Source of the DNA: Microgenomates group bacterium Gr01-1014_7
Lineage (GTDB): Bacteria > Patescibacteriota > Microgenomatia > Daviesbacterales > UBA10151
Direction: 5' to 3'
NCBI GenBank assembly: GCA_007376405.1
Contig: VMGD01000007.1
Span: forward strand, 1 to 53,156
Length of the DNA: 53,156 nucleotides
In this document: positions 1-53,156 of the stretch, piece by piece
Layout: each line of letters opens with the position of its first letter
Numbering within the stretch: position 1 is the stretch's first letter
The notes under the pieces: model-generated
What the model was told of the DNA's origin: nothing
Database searches by the model: none
What the model saw: the letters and a program-made list of their open reading frames with translations, nothing else
Made by a program: the position numbers and the translations under genes

Positions 1-103
1 GGTTCGCGTTTGTTTTTAAAAGATCTAACCTTTTTACAGTACCTTTTTTGGATTAGGTATCCACTTCTCTACAGTCCCATTTTTGGTTAGGTAAGACTTT
101 GGT

Positions 104-132
104 TTGGAATAACAATCACAATAAGATATAAT
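104..132 (+). promoter_or_regulatory. sigma70-type promoter of the broken Tat-lipoprotein gene
   Basis: TTGGAA (104-109), a 17-nt spacer and a perfect TATAAT (127-132). The ATG follows 7 nt after the -10 box, so the transcript would be leaderless or nearly so. This is the same layout as at many other genes in the window. Confidence 0.6.
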
Positions 133-139
133 ACAGATC

Positions 140-434
140 ATGGTTGAGCAGGTATTGGATAGTGCAATTTCCAGAAGAAATTTTTTAAAGGGTACGGCAG
201 TGGCTATTTTAGGTTTAACTTTAACAGGTTGTGCCCTTTCAGGATGAATATAAAAATATAAATTTGGGCAAATCTTTACCATTGCCATTCTTGAGTGCAG
301 GTCTTTATTTGTGGTATTTAATGAGAGAAAGGGGTTATAGTTTTGCTGTTGCAGCACACGCCTTTCAAAATATGGGGAGTTGGATATCACTACTTTATAC
401 TAGAATAGCAAGACAAAATGAAGACATTATGTAA
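140..434 (+). pseudogene. frameshifted Tat-exported lipoprotein-like gene
   Basis: The ATG at 140 opens a 35-codon frame that encodes a textbook Tat/lipoprotein signal: twin-arginine motif SRRNFLKG, a hydrophobic stretch and the lipobox LTGC. It stops at TGA 245-247. The next frame is open from about 231 to 434 and encodes about 67 residues that contain a hydrophobic segment (LPFLSAGLYLWYLM) and an Ala-rich part (FAVAAHAFQNMGS). Joining the frames near 231-244 would give one exported protein of about 100 residues with Cys as its first mature residue. The promoter is intact. I do not recognise the downstream part. The break may be a recent mutation, a sequencing error or programmed frameshifting; the sequence alone cannot decide. 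Confidence 0.5.
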
Positions 435-447
435 GCAGTAAAACTGG

Positions 448-672
448 TTATATCGGCTTACCGGCCAGGCCAAAGGACCAGAAATCGCGGGTGAAGCCGA
501 TTAGCTGAAGAGGCCAGGTTAGGATGACAGAATAAAAGCCCGGGGATAAAAAGGAAAGATAGGGCCAGCGGTAATAAAGGGCAAAGATTATGGCAAAGAC
601 AAAACCGATGATAAAGTAAGCGATGGCGATGTTAGATATAAGCTTTGATGCAATAAGTTTTGATTTTGACAT
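448..672 (-). CDS. small two-helix membrane protein, downstream of gyrA
   Basis: A 74-residue protein with two predicted membrane segments (about residues 12-32, IAYFIIGFVFAIIFALYY, and about 38-58) and a short polar tail. The ATG lies 1 nt beyond the gyrA stop. A GGAG sequence inside the end of gyrA, about 6 nt before the ATG, can serve as ribosome-binding site, so the gene is probably translated from the gyrA transcript. There is no recognisable catalytic motif and I do not know the function. The codon pattern, clean hydropathy and tight spacing make it a real gene rather than a chance frame. Confidence 0.65.
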   Translation of the reverse strand: MSKSKLIASKLISNIAIAYFIIGFVFAIIFALYYRWPYLSFLSPGFYSVILTWPLQLIGFTRDFWSFGLAGKPI

Positions 673-673
673 A

Positions 674-3600
674 TCACTCCGCTTTTTCCCTTGATGAAAC
701 CACTGTTGCTGCTGCCACTTTTTCTCCCGGCCGCACTCTCATTAAAATTACTCCTTGAGTTTGTCGCTGCAAAGTCGGAACCTGTTTTAGATCCATCTTT
801 ATTAATTGTCCTTTGGTGGAGGTTAAAACCAAGGTATCCATGCTTTTATTTATGGCTTGCGCCGTCACAATGAGTCCTGTTTTTTGGGTAATCTGCGCAG
901 CCTTTACTCCCTGCCCCCCTCTTCCCTGCTTTTTCCAGGCAGAAAATTTGGTTTTTTTACCCAGACCGTTTTCCATAATTAAAAGTAACTCATCTTCATT
1001 GCTTTCTACAAGATTTAAAGAAACCACCGTATCATCACCAGCAAGCCTTATGCCCCGTACACCGGATGTATCCCTGTGAGTTGGTTTAACTTGAGTTTCC
1101 ATAAATCTAATTGATTTACCGCTCCTTGAAACTATGATTAAATCATCTTTACCGGAAGTTGAGGCTACCCAACCCAGTTCATCCGAACTATCAAGTTTTA
1201 TAGCCACTAAACCGTTTTTGCGGATATTGGCGTATTCTTCAATGGCGGTTTTTTTAACAGTGCCTTTTTTGGTGCACATAAAGAAAAACTTTGCTGCTTC
1301 TTCTTTTTGTCGGGTGGTCAAAACTGCCGTAATCTTTTCTCCCTGTTCAATATTAATTAAATTAACAACAGCCTGACCTTTGGCTGCCCGTTGTGTCTCC
1401 GGAATTTCCCAGACTTTAATTTGAAAAACCCGGCCTTTGTCTGTAAAAAACAAAATATTATCATGTGTTTGGGTATAGAAAATATGAGAAACAGCATCTG
1501 TTTCTTTGGTGGAAATACCCATTACCCCTTTTCCGCCCCGATGCTGAGTCCGGAAAGACATCGGAGCTTGTCTTTTGATGTATCCTCCTGCGGTGATGGT
1601 AACAATTGTAGTTTCGTTTGCAACCAAATCCTCCTCATTAAATTCGCCTATCTTTTGTTTATAAACTCTTGTCCTTCTGTCATCTCCATATTTTTCTTTG
1701 ATTTTCAAAAGCTCGTCTTTAATAACTTTTAAGATTTTTTCCGGATGGGCCAGTAGATCCTCAAGATAGGCAATTGTTTCACGGACCATTTTAAGTTCAT
1801 CCTCAATTTTTTGACGCTCCAGGGCTGCCAGTCTTCGTAGTTGCATGTCTAAAATGGCCACCGCCTGAATCTCTGTTAATTTAAACTTGGCCATCAAATT
1901 CTGCTTTGCAGAATCTGCATCTTTACTCTTTTTGATTGTTTCAATAACAGCGTCAATATTATCAACGGCAATTTTCAAACCCTCCAAAATATGTTCCCGG
2001 GCTCGTGTCTCGCGCAATTCAAATTCGGAGCGTTTCCTGACAACTACCTGCCGGTGATAGATAAATTCCTCAAGAATGCGTTTTAAAGTGAGGAGATGAG
2101 GAACTCCGTCTGAAAGGGCTACCAGATTAACATTAAAAACCGACTGCATTGCAGTATATTTATAAAGGTTATTCAAGATTGATTGAGGTTTGCCGTCTCT
2201 TTTTAGATCAAACACAATCCGCACCATCTGTTTTCTGTCCGATTCATCGCGCAAATCCGCAATTCCTTCCAGTTTTTTGTCTTTAACCAGCTCGGCAATT
2301 CTGGCAATCAAGGTCGCCTTATTAACCTGGTAAGGAAGTTCCGAAACAATAATTTGCATTTTTCCAGCTGCTGTCTCTTCAATTTCCGCTTTGGCTCTCA
2401 TGACAATTCTTCCCTTGCCTGTAGCATAAGCTGCCAGGATTTCGGTTTGATCATAAATGGAAGCGCCGGTGGGAAAATCAGGGCCTTTTATATGTTTTAT
2501 TAGGTCTTCAACAGTAGCGGTGGGATGTTCTATCATAGCAATAAGCGCATCACAAACCTCTCCAAGATTATGAGGCGGAATCTGGGTAGCCATGCCAACT
2601 GCAATACCGGATGCGCCGTTTAATAGCAGGTTGGGTATGACTGAAGGAAGCAGTACCGGCTCTTGTACAGTACCGGAATAATTATCTATAAAATCAACGG
2701 TTTCTTTATTAATATCCCTAAGCAGTTCATCGGCAATAGCGGAAAGCCTGGCTTCGGTGTTATGGTTTATGAAGCCATTTGCTACGAACGAATGACATTT
2801 ACTATCAACTCTAATAGAATAGACAGTTTCTATACCTCCATCTTCAATATTAATAATGGGATCGAAAATATAATTATTGTCAATTAATTTTTCAAATAAT
2901 TTTTGAATTTCTATTTTAAGTGTTGGAATAATAGTTGGTAGTATTTGGGAATAATTTTGAGTCAAGTTAGAATAACGATCAAAATTATGCTTGAGAGCAA
3001 ATTCACGCTTTGCATACGCAATATTTGTATCTACCTGATTAAGAACATATTCTCTCAAAAATGGTACATAATCCAAAAGAGAAGAATCTTTATTTAAGAA
3101 ACATAAAACTTTTTCAAGCTTAGCATTCTTGTATTTAGATAAAAAACCGATTTCCTGTTGAAATAGTTTATAATTTTTTAGCCCTCTGATATATAGTTTA
3201 TGAATAGTTTTATATTTATCAAAACGTTTTGTAGAGGTAATACCAAATCTTAAGAAAAGTATTTGCAATTGATGAATCAGCGTTTCACTTTTTGAGCAAG
3301 CTGATAATTCCACCATTTTTTTACTACTACTGATACTGCCATCACCCTCAAAATAGGCAGATAAAAAGGCTGATACAATAGCTTTAGGAGATTTGAATAT
3401 AGTATGGGGTATGATTCTTCCCGGAGATTTTAATGGTGTTAAACCTAAATTCCGTAAAAATTCAATTATATAATGAGAATGTATTTCCAGTCTTTGATAT
3501 GGTTTTTTCCCATAAGATGATGGTTTGCGTAAAAATCTATGAAGACGACAATCTGGAAAAACTGCTTTCCATGATTTGATAAATTGTTCAATCCAAGCTT

Positions 3601-4465
3601 CATCGCTATTGCAAAACTCGATTTTATCCTTTGTAATAGAGCCTTCTGCCAATAAAGCTCCCAGAATAGCGGCTAAATCTTTTGTAAGGGTTTTAGGCAA
3701 AACCTTAATTTGTGTTCTAGCTCCAAGATTCTGCGGTATAAACTGTTCAAGTGGAAGATTTTTTCCTGGCCATAAGACATCTTTACTGCGATCTATTATT
3801 GCAATATCACCTTCTTTACTATGTCCCAACAGTTTCCACTTAAATTCAGGAATGCCAGAAACCGGGTTTTTAGACCATATTAAAATTGGGTGGTTATAAG
3901 TTCCCTGAATATTAAATCCCTGGGCTGTTGTTATTTTTAATGTAGAATGCTTGCCACTATCAAACCATTTTGAGGCAGAATTAATCACTTGGTTATGGGA
4001 TAGGACGGAGATGGAAATATCTTCGGAAATTCCCTCACTAATTTCCTCAATTGGAACTAACCCCCCCGCTGTAGTTACAAGTGTGGACCCTATAGTACAA
4101 TATCGCATTGCTGCCGGCGAGTCACCATCGATAGACCCATAGTTACCTTGTCCATCTACTAACATATATCTCATGGAAAAATTCTGGGCCATTCTGACCA
4201 TGGCTTCATAAACAGGAGCATCTCCGTGCGGGTGAAGATTTTTCAAAACCTCTCCCACTACCGCCGCGCTCTTTTGATAACGGGATGTATGATGCAGCCC
4301 CTGCTGATGCATAGCATAAACAATTCTTCTCTGGACCGGTTTTAATCCGTCACGGACATCAGGAAGAGCCCGGGAGACAATAACCGACATGGCATAGTCC
4401 AAATAAGACTTTTGCATCTCTTCAACTATTGGAGCCAGCTGAATTTTACCAATGTTGTTGTTCAT
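674..4465 (-). CDS. gyrA: DNA gyrase subunit A with an in-frame intein
   Basis: The 1263-residue precursor splits into an N-extein (1-122), an intein (123-569) and a C-extein (570-1263). The joined exteins give 816 residues, the normal GyrA length. The catalytic tyrosine is Tyr122 in AAMRY, and the intein follows it directly, so the spliced product regains MRY-TEARL. The GyrA box appears as QHRGGKG (about 974-980), ahead of the C-terminal DNA-wrapping pinwheel, so this is GyrA and not ParC. Together with GyrB it introduces negative supercoils with ATP. Without splicing the active site would be interrupted, so gyrase depends on the intein. A promoter lies in the tail of ddl; gyrB is encoded about 6 kb away in its own unit. 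Confidence 0.97.
2759..4099 (-). mobile_element. GyrA intein with LAGLIDADG-type homing endonuclease
   Basis: The 447-residue intein starts with Cys ([10 protein letters not shown], block A) and ends with the His-Asn pair of NGFINHN (block G), followed by Thr as the +1 nucleophile. GTYNHP fits block B and VYSIRVD fits block F. Between the splicing blocks are two LAGLIDADG-like motifs, LGALLAEGS (intein residues about 146-154) and SAYFEGDGS (about 247-255), both with the acidic residue kept. This points to a full-length and possibly active homing endonuclease. The insertion point, between the active-site Tyr and the Thr of TEARL, is the classic gyrA site also used by mycobacterial GyrA inteins. 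The boundary codons are TGT at 4099-4097 and AAC at 2761-2759. Confidence 0.95.
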
Positions 4466-4480
4466 AGAGGCATTAAAAAC

Positions 4481-4493
4481 GAGCTTTAAGCTC
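4481..4493 (-). terminator. short hairpin with T-run between ddl and gyrA
   Basis: On the minus strand GAGCTTAAAGCTC forms a 5-bp stem with a 3-nt loop (6 bp if the loop is tighter), followed by GTTTTT. It could be a weak intrinsic terminator for alr-ddl. It also lies just behind the gyrA -10 box, so it would be the first structure in the gyrA 5' leader. The stem is short, so the call is tentative. Confidence 0.35.
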
Positions 4494-4499
4494 TAATAA

Positions 4500-4529
4500 A
4501 TTATACTCTTTTTAAGTTGCTATAATCAA
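4500..4529 (-). promoter_or_regulatory. gyrA promoter inside the end of ddl
   Basis: On the minus strand TTGATT (4529-4524), an 18-nt spacer and TATAAT (4505-4500). The -10 box overlaps the ddl stop codon. The expected start site near 4493 leaves a leader of about 28 nt, so gyrA is one of the few units here with a real 5' leader. Confidence 0.5.
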
Positions 4530-5421
4530 GGGGTTTTAAGGCCATTTTAACTAATTTGTCCATTAATTTTGGGAAAGAAATGCCAACTGCAGCTGCTGCT
4601 TTAGGAAAAAGAGAAGAAGCTGTTAATCCAGGAATTGTGTTGATCTCCAAAACATATGGTTTCCCATCTGACACAATGAAATCTATTCGACTGTAATGTC
4701 CCAAATTTAATGTTTTGTGAATTTTTAAAGCTATTTTCTGGACTGATTTTTTCAGTGCAAGAGAAAGAGATGGGGCATGAGGAATTTCTTTTGTTGCTCC
4801 CCAATATTTGTTTTTATAATCAAACCACTCACCCTCCGGTGGAATAATTTCTACCACAGGCAAAGCTTTGCTTTGAAGTATGGAAACAGTTATCTCAATC
4901 CCAGGCAAATACTTTTCTGCAAACAGCTTAAGCCCTGATTTGAAAAGTTTTTGGGAAAGATATTTCTTAAGATCATCAGAGGATTTTAAAATTACCACTT
5001 CTCTGGATGAACCGCCAGCGTCACTTTTTAAAACACAGGGAAAACCAAACTGTAGGATATCTTTCTCGTTATTAACCGTTCTCCAAGCTGCGGTTGGGAT
5101 ATTATTTTTTTCGCAGAATTTCTTGAAAGAAATTTTATACCAGCCTTTTTTAAATCCTTTTGGATCACCTCCTACAAAAGGAATTTTTAAAGAAGTTAAA
5201 AATTGTTGTAATTTACCTCCTTCCCCTTCCTCTCCGTGTAAGACCGGAAAAACTACATCAAATTTTTTTAAAATTTTTTTAAGTTCCTTGTATCCCTTTT
5301 TAAGATTAAACAACTTAACTTTATGTGCAAATTCTTCAAGTCCCTTTTTAACTTCTCCCGCGGACATAAAAGAAATTTTTCTTTCAGATGAGTTTCCGCC
5401 TGTAATTATTAGTACTTTCAT
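4501..5421 (-). CDS. ddl: D-alanine--D-alanine ligase
   Basis: A 306-residue ATP-grasp enzyme that joins two D-Ala with ATP for peptidoglycan synthesis in the cytoplasm. Visible family marks are the N-terminal GGNSSERKISFMSA segment, VLHGEEGEGGKLQ, the ATP-binding segment FPCVLKSDAGGSSREV, and the C-terminal EINTIPGLTASSLFPKAA with the metal-binding Glu/Asn and the substrate-site serines. The length is normal for Ddl. The start overlaps the alr stop as ATGA (5421-5418), so the two genes are translationally coupled: Alr makes D-Ala and Ddl uses it. The gene ends in the gyrA promoter region. Confidence 0.93.
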   Translation of the reverse strand: MKVLIITGGNSSERKISFMSAGEVKKGLEEFAHKVKLFNLKKGYKELKKILKKFDVVFPVLHGEEGEGGKLQQFLTSLKIPFVGGDPKGFKKGWYKISFKKFCEKNNIPTAAWRTVNNEKDILQFGFPCVLKSDAGGSSREVVILKSSDDLKKYLSQKLFKSGLKLFAEKYLPGIEITVSILQSKALPVVEIIPPEGEWFDYKNKYWGATKEIPHAPSLSLALKKSVQKIALKIHKTLNLGHYSRIDFIVSDGKPYVLEINTIPGLTASSLFPKAAAAVGISFPKLMDKLVKMALKPLDYSNLKRV

Positions 5422-6533
5422 AAAACTACCCTTCTGGTGGAGTCAGCCAGATTAACCAGAATTTCATAAGGGAGTTTATTGCAAATTCTTGCCACATTTT
5501 CTATAGAATTCGGGTCTTGAGAGTTATCCGAGTAAACTACAACTTCCTGTTTAATGTAAGGATTCTTAACTTTACCTAAATCTATGATGGTAATATTCAT
5601 GCTGACTCTGCCGATTATTGGACAAGCCACCCCGTCTATCATCACAAAACCCTTGTTAGATAGTGCTCGATCCACTCCATCATAATATCCTATTGGTAAT
5701 ATTCCAGTCAGCATATCTTTTTTGGCAGTGAATGTGCCTTCATATCCTATTTTATTCCCTTTGCTCAAATTTTTAATCTGGATGATTTTGGTGGTTAGTT
5801 TAAAAACTGGTTTGAGAGATGGGATGGTATGATTTATTCCATAAAGAGCCAAACCTACTCTTGCCATATTGCATCCCGGGTTTAATCTATTTAAAATCCC
5901 ACCGGAATTTGACATATGAATCCATTTTGGTTTTATTCCCGCTTGCATAATAATTTTTCTAATGAGACGAAAATTGTTCAGCTGTTTTTTTGTCAGCGGA
6001 TCATTTGCTTTTTCAGAATAGGCCAAATGTGACATCAACCCTTCGACTTTTATTTTTTTAAATTGTTTAATAATTTTTAAGAAATTTGTTAAATCTTCAA
6101 GTGGAACTCCTTCCCTGCCCATGCCGGTATCGACAAAAATGTGTACTCCGCAACCGGGTTGATATTCATTTAAAACTCTAACTGTTTCAAGATCATAAAC
6201 GGCAAAAGAAAATGGCAATTTTTTCACTTTTAAATTTTCAGAGTTGGTATAGCCCATTATTAAAATTGGCGTTTTAACACCGGCCTTTAAAAGTTCATAG
6301 GCTTCATATAAAGAATCTACACAAAAAAAGGGGGCCTTAAGCGGATCCAAAATTTTTGCGATCTCCAGTATTCCATGTCCGTAAGCATTGCTTTTTAAAA
6401 CCGGTGCAACTTTTACCTGTTTATCAAACGAAGATAGATAGTTAAAATTTGCCAGCAAATTTTCTCGAGAAACTTCTACAAGGTTTAGAGTCTGATATTC
6501 TTTTTTAAGTAGCTTGAAAATTTTATTGATCAT
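5418..6533 (-). CDS. alr: alanine racemase
   Basis: A 371-residue PLP enzyme that interconverts L-Ala and D-Ala. The N-terminal barrel carries the PLP lysine in VLKSNAYGHG; GRVSMNITIIDLG and a YDGVDRALS segment are typical of the C-terminal substrate-binding domain. The catalytic Tyr that usually lies close to such a YDG motif is present as GYYDG. The length matches the family. The gene heads an alr-ddl pair and is divergent from murL-murD. I see no convincing -10 box close to the ATG, so its promoter is uncertain. It provides D-Ala for Ddl. Confidence 0.93.
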   Translation of the reverse strand: MINKIFKLLKKEYQTLNLVEVSRENLLANFNYLSSFDKQVKVAPVLKSNAYGHGILEIAKILDPLKAPFFCVDSLYEAYELLKAGVKTPILIMGYTNSENLKVKKLPFSFAVYDLETVRVLNEYQPGCGVHIFVDTGMGREGVPLEDLTNFLKIIKQFKKIKVEGLMSHLAYSEKANDPLTKKQLNNFRLIRKIIMQAGIKPKWIHMSNSGGILNRLNPGCNMARVGLALYGINHTIPSLKPVFKLTTKIIQIKNLSKGNKIGYEGTFTAKKDMLTGILPIGYYDGVDRALSNKGFVMIDGVACPIIGRVSMNITIIDLGKVKNPYIKQEVVVYSDNSQDPNSIENVARICNKLPYEILVNLADSTRRVVL

Positions 6534-6544
6534 CTGTTAATCAT

Positions 6545-6573
6545 TTGAGATCAGCTTTCTTTACAAGTATAAT
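6545..6573 (+). promoter_or_regulatory. promoter of the murL-murD fusion
   Basis: TTGAGA (6545-6550), a 17-nt spacer and a perfect TATAAT (6568-6573), 10 nt before the ATG at 6584. The TTG that the ORF track uses as a start codon is the -35 hexamer, so the true start is the later ATG and the mRNA is probably leaderless. Confidence 0.65.
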
Positions 6574-6583
6574 TGACTTCAAC

Positions 6584-8854
6584 ATGAATTTCCAATCTCT
6601 TAGAAAAAAGCATAAACAGTTTATATATGAAGGATTTGAAATTAACGAGGAAAATGGTGATTTAAAAATAAGTTTTAATTTCACCATTACACCTGATGTT
6701 AAGTTTAAACCGGAAATTATTTTTCCAAATATAAATTGGGAAGATAAATTAAATAATCTGGTTTTTAATTTGGGGATGATTGAAATGTTAAGTTACTGGA
6801 AGGCTACTTGTTCTCCTGAGATTATCATTAAAGCAGGATCTTTAAATGAGGAACAGATAAATTGGTGGAAGGATTTGATTATAAAGGGACTGGGAGAATT
6901 TTTTTATAATAACAAGATAGATTTTACTATTCCGGATTTAGTTAATATAACCTCCGAAGGAGAAATGTATAAAAAAAACACAGGCAAGCTTAAGAATAGA
7001 AATTTAGTATTGATTGGTGGAGGAAAAGATTCGGCAGTAACCTTGGAAAGACTAAAGGGTATCCCTTTAATGTTAAATCCCACAAATGCAGCAAAAAAAA
7101 TTGCTAAAGATGGCATAATTATAAAAAGAAAAATAGATCCAAAGTTATTAGAATTAAATGCAAAAGGATATTTAAATGGGCATACCCCGTTTTCTGCTTA
7201 TTTAGCTTTTTTATCCACCCTGTCAGCACATCTTTATGGTTATCAAAACGTTGTAGTTTCTAATGAGGCAAGTTCTAATGAAGGAAATGTTTTCTATCAT
7301 GGACAAATCATAAACCATCAATATTCTAAATCAAAAGAATTTGAACAAAAGTTTAGGGAATATTCAAAAAAATATTTATCAGCAGATACTAATTATTACA
7401 GCTATCTTCGTAAATTTAGTGAACTTGAAATTGCCAGACAATTTGCCTCCATGGAGCAATATCACAAAGTCTTTAGAAGTTGCAATAGGGGTTCAAAATT
7501 GGGTGGAATTTGGTGTGGAGAATGTTCTAAATGTTTATTTTCATATTTAATTCTTTACCCATTTTTAGGAAAAAAATTAATAAGAATTTTTGGCAAGGAT
7601 TTATTAAATGATGAGACTTTATCTCCCATAATGGAAGAGCTTCTGCAATTTCCAGGAAAATTTAAGCCATTTGAATGTGTTGGAACAAAAGAAGAGGTAG
7701 AGTATGCAATGTTGCTTGGTATTTTAAAAGGGCCAAAGAAATTACTGGAAAAATATAAGAGTAAGATTTCTGTTTTGATTTTGGGTACGGGAAGAGAAGG
7801 GCAGGTAACAAAAGAATTTTTGAAAAAAAATAATATTAAATTTGCCATCGCAGATACTACGAAAAAAAATTACTTAGGGAATTATGATGTAATAATTAAA
7901 TCTCCCGGTATTCCCTTTCTTCCGGAAATTAAAAAAGCAAAGATGAAGAGTAAAATAATCACCTCTGCCACTCAAATTTTCTTTGATTTATGCAAAGGTA
8001 AAATAATTGGAGTAACCGGCACCAAAGGGAAAAGCACAACCGCGGCTATGATTTATGAGGTTTTAAAGACAGGAGGATTAGATGTTTATTTTGTGGGAAA
8101 TATTGGCCGGCCACCACTGGAACTGCTGGAAAAAATTAATGAGAATTCTGTTCTTGTTTACGAGCTATCTTCATTTCAACTGACCGATTTGACAAAAAGC
8201 CCGTATATTGCGGTGATAACCAATATTTATCCGGATCATTTGGACTGGCATGGCAGTTTTGAAAATTACAAAAAAGCTAAAGAAAATATTACAAAATACC
8301 AGACAGACACAGACGTTATTATTCAACATAAAAATCCGGTTGAAGCCGCGAAGATTATTGGCAAATTATTTAAGATCCACACGGATAAAATAAAAAAGGC
8401 TATAAAGAATTTTAAACCTCTACCTCATCGGCTGGAATATGTAGGAGAAGTTAAGGGCATAAAATTTTACAATGACTCACTGGCTACTAATCCTCATGCC
8501 ACTATTTATGGATTAAGGATTTTGGGAGAAGATGTTGAAACTTTAATGGCTGGAGGATTTGACCGCGGAGTTGATTATGCGGTTTTAGGACCGGCGGTTG
8601 CAAAATCAAAAATAAAAACCCTAATTCTTTTTCCTGATACTGGAGAAAAAATTTGGCAAGCTGTTAAGAAGGCAAATGGACCCCAGGAAAAACTTTATGC
8701 AAATTCTATGGAAGAAGCTGTGAAACTTAGCTTTGAAAAAACCAATCCAGGAAAAATCTGTCTAATGTCCCCTGCCTCGGCCAGTTTTAATATGTTTAAA
8801 GATTATGAAGATAGAGGAAATCAATTTAAGAAATATGTGTTACAAAGAAATTAG
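6584..8854 (+). CDS. MurL-MurD fusion: UDP-MurNAc-L-Ala-L-Glu epimerase and Glu-adding ligase
   Basis: 756 residues from the ATG at 6584. Residues about 1-390 match MurL, the epimerase that turns UDP-MurNAc-L-Ala-L-Glu into the D-Glu form: a PP-loop-like LIGGGKDS near 144-151, NEASSNEGN near 227-235, and the cysteine cluster WCGECSKC near 310-317. Residues about 395-756 are a Mur ligase of the MurD type: N-terminal Rossmann LILGTGREG, P-loop GVTGTKGKSTTA, NIYPDHLDWHGSFENY, and the C-terminal PHRLEYVG, NDSLATNPHAT and GGFDRG. This implies that the ligase adds L-Glu and the fused epimerase inverts it, replacing glutamate racemase. The ligase part (about 360 residues) is short for MurD (about 440): sequence seems to be lost between TDVIIQ and HKNPVEAA. 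The end overlaps convergent murC by 4 nt. Confidence 0.85.
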   Translation: MNFQSLRKKHKQFIYEGFEINEENGDLKISFNFTITPDVKFKPEIIFPNINWEDKLNNLVFNLGMIEMLSYWKATCSPEIIIKAGSLNEEQINWWKDLIIKGLGEFFYNNKIDFTIPDLVNITSEGEMYKKNTGKLKNRNLVLIGGGKDSAVTLERLKGIPLMLNPTNAAKKIAKDGIIIKRKIDPKLLELNAKGYLNGHTPFSAYLAFLSTLSAHLYGYQNVVVSNEASSNEGNVFYHGQIINHQYSKSKEFEQKFREYSKKYLSADTNYYSYLRKFSELEIARQFASMEQYHKVFRSCNRGSKLGGIWCGECSKCLFSYLILYPFLGKKLIRIFGKDLLNDETLSPIMEELLQFPGKFKPFECVGTKEEVEYAMLLGILKGPKKLLEKYKSKISVLILGTGREGQVTKEFLKKNNIKFAIADTTKKNYLGNYDVIIKSPGIPFLPEIKKAKMKSKIITSATQIFFDLCKGKIIGVTGTKGKSTTAAMIYEVLKTGGLDVYFVGNIGRPPLELLEKINENSVLVYELSSFQLTDLTKSPYIAVITNIYPDHLDWHGSFENYKKAKENITKYQTDTDVIIQHKNPVEAAKIIGKLFKIHTDKIKKAIKNFKPLPHRLEYVGEVKGIKFYNDSLATNPHATIYGLRILGEDVETLMAGGFDRGVDYAVLGPAVAKSKIKTLILFPDTGEKIWQAVKKANGPQEKLYANSMEEAVKLSFEKTNPGKICLMSPASASFNMFKDYEDRGNQFKKYVLQRN

Positions 8855-10044
8855 CTGATAAACTTCTTAGCTATTTTATCCATATCCCCTGCGCCCATAA
8901 AGAAAACAATATCATTTTCTTTTAAGCTTTTTTCTAAATAATTATTAAGTTTATCTTTAGCAATATAGGGTTTGCCCGCTGCATTTGCTAATTGTTTTGA
9001 AGTGACCAATCCCTTATCCGCTTCCCTACTTTGATAAATATCAGTAATAATGATTTTATCTATCGGGATTTCCCTAAATATTTTTACAAAATCATTAAAA
9101 AAGGCCTTGGTTCTGGTGAACATGTGCGGTTCGAAAATTAGCCAGATTCTGGATTTGGGAAATTTTTCCCTGGCTGCTTCCATGGTGGTTTTTATTTCCG
9201 TTGGATGGTGTCCAAAATCAGTATAAATTTTTGCTCCTTTAAAATCTCCCAAATATTCAAATCTTCTGCTAATTCCTGTATAATTTGATAAACTCTCCTT
9301 AATCTTTTCAGGATTAATTTTTAGAAGCAAACCGACCTGATACACTAAAGAGGCATTTAAAATATTAAATTCCCCCGGTATAGCCAGTGCAAAATTTATT
9401 AATTTTGGATTTGGTTGGTCAATTATTTTTTTTGATTTACTTTTAAATTTGTCAAAACTTTCTTGATAAGCTTTAAAATCCTTAAAGTATTCCGGATGGT
9501 CATATTCTATATTGGTAACAACAGATATGTCAGTATGTAATGACAAGAAATTATCGTTATATTCATCTGCTTCTACCACAAAATATTTAGACTTCCCTAC
9601 TTTGTAATTTGCTCTCCATTTTGGGACAATTGCTCCGATTACAACAGTTGGGTCCAAACCGCCGTCTTCCAGCATCGAAGCAATCATGGTAGTGGTGGTG
9701 GTTTTGCCGTGGGTTCCGGCAACAGCAATGACAAATTTATCTTTAGTTAAATACTTTCCCAAGAATTCCTGCCAGGTCATGATGGGAATACGATGTTTCT
9801 TAGCTGCCACAAGTTCCGGATTATCCGGATCCAAAGAATAAATTGCCGGAGTAACTGCCAGAATATCAATATTTTTTATATGCTTCGGAGCATGTCCTTT
9901 AAAAAGTTGGGAGGGTTTGAATTGGGTGGTGAATTCATTATTCGGTTCAAGGTCGCACCCTGTAACTTCAAACCCCTGAGTCTCTGCAATGGCCGCCGCA
10001 GCCGATGCCCCGCTCCCCCCTATTCCCAGAAAATGTACTCTCAT
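8851..10044 (-). CDS. murC: UDP-N-acetylmuramate--L-alanine ligase
   Basis: A 397-residue Mur ligase that adds L-Ala to UDP-MurNAc with ATP. Visible are the N-terminal HFLGIGGSGASA nucleotide fold, the P-loop AGTHGKTTTTTM, the metal/substrate region EADEYNDNF, NIEYDHPEYF, and the C-terminal domain with RRFEYLG, TDFGHHPTEI and EPHMFTRT. It is shorter than most MurC (450-490), mainly in the central domain, as is the MurD part next to it. Mpl is an alternative, but the absence of Mpl-specific segments favours MurC. The start overlaps the DUF5667-like gene as ATGA, so the two are co-translated. The 3' end meets murL-murD tail to tail. Confidence 0.88.
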   Translation of the reverse strand: MRVHFLGIGGSGASAAAAIAETQGFEVTGCDLEPNNEFTTQFKPSQLFKGHAPKHIKNIDILAVTPAIYSLDPDNPELVAAKKHRIPIMTWQEFLGKYLTKDKFVIAVAGTHGKTTTTTMIASMLEDGGLDPTVVIGAIVPKWRANYKVGKSKYFVVEADEYNDNFLSLHTDISVVTNIEYDHPEYFKDFKAYQESFDKFKSKSKKIIDQPNPKLINFALAIPGEFNILNASLVYQVGLLLKINPEKIKESLSNYTGISRRFEYLGDFKGAKIYTDFGHHPTEIKTTMEAAREKFPKSRIWLIFEPHMFTRTKAFFNDFVKIFREIPIDKIIITDIYQSREADKGLVTSKQLANAAGKPYIAKDKLNNYLEKSLKENDIVFFMGAGDMDKIAKKFIS

Positions 10045-10520
10045 TTAACTTGTGATAATTTTTCAATATAGAGATTAAGGTAGTTTATAGCATCTGTCAG
10101 GAATTTATGGTTTTCTTCAGTTGGATCAAGATCACCCGGGTAATTAGTCAATAAATTATTGATTGATTGTTGGTGATTCCTGAATTTACCGATAAACTGA
10201 TTGGCCTTATCTTTTAAATTATTCTGCACAATCAGATTTGTAACCTCACCCGCAGTGGCAGTGTATCTTAAGGACGAATCCCAAAGCAGATAGGTTTTTT
10301 TATTGTAAGTGAGATGTTCCAGCTCTTTCAATCGTACGGAGAGTAAACTGTCATAGTAATCGGCTTTCTGCTCCGGTGAAAGCCGCAAATTCAAAAATAT
10401 TTTTTCCTGAAGTCTCTTTAAATTATAAGTGGGGGAACCGGGATTGGCATTGTTGGATGTAAGCAGTAACAGCGCCAGTACGGTTAAAATAACAATTAAG
10501 AATAGTTTAGCCTGTTTCAT
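10041..10520 (-). CDS. membrane-anchored DUF5667-like protein
   Basis: 160 residues from the ATG at 10520. The protein has one N-terminal hydrophobic segment (KLFLIVILTVLALLLL) that is a membrane anchor or signal peptide, followed by an extracytoplasmic helical region. YNLKRLQEKIFLNLRLSPEQKADYY style sequence resembles the DUF5667 family (a loose match from memory). I choose the ATG at 10520 over the upstream one at 10556 because a TATAAT ends 6 nt before it and because the longer form would overlap gyrB. It overlaps murC by 4 nt as ATGA. The function is unknown; the operon suggests a link to the cell envelope. Confidence 0.65.
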   Translation of the reverse strand: MKQAKLFLIVILTVLALLLLTSNNANPGSPTYNLKRLQEKIFLNLRLSPEQKADYYDSLLSVRLKELEHLTYNKKTYLLWDSSLRYTATAGEVTNLIVQNNLKDKANQFIGKFRNHQQSINNLLTNYPGDLDPTEENHKFLTDAINYLNLYIEKLSQVK

Positions 10521-10526
10521 ACCGGG

Positions 10527-12489
<1,963 letters not shown>

Positions 12490-12512
<23 letters not shown>

Positions 12513-13119
12513 GCATTAAGTATTCCAAAATGGCCCGGATGTTGACATTTTGCGCTGCCCATTCCTCTGCTTGCAAAAGTTCTTTGACAAAATCTTTATT
12601 AGCCGGGAGATGCTTTCTAAAAAAGATAACTAAAGCATATAAAAATTCTTTTCTATCTTTTAGTTTTTCAATATATTCAAACCGCTCCCCGGTTTCCGAA
12701 TTAATTAATTTTTCTATATCTTTTATATAATCTGACGACTGATGACTAACGACTGATGACTGAATTCTGATTATTTGGCATCTGGAAAGTACAGTTGGCA
12801 AAAATATGGCATCAGAAGGAGCTGCCAAAATTAAAATGGCATCAGGTGGAGGCTCTTCCAGAGTTTTTAAAAGTGCGTTCTGGGCTTCTAAAGTTAGCGC
12901 GGATGCGTCTTCCAAGACTATAACTCTCCCCTTAGCAGAATATGGCTTTAAAGAAAAATGCTCCTTAATTTTTCTGGCCTGTTCAATGCCAAGTTTAGAG
13001 TCGTGAGTGAAATAAAGGAGGTCAGGATGAGGGGTTGGTAGATTATGGCTCGCTAAAATTTTTCTTATCTCCTTCAGTCTTACTTCAAGATCAGGTGAAA
13101 TTAACAGTCTTGCAATCAT
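12490..13119 (-). CDS. holB: DNA polymerase III delta-prime-like clamp-loader subunit, short form
   Basis: 209 residues. The middle matches the AAA+ core of delta-prime/DnaX: DSKLGIEQARKIKEHF, KGRVIVLEDASALTLEAQNALLKTLEEPP, and LPTVLSRCQIIRI with the SRC motif. There is no Walker A loop, as in delta-prime rather than gamma/tau. The usual N-terminal lid and most of the C-terminal collar domain (together more than 100 residues) are missing. A short tandem repeat has been inserted after the core (SVVSHQSS). The role would be a structural clamp-loader part. The gene is divergent from pilB with overlapping promoters. Confidence 0.75.
12735..12761. repeat. 13-bp tandem repeat inside the delta-prime gene
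   Basis: ACGACTGATGACT occurs at 12735-12747 and again at 12749-12761, a period of 14 bp. It is translated as SSVVSHQSS on the minus strand, a low-complexity spacer behind the AAA+ core. It is one of several short repeats embedded in coding genes of the window. Confidence 0.75.
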
Positions 13120-13138
13120 GGGAGAATTCTAACATAAT
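13110..13138 (+). promoter_or_regulatory. pilB promoter, head of the pilus locus
   Basis: TTGCAA (13110-13115), a 17-nt spacer and CATAAT (13133-13138), 6 nt before the pilB ATG at 13145, so transcription would start at about the ATG. The -35 box lies in the first codons of the divergent delta-prime gene. Confidence 0.55.
13126..13134 (-). promoter_or_regulatory. extended -10 of the delta-prime gene
   Basis: Minus strand TGTTAGAAT: TG, one base, then TAGAAT, ending 6 nt before the ATG at 13119. It shares two base pairs with the pilB -10 box, so the two divergent promoters should exclude each other. Confidence 0.45.
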
Positions 13139-13144
13139 GAATGT

Positions 13145-14851
13145 ATGGCTGCCCAGACTACTCAAGGTAATGCAATTGAGGATATTTTACTAGAACAAGG
13201 TTTGCTTACTCCTGATCAGGTATCTGCAATAAAGCTGGAAAGCATTAATTCCGGTCAGGCAGTTGACAGAATTCTTTTGCATCACAACATTGTGCCGATG
13301 GAAAAAATTGCCCAGGCCAAAGCCCGGATTTTAAATGTCCCATTTGTTAAACTTGAGGGGAAAGCTATCTCTACTGATGTCTTAAACCTTATTCCCGAGC
13401 CGGCTGCCCGCCGCTACCGTATTATTCCCTTTGAAAAATCCGGTGATGAACTTTGGGTGGCCATGGAAGACCCTTTGGATATCCAGATTATCCAGTTTGT
13501 GGAAAAAAGAAGCGGGATGAGGACCAAGCCCTTTTTAGCTTTAACCGATGATATTTTAAAAGCAATTGGTGATCAATATGCTCAAAACTTAACCACAGAT
13601 GTTACTTCGGCACTACGAGAAGTAGAGTCGGTACAACCCGAGCAAGTATTGGGAGTGGGTCCTGAAATTATCAGAGAAGCTCCGGTTTCCAATATAATCA
13701 ACCAGCTTTTGGAATACGCCATAAAATCCCGGGCCTCCGATATCCATATTGAACCCCAGGAGGATAGGACCAGAGTCAGATACAGAATTGACGGGATTCT
13801 GCAGGAAAAAATACTGCTGCCAAAAGGGGTGCATGAGGCTTTGGTTTCCAGAATTAAAATTTTATCTGTTTTAAAAATAGATGAAAAACGTTTACCTCAG
13901 GATGGTCGTTTTACCTTTACCTATGGACAGGCCGAGGTTGATTTGCGTGTTTCCATTATTCCGACCGTTTTTGGAGAAAAAGTGGTCTTGAGGCTTTTGC
14001 CAAAATCCAGCGCCGCCCCGACGCTTTTAGAGTTGGGTCTTAGAGGTGCATCGCTAAAGGCTTTGGAAGCACAGCTTCTTAGAACTCACGGAATTATTTT
14101 AATCTGCGGTCCTACCGGTTCCGGAAAAACCACTACTCTTTACTCTATTCTTGCCAAAATCTCAACCAGCAAAGTAAATGTAGTGACTATTGAGGATCCG
14201 GTTGAGTATCAAATACCCGGTGTTAATCAGGCACAAGTTAATCCGGGAGTGGGATTGACCTTTGCTTCAGCTTTAAGGAGCTTCCTGCGACAGGACCCTA
14301 ATATAATAATGGTAGGTGAGGTTCGTGATACCGAGACTGCCGAGCTGGCAATACAGGCAGCATTAACCGGCCACCAGGTTTTTTCAACAGTTCATACCAA
14401 CTCCGCTTCCGGCGCTCCTCCCAGGCTTTTGGACATGGGAGTTGAGCCCTTTTTACTGACTTCCGCGCTAAATTGCGCTGTGGGACAGCGGGTCGTCAGA
14501 AAAATCTGCACTTATTGCAAGGTAGAATTTAGCGCGCTGCCTGAGGTTATGGAAAACTTTAAACAGGTTTTGGGAAAATTCATGCCTCCGGCATCAGCTT
14601 CGACAAACCTCTCTAAAGGAAAGGGATGTAAGTATTGTGGTAATACAGGATACTTGGGGAGGATTGGGATATTTGAAGTTTTGGTGATAACAGATCAAAT
14701 TGCAAAGCTGGTTTTGGAACATGCCGCTTCTAATTCTATAGAGGAAGCCGCGGTCGGCGTAGGGATGATTACGATGAAGCAGGATGGATATTTGAAAGCG
14801 TTGGAAGGAGTAACAACTTTGGAGGAGGTGCTCCGGGTAGCACAGGACTAA
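13145..14851 (+). CDS. pilB: type IV pilus assembly ATPase PilB
   Basis: 568 residues, the usual PilB/GspE length. An N-terminal MshEN-like region (about 1-150) precedes the ATPase. The secretion-ATPase signature includes SDIHIEPQ (about 198-205), Walker A CGPTGSGKTTT (about 321-331), an Asp box with TIEDPVEY, FLRQDPNIIMVGEVRD (Walker B) and the His box TGHQVFSTVHTN. Two CxxC pairs near 450 and 500 (CTYCK, CKYCG) form the zinc site of PilB. It powers pilus extension on the cytoplasmic face with PilC and PilM. First gene of the pilus locus, with its own leaderless-type promoter; the stop overlaps the pilT start as TAATG. Confidence 0.95.
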   Translation: MAAQTTQGNAIEDILLEQGLLTPDQVSAIKLESINSGQAVDRILLHHNIVPMEKIAQAKARILNVPFVKLEGKAISTDVLNLIPEPAARRYRIIPFEKSGDELWVAMEDPLDIQIIQFVEKRSGMRTKPFLALTDDILKAIGDQYAQNLTTDVTSALREVESVQPEQVLGVGPEIIREAPVSNIINQLLEYAIKSRASDIHIEPQEDRTRVRYRIDGILQEKILLPKGVHEALVSRIKILSVLKIDEKRLPQDGRFTFTYGQAEVDLRVSIIPTVFGEKVVLRLLPKSSAAPTLLELGLRGASLKALEAQLLRTHGIILICGPTGSGKTTTLYSILAKISTSKVNVVTIEDPVEYQIPGVNQAQVNPGVGLTFASALRSFLRQDPNIIMVGEVRDTETAELAIQAALTGHQVFSTVHTNSASGAPPRLLDMGVEPFLLTSALNCAVGQRVVRKICTYCKVEFSALPEVMENFKQVLGKFMPPASASTNLSKGKGCKYCGNTGYLGRIGIFEVLVITDQIAKLVLEHAASNSIEEAAVGVGMITMKQDGYLKALEGVTTLEEVLRVAQD

Positions 14852-15903
14852 TGAATATACAGCAGCTATTAGATCTAACTATTGCCAGAAATGCTTCGGA
14901 TTTACACCTTTCTGTAGGATTTCCCCCTACCCTGCGGATTCATGGAGATATGATTCCGGTTATAGGTGAAGCTCCTTCGACCCCTGAACAGATTGAAAGC
15001 TTAATCCAGCCGCTCCTTTCAGATATTCAAAAACAGATTTATAAACAAAATTTTGAGCTGGATTTTTCTTTTGATTTTGAGTCCAAAGCCCGATTTAGAG
15101 TCAATATTTACCGGCAAAAAGGTTATGTTGCTGTCGCTCTAAGGCTGATTCCTTTCAGGATTCCTCCCCTTGCACAGCTCGGTCTTCCCCCGGTTGTGAG
15201 TAAACTAACAGAACTTAAACAGGGCTTTATTCTGGTAACCGGTCCAACCGGTCATGGAAAATCTACTACCCTGGCTTCTTTTATAAACAAAATTAATCAG
15301 GAGAGAGCAGTACACGTTATTACCGTAGAAGATCCGATTGAATACGTCTATCCGCCGGGCAAATCTTTGATTGAACAAAGGGAAATGTATAAAGACACCA
15401 GATCCTGGAATAATGCGCTGCGTTCGGCCCTGAGGCAGGATCCGGATGTGGTACTTGTTGGAGAAATGAGAGATTTGGAAACAATTTCATCGGCCATGAC
15501 TATAGCTGAAACAGGCCATTTGGTTTTTGCCACCCTTCATACTAACTCGGCTGCTCAGTCTGTAGACCGTATAATAGATGTTTTTCCTGAAATTCAACAA
15601 CCACAAATTAGACTTCAGCTGGCTTCAACTTTAGAGGCAATTATATCCCTGCGACTTATTCCGACAGTACAACCCGGCAGGACTCTGGCCGCAGAGCTTT
15701 TATTTGCCACTCCTGCTGTTAGGAATGTTATCAGGGAGGGAAAATCTTACCTTACAGACAACATAATTGAAACTTCTGCTGAGCAGGGTATGCAAATTCT
15801 TGAGCGCTCTTTGGCCGGTCTGGTTAAGACAGGAAAGGTATCGGAGGAGGTAGCCTCAAGGTATGCTTTGCGACCTGAGCTTTTAGCTAAGTTACTTAGG
15901 TAA
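14851..15903 (+). CDS. pilT: pilus retraction ATPase PilT
   Basis: 350 residues. PAS-like N-terminus with ASDLHLS, Walker A GPTGHGKSTT at about 131-140, TVEDPIEY, LRQDPDVVLVGEMRD as Walker B, and TGHLVFATLHTNSAAQSVDRIIDVFP, which is typical of PilT (it lacks the PilB zinc site). It depolymerises the pilus and so drives retraction, twitching or DNA uptake. The gene shares one base with the pilB stop and is followed 19 nt later by pilC. Its presence shows that the pilus is dynamic and not only a secretion pseudopilus. Confidence 0.95.
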   Translation: MNIQQLLDLTIARNASDLHLSVGFPPTLRIHGDMIPVIGEAPSTPEQIESLIQPLLSDIQKQIYKQNFELDFSFDFESKARFRVNIYRQKGYVAVALRLIPFRIPPLAQLGLPPVVSKLTELKQGFILVTGPTGHGKSTTLASFINKINQERAVHVITVEDPIEYVYPPGKSLIEQREMYKDTRSWNNALRSALRQDPDVVLVGEMRDLETISSAMTIAETGHLVFATLHTNSAAQSVDRIIDVFPEIQQPQIRLQLASTLEAIISLRLIPTVQPGRTLAAELLFATPAVRNVIREGKSYLTDNIIETSAEQGMQILERSLAGLVKTGKVSEEVASRYALRPELLAKLLR

Positions 15904-15922
15904 CTTAAGTCACTTAAAAATT

Positions 15923-17125
15923 ATGGCCGAGTTTCTCTATAAAGCTAAAGATAATAAAGGAGAAGATCATGCCGGATCTGTTCAGTCTACCGATGTCCAT
16001 CAAGCGGCCTCGGCTCTCCGCAGGCGGGGGTTAATTGTTATCACGTTAAAACTTAAAGAATCGACAGGTAACAGGTTTTTAGGACGACTATTCAATAGGG
16101 TCAATTTTTCCGAATTAGTTATACTCACAAGACAATTGGCCACCATGGTTTCATCGGGCCTGGTTTTATCCGATGCCATAGATATTTTGTATGAGCAAGA
16201 AACAAATAAAACCTTAAAAAAAGCCCTGGAAGAAATTTCACAGGATATAAGGGGGGGGTTAACTTTGGCTCAGGCTTTGGGAAAGCATCCAAACATTTTC
16301 CCCAGGCTTTATGTGAACCTGGTTAAAGCTGGTGAGGCTTCGGGAAAGCTGGATCAGGTACTTCTGCAAATGGCCGACGGCCTGGAAAAACAAAGAGAAT
16401 TTCAGGCAAAAATCAAGGGAGCAATGATATATCCGGCAGTAGTTTTGGGAATGATGGTGGTAGTTATTATTATAATGATGGTGTTTGTCATACCAAAATT
16501 GATTACGCTTTACCAGCAATCAACCATTGAGCTTCCGCTTCCAACTAAGATTTTGATTGCGACTTCCAATCTTTTTGTCCAATTTTGGTGGCTGGGACTT
16601 ACTTTACTGATTGTAATAATCATTGCTTTCAACAGGTGGAATAAAACGGAGGAAGGCAGATTTTTTATAGGTAAGATGCTTTTGAGAATGCCTTTGGCCG
16701 GCAAAATCATTATCAGCGTGACTTTAACCAATTTTAACAGAACTTTTGGGCTGTTAACATCTGCAGGTATCCCCCTTTTGGAATCCATAGGAATAGTTTC
16801 CGATCTGACAGACAATCCGGTTTTTAAAAAATCGCTAAAAGAAGCTTATGATGGGGTTGAAAGAGGTTTGCCCTTTTCTTCTCTTCTGACGGCTGCCGTT
16901 TTCCCCAAAATAGTCGGACAAATGGTTAATGTTGGGGAGCAAACCGGTAAGGTGGACGAGATTTTTTTTAAACTTGCTGACTACTTTGAGTCGGAATCGG
17001 ATCATATGATTAAAAACTTAACAGTGGCTATTGAGCCAATAGTATTGATTATTCTGGGTGTGGGTGTAGCTTTTCTGGTTATTTCAATTATCCTACCTAT
17101 ATACAAGTTAACTACCTCATTCTGA
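15923..17125 (+). CDS. pilC: pilus inner-membrane platform protein PilC
   Basis: 400 residues with the N-terminal soluble domain (EFLYKAKDNKGEDHAGSV), two tandem T2SSF domains (FSELVILTRQLATMVSSGL and FNRTFGLLTSAGIPLLESI are the paired starts) and three membrane segments: about 170-190, about 215-235 and the C-terminal IEPIVLIILGVGVAFLVISI. It is the polytopic platform on which PilB and PilT act. GEASGKLDQVL and VGEQTGKVDEIF are the conserved family motifs of each half. Its stop is followed by an 80-nt gap with a possible promoter ahead of the first pilin. Confidence 0.94.
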   Translation: MAEFLYKAKDNKGEDHAGSVQSTDVHQAASALRRRGLIVITLKLKESTGNRFLGRLFNRVNFSELVILTRQLATMVSSGLVLSDAIDILYEQETNKTLKKALEEISQDIRGGLTLAQALGKHPNIFPRLYVNLVKAGEASGKLDQVLLQMADGLEKQREFQAKIKGAMIYPAVVLGMMVVVIIIMMVFVIPKLITLYQQSTIELPLPTKILIATSNLFVQFWWLGLTLLIVIIIAFNRWNKTEEGRFFIGKMLLRMPLAGKIIISVTLTNFNRTFGLLTSAGIPLLESIGIVSDLTDNPVFKKSLKEAYDGVERGLPFSSLLTAAVFPKIVGQMVNVGEQTGKVDEIFFKLADYFESESDHMIKNLTVAIEPIVLIILGVGVAFLVISIILPIYKLTTSF

Positions 17126-17129
17126 GGAC

Positions 17130-17160
17130 TTGACTAAATAGATAATAGTATGACTACAAT
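17130..17160 (+). promoter_or_regulatory. possible pilin promoter
   Basis: TTGACT (17130-17135) and TACAAT (17155-17160), separated by 19 nt, which is longer than ideal. It would let the major pilin be expressed above the assembly genes. About 45 nt of leader follow, with a strong ribosome-binding site. Confidence 0.35.
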
Positions 17161-17204
17161 AAGTTATTAGACAAAATTTAATTTTTGAGAGGGGGTGAAT
17201 ATTT

Positions 17205-17741
17205 TTGAAAAAATCTGCCCATGGGTTCACTTTAGTTGAACTTTTGGTTGTTATTGCAATTATTGCCATATTGGCAGCAGTGGTTGTTTTAATCATTAAT
17301 CCGCTGGAGCTGACAAGACGAGGTAGGGACGCGGCCAGACTTTCTGATTTGGCAAATCTTCAAAATGCCATCAATGTTGCTGTACAGGAAGCAACAGGTT
17401 CGGGTGCTGTAGCAGTGCTTTGTAAGCAGTCAGGTAGCTATCCTTGTGAAGGATCTTCAAACGTAGGTACCAGAGTATCAGACGGTACGGGTTGGGTAAA
17501 GACAGATATGTCTGCTGCGAAGAGCGTTTCTGTTTCCACTCTTCCGGTTGATCCTGTTAACGATACGACCCTTCATTATAAGTATTGCGCGAATAACGAT
17601 GCCTGGGAAATAGATACCAAATTGGAATCTTCTCAACAGAGTGGAAAAATGACCGGAGATGGTGGAAATGATACTACTGTGTATGAGGTGGGATCTAATT
17701 TGAGTTTGATTGCTACTTCCGGTGGATCATGTACATATTAG
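17205..17741 (+). CDS. type IV pilin, candidate major subunit
   Basis: 178 residues. The start is TTG at 17205; GAGGGGGTG about 8-10 nt upstream is one of the best ribosome-binding sites in the window and fixes this start. The prepilin signal is KKSAHG|FTLVELLVVIAIIAILA, with Glu5 of the mature protein, and PilD would cut after the Gly. The globular domain has four Cys (CKQSGSYPC, KYCAN, GGSCTY), probably two disulfides. Being first, next to pilC and preceded by a leader and strong RBS, it is the best candidate for the major pilin. It overlaps pilD by 13 nt. Confidence 0.85.
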   Translation: MKKSAHGFTLVELLVVIAIIAILAAVVVLIINPLELTRRGRDAARLSDLANLQNAINVAVQEATGSGAVAVLCKQSGSYPCEGSSNVGTRVSDGTGWVKTDMSAAKSVSVSTLPVDPVNDTTLHYKYCANNDAWEIDTKLESSQQSGKMTGDGGNDTTVYEVGSNLSLIATSGGSCTY

Positions 17742-18643
17742 GTTTGGGATTTATCGTGGGTACGGCTTTAGGCAGCTTTGCTAAGGCAATAGCCGACCGA
17801 AGTCTTACCAACAGGTCTTTTTGGGGAAGGTCGTGCTGCGAGGGGTGTAAAAAAAACCTGCCCTGGTACGACCTTCTTCCGGTTTTTTCCTTTTTTCTTC
17901 TTCATGGGAAATGCAGGTATTGCCGGAAAGGCATAGGCATAGAATATCTTCTGGTTGAGGTAGTAATGGGAGTTTTGATTGGTTATCTTTTTAACCAGCA
18001 GGTTTCTAATTTTCAATTTTCAATTTTTAATTTTAAATTTCTCATTTTTATTATTGACCTACTTTTTAAAACATTCTTTATTACAGTTTTAGTTGCGCTT
18101 TTTTTGACCGATATCAAAAAAATGCTTATACCGGATCGGGTGGTATTGCCTGCAATCGTCATAAGTATAGTTTTTATAATTTTCATAACCGTTATGAAAA
18201 TTACATTTTTATATTTTTCATTAAATCAAACCCGCATTGGCCAATTACTTCTTCCTCCACATAGTGATTATTTTCAGAGGCATGCTTTAATGATAGCAGA
18301 GCCGCTTTTTTTGGGAATACTCATGGGAGTGTTAATTGGCGGATTCTTTATGGCTTTAATTATTATTACAAGAGGGAAGGGTATGGGAGGTGGAGATGTT
18401 AAGCTGGGGGCATTAATGGGTCTTGTCCTGGGTTTCCCAAATTCTATATTGGCACTGATGGTTGCCTTTTTGTCGGGGGCTATCATATCTTTAATTCTGA
18501 TTTTTGGCGGGAAGAAGCATCTAAAATCCGCCATCCCATTCGGACCCTTTTTAGTGTTTGGTAGCCTGGTTGCCCTGTTTTTTGGAAAAGAAATTTTTAA
18601 CAGGTATCTCGGACTTGACATCGGAGGAAATTTATTCAAATAA
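17729..18643 (+). CDS. pilD: prepilin peptidase / N-methyltransferase
   Basis: 304 residues. The N-terminal methylase domain has GSFAKAIADR and two CxxC pairs (CCEGCKKNLPWYDLLP, CRYCRKG). The aspartyl peptidase residues are in FLTDIKKMLIPDRVVLP and GGGDVKLGALMGLVLG. About eight membrane helices are predicted. It cleaves prepilins after Gly and methylates the new N-terminus, serving all pilins in the cluster. Residues about 91-105 (SNFQFSIFNFKFLIF) come from an AT-rich repeat between the two domains, so the linker has been rebuilt by repeat insertion. A further insertion-like stretch follows near 155-185. Confidence 0.92.
   Translation: MYILGLGFIVGTALGSFAKAIADRSLTNRSFWGRSCCEGCKKNLPWYDLLPVFSFFLLHGKCRYCRKGIGIEYLLVEVVMGVLIGYLFNQQVSNFQFSIFNFKFLIFIIDLLFKTFFITVLVALFLTDIKKMLIPDRVVLPAIVISIVFIIFITVMKITFLYFSLNQTRIGQLLLPPHSDYFQRHALMIAEPLFLGILMGVLIGGFFMALIIITRGKGMGGGDVKLGALMGLVLGFPNSILALMVAFLSGAIISLILIFGGKKHLKSAIPFGPFLVFGSLVALFFGKEIFNRYLGLDIGGNLFK
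18003..18046 (+). repeat. AT-rich short-unit repeat inside pilD
   Basis: Degenerate units of the TTTCAATTTTCAATTTTTAA kind, translated in frame as SNFQFSIFNFKF. A similar sequence, TTTCTAATTACTAATTTC, lies between genes near 40695. It sits in a linker of the peptidase, where extra residues are tolerated. Confidence 0.6.
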
Positions 18644-18652
18644 TAAGTCAAG

Positions 18653-19138
18653 GTGAAAAAATCTGCTCTGAGTAAACGTTGTGAATCGAAGGGTTTTACC
18701 TTGGTTGAACTTCTCGTAGTTATTACTGTTATTGCAATACTTTCCGCCATCGGACTGGCTGTTTTCAATGGGGTTCAACCCAGAGCAAGGAATGACGCAA
18801 GAAAAGCGGACTTAGATTCTATCAGTAAAGCTCTGGAGGTTAATAAAACCAATAGTAGTTATGTAGCTTTAGCAGATAGTCAATTCGCGACAGGTAAAAT
18901 ACCATTGAAAGATCCTCAGGGTTTGGTCTATTGTGGAAATGTCACAGTCAATAGTACACCATCAGATATAACAGCTGCGCCAACTGCTTCAGTCTGTACA
19001 TCATCCGCCGACTATAGTCCAATTAGTACTACTGTTCCAGTTCTCGCAGCAGGGGCAACATCCTGGAAAATTTGTACCTGGTTGGAAGCTGAGGGAGGAA
19101 ATCCCGCAGGGGCTTATTGTATTAAGAGCGCCCAATAA
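18653..19138 (+). CDS. type IV pilin-like protein
   Basis: 161 residues from a GTG at 18653, only 9 nt after the pilD stop. Prepilin signal with a long leader and ESKG|FTLVELLVVITVIAILS, Glu5 present. The stem continues as RARNDARKADLDSISKALE, typical of short CPR and Gram-positive pilins. Two Cys pairs lie in the C-terminal half. It resembles the next gene in the stem and in the final WKICTWLEAEGGNPAG style ending (compare WIVCANLEAPKVGDP), so the two look like tandem duplicates. Confidence 0.8.
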   Translation: MKKSALSKRCESKGFTLVELLVVITVIAILSAIGLAVFNGVQPRARNDARKADLDSISKALEVNKTNSSYVALADSQFATGKIPLKDPQGLVYCGNVTVNSTPSDITAAPTASVCTSSADYSPISTTVPVLAAGATSWKICTWLEAEGGNPAGAYCIKSAQ

Positions 19139-19142
19139 CACT

Positions 19143-19631
19143 ATGAAAAAATTACTGCCCAATAAACGCGGGTTTACCCTGGTTGAACTTTTGGTAGTCG
19201 TTTCAATAATTGCTGTTTTATCGGCAATTGGTCTGGCTATATTTGGAAATACACAAAAAGCTGCTAGAGATGCCAGAAGAAGGGATGATATAAATTCTAT
19301 TGCTCAAGCTATGGAGATAAATTATGGTAAAACAACCGGGGGTCAATATGATCCCCTTGCAGCAGCAATGTTTTCATCAGGGACTGTACCAAGAGATCCG
19401 ATTAGCACAAGCGCTACACCGGATAGCGCCTGTCCGGGTGTGTGTCAATATTGTGTCAGACAAGGATCAGGCACTCAAGCAGGAGCTGTTTGTACTCAGG
19501 CAGTTACAGACATAGCAGCTCCAAATATGCCATTAGGAGGGGCATCCAATCCAAACTGGATAGTATGCGCTAATTTAGAAGCTCCCAAAGTAGGTGATCC
19601 TACATTTTACTGTCGTAAGAATCAACAATAA
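19143..19631 (+). CDS. type IV pilin-like protein
   Basis: 162 residues. Signal NKRG|FTLVELLVVVSIIAVLSAIGLAIF with Glu5, then AARDARRRDDINSIAQAMEI. Several Cys (CPGVCQYC, VCTQ, VCANLE, FYCRK) suggest a disulfide-stabilised head. It is a tandem paralogue of the preceding gene, 4 nt away. The stop (TAATG) shares its last base with the next start. Its place among four similar pilins suggests alternative or minor subunits. Confidence 0.8.
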   Translation: MKKLLPNKRGFTLVELLVVVSIIAVLSAIGLAIFGNTQKAARDARRRDDINSIAQAMEINYGKTTGGQYDPLAAAMFSSGTVPRDPISTSATPDSACPGVCQYCVRQGSGTQAGAVCTQAVTDIAAPNMPLGGASNPNWIVCANLEAPKVGDPTFYCRKNQQ

Positions 19632-20083
19632 TGAATTCCCGGGGATTCACTCTTATTGAACTAATGATAGTTGTTACTATCATTGCTATTTTATCTTCAG
19701 TTGGCATAGTTTATTACGGCAATTTCTTAAAAAATTCAAGGGACGCCAAAAGACAATCGGACTTAAAGTTTATTCAGTCAGCCCTGGAAGAATATCATGC
19801 GGATGCTCTTCACTATCCCCCTTCAGGCGATGTTATTCCAGGTGGTCAGCTATCATATGGTCCTTCTGGTTCTGCTAAAATCTACCTCAATCAAATCCCG
19901 GTCGATCCGCTTCGCATACCTCCTTATTTATACAGACCATCCGGCACAGGTTGTGATTCAGTTTCTCAAAACTGTACCAATTATTGTCTATATGCAAAAA
20001 TGGAAGGAACGAATCCTTCACATGGTGATTCGGCTTGCAACCCCCCGCCCGAAGGATACAACTATGGAGTGACAAGACCATAA
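19631..20083 (+). CDS. type IV pilin-like protein
   Basis: 150 residues with a very short leader, MNSRG|FTLIELMIVVTIIAILSSVG, and Glu5. SRDAKRQSDLKFIQSALEEYH is followed by a GspG-like segment with a YPPSGDV and DPLRIPPYLYRP pattern, close to the calcium-site loop of major pseudopilins. Four Cys lie near the C-terminus. It shares one base with the preceding gene and is followed 21 nt later by the minor pilin set. Confidence 0.8.
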   Translation: MNSRGFTLIELMIVVTIIAILSSVGIVYYGNFLKNSRDAKRQSDLKFIQSALEEYHADALHYPPSGDVIPGGQLSYGPSGSAKIYLNQIPVDPLRIPPYLYRPSGTGCDSVSQNCTNYCLYAKMEGTNPSHGDSACNPPPEGYNYGVTRP

Positions 20084-20104
20084 GATTTATGCTACGTTTA
20101 ATGT

Positions 20105-20617
20105 ATGCGGGGCTACACTCTGATTGAACTTCTGATTGTAATGTTAATAATGTCCATTATTGGAGTAACAGGGTATGTAAATTATAAGGATTATGCAATA
20201 AGGAAGGAAACAGAAAAAGCTCTGGGTCAAATTCAAACAATTTTAAGATTGGCCCAAACCAATGCCACAACATCCACAGTGTGTAACGGTTTGGGTGGAG
20301 CTTCATGGTCGGTGCAGTTTGAAACCGATCAAAAGACAATCACGCTTGTTTGCGGTCCAGCAAACTCTTCACAGAAAACCTATTCTCTTGAAAACGTCAA
20401 AATCTCATCCATTGCAGGTAGTGGATGTCAGGAGATTGGTTTTAGCTCACCTGTAATTATAACCTATTCATCCGGGCAGGGTGCATTGACAATTTCACCA
20501 TCTGAAAATTGTTTACAAAATGCCAGCACGATCAGGTTTACAGTCGAAAATACTAAAGATAGCAATGTTACTAAAGTTTTTAATCTTTCAAAGGGGGGAG
20601 CTGTAAATGCACAGTAA
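20105..20617 (+). CDS. minor pilin, FimT/GspH-like
   Basis: 170 residues. Leader of only three residues, MRG|YTLIELLIVMLIMSIIGVTG, with Glu5; Tyr replaces Phe at mature position 1. The stem has a helix ending LGQIQTILRLAQTNA, as in FimT/GspH, where RL(A)Q and AAR segments are usual, and a beta-rich head with two Cys pairs. It is the first gene of the minor-pilin run, which probably forms a tip or initiation complex. The stop lies inside the next gene (11-nt overlap). Confidence 0.75.
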   Translation: MRGYTLIELLIVMLIMSIIGVTGYVNYKDYAIRKETEKALGQIQTILRLAQTNATTSTVCNGLGGASWSVQFETDQKTITLVCGPANSSQKTYSLENVKISSIAGSGCQEIGFSSPVIITYSSGQGALTISPSENCLQNASTIRFTVENTKDSNVTKVFNLSKGGAVNAQ

Positions 20618-21095
20618 CCAAAAAGGACAGACTCTCTTAGAATTAATTGTAGTAATGTCTGTAGCAGTAATGGTAGTGGGAGCTTTGGTTTTTGCAACAA
20701 TATCATCTTTGCGAAATGCCCAGTTTGCCAAGAATCAAGCTCAGGCTACCAAGCTGGCACAAGATGGATTGGAAAAAGTCAGAAGTTTACGGGATAGGGA
20801 TACAGAAGGATCTGTCTCTTATCAAAGTACAACCAGCAAATTTAGTGATCTTTGGCCTATTCCGTTCACTTGCGGTGCCGGCGGAAATTGTTATTTCCAT
20901 TTTAATAGCAGCGAGACGATTTTTATTGGTGAGAATTCTTCCCAATCGATACCCCCTTTTCAAAGGCAATTTTTAATAGAAGATGAAAACGGCTCCGGCA
21001 TGACTCAAAAGCGAGTTACCTCCGTAGTAAAATGGACTGATTTTTCAGGGACCCATGAATCAAGACTGACAACTATTTTAAGGAGAATACAATGA
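20607..21095 (+). CDS. minor pilin-like protein
   Basis: 162 residues. Leader HSNQKG|QTLLELIVVMSVAVMVVGALV, Glu5 present and Gln at mature position 1. The segment AKNQAQATKLAQDGLEKVRSLRDRD is the PilV/GspI type helix in which the residues after the membrane part are amphipathic. One Cys pair (CGAGGNC). A GGGGGGAG ribosome-binding site lies inside the end of the preceding gene. The stop overlaps the next start as ATGA. Confidence 0.75.
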   Translation: MHSNQKGQTLLELIVVMSVAVMVVGALVFATISSLRNAQFAKNQAQATKLAQDGLEKVRSLRDRDTEGSVSYQSTTSKFSDLWPIPFTCGAGGNCYFHFNSSETIFIGENSSQSIPPFQRQFLIEDENGSGMTQKRVTSVVKWTDFSGTHESRLTTILRRIQ

Positions 21096-21730
21096 AACAA
21101 AAAGGCTTAACCTTGATAGAACTGTTGGTGGTGATGGCGGTTTTGGCAATTGCCGGGACGTTTATTTTCAATATTTTTACCTCAACTTTGCGTGGCAGCA
21201 ATAAAACTCAAATACTCGGTGTAATCAAGCAAAACGGTCAGGCAGTTCTGGAAACTATGGATAAAACAATCAGGAACTCTGATAATGTGGTCTGTCCCTT
21301 TTTTCTTTCCCCCACCGACATAACCTCTTCTTCAAATACTTTAGTGACGGTTAAAAACGGTATTTATACCCGGTACAGATTTTTCCCTCCGGAACAAGAA
21401 GCTAATGGCCTGATTAAGCAGGATAATCCTGTTAAACAAAATGTCGGAGAGACTACAATAGAAGAGACTGATCCTCAGTTTGTTGACAGAATCTGTAATG
21501 TTAGTTCTTTGTTAAGTAATGCAGTGTTTTTGACTGATACAAATCCCCAGACAGGAGTTTCCATTTCAATCCAAAGCGGACAGAGTGGTATTTTTACTAG
21601 GAACAGATCGTCCGGATTTAAAGATAAGGTAACAATTAAATTCACAGTAAAGCCAGGGGTGGGAGTATCCATCTCAGTATCAGGTCAAATAGATCCGGTT
21701 CTATTTCAAACAACTATAAATTTAAGATGA
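21092..21730 (+). CDS. minor pilin, PilW/GspJ-like
   Basis: 212 residues. KQKG|LTLIELLVVMAVLAIAGTFIF with Glu5. The segment VIKQNGQAVLETMDKTIRNSDNVVC is the GspJ/PilW pattern in which a helix ending in R(N)A/S leads into a beta-rich head. It overlaps its neighbours on both sides by ATGA, so the minor pilins should be made in fixed ratio. Confidence 0.78.
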   Translation: MKQKGLTLIELLVVMAVLAIAGTFIFNIFTSTLRGSNKTQILGVIKQNGQAVLETMDKTIRNSDNVVCPFFLSPTDITSSSNTLVTVKNGIYTRYRFFPPEQEANGLIKQDNPVKQNVGETTIEETDPQFVDRICNVSSLLSNAVFLTDTNPQTGVSISIQSGQSGIFTRNRSSGFKDKVTIKFTVKPGVGVSISVSGQIDPVLFQTTINLR

Positions 21731-22662
21731 AACACTTCGACGCAGTTTATCCCGAGCGAAGTCGAGGGACTCAGTGTAAACAAAAAGGACAAATTATTCT
21801 GATCTTAATAATGGTTATGACTGTGGCTTTGGGGATTGGGCTTTCTATTGTCCAAAAAAGCCTGGTGGATATTTCCACTGCTTCTAAAGTGGAACAATCA
21901 TCCCGGGCCTTTTCCGCTGCAGAGGCAGGAGTGGAAAAGGCATTACAAGAAAATACTAATTGTCAGAACTGTAAAGATTTTACCGATAATAGTTCCAGCA
22001 TAAAGGAGATTACAGGTACAGATTTAATTCCTCCTGCTGCAACTGCCGGCAACCGGCAGGTTGCTTTAGAATTTCCTCCTTTGGCCAAAGAAGATGTTGT
22101 TCAAGTTTGGTTGGCTGATTATACTTCTTCGTCCAATCCTCCTCAAACTTATTATAACCAAAACCGTCTGGACGTTTATTGGGGAGCAACCGGGATTATT
22201 GATCCGGATAACAAACCCGCTATCGAAATAAAAGTAATTTATTTTGATGGCAGTTATCAGGTTAAACCTTTTTATCTAGACTCAAATAGTTCAAGAGTAG
22301 CTTCTAATGGATTTACTAATGCCTCTGGAGACTGCACTTCGCCTACTATAACTACTACTTCCGGGAGCAATAGACAATTCTTTTGCAGATCATCTCTTTC
22401 TGGTTTAACTCTTCCCTTAATGTTAATACGGGTTCGACTGCTTTATAGTTCTATCAGCCAACCTTTGGCAGTACAAGCAGGCGTAACTTGTCCAACGGAG
22501 CCTTGTGCAGCGTATTCCCTTCCTGCTCAAGCAAAGGAAATTATCTCAACGGGAGTATCTGGTGAAACACAAAGGAAAGTCAAAGTTTTCCTACTCAACA
22601 AAGTAGTGCCTCCCTTTTTTGATTATGCAATTTTCTCGGCAGGAGAGATTAATAAGCAATGA
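21727..22662 (+). CDS. PilX/GspK-like minor pilin without Glu5
   Basis: 311 residues. The leader is lengthened by a repeat-derived segment (FDAVYPERSRGTQ) and then reads KQKG|QIILILIMVMTVALGIGLSI. Glu5 is absent. SRAFSAAEAGVEKALQE is the PilX_N-type motif of minor pilins. In GspK, the tip pseudopilin, lack of Glu5 fits a subunit that caps the fibre. The head of about 250 residues has two Cys-rich loops (CQNCKD, CPTEPC). It overlaps both neighbours by 4 nt. Confidence 0.75.
   Translation: MKHFDAVYPERSRGTQCKQKGQIILILIMVMTVALGIGLSIVQKSLVDISTASKVEQSSRAFSAAEAGVEKALQENTNCQNCKDFTDNSSSIKEITGTDLIPPAATAGNRQVALEFPPLAKEDVVQVWLADYTSSSNPPQTYYNQNRLDVYWGATGIIDPDNKPAIEIKVIYFDGSYQVKPFYLDSNSSRVASNGFTNASGDCTSPTITTTSGSNRQFFCRSSLSGLTLPLMLIRVRLLYSSISQPLAVQAGVTCPTEPCAAYSLPAQAKEIISTGVSGETQRKVKVFLLNKVVPPFFDYAIFSAGEINKQ
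21733..21774 (+). repeat. palindromic repeat encoding part of a pilin leader
   Basis: CTTCGAC (21735-21741) pairs with GTCGAGG (21761-21767, one G-T pair) around a GC-rich loop. It is translated as FDAVYPERSRG just before the KQKG cleavage site, so it only lengthens the leader that PilD removes. Confidence 0.6.
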
Positions 22663-23057
22663 AAGAGCGCGGTGTTTCTTTAATCGAATCGCTTATGGTG
22701 ATTGTGGCAGTTGCCGTGATAATTTTCTTAATAGCAAATATACCCAACGCGATAAGTCTGATGACCAAAAGTAACCACCTAAGCTTGGCCAGAGAAATTG
22801 CTCTAAAACAGCTGGAAGATAAAAGGACCACCAGTTATATTAATTTGGTTAACGGTACAACCGCAATTGCCGATAGCAGATTTGGTCTTCTCCCCCAGGG
22901 AGCAGGGACAGTTATTGTTTCAGATTGTGATCCTCTGGTTTGTACAAACGGCGAGCAGGTCAAAAAGATTACGGTTGCTGTTTCCTGGAAAGACAATAAC
23001 AAAACGCAGGACTTTAAAATAGATACTTTTATTGGAGAAGGAGGGCTAAATCAGTGA
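22659..23057 (+). CDS. minor pilin, PilV/GspI-like
   Basis: 132 residues. MKERG|VSLIESLMVIVAVAVIIFLI with Glu5. The helix LSLAREIALKQLEDKRTTSYINL and a small beta head fit the PilV/GspI class (leader, then a helix with Q.LE.KR). No Cys pair except CDPLVC. ATGA overlap with the preceding gene and GTGA overlap with the next. Confidence 0.78.
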   Translation: MKERGVSLIESLMVIVAVAVIIFLIANIPNAISLMTKSNHLSLAREIALKQLEDKRTTSYINLVNGTTAIADSRFGLLPQGAGTVIVSDCDPLVCTNGEQVKKITVAVSWKDNNKTQDFKIDTFIGEGGLNQ

Positions 23058-23599
23058 GCCGGCAAGGCCTGACTCTTCTTGAGGTGCTTGTTGCTATGGG
23101 GATAGCGGTGATAATAGGGACTCTGCTTGTGTCAGTAATGATAAATAGCGCCGGACTTTTTTATAAGCAATCTTCCACGCTTCAGGAAGGTTTGAATATC
23201 AATGATACATTAGGAAAGGTACGGGAAGCCGTAAAGCAGTCAAGCGGAGTTGCAGCTACCTCATCTGCAACACAGATTGTTTTAAAAGTTCCGGCAATTA
23301 ATTCTTCCGGAAATATTATTACCGATACTTTCGATTATATTATTTTTTTCCAGGATCAAACCAAATTGCGTTATAAATTTTTTCCTGATGTCATAAGTTC
23401 CCGAAAATCCCAGGATCAAATCTTTTCAGTGAGTGTTGACAGTTTAACTTTTAAATACCTCGATTCTCAAAATCCGCCAAATGAGGTTAGCCCGGCTTCG
23501 GCCACGAAAGTAAGAATTATTTTAAGTCTAAAACAAAAAACAGGACAAAATATTGAAGTGAATACAGCCACATCGGAGGCCAGTTTAAGAAATGACTAA
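23054..23599 (+). CDS. minor pilin, PilW/GspJ-like
   Basis: 181 residues from a GTG that overlaps the preceding stop. MSRQG|LTLLEVLVAMGIAVIIGTLLV with Glu5 (LLEV). The stem LQEGLNINDTLGKVREAVKQSSG is followed by a beta-rich head, as in GspJ/PilW. It has no Cys. This is the second GspJ-like gene in the run after the one at 21092, so the minor pilins appear as two sets: 20607-21092-21727 and 22659-23054-23592, each ending in an E5-less, PilX/GspK-like member. Confidence 0.78.
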   Translation: MSRQGLTLLEVLVAMGIAVIIGTLLVSVMINSAGLFYKQSSTLQEGLNINDTLGKVREAVKQSSGVAATSSATQIVLKVPAINSSGNIITDTFDYIIFFQDQTKLRYKFFPDVISSRKSQDQIFSVSVDSLTFKYLDSQNPPNEVSPASATKVRIILSLKQKTGQNIEVNTATSEASLRND

Positions 23600-25361
23600 A
23601 GAAAGCGGGCAGATTCTGGTAATGGTTTTTGTGGCAGTGGGGGTGGTTTTGTTTACGGTTTTATCTGTTATTGCCGGAGCCCAGATTTATTACCAAAATG
23701 CTACTTATGCGCAAAATGCGGAGAAAGCTGCTGCTTTGGCCGAGGCCGGAGCGGATAAAGCCCTAAACTCCCTTAACAAAACAGGAGGAAGCTACAATGG
23801 TGAATCTGAAACCTTACTGGGAGATGGGTCATATTCGGTTACTATTACCTCAACAGATGCTGCCACAAAAGTTATTACCGCCGCGGGCTATGTTCCAAAT
23901 AAATCTCAAGCCAGAGCCAAAAGAACTGTTAAAATAACTGCCTCAAGAGGCGTGGGTGTGGCTTTTGCATATGGAATACAAGTAGGAGAAGGAGGGTTGG
24001 AGCTTGGTAATTTAAATACAATTCAGGGTACTATTTATTCAAACGGTCCTATAACCATGGGTAATGACAATACTATAACCGGTGGTGCTTGGGTAGCAGC
24101 AGGCGTTCCGCCTACAGCCAACCAGCAAACTGATTGCGAAGGGTCAAACTGCGTAGACTTTTTATTTGGCAAAACTGTTGACGGTCAAAACAGGCAGGAT
24201 ATAGCTCAAAGCTTTAAACCCTCCATAACAGATAAAATAAGGAAAGTTTCAATAAAGATTAAAAAATTTGGCAACCCCCCTGATGTAACAGTAAGAATTA
24301 TGGGAGATGAGGGCGGAAAACCTAAAAAAAATGATGTTTTTGCAACAGGAACTCTTGCTTCAAGTTTGGTTACTTCGCAGTACGGATGGATTGATGTAAC
24401 TTTTTCCACAAACCCAACACTTTCGGCAGGAACCGCATATTGGATTATGGTTGATACCTCATCAGATTCATCCAACTATTGGTCTTGGCAAAATGATTTG
24501 GCCCAATCTTATGGTAATGGGGTGCCTAAATGGTCTTCTAATTGGAGTGCAGGTAATCCGGCTTGGAACTTACTTTCAGGAGATTTAAGCTTTAGAGCAT
24601 ATATGGGTGGGACTACTAATTCTCTTCTTTCCGGAAATAATACTAGAGTTAAAGGAGATGCCCACGCAAATACTATAGACAGACTTATTATAGAAAAGGA
24701 TGCTTATTATCAATCTATTACAAATTCAACAGTTTTGGGTTCGTCTTTCCCTGGATCAGAAGATCCTCCTCCTAAAACATTCCCTATATCCGAAGCAAAT
24801 ATTACAGGTTGGAAAAGCGAGGCCGCAGCAGCAGGTCCTATTTCCCAACCTACTTGCGGTTCACTAGTTGCCTGGGGGCCAGGGAAATTTATAGGAGATC
24901 TTACTTTAGGAAATGCATGTATCCTTAAAGTAAAAACCCCAATTTGGATAACAGGAAATATTACCATGGGTAATGAGAATCAATTTACATTAGATTCTTC
25001 TTATGGAACCGGTTCCGGAATAATTGTAATGGATGGGCAAGCATCAATGGGTAATGAAAACAAGCTTTTAGGCACCGGAGAAGGAAACAGTATTTTGGTG
25101 ATTTTAACAACATATGATTCAAGAACGAATAATAACAGTGCCATCACAATTGGAAATATAGGCAACACAGGGGTATTTTATGCTGATAAAGGGATTATTG
25201 ATCCGGGAAATAATAATCAATTTAAGGAGATAACAGCTTGGAAAATAAAACTGACAAATGAATCTATCATAGATTATGAAACAGGACTTGCATCAATACT
25301 GTTTACATCAGGCCCAACAGGAGGGTATACTTTAGTTAAGGGGACATATCAGGTGAAGTAG
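23592..25361 (+). CDS. large E5-less pilin-like protein, candidate pilus tip adhesin
   Basis: 589 residues, the largest of the pilin set. Leader MTKESG|QILVMVFVAVGVVLFTVLSVIAG without Glu5, then AEKAAALAEAGADKALNSL, the PilX/GspK-like stem. The head has three parts: a beta-helix-like part with GN-x-N repeats (LGNLNTIQGTIYSNG, MGNDNTITGG) at about 135-165; an inserted beta-sandwich at about 180-345 (SFKPSITDKIRKVSIKIKKF to YWIMVDTSSDSSNYWSW), like extracellular carbohydrate-binding modules; and a second GN-x-N part (MGNENQFTL, MGNENKLLG, PGNNNQF) at about 440-560. I infer a fibre-tip binding protein, in the place that PilY1 takes in other systems. It overlaps the preceding gene by 8 nt. Confidence 0.7.
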   Translation: MTKESGQILVMVFVAVGVVLFTVLSVIAGAQIYYQNATYAQNAEKAAALAEAGADKALNSLNKTGGSYNGESETLLGDGSYSVTITSTDAATKVITAAGYVPNKSQARAKRTVKITASRGVGVAFAYGIQVGEGGLELGNLNTIQGTIYSNGPITMGNDNTITGGAWVAAGVPPTANQQTDCEGSNCVDFLFGKTVDGQNRQDIAQSFKPSITDKIRKVSIKIKKFGNPPDVTVRIMGDEGGKPKKNDVFATGTLASSLVTSQYGWIDVTFSTNPTLSAGTAYWIMVDTSSDSSNYWSWQNDLAQSYGNGVPKWSSNWSAGNPAWNLLSGDLSFRAYMGGTTNSLLSGNNTRVKGDAHANTIDRLIIEKDAYYQSITNSTVLGSSFPGSEDPPPKTFPISEANITGWKSEAAAAGPISQPTCGSLVAWGPGKFIGDLTLGNACILKVKTPIWITGNITMGNENQFTLDSSYGTGSGIIVMDGQASMGNENKLLGTGEGNSILVILTTYDSRTNNNSAITIGNIGNTGVFYADKGIIDPGNNNQFKEITAWKIKLTNESIIDYETGLASILFTSGPTGGYTLVKGTYQVK

Positions 25362-25374
25362 TCCCCTCTGCTCT

Positions 25375-26412
25375 ATGGGAAAAATTACTATTGGTTTGGA
25401 TTTAGGTTTATCTTCAATAAAAATGGTGGCCCTGGCAAAAGAGGGGGATAAATTTAACTTAAAAACTTTGGGATCTATTCCCGCCCCTTCCCCCGGAATA
25501 TTATCCGACAATGAAGAAGCTCTGCTTGCAGTTTCCGAAGCAATTAAGAAACTAATGACTGCTACAAAAATTGAACAGAAAGAAGTGGTGGCAGCACTGC
25601 CCGAGTCAAAAGTATTTACCAGGGTGATTGATGACCTGCCGTATTTAACAGATAGCGAGTTACAATCTGCAATCAGGTATGCTGCAGAGGAGTTTATTCC
25701 GATGCCTCTCTCGGAGGTTAATTTAAACTGGCAGGTTTTGCTTCGCTCCGATCCCAAAAGCAAGGAAACCAAAACCATTGTACTGGTGGTGGCATCCCCT
25801 AAAAATGCTGTTAATAAGTACCTAAAGGTATTAACAGAGACAGGACTTAAACCCAGAGCTTTGGAAACCGAAACTATCGCAGTGACCAGATCCCTGGTTG
25901 GCAACAACCCCTTCTCCCCCACTACCATGATTGTACAACTGGGAGCGGCAACCACCGATTTTGCGGTAGTTTCAAAGGGTTTAATCTGGCTGACCCGTTC
26001 TATCTCAACTGGCGGAATGGCCTTGACGCGCTCCCTGGCCCAGCATTTTAACTTTGAAATAAATCAGGCTGAGGAGTATAAAAAGGTTTATGGTTTACTT
26101 GAAGATCAACTTGAGGGAAAAGTGTTCGAGGCGCTAAAGCCTGTTACGGATATTATTTTGGTAGAACTAAGAAGGATGATTCAAGCCTTTGAGGCAAAAT
26201 ATCCTCAGAATCCAATCAAACGGATGGTTTTATCCGGAGGCGGAGCAAAAATGCCGGGACTGGTGATTTATTTTGCCAACAATTTGGGGTTGGAAGTACA
26301 AGAGGCTGACCCCTGGTATTCTATTGCCAAAGATAAGGGAATAATTTCCAAATTGGCTACAGATGCGCCTTCCTATTCGGTAGCAGTAGGATTGGCGCTT
26401 CGGGAGGAGTAG
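25375..26412 (+). CDS. pilM: pilus assembly protein PilM
   Basis: 345 residues of actin-like fold: GLDLGLSSIKMVAL (phosphate 1), QLGAATTDFAVV (phosphate 2) and VLSGGGAKMPGL (adenosine motif). It is the cytoplasmic ring protein that binds the N-terminus of PilN and couples to PilB. A segment LPYLTDSELQSAIRYAAEEFIPMPLSEVNLNWQ is typical of PilM. It lies 13 nt after the large pilin gene and 1 nt before pilN. A GGAGGAG at its end serves as the pilN ribosome-binding site. Confidence 0.92.
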   Translation: MGKITIGLDLGLSSIKMVALAKEGDKFNLKTLGSIPAPSPGILSDNEEALLAVSEAIKKLMTATKIEQKEVVAALPESKVFTRVIDDLPYLTDSELQSAIRYAAEEFIPMPLSEVNLNWQVLLRSDPKSKETKTIVLVVASPKNAVNKYLKVLTETGLKPRALETETIAVTRSLVGNNPFSPTTMIVQLGAATTDFAVVSKGLIWLTRSISTGGMALTRSLAQHFNFEINQAEEYKKVYGLLEDQLEGKVFEALKPVTDIILVELRRMIQAFEAKYPQNPIKRMVLSGGGAKMPGLVIYFANNLGLEVQEADPWYSIAKDKGIISKLATDAPSYSVAVGLALREE

Positions 26413-26413
26413 C

Positions 26414-26959
26414 ATGCAAAAACTTACCATAGACTTACTTCCTGAAGAATTTAAGCAGACGCAAATTAAAAGGTCTAAATTTTATAAAATCCAGTCTATC
26501 GGGATAGTGGTAATTGCGCTGACTGCTTTTTTAGCTTCTTTATTAGTGGTCTTAAGAATACTGCAGAGTCAGAAAATAGTGCAGGTTCAAAGTAGGGCTA
26601 AAGAGGTTGAAACAAGAGTGTCTCAGCTAACTTCTACTCAAGGCTATTTATTACTCTTAAAGAATAGACTTTCCACCATAAACCAATATCTGGGAATTCC
26701 CTCAAGGCAGGCTCAAATATATAATTTAATAGGAAAACTCATACCCCCTTCGGTTTCTATAAGTTCAGTTGCCGTTGATAAGGGTGGAGAGGTTTTGATT
26801 TTGGCAACAAGCAGTGATGGAGGCTCACTTGATCTATTTATAAACAGTTTGCTTTCCAAAGATACAAATGAGGATAAGGTTAAGGAGATTAATATGGAAA
26901 GTTTAAGCAGAGGGAGGGATGGGATTTACAGATTAAGCTTTAAAATTAAACCAAAGTGA
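26414..26959 (+). CDS. pilN: pilus assembly protein PilN
   Basis: 181 residues. The N-terminus (TIDLLPEEFK) is the short conserved PilN motif that docks in PilM. One membrane segment (about residues 28-50, IGIVVIALTAFLASLLVVL) follows, then a coiled coil and a small ferredoxin-like domain with PPSVSISSVAVDKGG. It links the cytoplasmic ring to PilO. The stop (TGA) overlaps the pilO start by one base (TGATG). Confidence 0.88.
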   Translation: MQKLTIDLLPEEFKQTQIKRSKFYKIQSIGIVVIALTAFLASLLVVLRILQSQKIVQVQSRAKEVETRVSQLTSTQGYLLLLKNRLSTINQYLGIPSRQAQIYNLIGKLIPPSVSISSVAVDKGGEVLILATSSDGGSLDLFINSLLSKDTNEDKVKEINMESLSRGRDGIYRLSFKIKPK

Positions 26960-27660
26960 TGAAAAAAGAAGAATTATTAAAATTTTATCTGAATTACAGA
27001 TTGTATATTTTCCCGACTGTAGCCTTCGTTTGCAGTTTGATTTTACTGATGGTGGTGATTTATCCTCAGTTGGTGAAACTTTTGAGTAATGAGAGAACTA
27101 TACAGGATTTAACTAAGAGAGGAATTTTTTTAGAGGCTAAAGCGGAGGTTATGGAAAATTATGATATTTCTGATTTAGATAACAAGATAAAAAATGTTTT
27201 AAGTTCCTATCCTGCTGATAAGGATTTTGCCGCTGTGATAGGAGTTTTGCAGAATTTAACAGCTCAGGCAGGATTTAATATTGTGTCTTTATCTTTGGGA
27301 GGCGGTTCGAAAGAAACTAAACTTCAAAGTTACGGTATAAAATTGGATCTTTTGGGGCCGGTAAAATTTCTTCCGATTTTGATAAATAATATTGAACACT
27401 CACCTCGCCTTATGCGAGTTTCCAGTATAGAAGCCACAACCGGAAAAGATGCTCAATCTGCTGTGGTAACCCTTAATGTAGAAGTTTTATATGCTGAGGT
27501 TCCAAAGGAGTTTGGGAGTGCTGATTCTCCCTTGCCCGAGTTATCCCAGAAAGATGAGGAAGTTCTGGCAGCGCTGGCAGGAGCTGCACCATACCCTCTT
27601 TCCCAGCCGCAAGCTACTCCGGGAGCTTCTCTTCGGGGCAAACCTAATCCGTTTGAGTAA
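26959..27660 (+). CDS. pilO: pilus assembly protein PilO
   Basis: 233 residues from the ATG at 26959; the ORF track starts one codon earlier at a GTG, but the TGATG overlap with pilN is the common arrangement. One membrane segment (LYIFPTVAFVCSLILLMVVI), a coiled coil, then a PilO-like alpha/beta domain with YGIKLDLLGPVKFLPILINNIE. The C-terminus is Pro/Ala-rich. No pilP and no secretin pilQ follow, which fits a cell without an outer membrane. It is the last gene of the locus; a hairpin and convergent trmD follow. Confidence 0.87.
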   Translation: MKKEELLKFYLNYRLYIFPTVAFVCSLILLMVVIYPQLVKLLSNERTIQDLTKRGIFLEAKAEVMENYDISDLDNKIKNVLSSYPADKDFAAVIGVLQNLTAQAGFNIVSLSLGGGSKETKLQSYGIKLDLLGPVKFLPILINNIEHSPRLMRVSSIEATTGKDAQSAVVTLNVEVLYAEVPKEFGSADSPLPELSQKDEEVLAALAGAAPYPLSQPQATPGASLRGKPNPFE

Positions 27661-27671
27661 TAAAATCAGCC

Positions 27672-27688
27672 CCCACCCCTGGGGTGGG
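27672..27688. repeat. 17-nt perfect palindrome behind the trmD stop
   Basis: CCCACCCC-T-GGGGTGGG, an 8-bp inverted repeat that begins one base behind the trmD stop codon (minus strand). It also lies 11 nt behind the pilO stop. There is no T-run, so it is not a standard terminator, but as RNA it could protect the 3' ends of both convergent transcripts. An identical copy lies at 28414-28430. Confidence 0.75.
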
Positions 27689-27689
27689 A

Positions 27690-28388
27690 TTAAGTTGCCA
27701 GATCAGGTCTAACTTTTTTAGTTTTTTGTAAAGCTTTTTCTTTTCTCCATTTTTCTATTTCTGCATGGTTTCCGGATAAAAGTATTTTTGGGACCTTTTT
27801 GCCTTCGAAGTCCTCAGGTCTGGTATATTGCGGACCTTCTAATAGGGTATAGGGTTTAGCGTTTAGGGTATAGTTAGAAAAAGATTCAATTTCAGTGGCC
27901 TCGGGTTTTTCCAGAACTCCGGGAAGTAGACGCACTATAGAATCAACAATTACCATGGCTGGAATCTCTCCGCCGGTTAACACATAATCTCCAATGGAGA
28001 TTTCCTCATCTACATACCTATCAATAAACCTCTGATCAACACCCTCGTAATGACCGCATATTATAATAATGTAGGAATGTTTGGATAAGCTTCGTGCTTT
28101 TGCTTGAGTATATTTTTTGCCTGAAGCCGAAGTAAGAATAACTTTTGACTTTTGATTTTTGACTTTTAACTTTTTTATAGCTTTGGCTAAAATATCTGCT
28201 TTGAGGATCATTCCGGCTCCTCCGCCGTATGGACGATCATCAACTACTTTGTGTTTGCCTTCTCCAAAAGCCCTTAAATTGACAAGTTCAAAAATTATTT
28301 TCCCCTTTTGCTGAGCTCGTTTTAGAATGGAAGTGTTTAATATGGGATCAAAAACTTCCGGAAAAAGGGTAATGATACTGATTTTCAT
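27690..28388 (-). CDS. trmD: tRNA (guanine37-N1)-methyltransferase
   Basis: 232 residues from the ATG at 28388, where the family's MKISIITLFPEVF begins; an AGGA lies 7 nt upstream. The ORF track start (28418) falls inside a palindrome and is wrong. TrmD marks are RPYGGGAGMILKADI, ICGHYEGVDQRFIDRYVDEEISIGDYVLTGGEIPAM (the SAM-binding trefoil knot) and GPQYTRPEDFEG. It methylates G37 next to the anticodon and prevents frameshifting. Two short repeats are inserted in frame: KVKNQKSKV, and NYTLNAKPYTL just before the conserved EGPQYTRP. The tail is short. It is the last gene of the minus-strand block. Confidence 0.95.
   Translation of the reverse strand: MKISIITLFPEVFDPILNTSILKRAQQKGKIIFELVNLRAFGEGKHKVVDDRPYGGGAGMILKADILAKAIKKLKVKNQKSKVILTSASGKKYTQAKARSLSKHSYIIIICGHYEGVDQRFIDRYVDEEISIGDYVLTGGEIPAMVIVDSIVRLLPGVLEKPEATEIESFSNYTLNAKPYTLLEGPQYTRPEDFEGKKVPKILLSGNHAEIEKWRKEKALQKTKKVRPDLAT
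27844..27876. repeat. telomere-like GGGTTTA repeat inside trmD
   Basis: Units GGGTATA, GGGTTTA, GCGTTTA and GGGTATA, a degenerate 7-bp tandem repeat, encoding NYTLNAKPYTL on the minus strand. It is the same family as in recG at 31622-31652. Confidence 0.7.
28141..28176. repeat. ACTTTTG-unit tandem repeat inside trmD
   Basis: Four to five degenerate 7-bp units (ACTTTTG, ACTTTTG, ATTTTTG, ACTTTTA), translated on the minus strand as KVKNQKSKV between the GMILKAD region and the SAM knot. In frame. Confidence 0.65.
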
Positions 28389-28413
28389 AAATTTTCCTAC
28401 GGTGTGTGGGTAC

Positions 28414-28430
28414 CCCACCCCTGGGGTGGG
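28414..28430. repeat. 17-nt perfect palindrome directly behind the khpA stop
   Basis: CCCACCCC-T-GGGGTGGG, identical to 27672-27688, with its first base adjacent to the TAA of the KH-protein gene. It separates that gene from trmD in one operon. Confidence 0.75.
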
Positions 28431-28700
28431 TTAGCTTGACACATCGGGAGATCTGTGTTTTTGACCTTCAGGTTCATTAAGCTGAAGGTTTACTCTGACA
28501 TTTTCAGCAATCGCTCTGACTGTCAGCAGTTTCCTGATTGCTCTTATTGTCTGGCCACTTTTGCCAATGATGATTCCCATATCTGAGGGATCAACTGAAA
28601 GGGTTAAATTAATATTTCCGGCCTCAGTTTGTTCGTCAATTGCCACAGAATCTGGTTTAGTTACCAGATTTTTAACTACGTATTCAAGTAAGTCTCTCAT
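28431..28700 (-). CDS. khpA: KH-domain RNA-binding protein
   Basis: 89 residues: one type II KH domain with the GxxG loop in MGIIIGKSGQTIRAIR and the preceding NLTLSVDPSD strand. KhpA-type proteins bind structured RNA and are commonly encoded between rpsP and trmD, as here. The gene begins 1 nt after the rpsP stop. It ends in a short polar tail (GQKHRSPDVSS) and is followed immediately by a palindrome. It probably acts on the ribosome or small RNAs; the family has no enzyme activity. Confidence 0.88.
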   Translation of the reverse strand: MRDLLEYVVKNLVTKPDSVAIDEQTEAGNINLTLSVDPSDMGIIIGKSGQTIRAIRKLLTVRAIAENVRVNLQLNEPEGQKHRSPDVSS

Positions 28701-29141
28701 TTACTTTTCCTTTTTTGGTTCAGAAGACTCGGAATGACTCGGTTTATCGGATGAGGTCGGAGTTTCAGTAGATTCAGAAGGTTCAGAATTTTCTGGCTGA
28801 GCTATTTCTTTTTCGGGTTTACTGACTTGCTGATTCTCTGAGTTTTCTGATTTCTCTGGAACTTTTGACTCTTCCTTCTTTTCCTTCTTTGGTTTTCTTG
28901 GTGGACGCTGCGGAGCTTTTCCGATCATCCGGAGATATCCTTCTGAAGGTTGAGCCCCCTGAGCAGTCCAGTAATCTATTCTATCCTGCTTAAGTCTTAC
29001 ATCTTTTGGTTCGGTTAAGGGATTGTATGTTCCCAAAAGCTCAAGATAACCACCTGTTCTTTTGGCCCGCTCATCCACAGCCACTACCCGGTAAAAGGGT
29101 CTTTTCTTAGTGCCTATTCTCATTAATCTAATTTTAAGCAT
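28701..29141 (-). CDS. rpsP: 30S ribosomal protein S16 with a long Ser/Glu/Lys tail
   Basis: 146 residues. The first ~80 are S16: MLKIRLMRIGTKKRPFYRVVAVDERAKRTGGYLE style start and LGTYNPL, then DRIDYWTAQGAQPSEGYLRMI. The last ~60 residues are a low-complexity tail (KKEKKEESKVPEKSENSEN, PSESTETPTSS). S16 binds 16S rRNA in the 30S subunit. It heads its own unit: TTGAAA-17-TATACT ends 7 nt before the ATG. The KH gene follows directly. Confidence 0.95.
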   Translation of the reverse strand: MLKIRLMRIGTKKRPFYRVVAVDERAKRTGGYLELLGTYNPLTEPKDVRLKQDRIDYWTAQGAQPSEGYLRMIGKAPQRPPRKPKKEKKEESKVPEKSENSENQQVSKPEKEIAQPENSEPSESTETPTSSDKPSHSESSEPKKEK

Positions 29142-29148
29142 GGGGATA

Positions 29149-29177
29149 AGTATAGTGTAGTCAGCTTAACTTTTCAA
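29149..29177 (-). promoter_or_regulatory. rpsP promoter
   Basis: Minus strand TTGAAA (29177-29172), a 17-nt spacer and TATACT (29154-29149), 7 nt before the rpsP ATG. The -35 box is inside the end of rnc. It predicts a leaderless rpsP-khpA-trmD mRNA. Confidence 0.6.
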
Positions 29178-29847
29178 GGGCAAGGGATGCGGCTTGCTCT
29201 TCGGCTACCTGTTTGCTCCCTCCTTCTCCCCTGCCATATTCTTTCCCTTTTAAATATACTGCTACTGTGAATTTTTTAGCGTGATCCGGCCCCCGGGTTG
29301 CCAGAATTTTGTAATGAGGAGACTGTTTTAATTTTTCCTGGACAATTTCCTGCAAGTTTGATTTGGCATCTTTGGGAGGACCTGATTTTAACTCCGCGCT
29401 AAAAAGAGAAAGCAGATTTTTCTCTATTACTTTTTGGACTGTTTCCAAGCCCTGGTCAAGATAAATTGCTCCGAGCAAGGCCTCAAAAGTATTGGCCAGC
29501 AGTTGAGTATTTTCCCTGCCACCTCCTAACTCCTCGCCTTTTGACAAACATAAGTAACTTCCCAGTTTAAGTTTTTTGGCTGCCTCTGCCAGGGAATTGG
29601 TTTTGACAATGTAGGCCCGTAGATTAGTTAGATCACCCTCTGCATCTTTAGGTTTCTCTTGAAAGAGGTGGGATGAAATAACAAAAGAAAGAATAGAATC
29701 TCCTAAAAATTCCAGCCGTTCATTGGACGCAATATTTAGATTGACCTCATTTAAGTAAGACCGGTGATAAAAAGCCTGCTGAAGAAGCTTGATATTTTTA
29801 AAACTTATATTTAGATTTTTTAGAAGGTTTGAAAATTCATTTGACAT
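29161..29847 (-). CDS. rnc: ribonuclease III
   Basis: 228 residues. The RNase III signature is NERLEFLGDSILSFVIS, with the catalytic acidic residues; the second acidic cluster is in ANTFEALLGAIYLDQG. A double-stranded RNA-binding domain follows (SNLQEIVQEKLKQSPHY to SKQVAEEQAASLAL). It cleaves dsRNA in rRNA precursors. It begins at the base next to the stop of the ACP-like gene. Confidence 0.95.
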   Translation of the reverse strand: MSNEFSNLLKNLNISFKNIKLLQQAFYHRSYLNEVNLNIASNERLEFLGDSILSFVISSHLFQEKPKDAEGDLTNLRAYIVKTNSLAEAAKKLKLGSYLCLSKGEELGGGRENTQLLANTFEALLGAIYLDQGLETVQKVIEKNLLSLFSAELKSGPPKDAKSNLQEIVQEKLKQSPHYKILATRGPDHAKKFTVAVYLKGKEYGRGEGGSKQVAEEQAASLALEKLS

Positions 29848-30087
29848 CTAATCCAGTAAGTTATCCTCTATCAGGACTATTAAATCCTCCACTTTGTTTA
29901 AATGTTCAATATCATCCGGCTCAAAGCTAACATTAAATTTCTGTGAAAGATTTGATAAAAGGTCATTTAATTCTATTGGACCTAAATTTAACTCTTCACG
30001 CAAAAGAGCCCCCCGGTCTACATCCTCCGGACTCAAAGCCAACTGTTCAGCTATTGCTTGTATAATTTGTGCATCAAGAGTTGACAT
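29848..30087 (-). CDS. acyl-carrier-protein-like protein lacking the attachment serine
   Basis: 79 residues with the helix pattern and acidic nature of ACP: a start like [23 protein letters not shown] and the end [24 protein letters not shown]. In true ACPs the second helix begins with DSL, and the Ser carries phosphopantetheine. Here the same place reads [12 protein letters not shown], with Pro where Ser is expected. So it cannot be the usual acyl carrier. CPR bacteria often lack fatty-acid synthesis. The gene order acp-rnc is conserved, so the protein may have a structural role. It overlaps nusB by 14 nt. Confidence 0.75.
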
Positions 30088-30445
30088 GGATTTTTTTAAG
30101 TTTAATTATTCTACCTAGCGCTCCATTGATGAAAGCGCCTGATGAGTCGGAACCGTACTGCTTCCCAAGTTCTACTGCTTCATCAATAACTACCTTAGGA
30201 GGTACGTCTTTCTTTATTATTAACTCAAAAATGCTCAAACGCAAGATAGCTAAATCAATCCGGTTGATTTCAATAAGTGGTCTACTGGAGGCGGCTTTGC
30301 CAATAAGCCCATCAATTTCTTTTAATTTTTTTACAATTTCAGCAATATCTTTTGGGGGAGTTTTCTTTTTAAGAAAATTCCAGGTAAAAAGCTGCTGCAT
30401 TAGCTTAATACGGTGTTGATGGCGAGGGTCTTTGGCAGTTTTCAT
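30074..30445 (-). CDS. nusB: transcription antitermination factor NusB
   Basis: 123 residues, all helical: [75 protein letters not shown]. The IDEAVELAK.Y motif and the FINGAL end are the NusB hallmarks. It binds boxA RNA with NusE (S10) and helps rRNA transcription. It starts at the base next to the rpmF stop and overlaps the ACP-like gene at its end. Confidence 0.93.
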
Positions 30446-30640
30446 TTAAGCTTTTGTCACTTTAACTTCGGGCTTGGTTATTGCTTTTCCGCCGTAAAAT
30501 CCGCACTCTTGACAAACTACATGTGACCTTGTTGGTTTGCCGCAGTTTTTACAAGTTACTAAAGATACAGCTAAATTAATAGCTGCTCTTCTGGTTCGCT
30601 TGCGTGCTTTAGAATGTCTTCTTTTTGGTTCGCCTGGCAT
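30446..30640 (-). CDS. rpmF: 50S ribosomal protein L32
   Basis: 64 residues from the ATG at 30640 (MPGEPKRRHSKARKRTRRA). The ORF track extends the frame upstream into recG, but AGGA 8 nt before this ATG and the family start decide it. Two CxxC pairs (CKNCGKP, CQECG) form the zinc ribbon of L32. It is followed directly by nusB and begins 7 nt after the recG stop. Confidence 0.93.
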   Translation of the reverse strand: MPGEPKRRHSKARKRTRRAAINLAVSLVTCKNCGKPTRSHVVCQECGFYGGKAITKPEVKVTKA

Positions 30641-30647
30641 AAAATTC

Positions 30648-32717
30648 CTAATCCGGCATAACTTGCGCCGAAATCTTTTGTAATTGTGCCCGCAAGTTAG
30701 GATATTTGTCAAGCTCCAGGTTATCAATTAGTAAATCCCGGGCTGCTTGTCTGGTCTTTTCAATCAGAGGTAAATCCGAAAGCCTGGCTATTTTAAATTC
30801 AAACCTGCCATGCTGAGCTGTAGAAAATATTGTCCCAGAGCCCCTGATTTTTAGATCCAGTTCTGCTAATTTTAGTCCGTCAAAAGTTGTTTCCAGATAT
30901 TTTAAGCGTTTGCTGTCCTCAACTGAAGAGTGAGTGGTATAAAGCAGGCAAAAAGACTCTTTGCTTCCCCTGCCGATTCGTCCACGCAGCTGGTGGAGTT
31001 GTGCTAAACCATATCTTTCTGCCCCTTCAATTACCATAATAGTAGCATTGGCAATATCCATTCCCACTTCAACCACCGAAGTTGACACTAAAATCTGTAT
31101 TTTATTTGAGCGGAAGTCACCTATGATCTGCTCTTTTTCTTTGGCCTTCATTCTGCCGTGTAAAAGACCCAGATTAAATCTTGGAAATATTTTCTTTAAA
31201 TTCTCGAATTCTTTTTTGGCAGCACGCACCGATACTAAAGTTTCCGATTCTTCAATCAGAGGAGTAATTATGTAAGCTTGCTCCCCTGTCAGGACGTGCT
31301 TGGCAATAAAGCCGTAGCTGTCTTTTCTTTTTTGCTCAGGCACAACATAAGTCTTTATCTTAAGTCTACCCTTTGGCATTTCATCAATTATTGATAAATC
31401 CAAATCTCCATAAACGGTGAGAGCAACAGTTCTGGGGATGGGAGTGGCGGTCATGGTTAAAAAGTGAGGGGCAGGGCCCGCCTGTCGGACGGGTAAACCT
31501 TTTTGGCGAAGTTTTGTGCGCTGCGCTACACCAAAACGGTGTTGCTCGTCTATTATAACAAGTCCCACATTTTTGGCTGCCAGTTTATCCGATAAAAGAG
31601 CATGAGTGCCAATAATAACAGAGGGTTTAGGGTTTAGGGTGTAGGGTTTAGTAAATTTTCTGCTCCCTGTATAAATCCCGACCGTAATTCCAAATGGTTC
31701 TAACAGTCCGGATACTGTCTCAAAATGTTGCCAGGCAAGAATTTCTGTCGGGGCCATGAAAAGTGAACTGTAGCCATTAAGATGGGCCAGATATATAAAT
31801 AACGCCGCAACTACGGTTTTGCCCGATCCCACCTCTCCCTGCAAAAGTCTGTTCATTGGGTATTTTCTTTTAATATCGCTTGTGATCTCAGTGATTACCT
31901 TAATTTGAGCAGAGGTAAGCTTAAATGGTAAGCTGCTGATAAATCTATCAAGGTCTTTTTTTTCTACTTTCCATGCTTTGGTAATTGGTTTTTCCTGCCA
32001 GCTCAAACGGGTTTTTTGAGTGGCCAAAGAAACATAAAAAAGTTCATCAAAGCCCAGTCTTTCCCGGGCTTTGTCTATCTCATCAGTATCTTTGGGAAAG
32101 TGAATTTTTGCAAGAGCATCTTTTAGGATAAGCATATTATCCCGGATTTTATCCGGCAAGGGGTCTTGAAGTTTATTCAATATAACAGGCAAATATTTAT
32201 CTATTTTTGTCCGCAGCCATTTGGAAGCAACCCCCGAGGTCTCGGAATAAACAGGAACCAGTCTGCCGGTATGAAGGTGTGAAGCTAATCCACCCTCCGG
32301 GTGGTCTAGGTTGGCACCTACTCTTTCCCATTGGGGAACCATGATTGACAGTTTGTTTTTATATTTTGCCAATTTCCCGGAAATTTGCAGTTTATCCCCT
32401 GCTTTGATGCTTTTAATAAGATATGACTGATTAAACCAGGTCAGCATTATCGGCGAGGTGCCGTCATTAAAAATGGCCTGGGTTAAAACTCTACCATAGC
32501 GGGTATAAATATTTTTAATAGACCAGATTTCACCCTGCAGGGTGACAACCTCCCCTATTTGAGTTTCATCTGCCGGTTTGATAACAGAATAATCATCATA
32601 TCTGAAAGGAAAATGGAAAATTAAATCCTCAAGAGTAAACAGCTCCAGCTTCTCCAGCCTTTTGCCCATAAAAAAACCTATGCCGGGCAAACTGGAAAGC
32701 GGTGTCTCTAGATCCAT
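30648..32717 (-). CDS. recG: ATP-dependent DNA helicase RecG
   Basis: 689 residues, normal for RecG. N-terminal wedge with LPGIGFFMGKRLEKL and an OB fold (VVTLQGEIWSIKN), then the helicase core: RLLQGEVGSGKTVVAALF (Walker A), IIDEQHRFGVAQRTKL (DEQH box), MTATPIPRT, LLHGRMKAKEKEQI, STSVVEVGMDIANA, QLHQLRGRIGRG and a TRG-like end. It reverses stalled replication forks. At least three repeat-derived pieces are inserted in frame: DHPEGG (wedge), TLNPKPS (helicase domain 1) and LPVRQAG just before MTATP. The gene starts leaderlessly from a TATAAT 6 nt upstream. Confidence 0.96.
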   Translation of the reverse strand: MDLETPLSSLPGIGFFMGKRLEKLELFTLEDLIFHFPFRYDDYSVIKPADETQIGEVVTLQGEIWSIKNIYTRYGRVLTQAIFNDGTSPIMLTWFNQSYLIKSIKAGDKLQISGKLAKYKNKLSIMVPQWERVGANLDHPEGGLASHLHTGRLVPVYSETSGVASKWLRTKIDKYLPVILNKLQDPLPDKIRDNMLILKDALAKIHFPKDTDEIDKARERLGFDELFYVSLATQKTRLSWQEKPITKAWKVEKKDLDRFISSLPFKLTSAQIKVITEITSDIKRKYPMNRLLQGEVGSGKTVVAALFIYLAHLNGYSSLFMAPTEILAWQHFETVSGLLEPFGITVGIYTGSRKFTKPYTLNPKPSVIIGTHALLSDKLAAKNVGLVIIDEQHRFGVAQRTKLRQKGLPVRQAGPAPHFLTMTATPIPRTVALTVYGDLDLSIIDEMPKGRLKIKTYVVPEQKRKDSYGFIAKHVLTGEQAYIITPLIEESETLVSVRAAKKEFENLKKIFPRFNLGLLHGRMKAKEKEQIIGDFRSNKIQILVSTSVVEVGMDIANATIMVIEGAERYGLAQLHQLRGRIGRGSKESFCLLYTTHSSVEDSKRLKYLETTFDGLKLAELDLKIRGSGTIFSTAQHGRFEFKIARLSDLPLIEKTRQAARDLLIDNLELDKYPNLRAQLQKISAQVMPD
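31471..31497. repeat. GC-rich repeat inside recG (LPVRQAG)
   Basis: CCCGCCTGTCGGACGGG with partial dyad symmetry, read on the minus strand as LPVRQAGPA, only a few residues before helicase motif III (MTATP). In frame; the core motif next to it is intact. Confidence 0.6.
31622..31652. repeat. telomere-like GGGTTTA tandem repeat inside recG
   Basis: Four units: GGGTTTA, GGGTTTA, GGGTGTA, GGGTTTA. On the minus strand they encode KPYTLNPKPS, between helicase motifs Ia and Ib. Same family as the trmD repeat at 27844-27876. Confidence 0.8.
32290..32304. repeat. small palindrome inside recG (DHPEGG)
   Basis: CCACCC-TCC-GGGTGG, a 6-bp perfect stem with a 3-nt loop, read in frame as DHPEGG in the N-terminal part of RecG. 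Confidence 0.5.
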
Positions 32718-32723
32718 TAAGGA

Positions 32724-32729
32724 ATTATA
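32724..32729 (-). promoter_or_regulatory. -10 box of recG
   Basis: TATAAT on the minus strand, 6 nt before the recG ATG, in the 12-nt gap behind the LCP-like gene. The -35 region is weak. It predicts a leaderless recG-rpmF-nusB-acp-rnc transcript. Confidence 0.45.
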
Positions 32730-34178
32730 CTATGATTTGGTAGCTAGGGTTTCTTTAACTACTTTTCTGGGTTCTATCCAGTAACCGCTTACTAAATCAT
32801 CCGCATGCGGATTGCCGTTGTAAGGCAGCGCTACTCCCGACCATTTCTGACCTGTAGCATCCTCTACATCAATCGGGTATATTCCGGCCTTAAAGTCTCT
32901 ATCCGATACAGGATTTGTCTTAGCGTCCTCCGAAACGTAACGGATACCTACCCCGCCCATGTCAGCATTCATCATGGCTATTTTTTTATCCACTCTTAGT
33001 TCATTGAACCCTAGTCCCCTGCCTACGAGTCTGTCTTTCCTGCCGTTGAAAATATCAAAATCAAAGGCTGTATTTAAATCAAAATCTAAAACTAAACCGT
33101 CTTTCTCTTTTCCTGTTTGCCTATTTAGAAAATCTCTGAAATTTATTAAAAAGGCCGGCGCTAAAACAGGATTGACCAGATTTCCTTTTGCATTATTAAT
33201 CAAACTATCAAGAATATGATGCTTCCGGTGATGCGGTAACCGACCCTTTTCCCATCCTGCAGTTTCCCCTTTCATATACTGTACAACGCTTACTGAATTT
33301 AAAGAACGCCTTCCTGTTTTAAATTGCTGTGCCGGGTACTCCACACCGTCGATAAAAATCTTGTGGGCATAATGGTCATATGGTATATCCATATCCAGTT
33401 TTCCTCCTAATACTTCATCTACAAAATTTTTGATTGTAGCATCAGAAAAAACCATCTGAAAATCCATGGATAGTCCTGTGGCCTGTTCAAAAGTTTCCCT
33501 CATTAAATCAAATCCGCCAATTTCAAAAGAATTATTTATTGAAAGAATATAGGGATTTTCACCTGTAATTTGTTTGTAATATCGTTCTACGTTGGGGGCT
33601 CTGGTTTCACTGGTTATGGAGATTAAATCCACAGTTCTCTTTTTTAGAGCAATGGATAATATCTGATTGGCAGTGAATCTGCCAGGATCAAGACCGGGAC
33701 GGAGCATTATCCCGGAACCATATAGCAAAATATTAATTCTGCCTTCATTTAACTGCCTGTCAACCCTATGGTAATAGTTCGGATCGGATTCAGCCCTTTG
33801 TTTTCTTCTTCTGGCAGCTTCCTCTATAAGAGGTTTTATGAATTCATTAAAAATTGTTGGCAGTTCTCTTAGGCTCTCCGGTAAAATTGACCTTACATCA
33901 GTACCGGGAGTTGCTTTTCCGGAAATAAAACCCAGAGCTGTACTTCCTGCCAGGCCTAATAGAAACTTCCTTCTGGAAATTCCCCTCCCGGGAGGTTTTT
34001 GGACAGCAGGTAAAGTATCTGGTTTTTCTGGGGGAGGTTGACTAAGTTTAATCCTTACATCTGCAATAATTTCGTCAATATCAGGCCTTGCTGATAAATC
34101 CCTCATTATTTTATCTCTCAAGCTTTCCTGTGGATTTTCTACATGAGCTTGATTAGGTTGAGGTTCAGTGTCTGACAT
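32730..34178 (-). CDS. Tat-signal protein with a diverged LytR-CpsA-Psr-like domain
   Basis: 482 residues. A Pro-rich cytoplasmic region (about 1-68) precedes an internal twin-arginine signal ISRRKFLLGLAGSTALGF (about 69-86). After a basic linker, the order of segments recalls LCP enzymes: NILLYGSG, ANQILSIALKKRTVDLISIT, INNSFEIGGFDLMRETFEQATGL, FVDEVLGGKLDMDIP and a QYMKGE strand. LCP proteins attach glycopolymers to peptidoglycan. The usual active-site SIPRD is replaced by SITSE and the DTIML Asp is missing, so activity is doubtful. The match is weak and from memory. An extended -10 lies in the 20-nt gap upstream. Confidence 0.5.
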   Translation of the reverse strand: MSDTEPQPNQAHVENPQESLRDKIMRDLSARPDIDEIIADVRIKLSQPPPEKPDTLPAVQKPPGRGISRRKFLLGLAGSTALGFISGKATPGTDVRSILPESLRELPTIFNEFIKPLIEEAARRRKQRAESDPNYYHRVDRQLNEGRINILLYGSGIMLRPGLDPGRFTANQILSIALKKRTVDLISITSETRAPNVERYYKQITGENPYILSINNSFEIGGFDLMRETFEQATGLSMDFQMVFSDATIKNFVDEVLGGKLDMDIPYDHYAHKIFIDGVEYPAQQFKTGRRSLNSVSVVQYMKGETAGWEKGRLPHHRKHHILDSLINNAKGNLVNPVLAPAFLINFRDFLNRQTGKEKDGLVLDFDLNTAFDFDIFNGRKDRLVGRGLGFNELRVDKKIAMMNADMGGVGIRYVSEDAKTNPVSDRDFKAGIYPIDVEDATGQKWSGVALPYNGNPHADDLVSGYWIEPRKVVKETLATKS

Positions 34179-34186
34179 TTACTTTA

Positions 34187-34195
34187 AGTATAACA
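34187..34195 (-). promoter_or_regulatory. extended -10 of the LCP-like gene
   Basis: Minus strand TGTTATACT: TG, one base, TATACT (34192-34187), 8 nt before the ATG at 34178. It lies in the 20-nt gap behind the next gene upstream. Confidence 0.5.
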
Positions 34196-34198
34196 GGA

Positions 34199-35269
34199 TT
34201 AAGGAGTGCGCCTTGCTCTATACTCACTTATAACTTGTGCTGTTGCTTGTTTTTCTGACATGCCTTTCATCTTAACTAGAGCCTCAATCTCTCCTGCTAA
34301 ATGAGCTTTAATTGCATCGTCCGTAAATTCTTGGGGGTTAACTTCAGATTGAGTAGCTGGTGGTTTCGGTCTACGTCTAAAAGGAATGGATATTCTGAGT
34401 CCTCTTTTGGATGGCGGTTCTATTGGTGTTGTAAGTTCTCCCGAGGCTCTCATTGCTTGAACAGTTTCTTCAAAGGCGCGGCGGCTTTCCCCAGCTCTAT
34501 CTAGTGGGTCTGCAACATCTACATTCCCACTTTCCAAGTGGGAAGCTGGTTCTTCTGGTACAGGGGATTGGGGTCTTTCACGGATTGCTTCATCCAGAAT
34601 CCGCTGGCCCTCTATTGTATCTTCTCTTACTTGTTCTCTGGCAGCTGCAGCTTTTTGGTCAATAACTTCCTCTGCGGAAGTCGGAGATTCTGCAGCTGTA
34701 GGTTCAGCAGGAGGTGGTTGCGGAGGAGCTTCTGTAGGTTCCTCAGTGGACTGGATACCTGCAATCCTGGCAAGTTCCGCTGGTGAAAGAGAGGGAATTG
34801 TAGGAACAGGCACAATAGCATGAGGGTCAGGTAAAACTGTAGTTTGATATACATTCCCACCCGCTTCGCCAGCCTTTGGTGTGATTTCACTAGGCGAGCT
34901 TTCCAAGTGGGAAGCTGGTTCTTCACCAGGGTGTGCAGATTCGACTGGAATCTTGGTTGCTAAAAAGTCTAAACGAGCAGCTACTACCGGAGATTCATCA
35001 AGTCCTAAAATTCTGGCTCTTGAGAGATCCTCTTCCAGCAAATTAAGATCATATTTTGTAATAATTCCTACCTCGTGCCTTGATATGGCATCAAATAAGC
35101 CTATAACAACCTCTTCCCTTCTTCCAATCTGCCTGATTTGAGCTAAATTTGGGTCATTCGGGCCGATCTGGTCCAAAAGACTTAAAAATGTTGTTACATT
35201 TCTTGGCTTTGCCAAATCCAGAGATTGCATTTTATTTAACACTGCTTCTGAGTCAGGATTTTGTACCAT
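34199..35269 (-). CDS. Pro/Glu/Ala-rich protein of unknown function with in-frame repeats
   Basis: 356 residues from the ATG at 35269. I choose it over the upstream ATG at 35287 because TGGTAAAAT, an extended -10 that would include the upper ATG, ends 8 nt before it. A helical N-terminal part of about 110 residues (NKMQSLDLAKPRNVTTFLSL to ARLDFLATKIP) is followed by a long low-complexity region (EEPTEAPPQPPPAEPT) and a basic segment (KRGLRISIPFRRRPK), then a C-terminal UBA-like helical stretch (MKGMSEKQATAQVISEYRAR). EEPASHLES occurs twice from a DNA repeat. No membrane segment or enzyme motif. Unrecognised; back to back with the 1038-residue gene. Confidence 0.6.
   Translation of the reverse strand: MVQNPDSEAVLNKMQSLDLAKPRNVTTFLSLLDQIGPNDPNLAQIRQIGRREEVVIGLFDAISRHEVGIITKYDLNLLEEDLSRARILGLDESPVVAARLDFLATKIPVESAHPGEEPASHLESSPSEITPKAGEAGGNVYQTTVLPDPHAIVPVPTIPSLSPAELARIAGIQSTEEPTEAPPQPPPAEPTAAESPTSAEEVIDQKAAAAREQVREDTIEGQRILDEAIRERPQSPVPEEPASHLESGNVDVADPLDRAGESRRAFEETVQAMRASGELTTPIEPPSKRGLRISIPFRRRPKPPATQSEVNPQEFTDDAIKAHLAGEIEALVKMKGMSEKQATAQVISEYRARRTP
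34524..34555. repeat. palindromic repeat, simple copy (EEPASHLES)
   Basis: TTCCCACTT-TCC-AAGTGGGAA is a perfect 9-bp stem (34524-34544), followed by GCTGGTTCTTC. On the minus strand it encodes EEPASHLES. The core is repeated at 34850-34924. Confidence 0.8.
34850..34924. repeat. second copy of the same repeat, interrupted by another element
   Basis: Starts with TACATTCCCAC and ends with CTTTCCAAGTGGGAAGCTGG plus TTCTTC, exactly the two halves of the copy at 34520-34555. Between them lie 39 extra bases (34861-34899) that themselves have a dyad (TTCGCC with GGCGAG, GTG with CAC). They encode 13 extra residues (SPSEITPKAGEAG) in frame. This is one repeat inserted in another. Confidence 0.8.
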
Positions 35270-35277
35270 ATATGATA

Positions 35278-35286
35278 ATTTTACCA
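35278..35286 (-). promoter_or_regulatory. extended -10 of the 34199-35269 gene
   Basis: Minus strand TGGTAAAAT, ending 8 nt before the ATG at 35269. It lies back to back with the plus-strand promoter at 35292. Confidence 0.4.
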
Positions 35287-35291
35287 TTTTG

Positions 35292-35300
35292 TGAGATAAT
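35292..35300 (+). promoter_or_regulatory. extended -10 of the 1038-residue gene
   Basis: TGAGATAAT: TG, one base, GATAAT, ending 6 nt before the ATG at 35307. No -35 box is visible, which fits an extended -10. Confidence 0.45.
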
Positions 35301-35306
35301 TTACAT

Positions 35307-38300
35307 ATGGGCGTTGAAAGTAGCAGTTCAGGTGAGCTAAATGTGCCTCCAACACATGAGGAGGCCCTTAATGCTGCGCTGGATTTGGTAAGAAAACCTG
35401 CAGGCGCTGCTGGGCCGGTTCACCAACCCGGAATTACTACTGCAAGTGTTGCACCGGAAATAAGAGGAGAAACTGTAGGCGGGTCCTCGGAGCCTCAATC
35501 GTTCAATGATGACTGGCCGTCACCTGATGAGGATGGGCCTCCAACGCCGGCATCACCTGCCGGAGCTGATGTAACATCGGAACCTGCAGTAGCTAACAGG
35601 CCGGTAAACATTTTATCCGGAGAAGAAGAAAGGAGAGTTAGACAAGAGAACATTGATTTTTATAGAAATGAAGTAGACAAACGTATTAGCGCTTTTCAGC
35701 AGGGTAATCTTCATATGGAAAGCCTGACTAGTTTTCTTCCCTGGGATTTAGTTCTTTCCAGATATGAGGCAGGAAGCCAGGAATTGGAGGATGCCTTTGC
35801 CAGAGTAAGAAATGTGCTTACACCTGAAGAATTTGAAAGAATTCAGGGACTGTTTTATGAAAATATTGCTTCTTTGATAAACGTGATAGAGTTTACGTCT
35901 TCTGGTCTCCCAGGGGGATGGGGGCTTTTGCCGGGTGATGCCGGATGGCTGGACCAGTACAGAAGGGATATTATTGCGCATCCTGAACGGGGAATTAAAA
36001 TCACCAATGATGATGAAGAGTGGAATAAATGGGTAGCAAATCCTGTCCAGACCCTGGCTACTGCTCCAAGATCCGGAATTACTACTGCTAGCGTTCCACC
36101 TGCACGAGAATTACCAGTCTTACCAACGGAGTTGGCTGATTTTGAAGCCTTAAGGGCCTCGGGTGATTTAATTCCATTAGACCCTCGAGCAGACCCGGTA
36201 AACTTTGGACCAGAATCAGCTGAACCTGCAGGTTCTGGATTGCCCGGAGATGAAGCAGGAACAGCAGATACTGCTGCAGCCAGTACCCCGGCCCGGCCTT
36301 TAACAGATGAAAATGAACAGCGAAATACTGAAATAACACAAGGAAGAGAATTGGTGCAGGAATGGATAGATGTATTTAAAAAACCGAGTAATGGGGCAGG
36401 GGGAAAGTTTTCAATTTTCCATCTCGAACATAATCAACTGGAAAGATTCCAGAGATTATTAGTATCAGCAAGATTTTCACCTGCTGAAGCTGTTGAAATT
36501 AGCAACCAAACCCAAGCCATTCTCATTCCTATAGAGTCTAGATATGTACAAGCGTCGTACAGATCTGATCTGGCATCTCTTATTAACGCTATAGAGCTAC
36601 CAGAAATTTATGGCAGGACATATAGAGCTGATGGTGGATGGTTGAATGAATGGAGGCAATACTTTATTGATAACCCGCAATTAGGGGTAGAAATTACTGT
36701 TAATGATGAGGATTGGAATAACTGGTTGGCAGATTTGGAAAAATCAGAAGTTATACCTGAAGGATATACAGGGCCAAGGACTCCGTGGAATACTCCGGTT
36801 GCGGAAAGAAGAATCAGTACGTCGGAGCTGGCAGAAATGTCAGGAAGCAGTGGAATGACAATAGAAGACAGGTCGGGAGAACTTGCCAGATCACTGCTTG
36901 AGCAAATAGATTTATACAGAGTTTTTGTACTGCAGGATCCAAAATTGCATGATGAATTCTACAGAATCCTTAATAACGGAACTCATCCGCAAAATTCTCA
37001 CCTTTTGGGATGGATGGAAGAAAGATACAGGAATTATTTAGATGATGGTCAATTTACCGGTGACAGAAGGGAATTTTTAGAAAATCAGGCTGAGTGGTGG
37101 TTATATGAAGAAATGCCTAATCTTATTTATAGATCAGGTGTTGGGCTTAATACTATCCTGATAAAAGGTAATTTAAGAGGTCTGCTTACACATGAGGAAT
37201 TCGTAAGAGTAGTAGTCCGGGTAAGGGATTTATATGAAATAAATTCTCCGGGCCAGGGTGCAGAGTGGTCTGAATTTTTCCGTGAAGTTCAGGGAAATCC
37301 TAACTGGATGCAGGCTGACCGAGAGGGAGACAGTGGCGTGGAACTAAGGGATACAATTCAAAAACTTTTGGATTTTGCTCATGAAGAGAGAATTGAAGGA
37401 AGATTGGAGATTAATGATTTATTAAACTTTGCAGAGTATGAACGTGGAATTTCCCCGGGGTTCAGGGACAGAAATGTAAAGGCTTTCGTAAATGAGTTGT
37501 TAGAAGAAAGAATTCCTGGAATAATTGTAGATCTGCAGCTGGGACCGGGTAATGATTTAATAGCTTCGCTACAAGAGATCCTGGAAGATAAGTTATATGC
37601 AAAAGTTGTTCACGGAGTCGCCCAAAGGCACCACAACTATATAAAGCAGCAAACAGTAGCAGGGCAAATACTAGCAGATGAAGACACACAAAAATTAGCT
37701 GAAATCTGGTCTAAGCTGGATCAGGAACTTCAAGAGAAACAATCTCAGAGAGGGTTTAGAGGTAAGGCTGGAAGAGCTTTTGCCGGGTTAAGAAGAGGTC
37801 AAAGGCCAGTTGCCCCGGAGCCGGCTGCAGTCGTAGCAGTTGAGCCTGTATCCCCTCAAGTCCAGGAACAAAGGCAAAGATTAAATACAATTTTATCACG
37901 AATGGAAGAAGCTAGAAGAAGTGGATGGGATGTGTGGACTTTAGAAGATATTGCACAAGTTCTAAGCAGAGAAGCTCAGGAGGTACGTGGGCGTCCCACT
38001 GATAGGTTTCAATTTTCCGGAAATGCAGAGGCCCTTGAGCAAGAAATAGTAGATACTTTTGTTGGTTCAGGATTTGGGTCGCAAGATAGAGGTTTAGAGA
38101 GTGTGGTTAGACGGCTGGAAGGTATTTTAGGTAGTGAAGCGAGTAAAACTATTATTGATCATTATAGAGCCAACCTGGATGCCGTTCAGAGTTATGCGGA
38201 TCTTCGGTCAGCTAGGGAAATAGAGCAAAGGTATAAACAACTTGAAGAGGATCTAAGATACAGATCAATTGATGAAACACAGCTACCACAAAGATTAGTG

Positions 38301-38423
38301 GCATTTGAAATGGTACCTAATGATAGAGTTCATGAGTTATTAAAAGAGTACTTGTCACTCAACCAATATCAAAGAGTTATGGAGCAGTTTTACCAATTGA
38401 TGGATGAAGAAGGAGGAAAGTAA
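35307..38423 (+). CDS. large unrecognised protein with a duplicated ~140-residue domain
   Basis: 1038 residues, no membrane segment, no signal peptide, no enzyme motif that I recognise. A Pro/Ala/Ser-rich N-terminus (1-100) leads to domain copy 1 (about 105-246, ending GGWGLLPGDAGWLDQYRRD and TNDDEEWNKWVANP). A disordered linker follows, then copy 2 (about 335-478, ending ADGGWLNEWRQYFIDNPQLG and VNDEDWNNWLADL). Both copies share YR..(I/L)ASLIN(V/A)IE. GITTASV(A/P)P precedes copy 1 and follows it. Residues about 520-1038 are mostly helical with many charged residues and may hold more diverged copies. I infer a cytoplasmic scaffold or a protein exported by an unknown route. The next gene starts behind it, using a GGAGG inside its last codons. 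Confidence 0.7.
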   Translation: MGVESSSSGELNVPPTHEEALNAALDLVRKPAGAAGPVHQPGITTASVAPEIRGETVGGSSEPQSFNDDWPSPDEDGPPTPASPAGADVTSEPAVANRPVNILSGEEERRVRQENIDFYRNEVDKRISAFQQGNLHMESLTSFLPWDLVLSRYEAGSQELEDAFARVRNVLTPEEFERIQGLFYENIASLINVIEFTSSGLPGGWGLLPGDAGWLDQYRRDIIAHPERGIKITNDDEEWNKWVANPVQTLATAPRSGITTASVPPARELPVLPTELADFEALRASGDLIPLDPRADPVNFGPESAEPAGSGLPGDEAGTADTAAASTPARPLTDENEQRNTEITQGRELVQEWIDVFKKPSNGAGGKFSIFHLEHNQLERFQRLLVSARFSPAEAVEISNQTQAILIPIESRYVQASYRSDLASLINAIELPEIYGRTYRADGGWLNEWRQYFIDNPQLGVEITVNDEDWNNWLADLEKSEVIPEGYTGPRTPWNTPVAERRISTSELAEMSGSSGMTIEDRSGELARSLLEQIDLYRVFVLQDPKLHDEFYRILNNGTHPQNSHLLGWMEERYRNYLDDGQFTGDRREFLENQAEWWLYEEMPNLIYRSGVGLNTILIKGNLRGLLTHEEFVRVVVRVRDLYEINSPGQGAEWSEFFREVQGNPNWMQADREGDSGVELRDTIQKLLDFAHEERIEGRLEINDLLNFAEYERGISPGFRDRNVKAFVNELLEERIPGIIVDLQLGPGNDLIASLQEILEDKLYAKVVHGVAQRHHNYIKQQTVAGQILADEDTQKLAEIWSKLDQELQEKQSQRGFRGKAGRAFAGLRRGQRPVAPEPAAVVAVEPVSPQVQEQRQRLNTILSRMEEARRSGWDVWTLEDIAQVLSREAQEVRGRPTDRFQFSGNAEALEQEIVDTFVGSGFGSQDRGLESVVRRLEGILGSEASKTIIDHYRANLDAVQSYADLRSAREIEQRYKQLEEDLRYRSIDETQLPQRLVAFEMVPNDRVHELLKEYLSLNQYQRVMEQFYQLMDEEGGK

Positions 38424-38427
38424 AACT

Positions 38428-40245
38428 ATGGCTGAGAATATTGGAGGTGTTGATTTTAGAGCAAGATGGACTCAGGATGCAAGAGCAGCAGCTATAGCTG
38501 ATCCAGCCCGCAGGGTTGCCATTTCTCTTCCCTCCCCTGCTTCGGCAGGTTCTGAAAGGTCAATGCGGGAGACGTTGTCTAGGCTGCCGGGGGAAGTTAC
38601 AAGCTTTAAAATTTTAGGTAAATCTGTTGGAGATTTGGGGAAAGAAGCTGCAATTTCCGGCACTGCAGGAGCATTACTGCGGATGGGCTTGGGTGCAACA
38701 GCAGGGGTTGCGGGGTTTACTGCCGTACCCGTTTGGGGAATAGCGGCTGCAGGAGGAGGTATTATGGGAGGGGTAAGAGAGCATTTCAAACGGACTAATG
38801 AAACCTGGGCCAGAATGAGGCAGGAACAAGGCAGAGAAGTACTAGGAGTAGTGAATAAAAAGCTGGGGAAAGGAGATACCCTAAAAGGCTTTTTTAATCC
38901 TGATCAGAAAAGAAGTATTACATTTGCAATAATGAGAGGGTCGGCTTTTGGAGGAGCCGGTAATGTAGCTGGTGGATGGGTTGCAGAAACAGCAGTGGGA
39001 CAAGCTGTTAAAGGAGTTTTTTCAGGAGTAGGAGAAGCTAAAGATGAATTTTTAGGAGGGGTAGGAGGGCTAAAGGATGCAATAGGCGCAGCGCGCAGTG
39101 CGGATACATCTGGTGGTGCAGCTGCAGCTACGCCAACTGAAACTCCAACTCCTACTGCGACATCGACTGCTACCCCAACCCCCACTGCTACTGAGGTTCC
39201 CAAAACTGCAACTGCACTACCTCCTTCCCCTACCGTTCAACCTACTCCAGCAGAAACTCAAACTTCTGTTCCTCATTCAATTCCTGAAGCACTCGGAAGA
39301 GGAATACCGTTTATAGGTAAGCCGTTAGATGCGGTAGCGGGAGGTTTTCATAATGTTGGTTTGAAAGCGCATGAAATAACAGGCTGGGGTTTAGATGCGG
39401 GAAAAACTTTTGTTGATCATAGTCAATACTTTAAAGGAAGAATGGAAATTACAGATAGTTCTCCTGACTGGGTTAAAAATATAAATAGTTTAGACGGAGA
39501 ATATGGGAGGGCTATCCAAGGAACTGTTGTTGAGAATCTACCGGAGCAGCGGGTGAAAGCACAAGAGATTGCTCACATAATTATGGATGAACGAGGTCAG
39601 CCATATTATACCTACCAGACAAACGCTATATCTAACCATATTCAACATATAATGGAGGATCAAGCCAATAAAGCCTTTGATTCTAACTTGCAAAGTTTGG
39701 TTGATCGTGGCGTGAACCTTAATGAGTTAACCCAGAAACAATTTGAGGAAATGATTAAAGAAGAAGGAAGAAAAAAGTTTGAGGAGTGGTTGAGAGATAA
39801 AGCTACAGATGATATTACTGAAGGTGTAAAAGCTATCCTTAATACGGAAGACCAAATTAAGCAGGTTTTAAGTCAGGGTCAGGGTTTGGTAGCTGAAGTT
39901 AGACCTGTTCCCGCTGGCACCAACGTTTTTGATGTAGTTGCCCCCCCTAATGCAGATACGGATATTGAATTTTTGAAAAAGATCATCCCTAATATGACAG
40001 CTAATATTGCTGCCAATGAGGGAGTACTTACGGGATGGTATTGGGAAGGTAATCCAGAGAGAGTTTACCCCGCATATTTGGGTGAACTTAACTATCTGAT
40101 GAAAAAAGCCGAAGAAGGAAATCTCGAAGCGTTATTAAGGTTAAAAGATGCTTTCAAGAGCGTACGCCCGAGTGATTCACAATTTAAAATGTTAACTCCT
40201 GAAGGAATAAAAAGGGTCTTAGAGATATTAAGGCAGTTAGGATAA
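38428..40245 (+). CDS. unrecognised protein with Gly/Ala-rich hydrophobic region and Thr/Pro linker
   Basis: 605 residues from the ATG at 38428; the track's ATG at 38404 lies inside the preceding gene, and GGAGG 12 nt before 38428 favours the later one. Residues about 70-120 are a Gly/Ala-rich hydrophobic stretch (ATAGVAGFTAVPVWGIAAAGGGIMGG) that could form a membrane hairpin. A second Gly-rich amphipathic part lies near 165-210. A Thr/Pro linker (TPTETPTPTATSTATPTPTA) of the kind seen in surface proteins follows. The C-terminal ~330 residues are helical (ITGWGLDAGKTFVDHSQYF, EEMIKEEGRKKFEEWLRDKA). The linker suggests that part of the protein is extracellular. Probably co-transcribed with its neighbours on both sides. 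Confidence 0.65.
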   Translation: MAENIGGVDFRARWTQDARAAAIADPARRVAISLPSPASAGSERSMRETLSRLPGEVTSFKILGKSVGDLGKEAAISGTAGALLRMGLGATAGVAGFTAVPVWGIAAAGGGIMGGVREHFKRTNETWARMRQEQGREVLGVVNKKLGKGDTLKGFFNPDQKRSITFAIMRGSAFGGAGNVAGGWVAETAVGQAVKGVFSGVGEAKDEFLGGVGGLKDAIGAARSADTSGGAAAATPTETPTPTATSTATPTPTATEVPKTATALPPSPTVQPTPAETQTSVPHSIPEALGRGIPFIGKPLDAVAGGFHNVGLKAHEITGWGLDAGKTFVDHSQYFKGRMEITDSSPDWVKNINSLDGEYGRAIQGTVVENLPEQRVKAQEIAHIIMDERGQPYYTYQTNAISNHIQHIMEDQANKAFDSNLQSLVDRGVNLNELTQKQFEEMIKEEGRKKFEEWLRDKATDDITEGVKAILNTEDQIKQVLSQGQGLVAEVRPVPAGTNVFDVVAPPNADTDIEFLKKIIPNMTANIAANEGVLTGWYWEGNPERVYPAYLGELNYLMKKAEEGNLEALLRLKDAFKSVRPSDSQFKMLTPEGIKRVLEILRQLG

Positions 40246-40250
40246 ATAAT

Positions 40251-40574
40251 ATGGATAATGTATTTAATGATTTTTTAGAAAATTTGGTTAATGAATGTTT
40301 GCAGGGGGCAAAGTTTGCTTATCTTTCGGAAAAGGATAAAAAGGAAATTGCACGCAAGCTGCGGGACCATTTTTATTCGGTAACTATTGATACTTTAGTT
40401 GATCAGTTATCAGATGAACAGATAAACCAAATAAAAGGCTTGGATCCAAAAGCTCCGGAAATGGAACAAAAAATGGCTGAATTTGCTGCCTCTATCCCCG
40501 GTTTTGCTTTTGTTTTGGAAGATAAATTAAAAATTGAAATGGACAAAATTCTCCAAACCGGACAAATTTCTTAA
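40251..40574 (+). CDS. small helical protein, DUF5663-like
   Basis: 107 residues, acidic and helical, with EKDKKEIARKLRDHFYSVTIDTLVDQLSDEQ resembling the DUF5663 family known from CPR genomes (from memory). An AGGA lies about 9 nt before the ATG, in the last codons of the preceding gene, 5 nt away. No catalytic motif. Gene order suggests that it works with the two large unknown proteins upstream. Its stop overlaps, tail to tail, that of a tiny membrane protein on the minus strand. Confidence 0.65.
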   Translation: MDNVFNDFLENLVNECLQGAKFAYLSEKDKKEIARKLRDHFYSVTIDTLVDQLSDEQINQIKGLDPKAPEMEQKMAEFAASIPGFAFVLEDKLKIEMDKILQTGQIS

Positions 40575-40675
40575 AAAGCGGACAGTAAGGGCAAAAGAGA
40601 AAAAAGAATAATTGCCAGCCCGGCAATCAGAGATAAAATTATCCAGAAAATTCTATATTTTTTTGAATACATCAT
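40571..40675 (-). CDS. 34-residue single-helix membrane protein (below the ORF-track cut-off)
   Basis: ATGATG at 40675-40670 opens a frame of 34 residues: a basic start (MMYSKKYR), one clean membrane helix (FWIILSLIAGLAIILFSLLP) and a stop at 40573-40571. GGAGG lies 12 nt upstream on the minus strand. The hydropathy, positive-inside start and ribosome-binding site make it a plausible small protein. It overlaps the convergent DUF5663-like gene by 4 nt. Function unknown. Confidence 0.45.
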   Translation of the reverse strand: MMYSKKYRIFWIILSLIAGLAIILFSLLPLLSAF

Positions 40676-40737
40676 GGTCGGCTTCGCCTCCAATTTCTAA
40701 TTACTAATTTCTAATTGACCTAACTAAAAAATACTTT

Positions 40738-41100
40738 CTATTTTACTTTCCTATAAATGGAATTAAAAATCAAGTTTAATTCTTTAGCTTCTGTCCATAA
40801 AGTTCTAGCTTCTTCGGTCATGCTGGGAACAGCAATTGCCATCATTCTTAGAAAATGTTTTGCTTCACGGGCTTCTTTCTTACAGATACCAATTTTGTGT
40901 TTAAAGTCGAGTTTACTCTCAGCGTCATCGGCCTCAGAGTAGTTTGCTCCCACACTAGTACCACACTTGACTAGTTGATTAATCAGAGGATGTGTTAGTG
41001 GACCTATGGGAATTTTCTGACAAAACTTGATAATTGCTTCCCCAAATTTTGCAGTCCTTTCTTCAAGATCAAATTTTTTGGTACTTGTATCATTAGACAT
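40738..41100 (-). CDS. four-helix-bundle protein (23S rRNA intervening-sequence family)
   Basis: 120 residues that fit the S23/four-helix-bundle family: RTAKFGEAIIKFCQKIP, LINQLVKCGTSVGANYSEAD, FKHKIGICKKEAREAKHFLRMM. Members were first found inside 23S rRNA intervening sequences, but most, as here, are encoded elsewhere. The GANY.EA segment and the ..KEA.E...WL-like segment are the conserved parts. The role is not known. It lies behind tyrS on the same strand, separated by a 9-bp tandem repeat, in an AT-rich region. Confidence 0.85.
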   Translation of the reverse strand: MSNDTSTKKFDLEERTAKFGEAIIKFCQKIPIGPLTHPLINQLVKCGTSVGANYSEADDAESKLDFKHKIGICKKEAREAKHFLRMMAIAVPSMTEEARTLWTEAKELNLIFNSIYRKVK

Positions 41101-41110
41101 TATTTAGAAA

Positions 41111-41137
41111 TTAGGTTAATTAGGTTAATTAGGTTAA
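41111..41137. repeat. 9-bp tandem repeat at the end of tyrS
   Basis: Three perfect copies of TTAGGTTAA, followed by a diverged fourth. The tyrS stop codon (TTA on the plus strand, 41129-41131) is part of the third copy, so the last residues of TyrRS (KLTKLT) lie at or in the repeat. Confidence 0.8.
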
Positions 41138-42232
41138 TTTTGTTAACTTCTCTATTTCCTCCAAAGCCTTCCTTCTTTTTGGATCTTCAAAATAACGGCG
41201 TGCTGGTTCTAGTTTTTTAATTAACCATTCTGCCACAGCAGTTTTTAAATCCATGGGGTGCAATTTTTTGCTGGCATAATCTTTTTGCAATTCATTGAAT
41301 GAATTGTAAGTTACATTTCCCCCATGTTCCGGTTTTCTGGAAACTTGTAAAGTTCCGTTCTCTTCATAAAATACTAGATTTTTTGTCCAATCCAAAATTG
41401 GATTAAATGCTATTTCTCCTTCCGGGCAAAAAGCATTATTAACTTTTCTTTTGATTTCATCAGGATAATCATGAATAAAAACAGCAGAATCCGGTTTGGA
41501 TTTGCTCATTTTGGCTGCCTCAATATCTAAAACTTTTTTACCACTCTCATCTGTTGTGAAAACCGGTTGAAGTAATCCCAGGAGTAGATGATGATGAATA
41601 GCCACCGGTTTTCGCTCACCCAAATCCTGCGCAGATTCTCTTGCAACAACATGGACATTTCTCTGGTCAGTTCCGGCGTGGGCTATATTTGCCCCCAATG
41701 CAAAAATGTCGGCAGACTGCATAGCCGGATAAATAAGCATGGCAGTATCGGAGATTTCCGACTCTTTCCGCCCCATTATCGTTGTGGATCTGATCATCCT
41801 TGCTAAAGTTGTTGCTTTGGCAACTCTAACAACGTTAGCCCAATAGTCATTGCCCAGTTTTTCATAAAGGTCGCTGCCCAATACGAAATTAATCTTGTCC
41901 GGGTTCGCACCGGCACATAATGCTGCCGCTTTAAGAGCTTTTTCAAAGTATTCTCTTGCCAGCCTTTTTGCTGTTTCCAGCGTCCCATCGAGTTTTTTAT
42001 TAAGCCAGGTATGCCAGTCAGCAAGGAGAATTTGGATTTCAACTCCTGCGTCTTGTAGATCCTTAATTTTCTGCATGGTATAAACCCAGCCCATGTGACC
42101 TTTTCCTGAAATTTCAAAGCCAATGTAGTGGCGGAGTGGAATTCCTGAGTTGATCAAACTCTTTAACTCTTCCTCCGTTAAAACCTCTTCCAGATTTCTG
42201 GTAATTAAATTAAACTTTTCCTCATTTGTCAT
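41129..42232 (-). CDS. tyrS: tyrosyl-tRNA synthetase, archaeal/eukaryal type
   Basis: 367 residues. Similar throughout to archaeal TyrRS: YIGFEISGKGHMG (HIGH region), LLADWHTWLN, IYPAMQSADIFALGANIAHAGTDQRNVHVVARE, KMSKSKPDSAVFIHD (KMSKS) and NSFNELQKDYASKKLHPMDLKTAVAEWLIKKLEP. The bacterial C-terminal S4-like domain is absent. It charges tRNA-Tyr. The HIGH region reads GKGHMGWVYTM, whereas a broken copy at 44347 has the more usual GKVHLGTGLATM. The start is leaderless: TATAAT ends 6 nt before the ATG. It is divergent from an ABC transporter. Confidence 0.92.
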   Translation of the reverse strand: MTNEEKFNLITRNLEEVLTEEELKSLINSGIPLRHYIGFEISGKGHMGWVYTMQKIKDLQDAGVEIQILLADWHTWLNKKLDGTLETAKRLAREYFEKALKAAALCAGANPDKINFVLGSDLYEKLGNDYWANVVRVAKATTLARMIRSTTIMGRKESEISDTAMLIYPAMQSADIFALGANIAHAGTDQRNVHVVARESAQDLGERKPVAIHHHLLLGLLQPVFTTDESGKKVLDIEAAKMSKSKPDSAVFIHDYPDEIKRKVNNAFCPEGEIAFNPILDWTKNLVFYEENGTLQVSRKPEHGGNVTYNSFNELQKDYASKKLHPMDLKTAVAEWLIKKLEPARRYFEDPKRRKALEEIEKLTKLT

Positions 42233-42238
42233 AGTTCG

Positions 42239-42267
42239 ATTATATATTATCGTGCTAAAATAACCAA
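42239..42267 (-). promoter_or_regulatory. tyrS promoter
   Basis: Minus strand TTGGTT (42267-42262), a 17-nt spacer and TATAAT (42244-42239), 6 nt before the tyrS ATG. It overlaps the divergent ABC promoter completely, so only one should be occupied at a time. Confidence 0.6.
42253..42261 (+). promoter_or_regulatory. extended -10 of the ABC transporter gene
   Basis: TGCTAAAAT, ending 7 nt before the ATG at 42269. A diverged copy of this promoter and start (ATG now ATA) is found near 45010-45035. Confidence 0.5.
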
Positions 42268-42268
42268 T

Positions 42269-44089
42269 ATGTTTAAGTTTTTAAATGAGAAAAAAATGGA
42301 GAGGGTTAAGACTACCATTGTGACTTCATGGAGGTTGCTGGGTCTGCTTTGGAGTATTGATAAGTGGTTGCTTTTGGGGAATATGGCGGCGGTTTCCGTG
42401 CCGGCGGTTGTTCCTCTTTTGATTGGTTATATTTTTAAACTACTTATTGATCAGGTGGTATTAATTACTTCTGGAAAGCCCGCGGATAATCATTTGATAA
42501 TTCTGATAGTGGTTGCAGGATTTAGTACTTATGTTTTGCAAAGTTTGGCATTCTCCGCCCAGGACTACCTTGTCAGGTTAATCTATACAAAAGTTCCTGT
42601 TTCCTTATATAACATGATTTTACTGAAGGTTTCCAGTCTGGATATGGCTTATTTTGAAGATAGTGAATTTAAATCCACTCTGGAAAAGGCCAGGGATTCA
42701 TATACCTTCAGACCTTTAAATATGATGGATAATTTGCTTTTTACTTTTCAGGGGTTAATACAAATGATTGCGTCTTTGGCAGTTTTGGCATCCCTTAATT
42801 TGTTTTTAATTTTGCTGGTGATTTTGGTGGCTGTGCCGGAATTTCTAAACCGGGCCAGGCAATCCCAGCTTGCCTGGGGTATTTGGGATGCTAATTCCCC
42901 TTTCAGGAAAAAATTCTGGTATGTATCTTGGCTACTTCAAGAAAGAGATGCCATTAAAGAAATGAAGCTTTTTGCTCTTCCGCACCATTTTTTAGCAGAG
43001 CTTAAAGGTTTGCATGAGAAGTTTTATCAGGATAATAAAAAACTGGCTACCAAATATTTCGGCATTAATACTTTGTTTAATTTACTTGAAGGCTTTGCTT
43101 TTATTGGCATCCTTATATACATAATTTTTGAAACTATTGCCAAAAGATTAACTATTGGAGATATTAGCTACTATACTTCAGCAGCCACTAATTTCCAGAA
43201 TGCCATTGGTGGACTCTTTAGAAATGTGGTTAAACTTTTTGAGGGAAGCCTTTATATTGGTTCTATTTTTGAGGTTTTGGATGCCCAGCCTAAAATCAAG
43301 CAGATTGCAAATCCGGTCCGGTTAAATCTTAAGGGTCCACCGTTTATTGGATTTAAAAATGTTACCTTTTCATATCCGGGTACAAAGATTAAAGTACTGA
43401 AAAATTTTGATCTGACAATCAAACCGGGAGAAAAGATAGCGCTGGTTGGAGAAAACGGGTCAGGTAAAACTACCATCATTAAGCTTTTATGCAGGTTTTA
43501 TGATGTTTTGGAGGGAGAGATTTTAATTAACGGAAAAAATATTAAGGATTTAGATTTGAATGAGTGGTACAAAGCAGTCGGAGTTTTATTTCAGGATTTT
43601 GTTAAGTATGAATATAGCGCCAAGCAGAATATATTTTTCGGAAAGGTTTATGAAAAGATGAGCTTAGGAAAGATTATTGAGGCGGCAATATCTTCTGGTG
43701 CAGACCCAATGATTAGAAAATTGGAAAAAGGGTATGAACAAATGCTGGGCAGGACTTTTGAGGGTGGAGTGGAGCTTTCGGTCGGTCAGTGGCAGAAACT
43801 GGCCTTAGCCAGAGGGTTTTTTAGAAATGCCCCTATCTTGATTTTAGATGAGCCAACCGCCGCAATTGATGCTAAAGCCGAGGCGGAAATTTTTAATCGG
43901 GTTGAAAGGTTATCTAAGGATAAAACCGTAATTATTATTTCTCATCGATTTTCCACAGTCAGGAATGCGGACAAAATTTACGTGATTGAAAAGGGAAAAA
44001 TTATAGAATCGGGTTCTCATGAGCAGTTGATAGATTTAAACGGCCAATATGCCACACTTTTTAAACTTCAAGCCAAAGGCTACCGGTAA
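42269..44089 (+). CDS. ABC transporter, fused permease and ATPase (exporter half)
   Basis: 606 residues. The N-terminal permease has about six membrane helices (NMAAVSVPAVVPLLIGYIFKL and following). The C-terminal ATPase has Walker A LVGENGSGKTTIIKLL, a Q-loop (VLFQDFVKYEYSAKQNI), the signature ELSVGQWQKLALARGF (LSVGQ for LSGGQ), Walker B APILILDEPTAAID and a switch His (IIISHRFSTV). It is an exporter half-transporter that would dimerise; lipid, peptide or drug are possible cargoes and the sequence does not say which. The last 10 codons (LFKLQAKGYR) recur at 45432-45465 as the remnant of a lost second copy. Confidence 0.92.
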   Translation: MFKFLNEKKMERVKTTIVTSWRLLGLLWSIDKWLLLGNMAAVSVPAVVPLLIGYIFKLLIDQVVLITSGKPADNHLIILIVVAGFSTYVLQSLAFSAQDYLVRLIYTKVPVSLYNMILLKVSSLDMAYFEDSEFKSTLEKARDSYTFRPLNMMDNLLFTFQGLIQMIASLAVLASLNLFLILLVILVAVPEFLNRARQSQLAWGIWDANSPFRKKFWYVSWLLQERDAIKEMKLFALPHHFLAELKGLHEKFYQDNKKLATKYFGINTLFNLLEGFAFIGILIYIIFETIAKRLTIGDISYYTSAATNFQNAIGGLFRNVVKLFEGSLYIGSIFEVLDAQPKIKQIANPVRLNLKGPPFIGFKNVTFSYPGTKIKVLKNFDLTIKPGEKIALVGENGSGKTTIIKLLCRFYDVLEGEILINGKNIKDLDLNEWYKAVGVLFQDFVKYEYSAKQNIFFGKVYEKMSLGKIIEAAISSGADPMIRKLEKGYEQMLGRTFEGGVELSVGQWQKLALARGFFRNAPILILDEPTAAIDAKAEAEIFNRVERLSKDKTVIIISHRFSTVRNADKIYVIEKGKIIESGSHEQLIDLNGQYATLFKLQAKGYR

Positions 44090-44092
44090 ATT

Positions 44093-44347
44093 TCAAATTT
44101 TAGCTTCTGTTTGTGGTAATATATCAAGCTGGATGGCTAATATTACAAAATTAACACAGGCTTCCTGAAGATTTTTTATTATCCGCATGGTGGCAAGGCC
44201 GGTTCCCAGATGCACTTTCCCGGAAATCTCAAAGCCAATATAATGCTTTAAAGGAGTTCCTGATTCAATCAGCTGTTTTAGTTCTTGTTCAGTTAAAACT
44301 TCCTCCAAATTCCTGGTAATTAAATTAAATTTATCATCGCTGGTCAT
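44093..44347 (-). pseudogene. tyrS N-terminal fragment 2
   Basis: From the ATG at 44347, about 62 residues follow TyrRS closely (MTSDDKFNLITRNLEEVL, then YIGFEISGKVHLGTGLATM). They then break off near 44163 into the antisense of a second truncated gene start. HIGH is more canonical than in the intact tyrS, so this fragment comes from a different tyrS paralogue, not from a recent copy. TATAAT still lies 6 nt upstream. No KMSKS half, so it cannot charge tRNA. Confidence 0.8.
44133..44168 (+). pseudogene. truncated start of the 45506 membrane-protein gene
   Basis: ATG followed by ANITKLTQA, identical to the first ten residues of the gene at 45506, then TCC TGA. The sequence before it, with the end of the ABC gene and TGGTAATAT, also matches 45430-45505. 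It is the left scar of a tandem duplication and deletion. Confidence 0.75.
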
Positions 44348-44354
44348 GGATTGA

Positions 44355-44726
44355 TTATACAATATTGTCCTTTGCAAAGGACAGGAATTTTCGGAGTAAA
44401 TTCTCTAAGGAATCGGATTTGCTAATTTGAAAAGAAGGAGAATTGACATTCTCGTATTGCTTAGAATGAAAATGTAAAGGAAATGTAGAAACTTTAGACC
44501 ATTTTTTATCCGGGGTATTATCCAAACGGTAAATTAAATTATCAATATGATTTCTCTCCCAATGAATGGAGAAGCGAAGTTTTGAAACTGTTGTCGTGTA
44601 GAAAAAGTCAATAAAGCTTTTATCCGTAAGGTAAATACGTAGTTTATGTCCTAAATCTTGTGTTGATAAGACTATACCCGAAAATTCAACTTCGGCAATT
44701 CTAGCAAATCTTGTAAATTTTGCCAT
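44355..44726 (-). CDS. putative toxin, TumE/DUF6516-like
   Basis: 123 residues. The order LRIYLTDKSFIDFFYTTTVSKLRFSIHWERN, then IYRLDNTPDKKWSKVSTFPLHFH, resembles the DUF6516 (TumE) toxin family, whose members carry a hydrophilic His/Lys-rich segment after a TDGS(F)L-like strand. It overlaps the upstream small gene by 55 nt in another frame, a layout typical of toxin-antitoxin pairs. The ATG at 44726 is the only good start that keeps the N-terminal strand. Assignment by memory of the family; toxicity is inferred. Located between two tyrS fragments. Confidence 0.5.
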   Translation of the reverse strand: MAKFTRFARIAEVEFSGIVLSTQDLGHKLRIYLTDKSFIDFFYTTTVSKLRFSIHWERNHIDNLIYRLDNTPDKKWSKVSTFPLHFHSKQYENVNSPSFQISKSDSLENLLRKFLSFAKDNIV

Positions 44727-44974
44727 AGGTTGGCCTTTTTAAGTTTTAATTTGCGAAGTTCCTTTTCTATTTTTGTTTTCTCGGATAGCAAGTGATCAAA
44801 CAGGAAAAAATCCTCCCCCACAGTTTCCTCGGATAATTTTCCTTTATAAAGTAATTTATCCAGGTCATCAGTGGTTTTGACTCCATACCTTGACGTAAGG
44901 CGGAATAGTTCGGCTTCAATAAGACGATGTTTTTCAATTAAGATAATAGCTTTAGCTTTGTTTTGTTCACTCAT
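44672..44974 (-). CDS. putative antitoxin partner
   Basis: 100 residues, all helical and highly charged (EKHRLIEAELFRLTSRYGV, LSEKTKIEKELRKLKLKKANL), ending in LLELPKLNFRV. It probably forms a coiled coil and binds the downstream protein, with which it overlaps by 55 nt. It has its own extended -10 (TGTTATAAT) 8 nt before the ATG. Its ATG also overlaps the stop of the tyrS fragment-3 frame as ATGA. No DNA-binding motif is obvious. Confidence 0.5.
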   Translation of the reverse strand: MSEQNKAKAIILIEKHRLIEAELFRLTSRYGVKTTDDLDKLLYKGKLSEETVGEDFFLFDHLLSEKTKIEKELRKLKLKKANLWQNLQDLLELPKLNFRV

Positions 44975-44982
44975 ATGAAAAG

Positions 44983-44991
44983 ATTATAACA
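44983..44991 (-). promoter_or_regulatory. extended -10 of the putative toxin-antitoxin pair
   Basis: Minus strand TGTTATAAT, with the -10 at 44988-44983, 8 nt before the antitoxin ATG. It is a perfect extended -10 without a visible -35. Confidence 0.5.
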
Positions 44992-45007
44992 TATTATGAT
45001 AGATAGC

Positions 45008-45035
45008 ATTGTGCTAAGATTACCAATATATTTAA
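45008..45035 (+). pseudogene. ghost of an ABC-gene promoter and start
   Basis: GTGCTAAGATTACCAATATA plus TTTAAG differs at only a few positions from 42252-42279, where the ABC gene starts, with ATG changed to ATA. It is joined to tyrS fragment 3 in inverted orientation at a short shared sequence (CTTAAA...ATATTGG on the minus strand). Confidence 0.6.
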
Positions 45036-45128
45036 GCGGAGTCCCTGAATCAATCAGCTGTTTTAATTCTACCTCTGTTAAAACCTCCTCCAAATTTCGC
45101 TTTATTAAATTAAACTTTTCTTCATTGG

Positions 45129-45386
45129 TCATTTATTTTTTTGGCTTTCTTCCCAAATGATAGCTCTTCTTCTATCAGCATCAGATATTTGAGGAAACGT
45201 GAGGCCAGATTTTCCAGCTCTAGCTTCTCTAATGAATGGATTATCAGTGCTAAAGCTGGGAATAGATCTCGTGTTATCGCCTGAAGCATATTGAAGATCA
45301 CGAAGCCAACCAGAACAAGCTTCTGAACCAAATGCTACAGCCAAGCTTACTGCTAAACATAAACCTAATTCAAATCTTCTATCCAT
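45129..45386 (-). CDS. small secreted protein, unrecognised
   Basis: 85 residues. The N-terminus has a basic start and a hydrophobic stretch ending in small residues (FELGLCLAVSLAVAFGSEA), a likely signal peptide. The mature part is polar (SGDNTRSIPSFSTDNP, DADRRRAIIWEESQKNK). A TAGAAT lies 6 nt before the ATG, so transcription would be leaderless. Its stop overlaps the tyrS fragment-3 ATG. It sits inside the rearranged region and may have come in with it. No homologue comes to mind. Confidence 0.5.
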   Translation of the reverse strand: MDRRFELGLCLAVSLAVAFGSEACSGWLRDLQYASGDNTRSIPSFSTDNPFIREARAGKSGLTFPQISDADRRRAIIWEESQKNK

Positions 45387-45505
45387 GAACTGATTCTATA
45401 TTAATTAGTAAAATTTGACAATACACCCTCCTTTTTAAACTTCAGGCTAAAGGTTACCGGTAAATTTCAATTTTGAGCCTTTATTTGTGGTAATATAGGG
45501 CTCAA
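45387..45505. other. gene-free gap with ABC-gene 3' remnant and two promoters
   Basis: 45432-45465 on the plus strand still reads LFKLQAKGYR-stop, the exact C-terminus of the ABC transporter, with only synonymous changes (CAA/CAG, GCC/GCT, GGC/GGT). The -10 of the 45129-45386 gene (minus, 45393-45398) and TGGTAATAT of the next gene (45488-45496) fill the rest. Confidence 0.7.
45488..45496 (+). promoter_or_regulatory. extended -10 of the 45506 gene
   Basis: TGGTAATAT, ending 9 nt before the ATG at 45506. The same box survives in the duplicate at 44112-44121. Confidence 0.4.
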
Positions 45506-47074
45506 ATGGCTAATATTACAAAATTAACGCAGGCTTTGGTGGCAGGATACGATAAGGTCTACTCTACTTCCGATGATAAAACAATCTCGGTCAATCCTTT
45601 AGTGGCAGAGCTTGCTAGCTGGTATGAAAAGTTTCGCACAGCCATGGATTACCGGGCTGATGAGGTGTTACTCCGTTCTGCAATAGAGCGGATTTTAAAG
45701 AGAAGATTGCTTTTAAGCAGCAGTGGTGAAGTCATTGCCGCCCCTTTAATTAGAGAACTTGTCTGGGCCCGCTATTTTCCGGATTCCTCAGTTCCCGAAT
45801 CAAAAGTTGTCAGGGTGGCTCAAACTATTGATCTTTTTTTGCTGCTGGAGAAAAAAATTAATCAAAAGCACAGGATAAATACCGGTTTGGTAAATGAATG
45901 GATCATAGATCTTTTATCCTCTGAAATTGAAGATATTTTAAAACCTGGCAATGAAGCGGATTTGATGTCCAATTTTATCTATCAGCTTTTCAGAGGTAAA
46001 GTTACAATCAGTGATGATTCGGAAGAAACCAGGGATATACAGGTTTACATTGCCGTAAGAAGAGCTTATGCCAATGATGATCTGGCCCTCTTACGCTATC
46101 GCCTTTTTAAACAATATTTTGGTAAACTAACTGTTCATAATTTGGAAAAAGTATCGGAAGATTTTGCCGGGGCAAAAAGAAAACTGGAAGAACAGCTCAA
46201 GTTTCCGGCCAGAGATAAAATTTATACTTACATAAAAAATCAGACCATCCCCTTTTCAATTTTGGATGATGTTTTCAGAAAACATCAGGGGAATGTTTCA
46301 ATCTTAGTAGGCGATGAGGATCAGCTTAATCTGGAAATCTTAAATGCCTGCGCGAGCAGATATAAAACTATCAGAGCCAAGGTTAACAGAGCAATTGTAA
46401 GAAGCGTTATTTTTATATTTTTTACCAAAGCGGCCTTTGCGCTATTTATAGAAGGGACTTTTGAAAGATTAATTTATGGGCAGGTTATTATTTCTTCATT
46501 ACTGATTAATACTTTATCCCCGGTAATTTTAATGATAATAGTCGGGGTTTTAATTAAAACTCCGGGCAGGGATAATTCTTTCCGGATTCAAAAAAAGATT
46601 AATACTATTTTATTTGATGACCCTCCCATACTGGATAAGGATTTGATCCTCAGGCGCAGACCAAGCAAAATTGACCCCTTACTTTGGGGTATGTTTATGT
46701 TGCTTTGGCTGGCTACTTTTGCCCTTTCGTTTGGAGGAATTGTCTTTATTTTAAGCAAATTGCGGGTTAATCCTCTTTCCCAGGGAGTATTTATATTCTT
46801 TTTGGCAATAGTTTCTTTTGTGTCATACAGGATAAACAGGACAGCGCATATGTATATCTTAAAGGACCGCAGAGAGAATTTGGGTTCTTTGATTTTTGAC
46901 TTTTTCTTTATGCCTTTTATACAAGTGGGAAGAAAACTGACACAGGCAGTTTCTCAAATAAATATAGTGCTTTTTATATTTGATTTTATTATTGAAACCC
47001 CATTTAAAGGAATTGTGGCCTTTTTTGAACAGTGGCTATTATTCCTGCGGACCCAAAGAGAAAAACTGGATTGA
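45506..47074 (+). CDS. large membrane protein of unknown function, upstream of the ATP synthase operon
   Basis: 522 residues. A soluble helical N-terminal region (about 1-290; YEKFRTAMDYRADEVLLRSAIERILKRRLLL) is followed by about four membrane segments: SVIFIFFTKAAFALFI, ISSLLINTLSPVILMIIVGVLI, LLWGMFMLLWLATFALSFGGIVFIL and GVFIFFLAIVSFVSY. The C-terminal tail has further hydrophobic segments (INIVLFIFDFII). No enzyme motif. It was probably part of a duplicated unit with tyrS and the ABC gene, since its first codons survive at 44133. The stop codon overlaps the -35 box of the atp promoter. Confidence 0.7.
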   Translation: MANITKLTQALVAGYDKVYSTSDDKTISVNPLVAELASWYEKFRTAMDYRADEVLLRSAIERILKRRLLLSSSGEVIAAPLIRELVWARYFPDSSVPESKVVRVAQTIDLFLLLEKKINQKHRINTGLVNEWIIDLLSSEIEDILKPGNEADLMSNFIYQLFRGKVTISDDSEETRDIQVYIAVRRAYANDDLALLRYRLFKQYFGKLTVHNLEKVSEDFAGAKRKLEEQLKFPARDKIYTYIKNQTIPFSILDDVFRKHQGNVSILVGDEDQLNLEILNACASRYKTIRAKVNRAIVRSVIFIFFTKAAFALFIEGTFERLIYGQVIISSLLINTLSPVILMIIVGVLIKTPGRDNSFRIQKKINTILFDDPPILDKDLILRRRPSKIDPLLWGMFMLLWLATFALSFGGIVFILSKLRVNPLSQGVFIFFLAIVSFVSYRINRTAHMYILKDRRENLGSLIFDFFFMPFIQVGRKLTQAVSQINIVLFIFDFIIETPFKGIVAFFEQWLLFLRTQREKLD

Positions 47075-47100
47075 CGCTTCGAAAGAATCTCCTGTACAAT
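47071..47100 (+). promoter_or_regulatory. promoter of the ATP synthase operon
   Basis: TTGACG (47071-47076), an 18-nt spacer and TACAAT (47095-47100), 7 nt before the atpB ATG. One of the strongest promoters in the window; it predicts a leaderless atpB mRNA. Confidence 0.65.
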
Positions 47101-47107
47101 ATAAGGG

Positions 47108-48044
<937 letters not shown>

Positions 48045-48053
48045 CGTTCTTAC

Positions 48054-48146
48054 GTCATCCTGAGCGATTAGCGAAGGATCTCCCGATTTATTCGGGACTC
48101 CACTCGCATTCGCGAGAGATCCTTCGGGCTCCGCCCTCAGGATGAC
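48054..48146. repeat. 93-nt multi-branched palindromic element between atpE and atpF
   Basis: Outer stem GTCATCCTGAG (48054-48064) with CTCAGGATGAC (48136-48146), 11 bp; inner stem CGAAGGATCT (48072-48081) with AGATCCTTCG (48117-48126), 10 bp; between them two small hairpins, CCCGA-TTTAT-TCGGG (48083-48097) and CTCGC-ATTC-GCGAG. The fold resembles a cloverleaf. The last bases contain the first ATG of the atpF frame. Confidence 0.8.
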
Positions 48147-48648
48147 AAAAAATATGAACTTTTTGTCAGACTTTGGTTTAAACCCGGTGCTTTTGGCCGC
48201 GCAAGTGGTCAATTTTTTAATACTTCTTTGGATTCTTAATAAGTTTCTTTACAAGCCAATTTTAAAAATTTTAGCTGAAAGAAGAAAAAAAGTTGAGGAT
48301 AGTTTAGAGCATGCGGAAGAAGCTGAAAAAAAATTACTTGAAGCTACAGAGGAGGCACAAAATTTAATTGCCAAAGCTGCTGTGGAAGGCCAAAAAATTG
48401 TGGACGGCGCAACCAAAGCCGGTTTGCAGATAAAGGATGAAATTGTGCAAAAAGCGAATGAGGCTGCGGCAGTGGTGTACAAAAAGAATGAAGAGGCAGT
48501 GAGGTTAAGGGAAGAAAGAATGATGAATGAAGTGAGAGCCGCAGCAGCAGATTTGGTAACAGTGGTTATCCAAAAATTAACCGGAAAAGTCATTACTAAG
48601 GATGACCAAAAGAGCATGATAGAAAAAGAAGTTAGGAATTTATCGTGA
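48142..48648 (+). CDS. atpF: ATP synthase F0 subunit b
   Basis: 168 residues. An N-terminal membrane helix (PVLLAAQVVNFLILLWILNKFL) is followed by a long charged coiled coil (RRKKVEDSLEHAEEAEKKLLEATEEA) that forms the peripheral stalk. The first ATG (48142) is made by the end of the palindromic element; the ATG at 48154 is equally possible and would lie outside it. There is no good ribosome-binding site before either, so translation may depend on the element. The stop overlaps the atpH GTG start. Confidence 0.92.
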   Translation: MTKNMNFLSDFGLNPVLLAAQVVNFLILLWILNKFLYKPILKILAERRKKVEDSLEHAEEAEKKLLEATEEAQNLIAKAAVEGQKIVDGATKAGLQIKDEIVQKANEAAAVVYKKNEEAVRLREERMMNEVRAAAADLVTVVIQKLTGKVITKDDQKSMIEKEVRNLS

Positions 48649-49052
48649 AAAAAACAAAATTATTACTAAAAACTATAACAAAACTGGTGGAGGTAAGTTT
48701 TAGGGAAGGAAGAGTTGTGGAGAGTCAGATTGGCAAGCAACTTAAGTTATTAAAGAGTTTACCAAATCATGAGGCAATTTGGGCAATTGGAGAATATTTA
48801 AAAGAGTTAAAAAGGAGACAAAGACAACATACCATGTATATTGAAACAGTTATTCCCCTTTCCCCTGCTCAAATTAAAAAAGCTAAAAAAATAGTGGAAA
48901 AACGGGTTAAGATTACCAGGGTTTTAACTGCAATTAATCCGGAAATTTTAGGAGGATTTAAATTAAAAGTGGGAGATAATGTCTGGGATGAAAGCATTCT
49001 GGGGAAGTTGAATCAGGTTAGAGAGGAGATTCTAAATGGCAGATCTAATTAG
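48645..49052 (+). CDS. atpH: ATP synthase F1 subunit delta, short
   Basis: 135 residues from a GTG that overlaps the atpF stop. The C-terminal half is clearly delta: [21 protein letters not shown], then [29 protein letters not shown]. The N-terminal helical domain is shortened (family about 175-185 residues). It joins F1 to the b stalk. It overlaps atpA by 17 nt. Confidence 0.88.
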
Positions 49053-50530
49053 TCAGATCGAACAAGAGATTAAAGGTTTGAAGCTTAAAGCCGCAAGGCT
49101 AAATGTGGGTAAGGTAATTGAAGTGGGTGATGGCGTGGCAAAGATAGAAGGACTATCCGAAGTCCAGTACTCGGAACTTTTGGATTTTGGTCCTTCGACA
49201 AGCTCAGGACAAGTTCAAGGTTTGGCTCTAAATTTGGAACAATACAGTGTCGGAGCAGTTATTTTTGGAGATTTTATAAAGGTAAAAGAAGGCACAGAAG
49301 TTAGGACAACCGGGAAAGTCCTGGAAGTGCCGGTGGGTGAGGCACTAGTGGGCCGGGTGGTAGATGCTCTTGGTCAGCCTTTGGATGGCAAAGGCCCGAT
49401 TAAGACCGCTAAAAGATACCCTGTTGAGAAAATTGCGCCCGGTGTTATTACCAGGCAGTCAGTCAATACTCCTCTTCAAACAGGCATTAAGGCAATTGAT
49501 GCGCTGATCCCGATTGGCCGCGGGCAAAGGGAGCTTATTATTGGTGATAGAAACACCGGTAAAACAACAATTGCTGTGGATACTATTATTAATCAGCGCG
49601 ATGTCACATGTATCTACGTTGCCATCGGGCAAAAAACCTCCAAGATTGCTCAACTGGTGGCAAAGTTGGAAGAAGCGGATGCTATGGATCATACTATTAT
49701 AGTTACTGCCTCGGCTTCGGATTCGGCTACCATGCAATATCTGGCTCCCTACAGCGGTTGCGCCATGGGTGAGTTTTTTATGGACCTTGGGAAAGATGCT
49801 TTAATTATTTATGATGATTTAAGTAAACACGCCTGGGCTTATCGGCAGATGGCCCTTCTGCTTCGGCGTCCGTCAGGCCGTGAAGCTTATCCAGGTGATG
49901 TATTTTACCTTCATTCCCGGCTGCTGGAGCGGGCTGCCAGGATGAATAAAGAATACGGTAATGGGTCGTTAACTGCCCTGCCTATTATAGAGACTCAAGC
50001 CAATGATGTTTCGGCTTATATCCCGACCAATGTTATTTCCATCACCGATGGACAAATTTATTTGGAAACGGACCTCTTTTTTGCCGGGGTCAGGCCGGCC
50101 CTTAATGTGGGGATTTCCGTTTCCAGGGTTGGTGGAGCCGCCCAAACCAAGGCTATGAAACAAGTTTCAGGAAGATTAAAACTTGATTTGGCACAATTCA
50201 GGGAACTTCAGGCATTCGCTCAATTTGCATCGGATTTGGATCCTGAAACTCGCGCTCAAATTGAAAGAGGCCGGCGGATCACCGAAGTTTTAAAACAACC
50301 TCCCTACTCCCCTGTGGCACTTCCGGAACAGGTGGTGGCTCTTTGGGCAGTAACCAATGGCTACATGGATGAGGTTGAAGTGGATAAAGTTAAAGATTTT
50401 GAAACAAGATTTATTCAGCATTTAAAACTAAGAAACAAAAAGTTGCTTTCAGATATTGCTTCTAAAAAGGAATTGGATGAAAAGTTAACTAAAGGACTTG
50501 AAAAAGTAACTAAGGAGTTTGTAAAACTAT

Positions 50531-50544
<14 letters not shown>
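49036..50544 (+). CDS. atpA: ATP synthase F1 subunit alpha with a repeat-derived insertion
   Basis: 502 residues. N-terminal barrel, P-loop [15 protein letters not shown] (about 170), [11 protein letters not shown], and [15 protein letters not shown] with the arginine finger. The insertion [11 protein letters not shown] interrupts the N-terminal barrel before [16 protein letters not shown], where other alpha subunits have a short loop. It comes from a palindromic DNA repeat (49190-49213). The alpha subunits alternate with beta in the hexamer. It begins inside atpH and overlaps atpG by 14 nt. Confidence 0.96.
49190..49213 (+). repeat. palindromic repeat inside atpA (PSTSSGQ)
   Basis: GTCCT-TCGACAAGCTC-AGGAC, a 5-bp stem with a partly self-complementary loop, translated as GPSTSSGQ. 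Related in sequence to the TTCGAC repeat in the pilin gene at 21735. Confidence 0.7.
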
Positions 50545-52796
<2,252 letters not shown>

Positions 52797-53066
52797 TCAC
52801 TCTTCGATTAACTTCTGGAAGGTTTTTCCTCCTGCTCCGTCGGTCCAGTAATCTACCCAACTTCTCAGGTTAGTAAAATATCCACTCTTTGGATTCTCCC
52901 TTAGCAAGTTTAGAACGTGAGAACCCACAGTGTACTTTAATTGCTCTTGCTGCTCACTCCCTTCCAAAAACCACATACCTACTGATTCTATTGTAGAGAT
53001 GGTTTTCGGATTAGCTTCTCCCCTATCTTTTGAGTTATCGATACTCGCTAATGTATGTTTCCTGAC
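52797..53066 (-). pseudogene. 5'-truncated gene of unknown function
   Basis: A frame of 89 codons, open from a stop at 53069-53067 to TGA at 52799-52797, convergent with atpD and missed by the ORF track because it has no start near its beginning. It reads like real protein: SIDNSKDRGEANPKTIS, WFLEGSEQQEQLKYTVGSH, LRENPKSGYFTNLRSW, VDYWTDGAGGKTFQKLI. The only ATG (52976) would leave 59 residues. The 5' part ends where a TTAGGACAC motif begins. Unrecognised. Either it is a remnant cut by a rearrangement, or its start is a rare codon. Confidence 0.5.
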
Positions 53067-53156
53067 TTAGGACACCTCAATTAAGCTAGGTTCAAATCAG
53101 CCATTTTTGGGACACTAAGGTTAATAGTTGGTGCGTATATAATTAGGGGGTGAGAA
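53067..53156. repeat. end of window with a TTRGGACAC direct repeat
   Basis: TTAGGACAC (53067-53075) and TTGGGACAC (53107-53115), 40 bp apart in direct orientation. No gene is visible in the last 90 bases. The motif could be part of the end of a mobile element that cut the 52797-53066 gene, but no transposase lies in the window. Confidence 0.35.

Follow-up and report, generated by a model that had tools for sequence, protein, structure and literature searches.

One short palindromic element interrupted in frame by another in a gene of a groundwater Microgenomates bacterium

REPs, among them the GTAG REPs and those of REPtrons, are dispersed hairpins of 20-40 nt, specific to groups of species and mainly extragenic, and are associated with RAYTs, transposases of the Y1/HUH type whose genes form a clade and are bordered by this hairpin (PMC3733652, PMC2817692). 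Earlier work describes REPs that lie within genes, dimers of REPs nested in other palindromes, and REPs that adjoin RAYT genes (PMC3733652), and insertion sequences such as ISPpu9 are known to insert into REPs (PMC3733652, PMC8450116). Palindromes that lie in frame within proteins are known from Rickettsia, where the Rickettsia palindromic elements (RPE-1 to RPE-7) occur in frame in many protein genes and are absent from some orthologues (PMC3767692, PMC10969869). The RPEs measure about 100-150 bp (PMC3767692), and no transposase is named for them in PMC3767692 or PMC10969869. In the literature that we searched, we found no description of in-frame protein palindromes in Patescibacteria.

Here we analyze a stretch of 53,156 nucleotides (the window), positions 1 to 53,156 of contig VMGD01000007.1 of Microgenomates group bacterium Gr01-1014_7, an uncultured groundwater bacterium. 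An open reading frame on its minus strand (34199-35287) encodes an orphan protein of 362 residues, with no match in a Pfam search and no homologue in 44 other genomes of the same family. The low-complexity middle part of this protein contains two copies of a palindromic element, E1. The copy at 34520-34555 (36 nt with shared flanks, TACATTCCCACTTTCCAAGTGGGAAGCTGGTTCTTC) is uninterrupted, its core palindrome occupying 34524-34544. In the copy at 34850-34924 (75 nt) the same bases, identical at 36 of 36 positions, are split 11+25, the left part, TACATTCCCAC (34850-34860), being separated from the right part, TTTCCAAGTGGGAAGCTGGTTCTTC (34900-34924), by exactly 39 bases, CCGCTTCGCCAGCCTTTGGTGTGATTTCACTAGGCGAGC (34861-34899). 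Its family ends, and empty sites elsewhere, identify this insert as a long form of a second family, E2. Translated from the minus strand, the short copy reads EEPASHLES|GNV and the long copy EEPASHLES|SPSEITPKAGEAG|GNV, with 13 extra residues in the same frame, and the predicted peptide across the nested insert contains ASHLESSPSEITPK. The position of the insert slides by one base, the E2 unit CTCGCC...GCGGG, read on the minus strand, occupying 34860-34898. Unlike in a MITE, no target-site duplication was found at the insert beyond this one-base ambiguity. Because the identity of the two E1 copies includes gene-specific flank outside E1, it suggests that they arose by local duplication. An earlier, sequence-only reading of this locus had described the shared halves, the exact 39-base insert and the preserved frame, all of which the alignment and the translation bear out. 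Its statement that the 39 bases form their own dyad fares poorly, with a fold of z -1.1 that 30 of 200 shuffles equal, and we count the inner element as distinct because of its family relatives and not because of its fold.

The E1 core, TTCCCACTTtccAAGTGGGAA, folds into a hairpin with a 3-nt loop and a perfect stem of 9 bp (fold z -4.5), and this palindrome is far above chance (0 of 100 shuffles were its equal). The pattern TTCCCAC-N{3,33}-GTGGGAA, searched with the reversed pattern as control, is present in 30 of 45 genomes of the same family (Daviesbacteria and other Microgenomates) at 0-15 copies per genome, the control being near zero, and exact variants come from Daviesbacteria, Levybacteria, Shapirobacteria and related Microgenomates. 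In 50 of the 60 distinct sites examined the spacer is 7 nt (TTCCCAC-N7-GTGGGAA). Outside the core about AAATYTAGC is common to each side, the two bases adjacent to the stem are mostly unpaired, and the whole element with its flanks measures ~24-39 nt. The window genome has only two full E1 sites and the interrupted one. One exact variant stands on a contig labelled as an Acidobacteria MAG (L188, JAIVJC010000053.1), and could reflect either transfer or a misbinned contig.

Most E1 copies are found inside genes, 36 of 48 distinct sites lying within ORFs of at least 120 codons, and 25 of these 36 share a single phase, which reads (L)ASHLxSGNV(D) (binomial p ~1e-5). The core is open in all frames seen and usually encodes this polar loop, which would account for its being tolerated there. 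In relatives E1 is in frame in holB, alr, murC, fmt and pgk, at sites that are empty in orthologues; relative to the empty orthologues it adds 8 residues in alr, 8 in holB, 6 in murC and 7 or 8 in pgk, and several of these empty sites were seen against the window genome's own orthologues. At the pgk site many other orthologues are equal in length without the palindrome, with no net change, so that E1 in a gene does not always mean added residues. In pgk of L015 and L081, E1 occupies the same site in two genomes, and the LESGKL of many orthologues resembles half of E1.

Like the REPs, E1 is a short dispersed hairpin restricted to a group of species and flanks a clade of Y1/HUH transposase genes, in six relatives and not in the window genome. 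When Y1_Tnp profile matches were compared by hand with E1 sites, E1 was found adjoining RAYT-type genes in G013, G025, G026, G030, G033 and G038 among the matches listed, and at least 13 E1 sites lie near a RAYT against ~0.55 expected, by hand count among these same matches. Six E1-flanked RAYTs, five from genomes of the family and one from a contig of Shapirobacteria, fall into a single clade (91/95), to which the E1-adjacent RAYT of G038 does not belong. The E1-flanked RAYTs L011, L020, L072, L175, L202 and L203 furthermore carry an internal E1 at the same place of their coding sequence, HRN-FPLPxWEGK-YPYSSY. This built-in copy distinguishes E1 from the described REPs, as do its low copy number and its mainly intragenic location, and no constant GTAG or CGTC tag was found at the foot of the hairpin (in 150 flanks: AGC 49, ACG 25, GTA 12, ACC 11 and others). 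Lacking both the tag and the extragenic preference, E1 is consequently regarded as a REP-like, RAYT-linked element and not as a GTAG REP. The window genome has three RAYTs among the Y1_Tnp matches listed, none of them in the E1-flanked clade, and its PF01797 matches were for this reason rejected as mobilisers of E1. With the cognate RAYT absent, the few E1 copies of this genome would now be inert and are probably relics.

As for E2, no further copy of the exact 39-mer was found in its own genome, in the 45 genomes of the family or in the GTDB contigs; the interior varies, and searches with the whole 39-mer consequently found nothing. The sequence-only reading had proposed to look for the element alone, and a pattern made of its ends only (CCGCTTCGCC-N{2,32}-GGCGAG) finds the family by itself in 28 of the 45 genomes, at ~120 sites among the matches listed, with 1 match for the control. 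E2 units have the minus-strand ends CTCGCC...GCGGG and measure 21-39 nt in steps of three. A further copy in the window genome (L204, G000:C25:86247-86272), in a PQQ-type sugar dehydrogenase, is a clean insert of 9 residues relative to PDB 3a9g and 2ism, as is the E2 insert in the Xaa-Pro peptidase of a relative, of exactly 9 residues against 3q6d, while in L111 the 20-nt form of the pattern (a 21-nt unit) corresponds to 7 residues against the empty site. The L204 insert lies within the conserved FGP-D-LYITTGD motif of the dehydrogenase, and the gene is apparently unbroken. Judged from these empty sites the unit is one base longer than the pattern, and the window copy accordingly measures 39 nt. 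For E2, exact ends of the kind claimed are given by gaps of 9 residues for the 27-nt form and 7 for the 21-nt form, and the clean E2 inserts at unrelated sites support insertion as units. Empty sites were found for both E1 and E2 in orthologues elsewhere, the host gene itself having none.

Another 39-nt form of E2 (G013:C9) reads GSPREVPPKAGEAG and that of the window SSPSEITPKAGEAG; the two agree at 31 of 38 bases, and at 15 of 22 in the interior, which none of 20000 shuffles matched. The inner hairpin is CCCGCC-GAA-GGCGGG in G013:C9 against CACACC-AAA-GGCTGG in the window, and it is this alteration that weakens the fold of the window insert. Given the divergent interior and the lack of an exact second copy, the 39-mer may be chimaeric, or may have decayed before or after insertion. 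All 43 coding E2 units have a length divisible by three, which selection explains; 27 of the 29 non-coding units do so too, which selection does not explain. Many of the non-coding copies are one 30-nt form within a larger TCATTCCCGC...GCGGGAAT palindrome; this composite, seen in L224, L228, L231, L232, L234-L236 and L239, is itself repeated, with many copies in G025. Among the Y1_Tnp matches listed, no E2 was seen by eye within ~1 kb of a RAYT gene. In their behaviour E1 and E2 resemble RPEs of very small size, the units being 21-39 nt long here, in a different phylum, and E1 having a candidate RAYT.

Interrupted E1 copies were also found in relatives. In three of them E1 is interrupted in frame, by 42 nt in L197, 21 nt in L011 (L011:2534) and 36 nt in L198, and the break falls where it does in the window, which in the 21-nt core is at 15|16 and can slide by one base, the match of L198 requiring one substitution beside the junction. 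A fourth interrupted copy (G013:C13) carries its insert in the loop, and a third palindrome family, E3 (CCTGCC..GGCAGG), interrupts E1 in relatives. The L197 copy lies in holB, and its insert, like that of the window, falls at S|GN; the same holB site is empty in L010, L009 and L170, and holds E1 alone in L157, L016, L012 and L007. This series of empty site, E1, and E1 plus inner element agrees with the order of events that the sequence-only reading had proposed, with E1 first, and holB shows that order in separate states. As when insertion sequences enter REPs, a palindromic repeat is the landing site of another mobile element, but the incomer here is a non-coding palindrome of 21-42 nt and the frame of the host is kept. 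Long-spacer matches to the E1 pattern in G010, G022, G023, G037 and G038 were judged to be chance, being ordinary coding sequence with no E1-like flanks (control 7). Two other places in the window resemble such elements. In recG (31473-31499, minus strand) the peptide GLPVRQAGPAP recalls the E3 family, and at 50833-50853 a perfect hairpin with a 9-bp stem and 3-nt loop, CTCCCAGGCgtcGCCTGGGAG, has E1-like flanks (ttagc / cgtagt) and lies in the reading frame of what looks like ATP synthase gamma; it is probably a further in-frame palindrome family.

We consider it very probable that two mobile palindrome families, both of very short elements, met in one gene and that E2 inserted into E1. E1 would be a REP-like element spread in this Microgenomates lineage by a dedicated RAYT, an IS200-like HUH transposase, and the two near-identical copies in the host linker would most likely derive from one insertion and a local duplication. 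E2, presumably moved by an enzyme acting in trans, would later have entered one of them after base 15 (or base 14), adding 13 codons and keeping the frame, and in-frame survivors would be seen only because selection removes the rest. Identical 36-nt copies fit the opposite direction too, in which both copies once held the 39 bases and the one at 34520 lost them precisely, and the host gene, having no orthologue in the family, provides neither a directly observable empty site nor a means to polarise the change. However, E1 free of insert is the norm at dozens of unrelated sites and the copy at 34520 fits that family perfectly, E2 is found alone elsewhere with empty sites, and the holB series runs from empty to E1 to E1 plus insert; we therefore hold such a deletion to be very unlikely. 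The sequence-only reading would have been abandoned by its author if the 39-base element had no other copy and the uninterrupted copy were explained by deletion. The first holds for the exact 39-mer, but the E2 family is present, and the uninterrupted copy is not taken for a deletion product, since a 7-nt spacer is the rule in the E1 family. Its interpretation was largely right.

Mobility might also be dispensed with altogether, slippage, local duplication and chance palindromes in a Pro/Glu-rich low-complexity linker producing the same picture. The repetitive, orphan and probably disordered region in which the elements lie suits this explanation, as does the extra flank common to the two E1 copies, which fits local duplication. 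We nevertheless give it hardly any credence, since the same palindrome is found in conserved enzymes of other genomes at sites that are empty in orthologues, and the terminal sequences of the inner element turn up at ~120 sites among the matches listed; what stays plausible of this explanation is no more than that E1 was duplicated locally. A template switch or a homologous exchange with another E2-bearing locus, in place of transposition of a unit, is improbable to a lesser degree. It would be in keeping with the absence of a transposase linked to E2 among the Y1_Tnp matches listed, with pgk, which suggests replacement without change of length, and with the variation of E2 lengths by threes, which a single transposing unit does not predict. 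Clean inserts of 7 and 9 residues with constant ends at unrelated sites argue for insertion of E2 as a unit and against such an exchange, and so does the use of the same E1 junction by unrelated inserts.

Tentatively, and with more doubt than confidence, we suggest that in this lineage several families of 21-42 nt palindromes together supply proteins with mobile in-frame insertions, that one of these families has a transposase of its own, that unit lengths go by threes even outside genes, that palindromes are preferred landing sites for further palindromes, and that proteins grow by stacked insertions. In-frame protein palindromes have so far been a curiosity of Rickettsia. A similar phenomenon is now found in bacteria of the Candidate Phyla Radiation, with shorter units, a transposase clade linked to one of the families, and orthologous sites that keep the successive steps of nesting. 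This opens both the succession of events and the enzyme responsible for palindromes inserted in proteins to direct tests.

Follow-up and report, generated by a model that had tools for sequence, protein, structure and literature searches.

How did an uncultured member of the Daviesbacteria come to keep broken pieces of its essential tyrosyl-tRNA synthetase gene tyrS, of an ABC exporter gene, and of a membrane protein gene (“mem”) side by side with intact versions of the same three genes? The contig with this locus, which is called “the window” here and comprises all 53,156 nucleotides analyzed, belongs to a 1.09-Mb genome in an assembly of 26 contigs with an estimated contamination of 0.18%, and the near relatives of this genome are other Daviesbacteria. 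From left to right, the locus contains tyrS on the minus strand, the ABC gene on the plus strand, the first 10 codons of a second mem, a tyrS stub in minus orientation, a toxin gene and its neighbor (both minus), an ABC promoter with the start of the gene, a further minus-strand tyrS stub, an 85-amino-acid (aa) open reading frame (ORF) on the minus strand, an ABC tail plus promoter, mem, and the ATP synthase operon.

The intact tyrS (“tyrS1,” 41129 to 42232, minus strand) encodes an archaea/eukarya-type TyrRS (NCBIfam NF006330, 1.7e-127), assigned to type A from its motif GHMGWV and the tree. Divergently oriented is the intact ABC exporter gene (“ABC1,” 42269 to 44089, plus strand; Pfam ABC_tran, 2.3e-30), the closest relative of which, with 64%, is found in genome G019 and does not adjoin tyrS there. 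On the other side of the scar, mem (45506 to 47074, plus strand) is the leader of the ATP synthase operon and encodes a 522-aa membrane protein without a match to a Pfam family. Its relatives in Daviesbacteria and Levybacteria share 43 to 71%, and the protein is a conserved one in both groups. Sequence comparison showed that the promoter region of mem (45464 to 45505, plus strand) is repeated at 44090 to 44132.

All pieces that the original prediction had named in between were present, far above chance: two tyrS 5' stubs, 10 codons of a mem start, an ABC promoter with start, and an ABC tail. The mem ghost (“mem1,” MANITKLTQA, 44133 to 44163, plus strand), which ends layer 1, agrees with 45506 to 45536 in 30 of 31 bases, versus 35 to 71% for the mem starts of relatives. 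The ghost of the ABC promoter and start (“ABC2,” 45008 to 45036, plus strand) agrees from 45011 to 45036 with 42252 to 42277 in 23 of 26 bases, and 100 shuffles yielded no chance match to either ghost. The ABC tail (“ABC3,” 45419 to 45463, plus strand) is 88% identical to ABC1 in its last 34 nucleotides (nt); including the mem promoter, 45419 to 45497 and 44045 to 44123 are 84% identical across 79 nt, and the ABC tails of relatives are 53 to 91% identical to ABC1 or the ghost. The first tyrS stub (“stub 2,” 44160 to 44347, minus strand, left limit at about 44160) is open in frame for 62 codons, and the other (“stub 3,” 45031 to 45132, minus strand) has 34 to 38 codons and was recovered with an E value of 1.2e-14 in a search of the genome. 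Base composition gave no distinctive signal along the scar.

At 44160 to 44163, mem1 (..CAGGCTT) runs into the reversed tyrS sequence of stub 2 (GCTTCCTG..), with GCTT common to both. At 45024 to 45036, the ABC2 start (CCAATATGTTTAAG) runs into reversed tyrS codons 39 to 33 (in relatives CCAATATARTGTTT..), and the junction with stub 3 is inside CCAATAT(A)..TTTAAG. Both right junctions are located at short shared sequences, and the adjoining 3' parts of tyrS are missing. An end at microhomology (GCTT; CCAATAT..TTTAAG) combined with loss of adjacent recipient DNA is the pattern expected at one end of a homology-facilitated illegitimate recombination. The ABC2 start had been read as an ATG changed to ATA. 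The origin of this base is ambiguous because CCAATAT(A)..TTTAAG is found in the ABC start and, closely similar, in reversed tyrS codons 33 to 39 (LKHYIG), so that this spot is the junction itself and the change may stem from the tyrS side. The view that all these pieces derive from ruined tyrS-ABC-mem units and were joined where short stretches of sequence are shared was upheld.

A long-lived, functional second ABC copy had also been deduced, from the last 10 ABC codons. Their three differences are indeed all synonymous transitions, but the four preceding codons do not match as protein (QYTL versus QYAT). By our own count, about one-third of the transitions in the 10 codons are synonymous, and three of three would occur by chance with about 4%, which is weak evidence. 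Since these three differences are synonymous, the mem ghost differs in 1 of 31 bases, and the spacer between both has many differences, the ABC and mem copies probably evolved apart under selection, with their breakage being recent. Selection before breakage looks supported, but this does not require that both copies resided within one cell, because divergence under selection fits copies in different cells equally well.

Where the intact gene contains GHMGWVYTMQ, stub 2 contains VHLGTGLATM; tyrS1 was the 35th of 41 tyrS genes when these were ranked by identity to stub 2, and a clade of tyrS1 and stub 2 was rejected (AU P = 0.011, 63 columns). Stub 2 (type B, VHLGTG) is a different kind of tyrS from the intact gene (type A, GHMGWV). 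An assignment of stub 3 to a type failed because its 34 codons fall in the conserved 5' end of the gene, which carries no type signal. Dating of the stubs by novel residues was also discarded, as the differences were not significant: stub 3 has two (T11K and E21V), stub 2 has one, and intact genes have between 0 and 5.

A second tyrS or a stub was absent from all 44 other Daviesbacteria genomes searched. Each of the 42 genomes with a match had exactly one, compared to three in the window genome, and tyrS was not found in the remaining two, which are incomplete. All relatives compared are outside the genus, with a mem identity of 71% at most. In many of them, tyrS is arranged head to head with mem, in others with the ABC gene, and in a few it is located beside atpB without either, and these neighbors were unchanged whatever the tyrS type. 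The three main types, A (GWV), B (VHLG), and C (LHxG), are scattered over the family. Across 40 genomes, the type changed 22 times on the rpoB tree, versus 17 to 25 times with shuffled labels, a count that includes a fourth, mixed class; on a mem tree of 24 genomes, there were 11 changes (shuffles, 8 to 15), and there were 2 on a tyrS tree for the 24-genome subset, from which the motif columns had been taken out. Correlation with rpoB distances gave a rho of 0.82 for mem and of 0.30 for tyrS, with mem often only about 40 bp away from tyrS, and near-kin pairs such as G064/G057 and G061/G067 possess unlike types. Because the tyrS type is scattered on both trees and mem follows rpoB, tyrS has been replaced in place and the neighboring mem has not. 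The possibility that both travel together was ruled out by the type changes on the mem tree and by the difference between the two correlations. All tyrS forms may be functional TyrRS, the family match being that of the window protein only.

The replaced unit may be smaller than the gene. Identity within types exceeded that between types only in codons 41 to 290 or thereabouts; the type signal rose in a sharp step at codon 41, from 0.01 to 0.30, and faded around codon 290. Codons 2 to 40 correlated with the core with a rho of 0.05, whereas 300 core column sets of like variability gave 0.59 to 0.89. This fits crossing-over events inside the conserved 5' end (TPLKHYIGFEISGK), near the position at which stub 3 ends. 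Erasure of the 5'-end signal by repeated substitution instead of crossing-over retains some probability, and it agrees with the observation that the 5' end hardly follows rpoB at all. The idea that the conserved ends are vertically inherited host parts was abandoned: their agreement with rpoB is no better than that of the core, and for this reason only a break in linkage is claimed. Tentatively, and with slightly more doubt than trust, tyrS may be regarded as an exchangeable-cassette locus, in which the catalytic core (codons ~41 to 290) is swapped between conserved ends at a rate high enough to erase the host phylogeny, probably under selection at the active site, for instance by TyrRS-directed inhibitors, and of which this genome keeps a layered record of displaced versions.

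With respect to the scar itself, we consider it reasonably likely that it is the fossil record of successive tyrS replacements by versions coming from related cells. The tyrS genes of Daviesbacteria are exchanged between species by recombination, usually with both ends clean, but at this site two or more segments with tyrS, ABC, and in part mem would have come in and joined homologously on the left side and illegitimately on the right. The left ends may have recombined by homology in or beyond tyrS. On the right, codon 10 of an incoming mem1 would have been joined in one event to codon 62 of the resident tyrS at GCTT, and in the other event the start of an incoming ABC2 to codon ~34 to 38 of the resident tyrS at CCAATAT..TTTAAG. 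Each event would bring in a new tyrS-ABC head and reduce the previous tyrS to a 5' stub. Since the new head would be installed leftward each time, the layers should become older from left to right, and the intact tyrS would be the newest one. Later, the toxin gene and its neighbor would have been inserted between ATTGT repeats into the stub-2/ABC2 promoter, and the body of ABC3 would have been lost around the orphan ORF. Such a single event per layer would explain the direction and content of each junction, a rightward gene start followed by a reversed tyrS 5' stub, and frequent in-place replacement of tyrS in the family would account for displaced remnants of different kinds.

The type of stub 2, the single-copy state of tyrS in relatives, its incongruence with rpoB and mem, and the sequences shared at the right junctions argue for this displacement. 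We infer homologous left ends, the order of events, donors from the same genus, and the uptake route. Uptake of DNA is plausible because a ComEC-family competence protein is present in the genome (E value of 1.8e-47). It counts against displacement that the order with ABC immediately before mem is known from this genome alone, where both layers have it, and that a donor would thus have to belong to the same narrow lineage. From the similarity of mem1 and mem, donor and recipient must have been closely related. The displacement route rests on one locus, since no other such scar or intermediate was seen among the relatives.

The original prediction had instead assumed an ancestral tandem array. 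In this main surviving alternative, tyrS-ABC-mem units would have been duplicated in place, the array would have collapsed by deletions between short repeats, and the core of tyrS1 would have been exchanged for type A afterwards. Three partial units in head-to-tail order, an identity between units of 97% in the mem start and 84% in the ABC tail-promoter region, and junctions at short shared sequences are all accommodated by such an array, and the 30 of 31 identical bases of mem1 would also be expected from a recent duplication in place. Copies in an array should be mutual nearest relatives, however, which tyrS1 and stub 2 are not; the mem and ABC pieces offer too few positions for a full test. 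The different types of tyrS1 and stub 2, in a family with frequent in-place replacement of tyrS, speak against duplication in place. So does the finding that none of the 44 other family genomes, all outside the genus, contains an array, a stub, or an additional tyrS, an outcome that the proposal itself had named as counting against it. The array also needs duplications, at least two deletions, and a core exchange, compared with a single event for each layer in the case of displacement. Overall, in-place duplication with later core exchange appears rather unlikely, although it deserves to be kept in mind.

The scar contains two further components that had not been listed before: a TumE-family toxin gene with a codirectional ORF, between stub 2 and the ABC2 start, and the orphan ORF between stub 3 and the ABC3 tail. 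The toxin gene (44355 to 44726, minus strand) matches Pfam PF20126 (2e-12) with 47.4 bits versus a cutoff of 23.4, whereas the NCBIfam TumE equivalog reached 17.7 bits, under its cutoff of 90, and none of the 44 other family genomes has the gene. The 100-aa ORF upstream of and overlapping it (44672 to 44974, minus strand) is presumed to be its partner by position only; as a candidate antitoxin, it had no match in Pfam, NCBIfam, or PADLOC. The toxin segment interrupts a promoter, of which 44348 to 44369 remains at stub 2 (aligning with 42233 to 42255) and which otherwise aligns without gaps to the intact tyrS-ABC promoter; ATTGT is present on both sides (44364 to 44368 and 45008 to 45012), and the last codons of the toxin gene consist of stub-2 promoter sequence. 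The orphan 85-aa ORF (45129 to 45386, minus strand) could be assigned to none of the families in Pfam, NCBIfam, and PADLOC and had one weak match, inside a longer frame, in 280 other genomes of the class. It has a hydrophobic N terminus, and its stop codon and the ATG of stub 3 overlap (ATGA), which gives the impression of a former operon with the ORF ahead of this tyrS.

A mobile element carrying the toxin gene could have rearranged the locus, with the tyrS, ABC, and mem pieces as by-products of insertion and partial excision. The toxin gene between ATTGT repeats inside the scar and the occurrence of Y1 transposase-like genes in the tyrS-atp region of several relatives are in agreement with this, but a transposase, an integrase, or terminal inverted repeats were not seen in the scar, and such an element would not bring a tyrS of another type, which makes this explanation improbable. 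These genes, resembling Y1/IS200-like transposases (HIYNRGVEKR..MPNHFHLL), exist in at least six relatives, in the mem-atpB gap (L118, L121, L124, and L127) or the ABC-tyrS gap (L093 and L099), and one was confirmed as Pfam Y1_Tnp. Least probable of all is a wrong joining of contigs from related strains, which the 26-contig assembly and the resemblance of the pieces to homologous loci of different strains might suggest, but the junctions share only 4 to about 15 bases, under the usual assembly word lengths, the contamination estimate is 0.18%, and the toxin gene and orphan ORF sit within the scar.

Archaea/eukarya-type TyrRSs have been described in CPR bacteria (PMC5370408), and the Daviesbacteria enzyme, by the NF006330 match of the window protein, is of this kind; as far as the consulted parts of that study go, it used a few representatives per group after confirming within-group similarity and does not mention several types or their exchange. 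Two TyrRS forms in Bacteria are known as homeoalleles of aminoacyl-tRNA synthetases (aaRS) (Andam and Gogarten, discussed in PMC3191353), and replacement by recombination in flanking regions has been proposed there. The Daviesbacteria tyrS genes are likewise divergent forms of one synthetase, patchily distributed in conflict with the reference tree, with one form per genome and a common syntenic context. Unlike the homeoalleles described there, they are exchanged within one small family, so frequently that types are distributed at random over the rpoB tree; an internal core (codons ~41 to 290) appears to form the exchanged unit; and one genome retains physical stubs of displaced versions. Sequential displacement has been described for the type VI secretion system (T6SS) effector-immunity modules of Vibrio cholerae (Kirchberger et al. 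2017, PMC5361080), where incoming modules are also anchored by homology on one side and illegitimately joined on the other, pushing older remnants downstream in layers. The leftovers there are intact and probably useful immunity genes, while those found here come from a housekeeping gene and are broken stubs. For both systems, the mechanism is a proposal.

Synthetase genes often serve as markers of descent. If the displacement reading is true, a synthetase gene with a random distribution relative to rpoB inside one family, with intragenic breakpoints, and with physical leftovers of displaced copies would show how replacement happens, and it would suggest frequent exchange of DNA among reduced, uncultured bacteria. 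Selection for TyrRS variety and the rate of one-sided recombination in CPR bacteria would become testable questions.

A few other features of the region were recorded. Several relatives (L122, L124, L129, L133, and L169) have a palindrome, TGTGGTAATATTACCACA, upstream of mem, between this gene and tyrS, which is possibly an operator over the −10 box; at 45487 to 45497 and 44113 to 44123 of the window, only its left half (TTTGTGGTAATATA) is kept. Downstream of tyrS, at 40738 to 41100, is a gene for a 23S rRNA intervening-sequence protein (PF05635), which is also a neighbor in L085, L087, and L116. In the ATP synthase operon, an imperfect long inverted repeat (GTCATCCTGAG..CTCAGGATGAC, 48045 to 48150) between the ORFs at 47841 to 48044 and 48142 to 48648 looks like a REP-type element.
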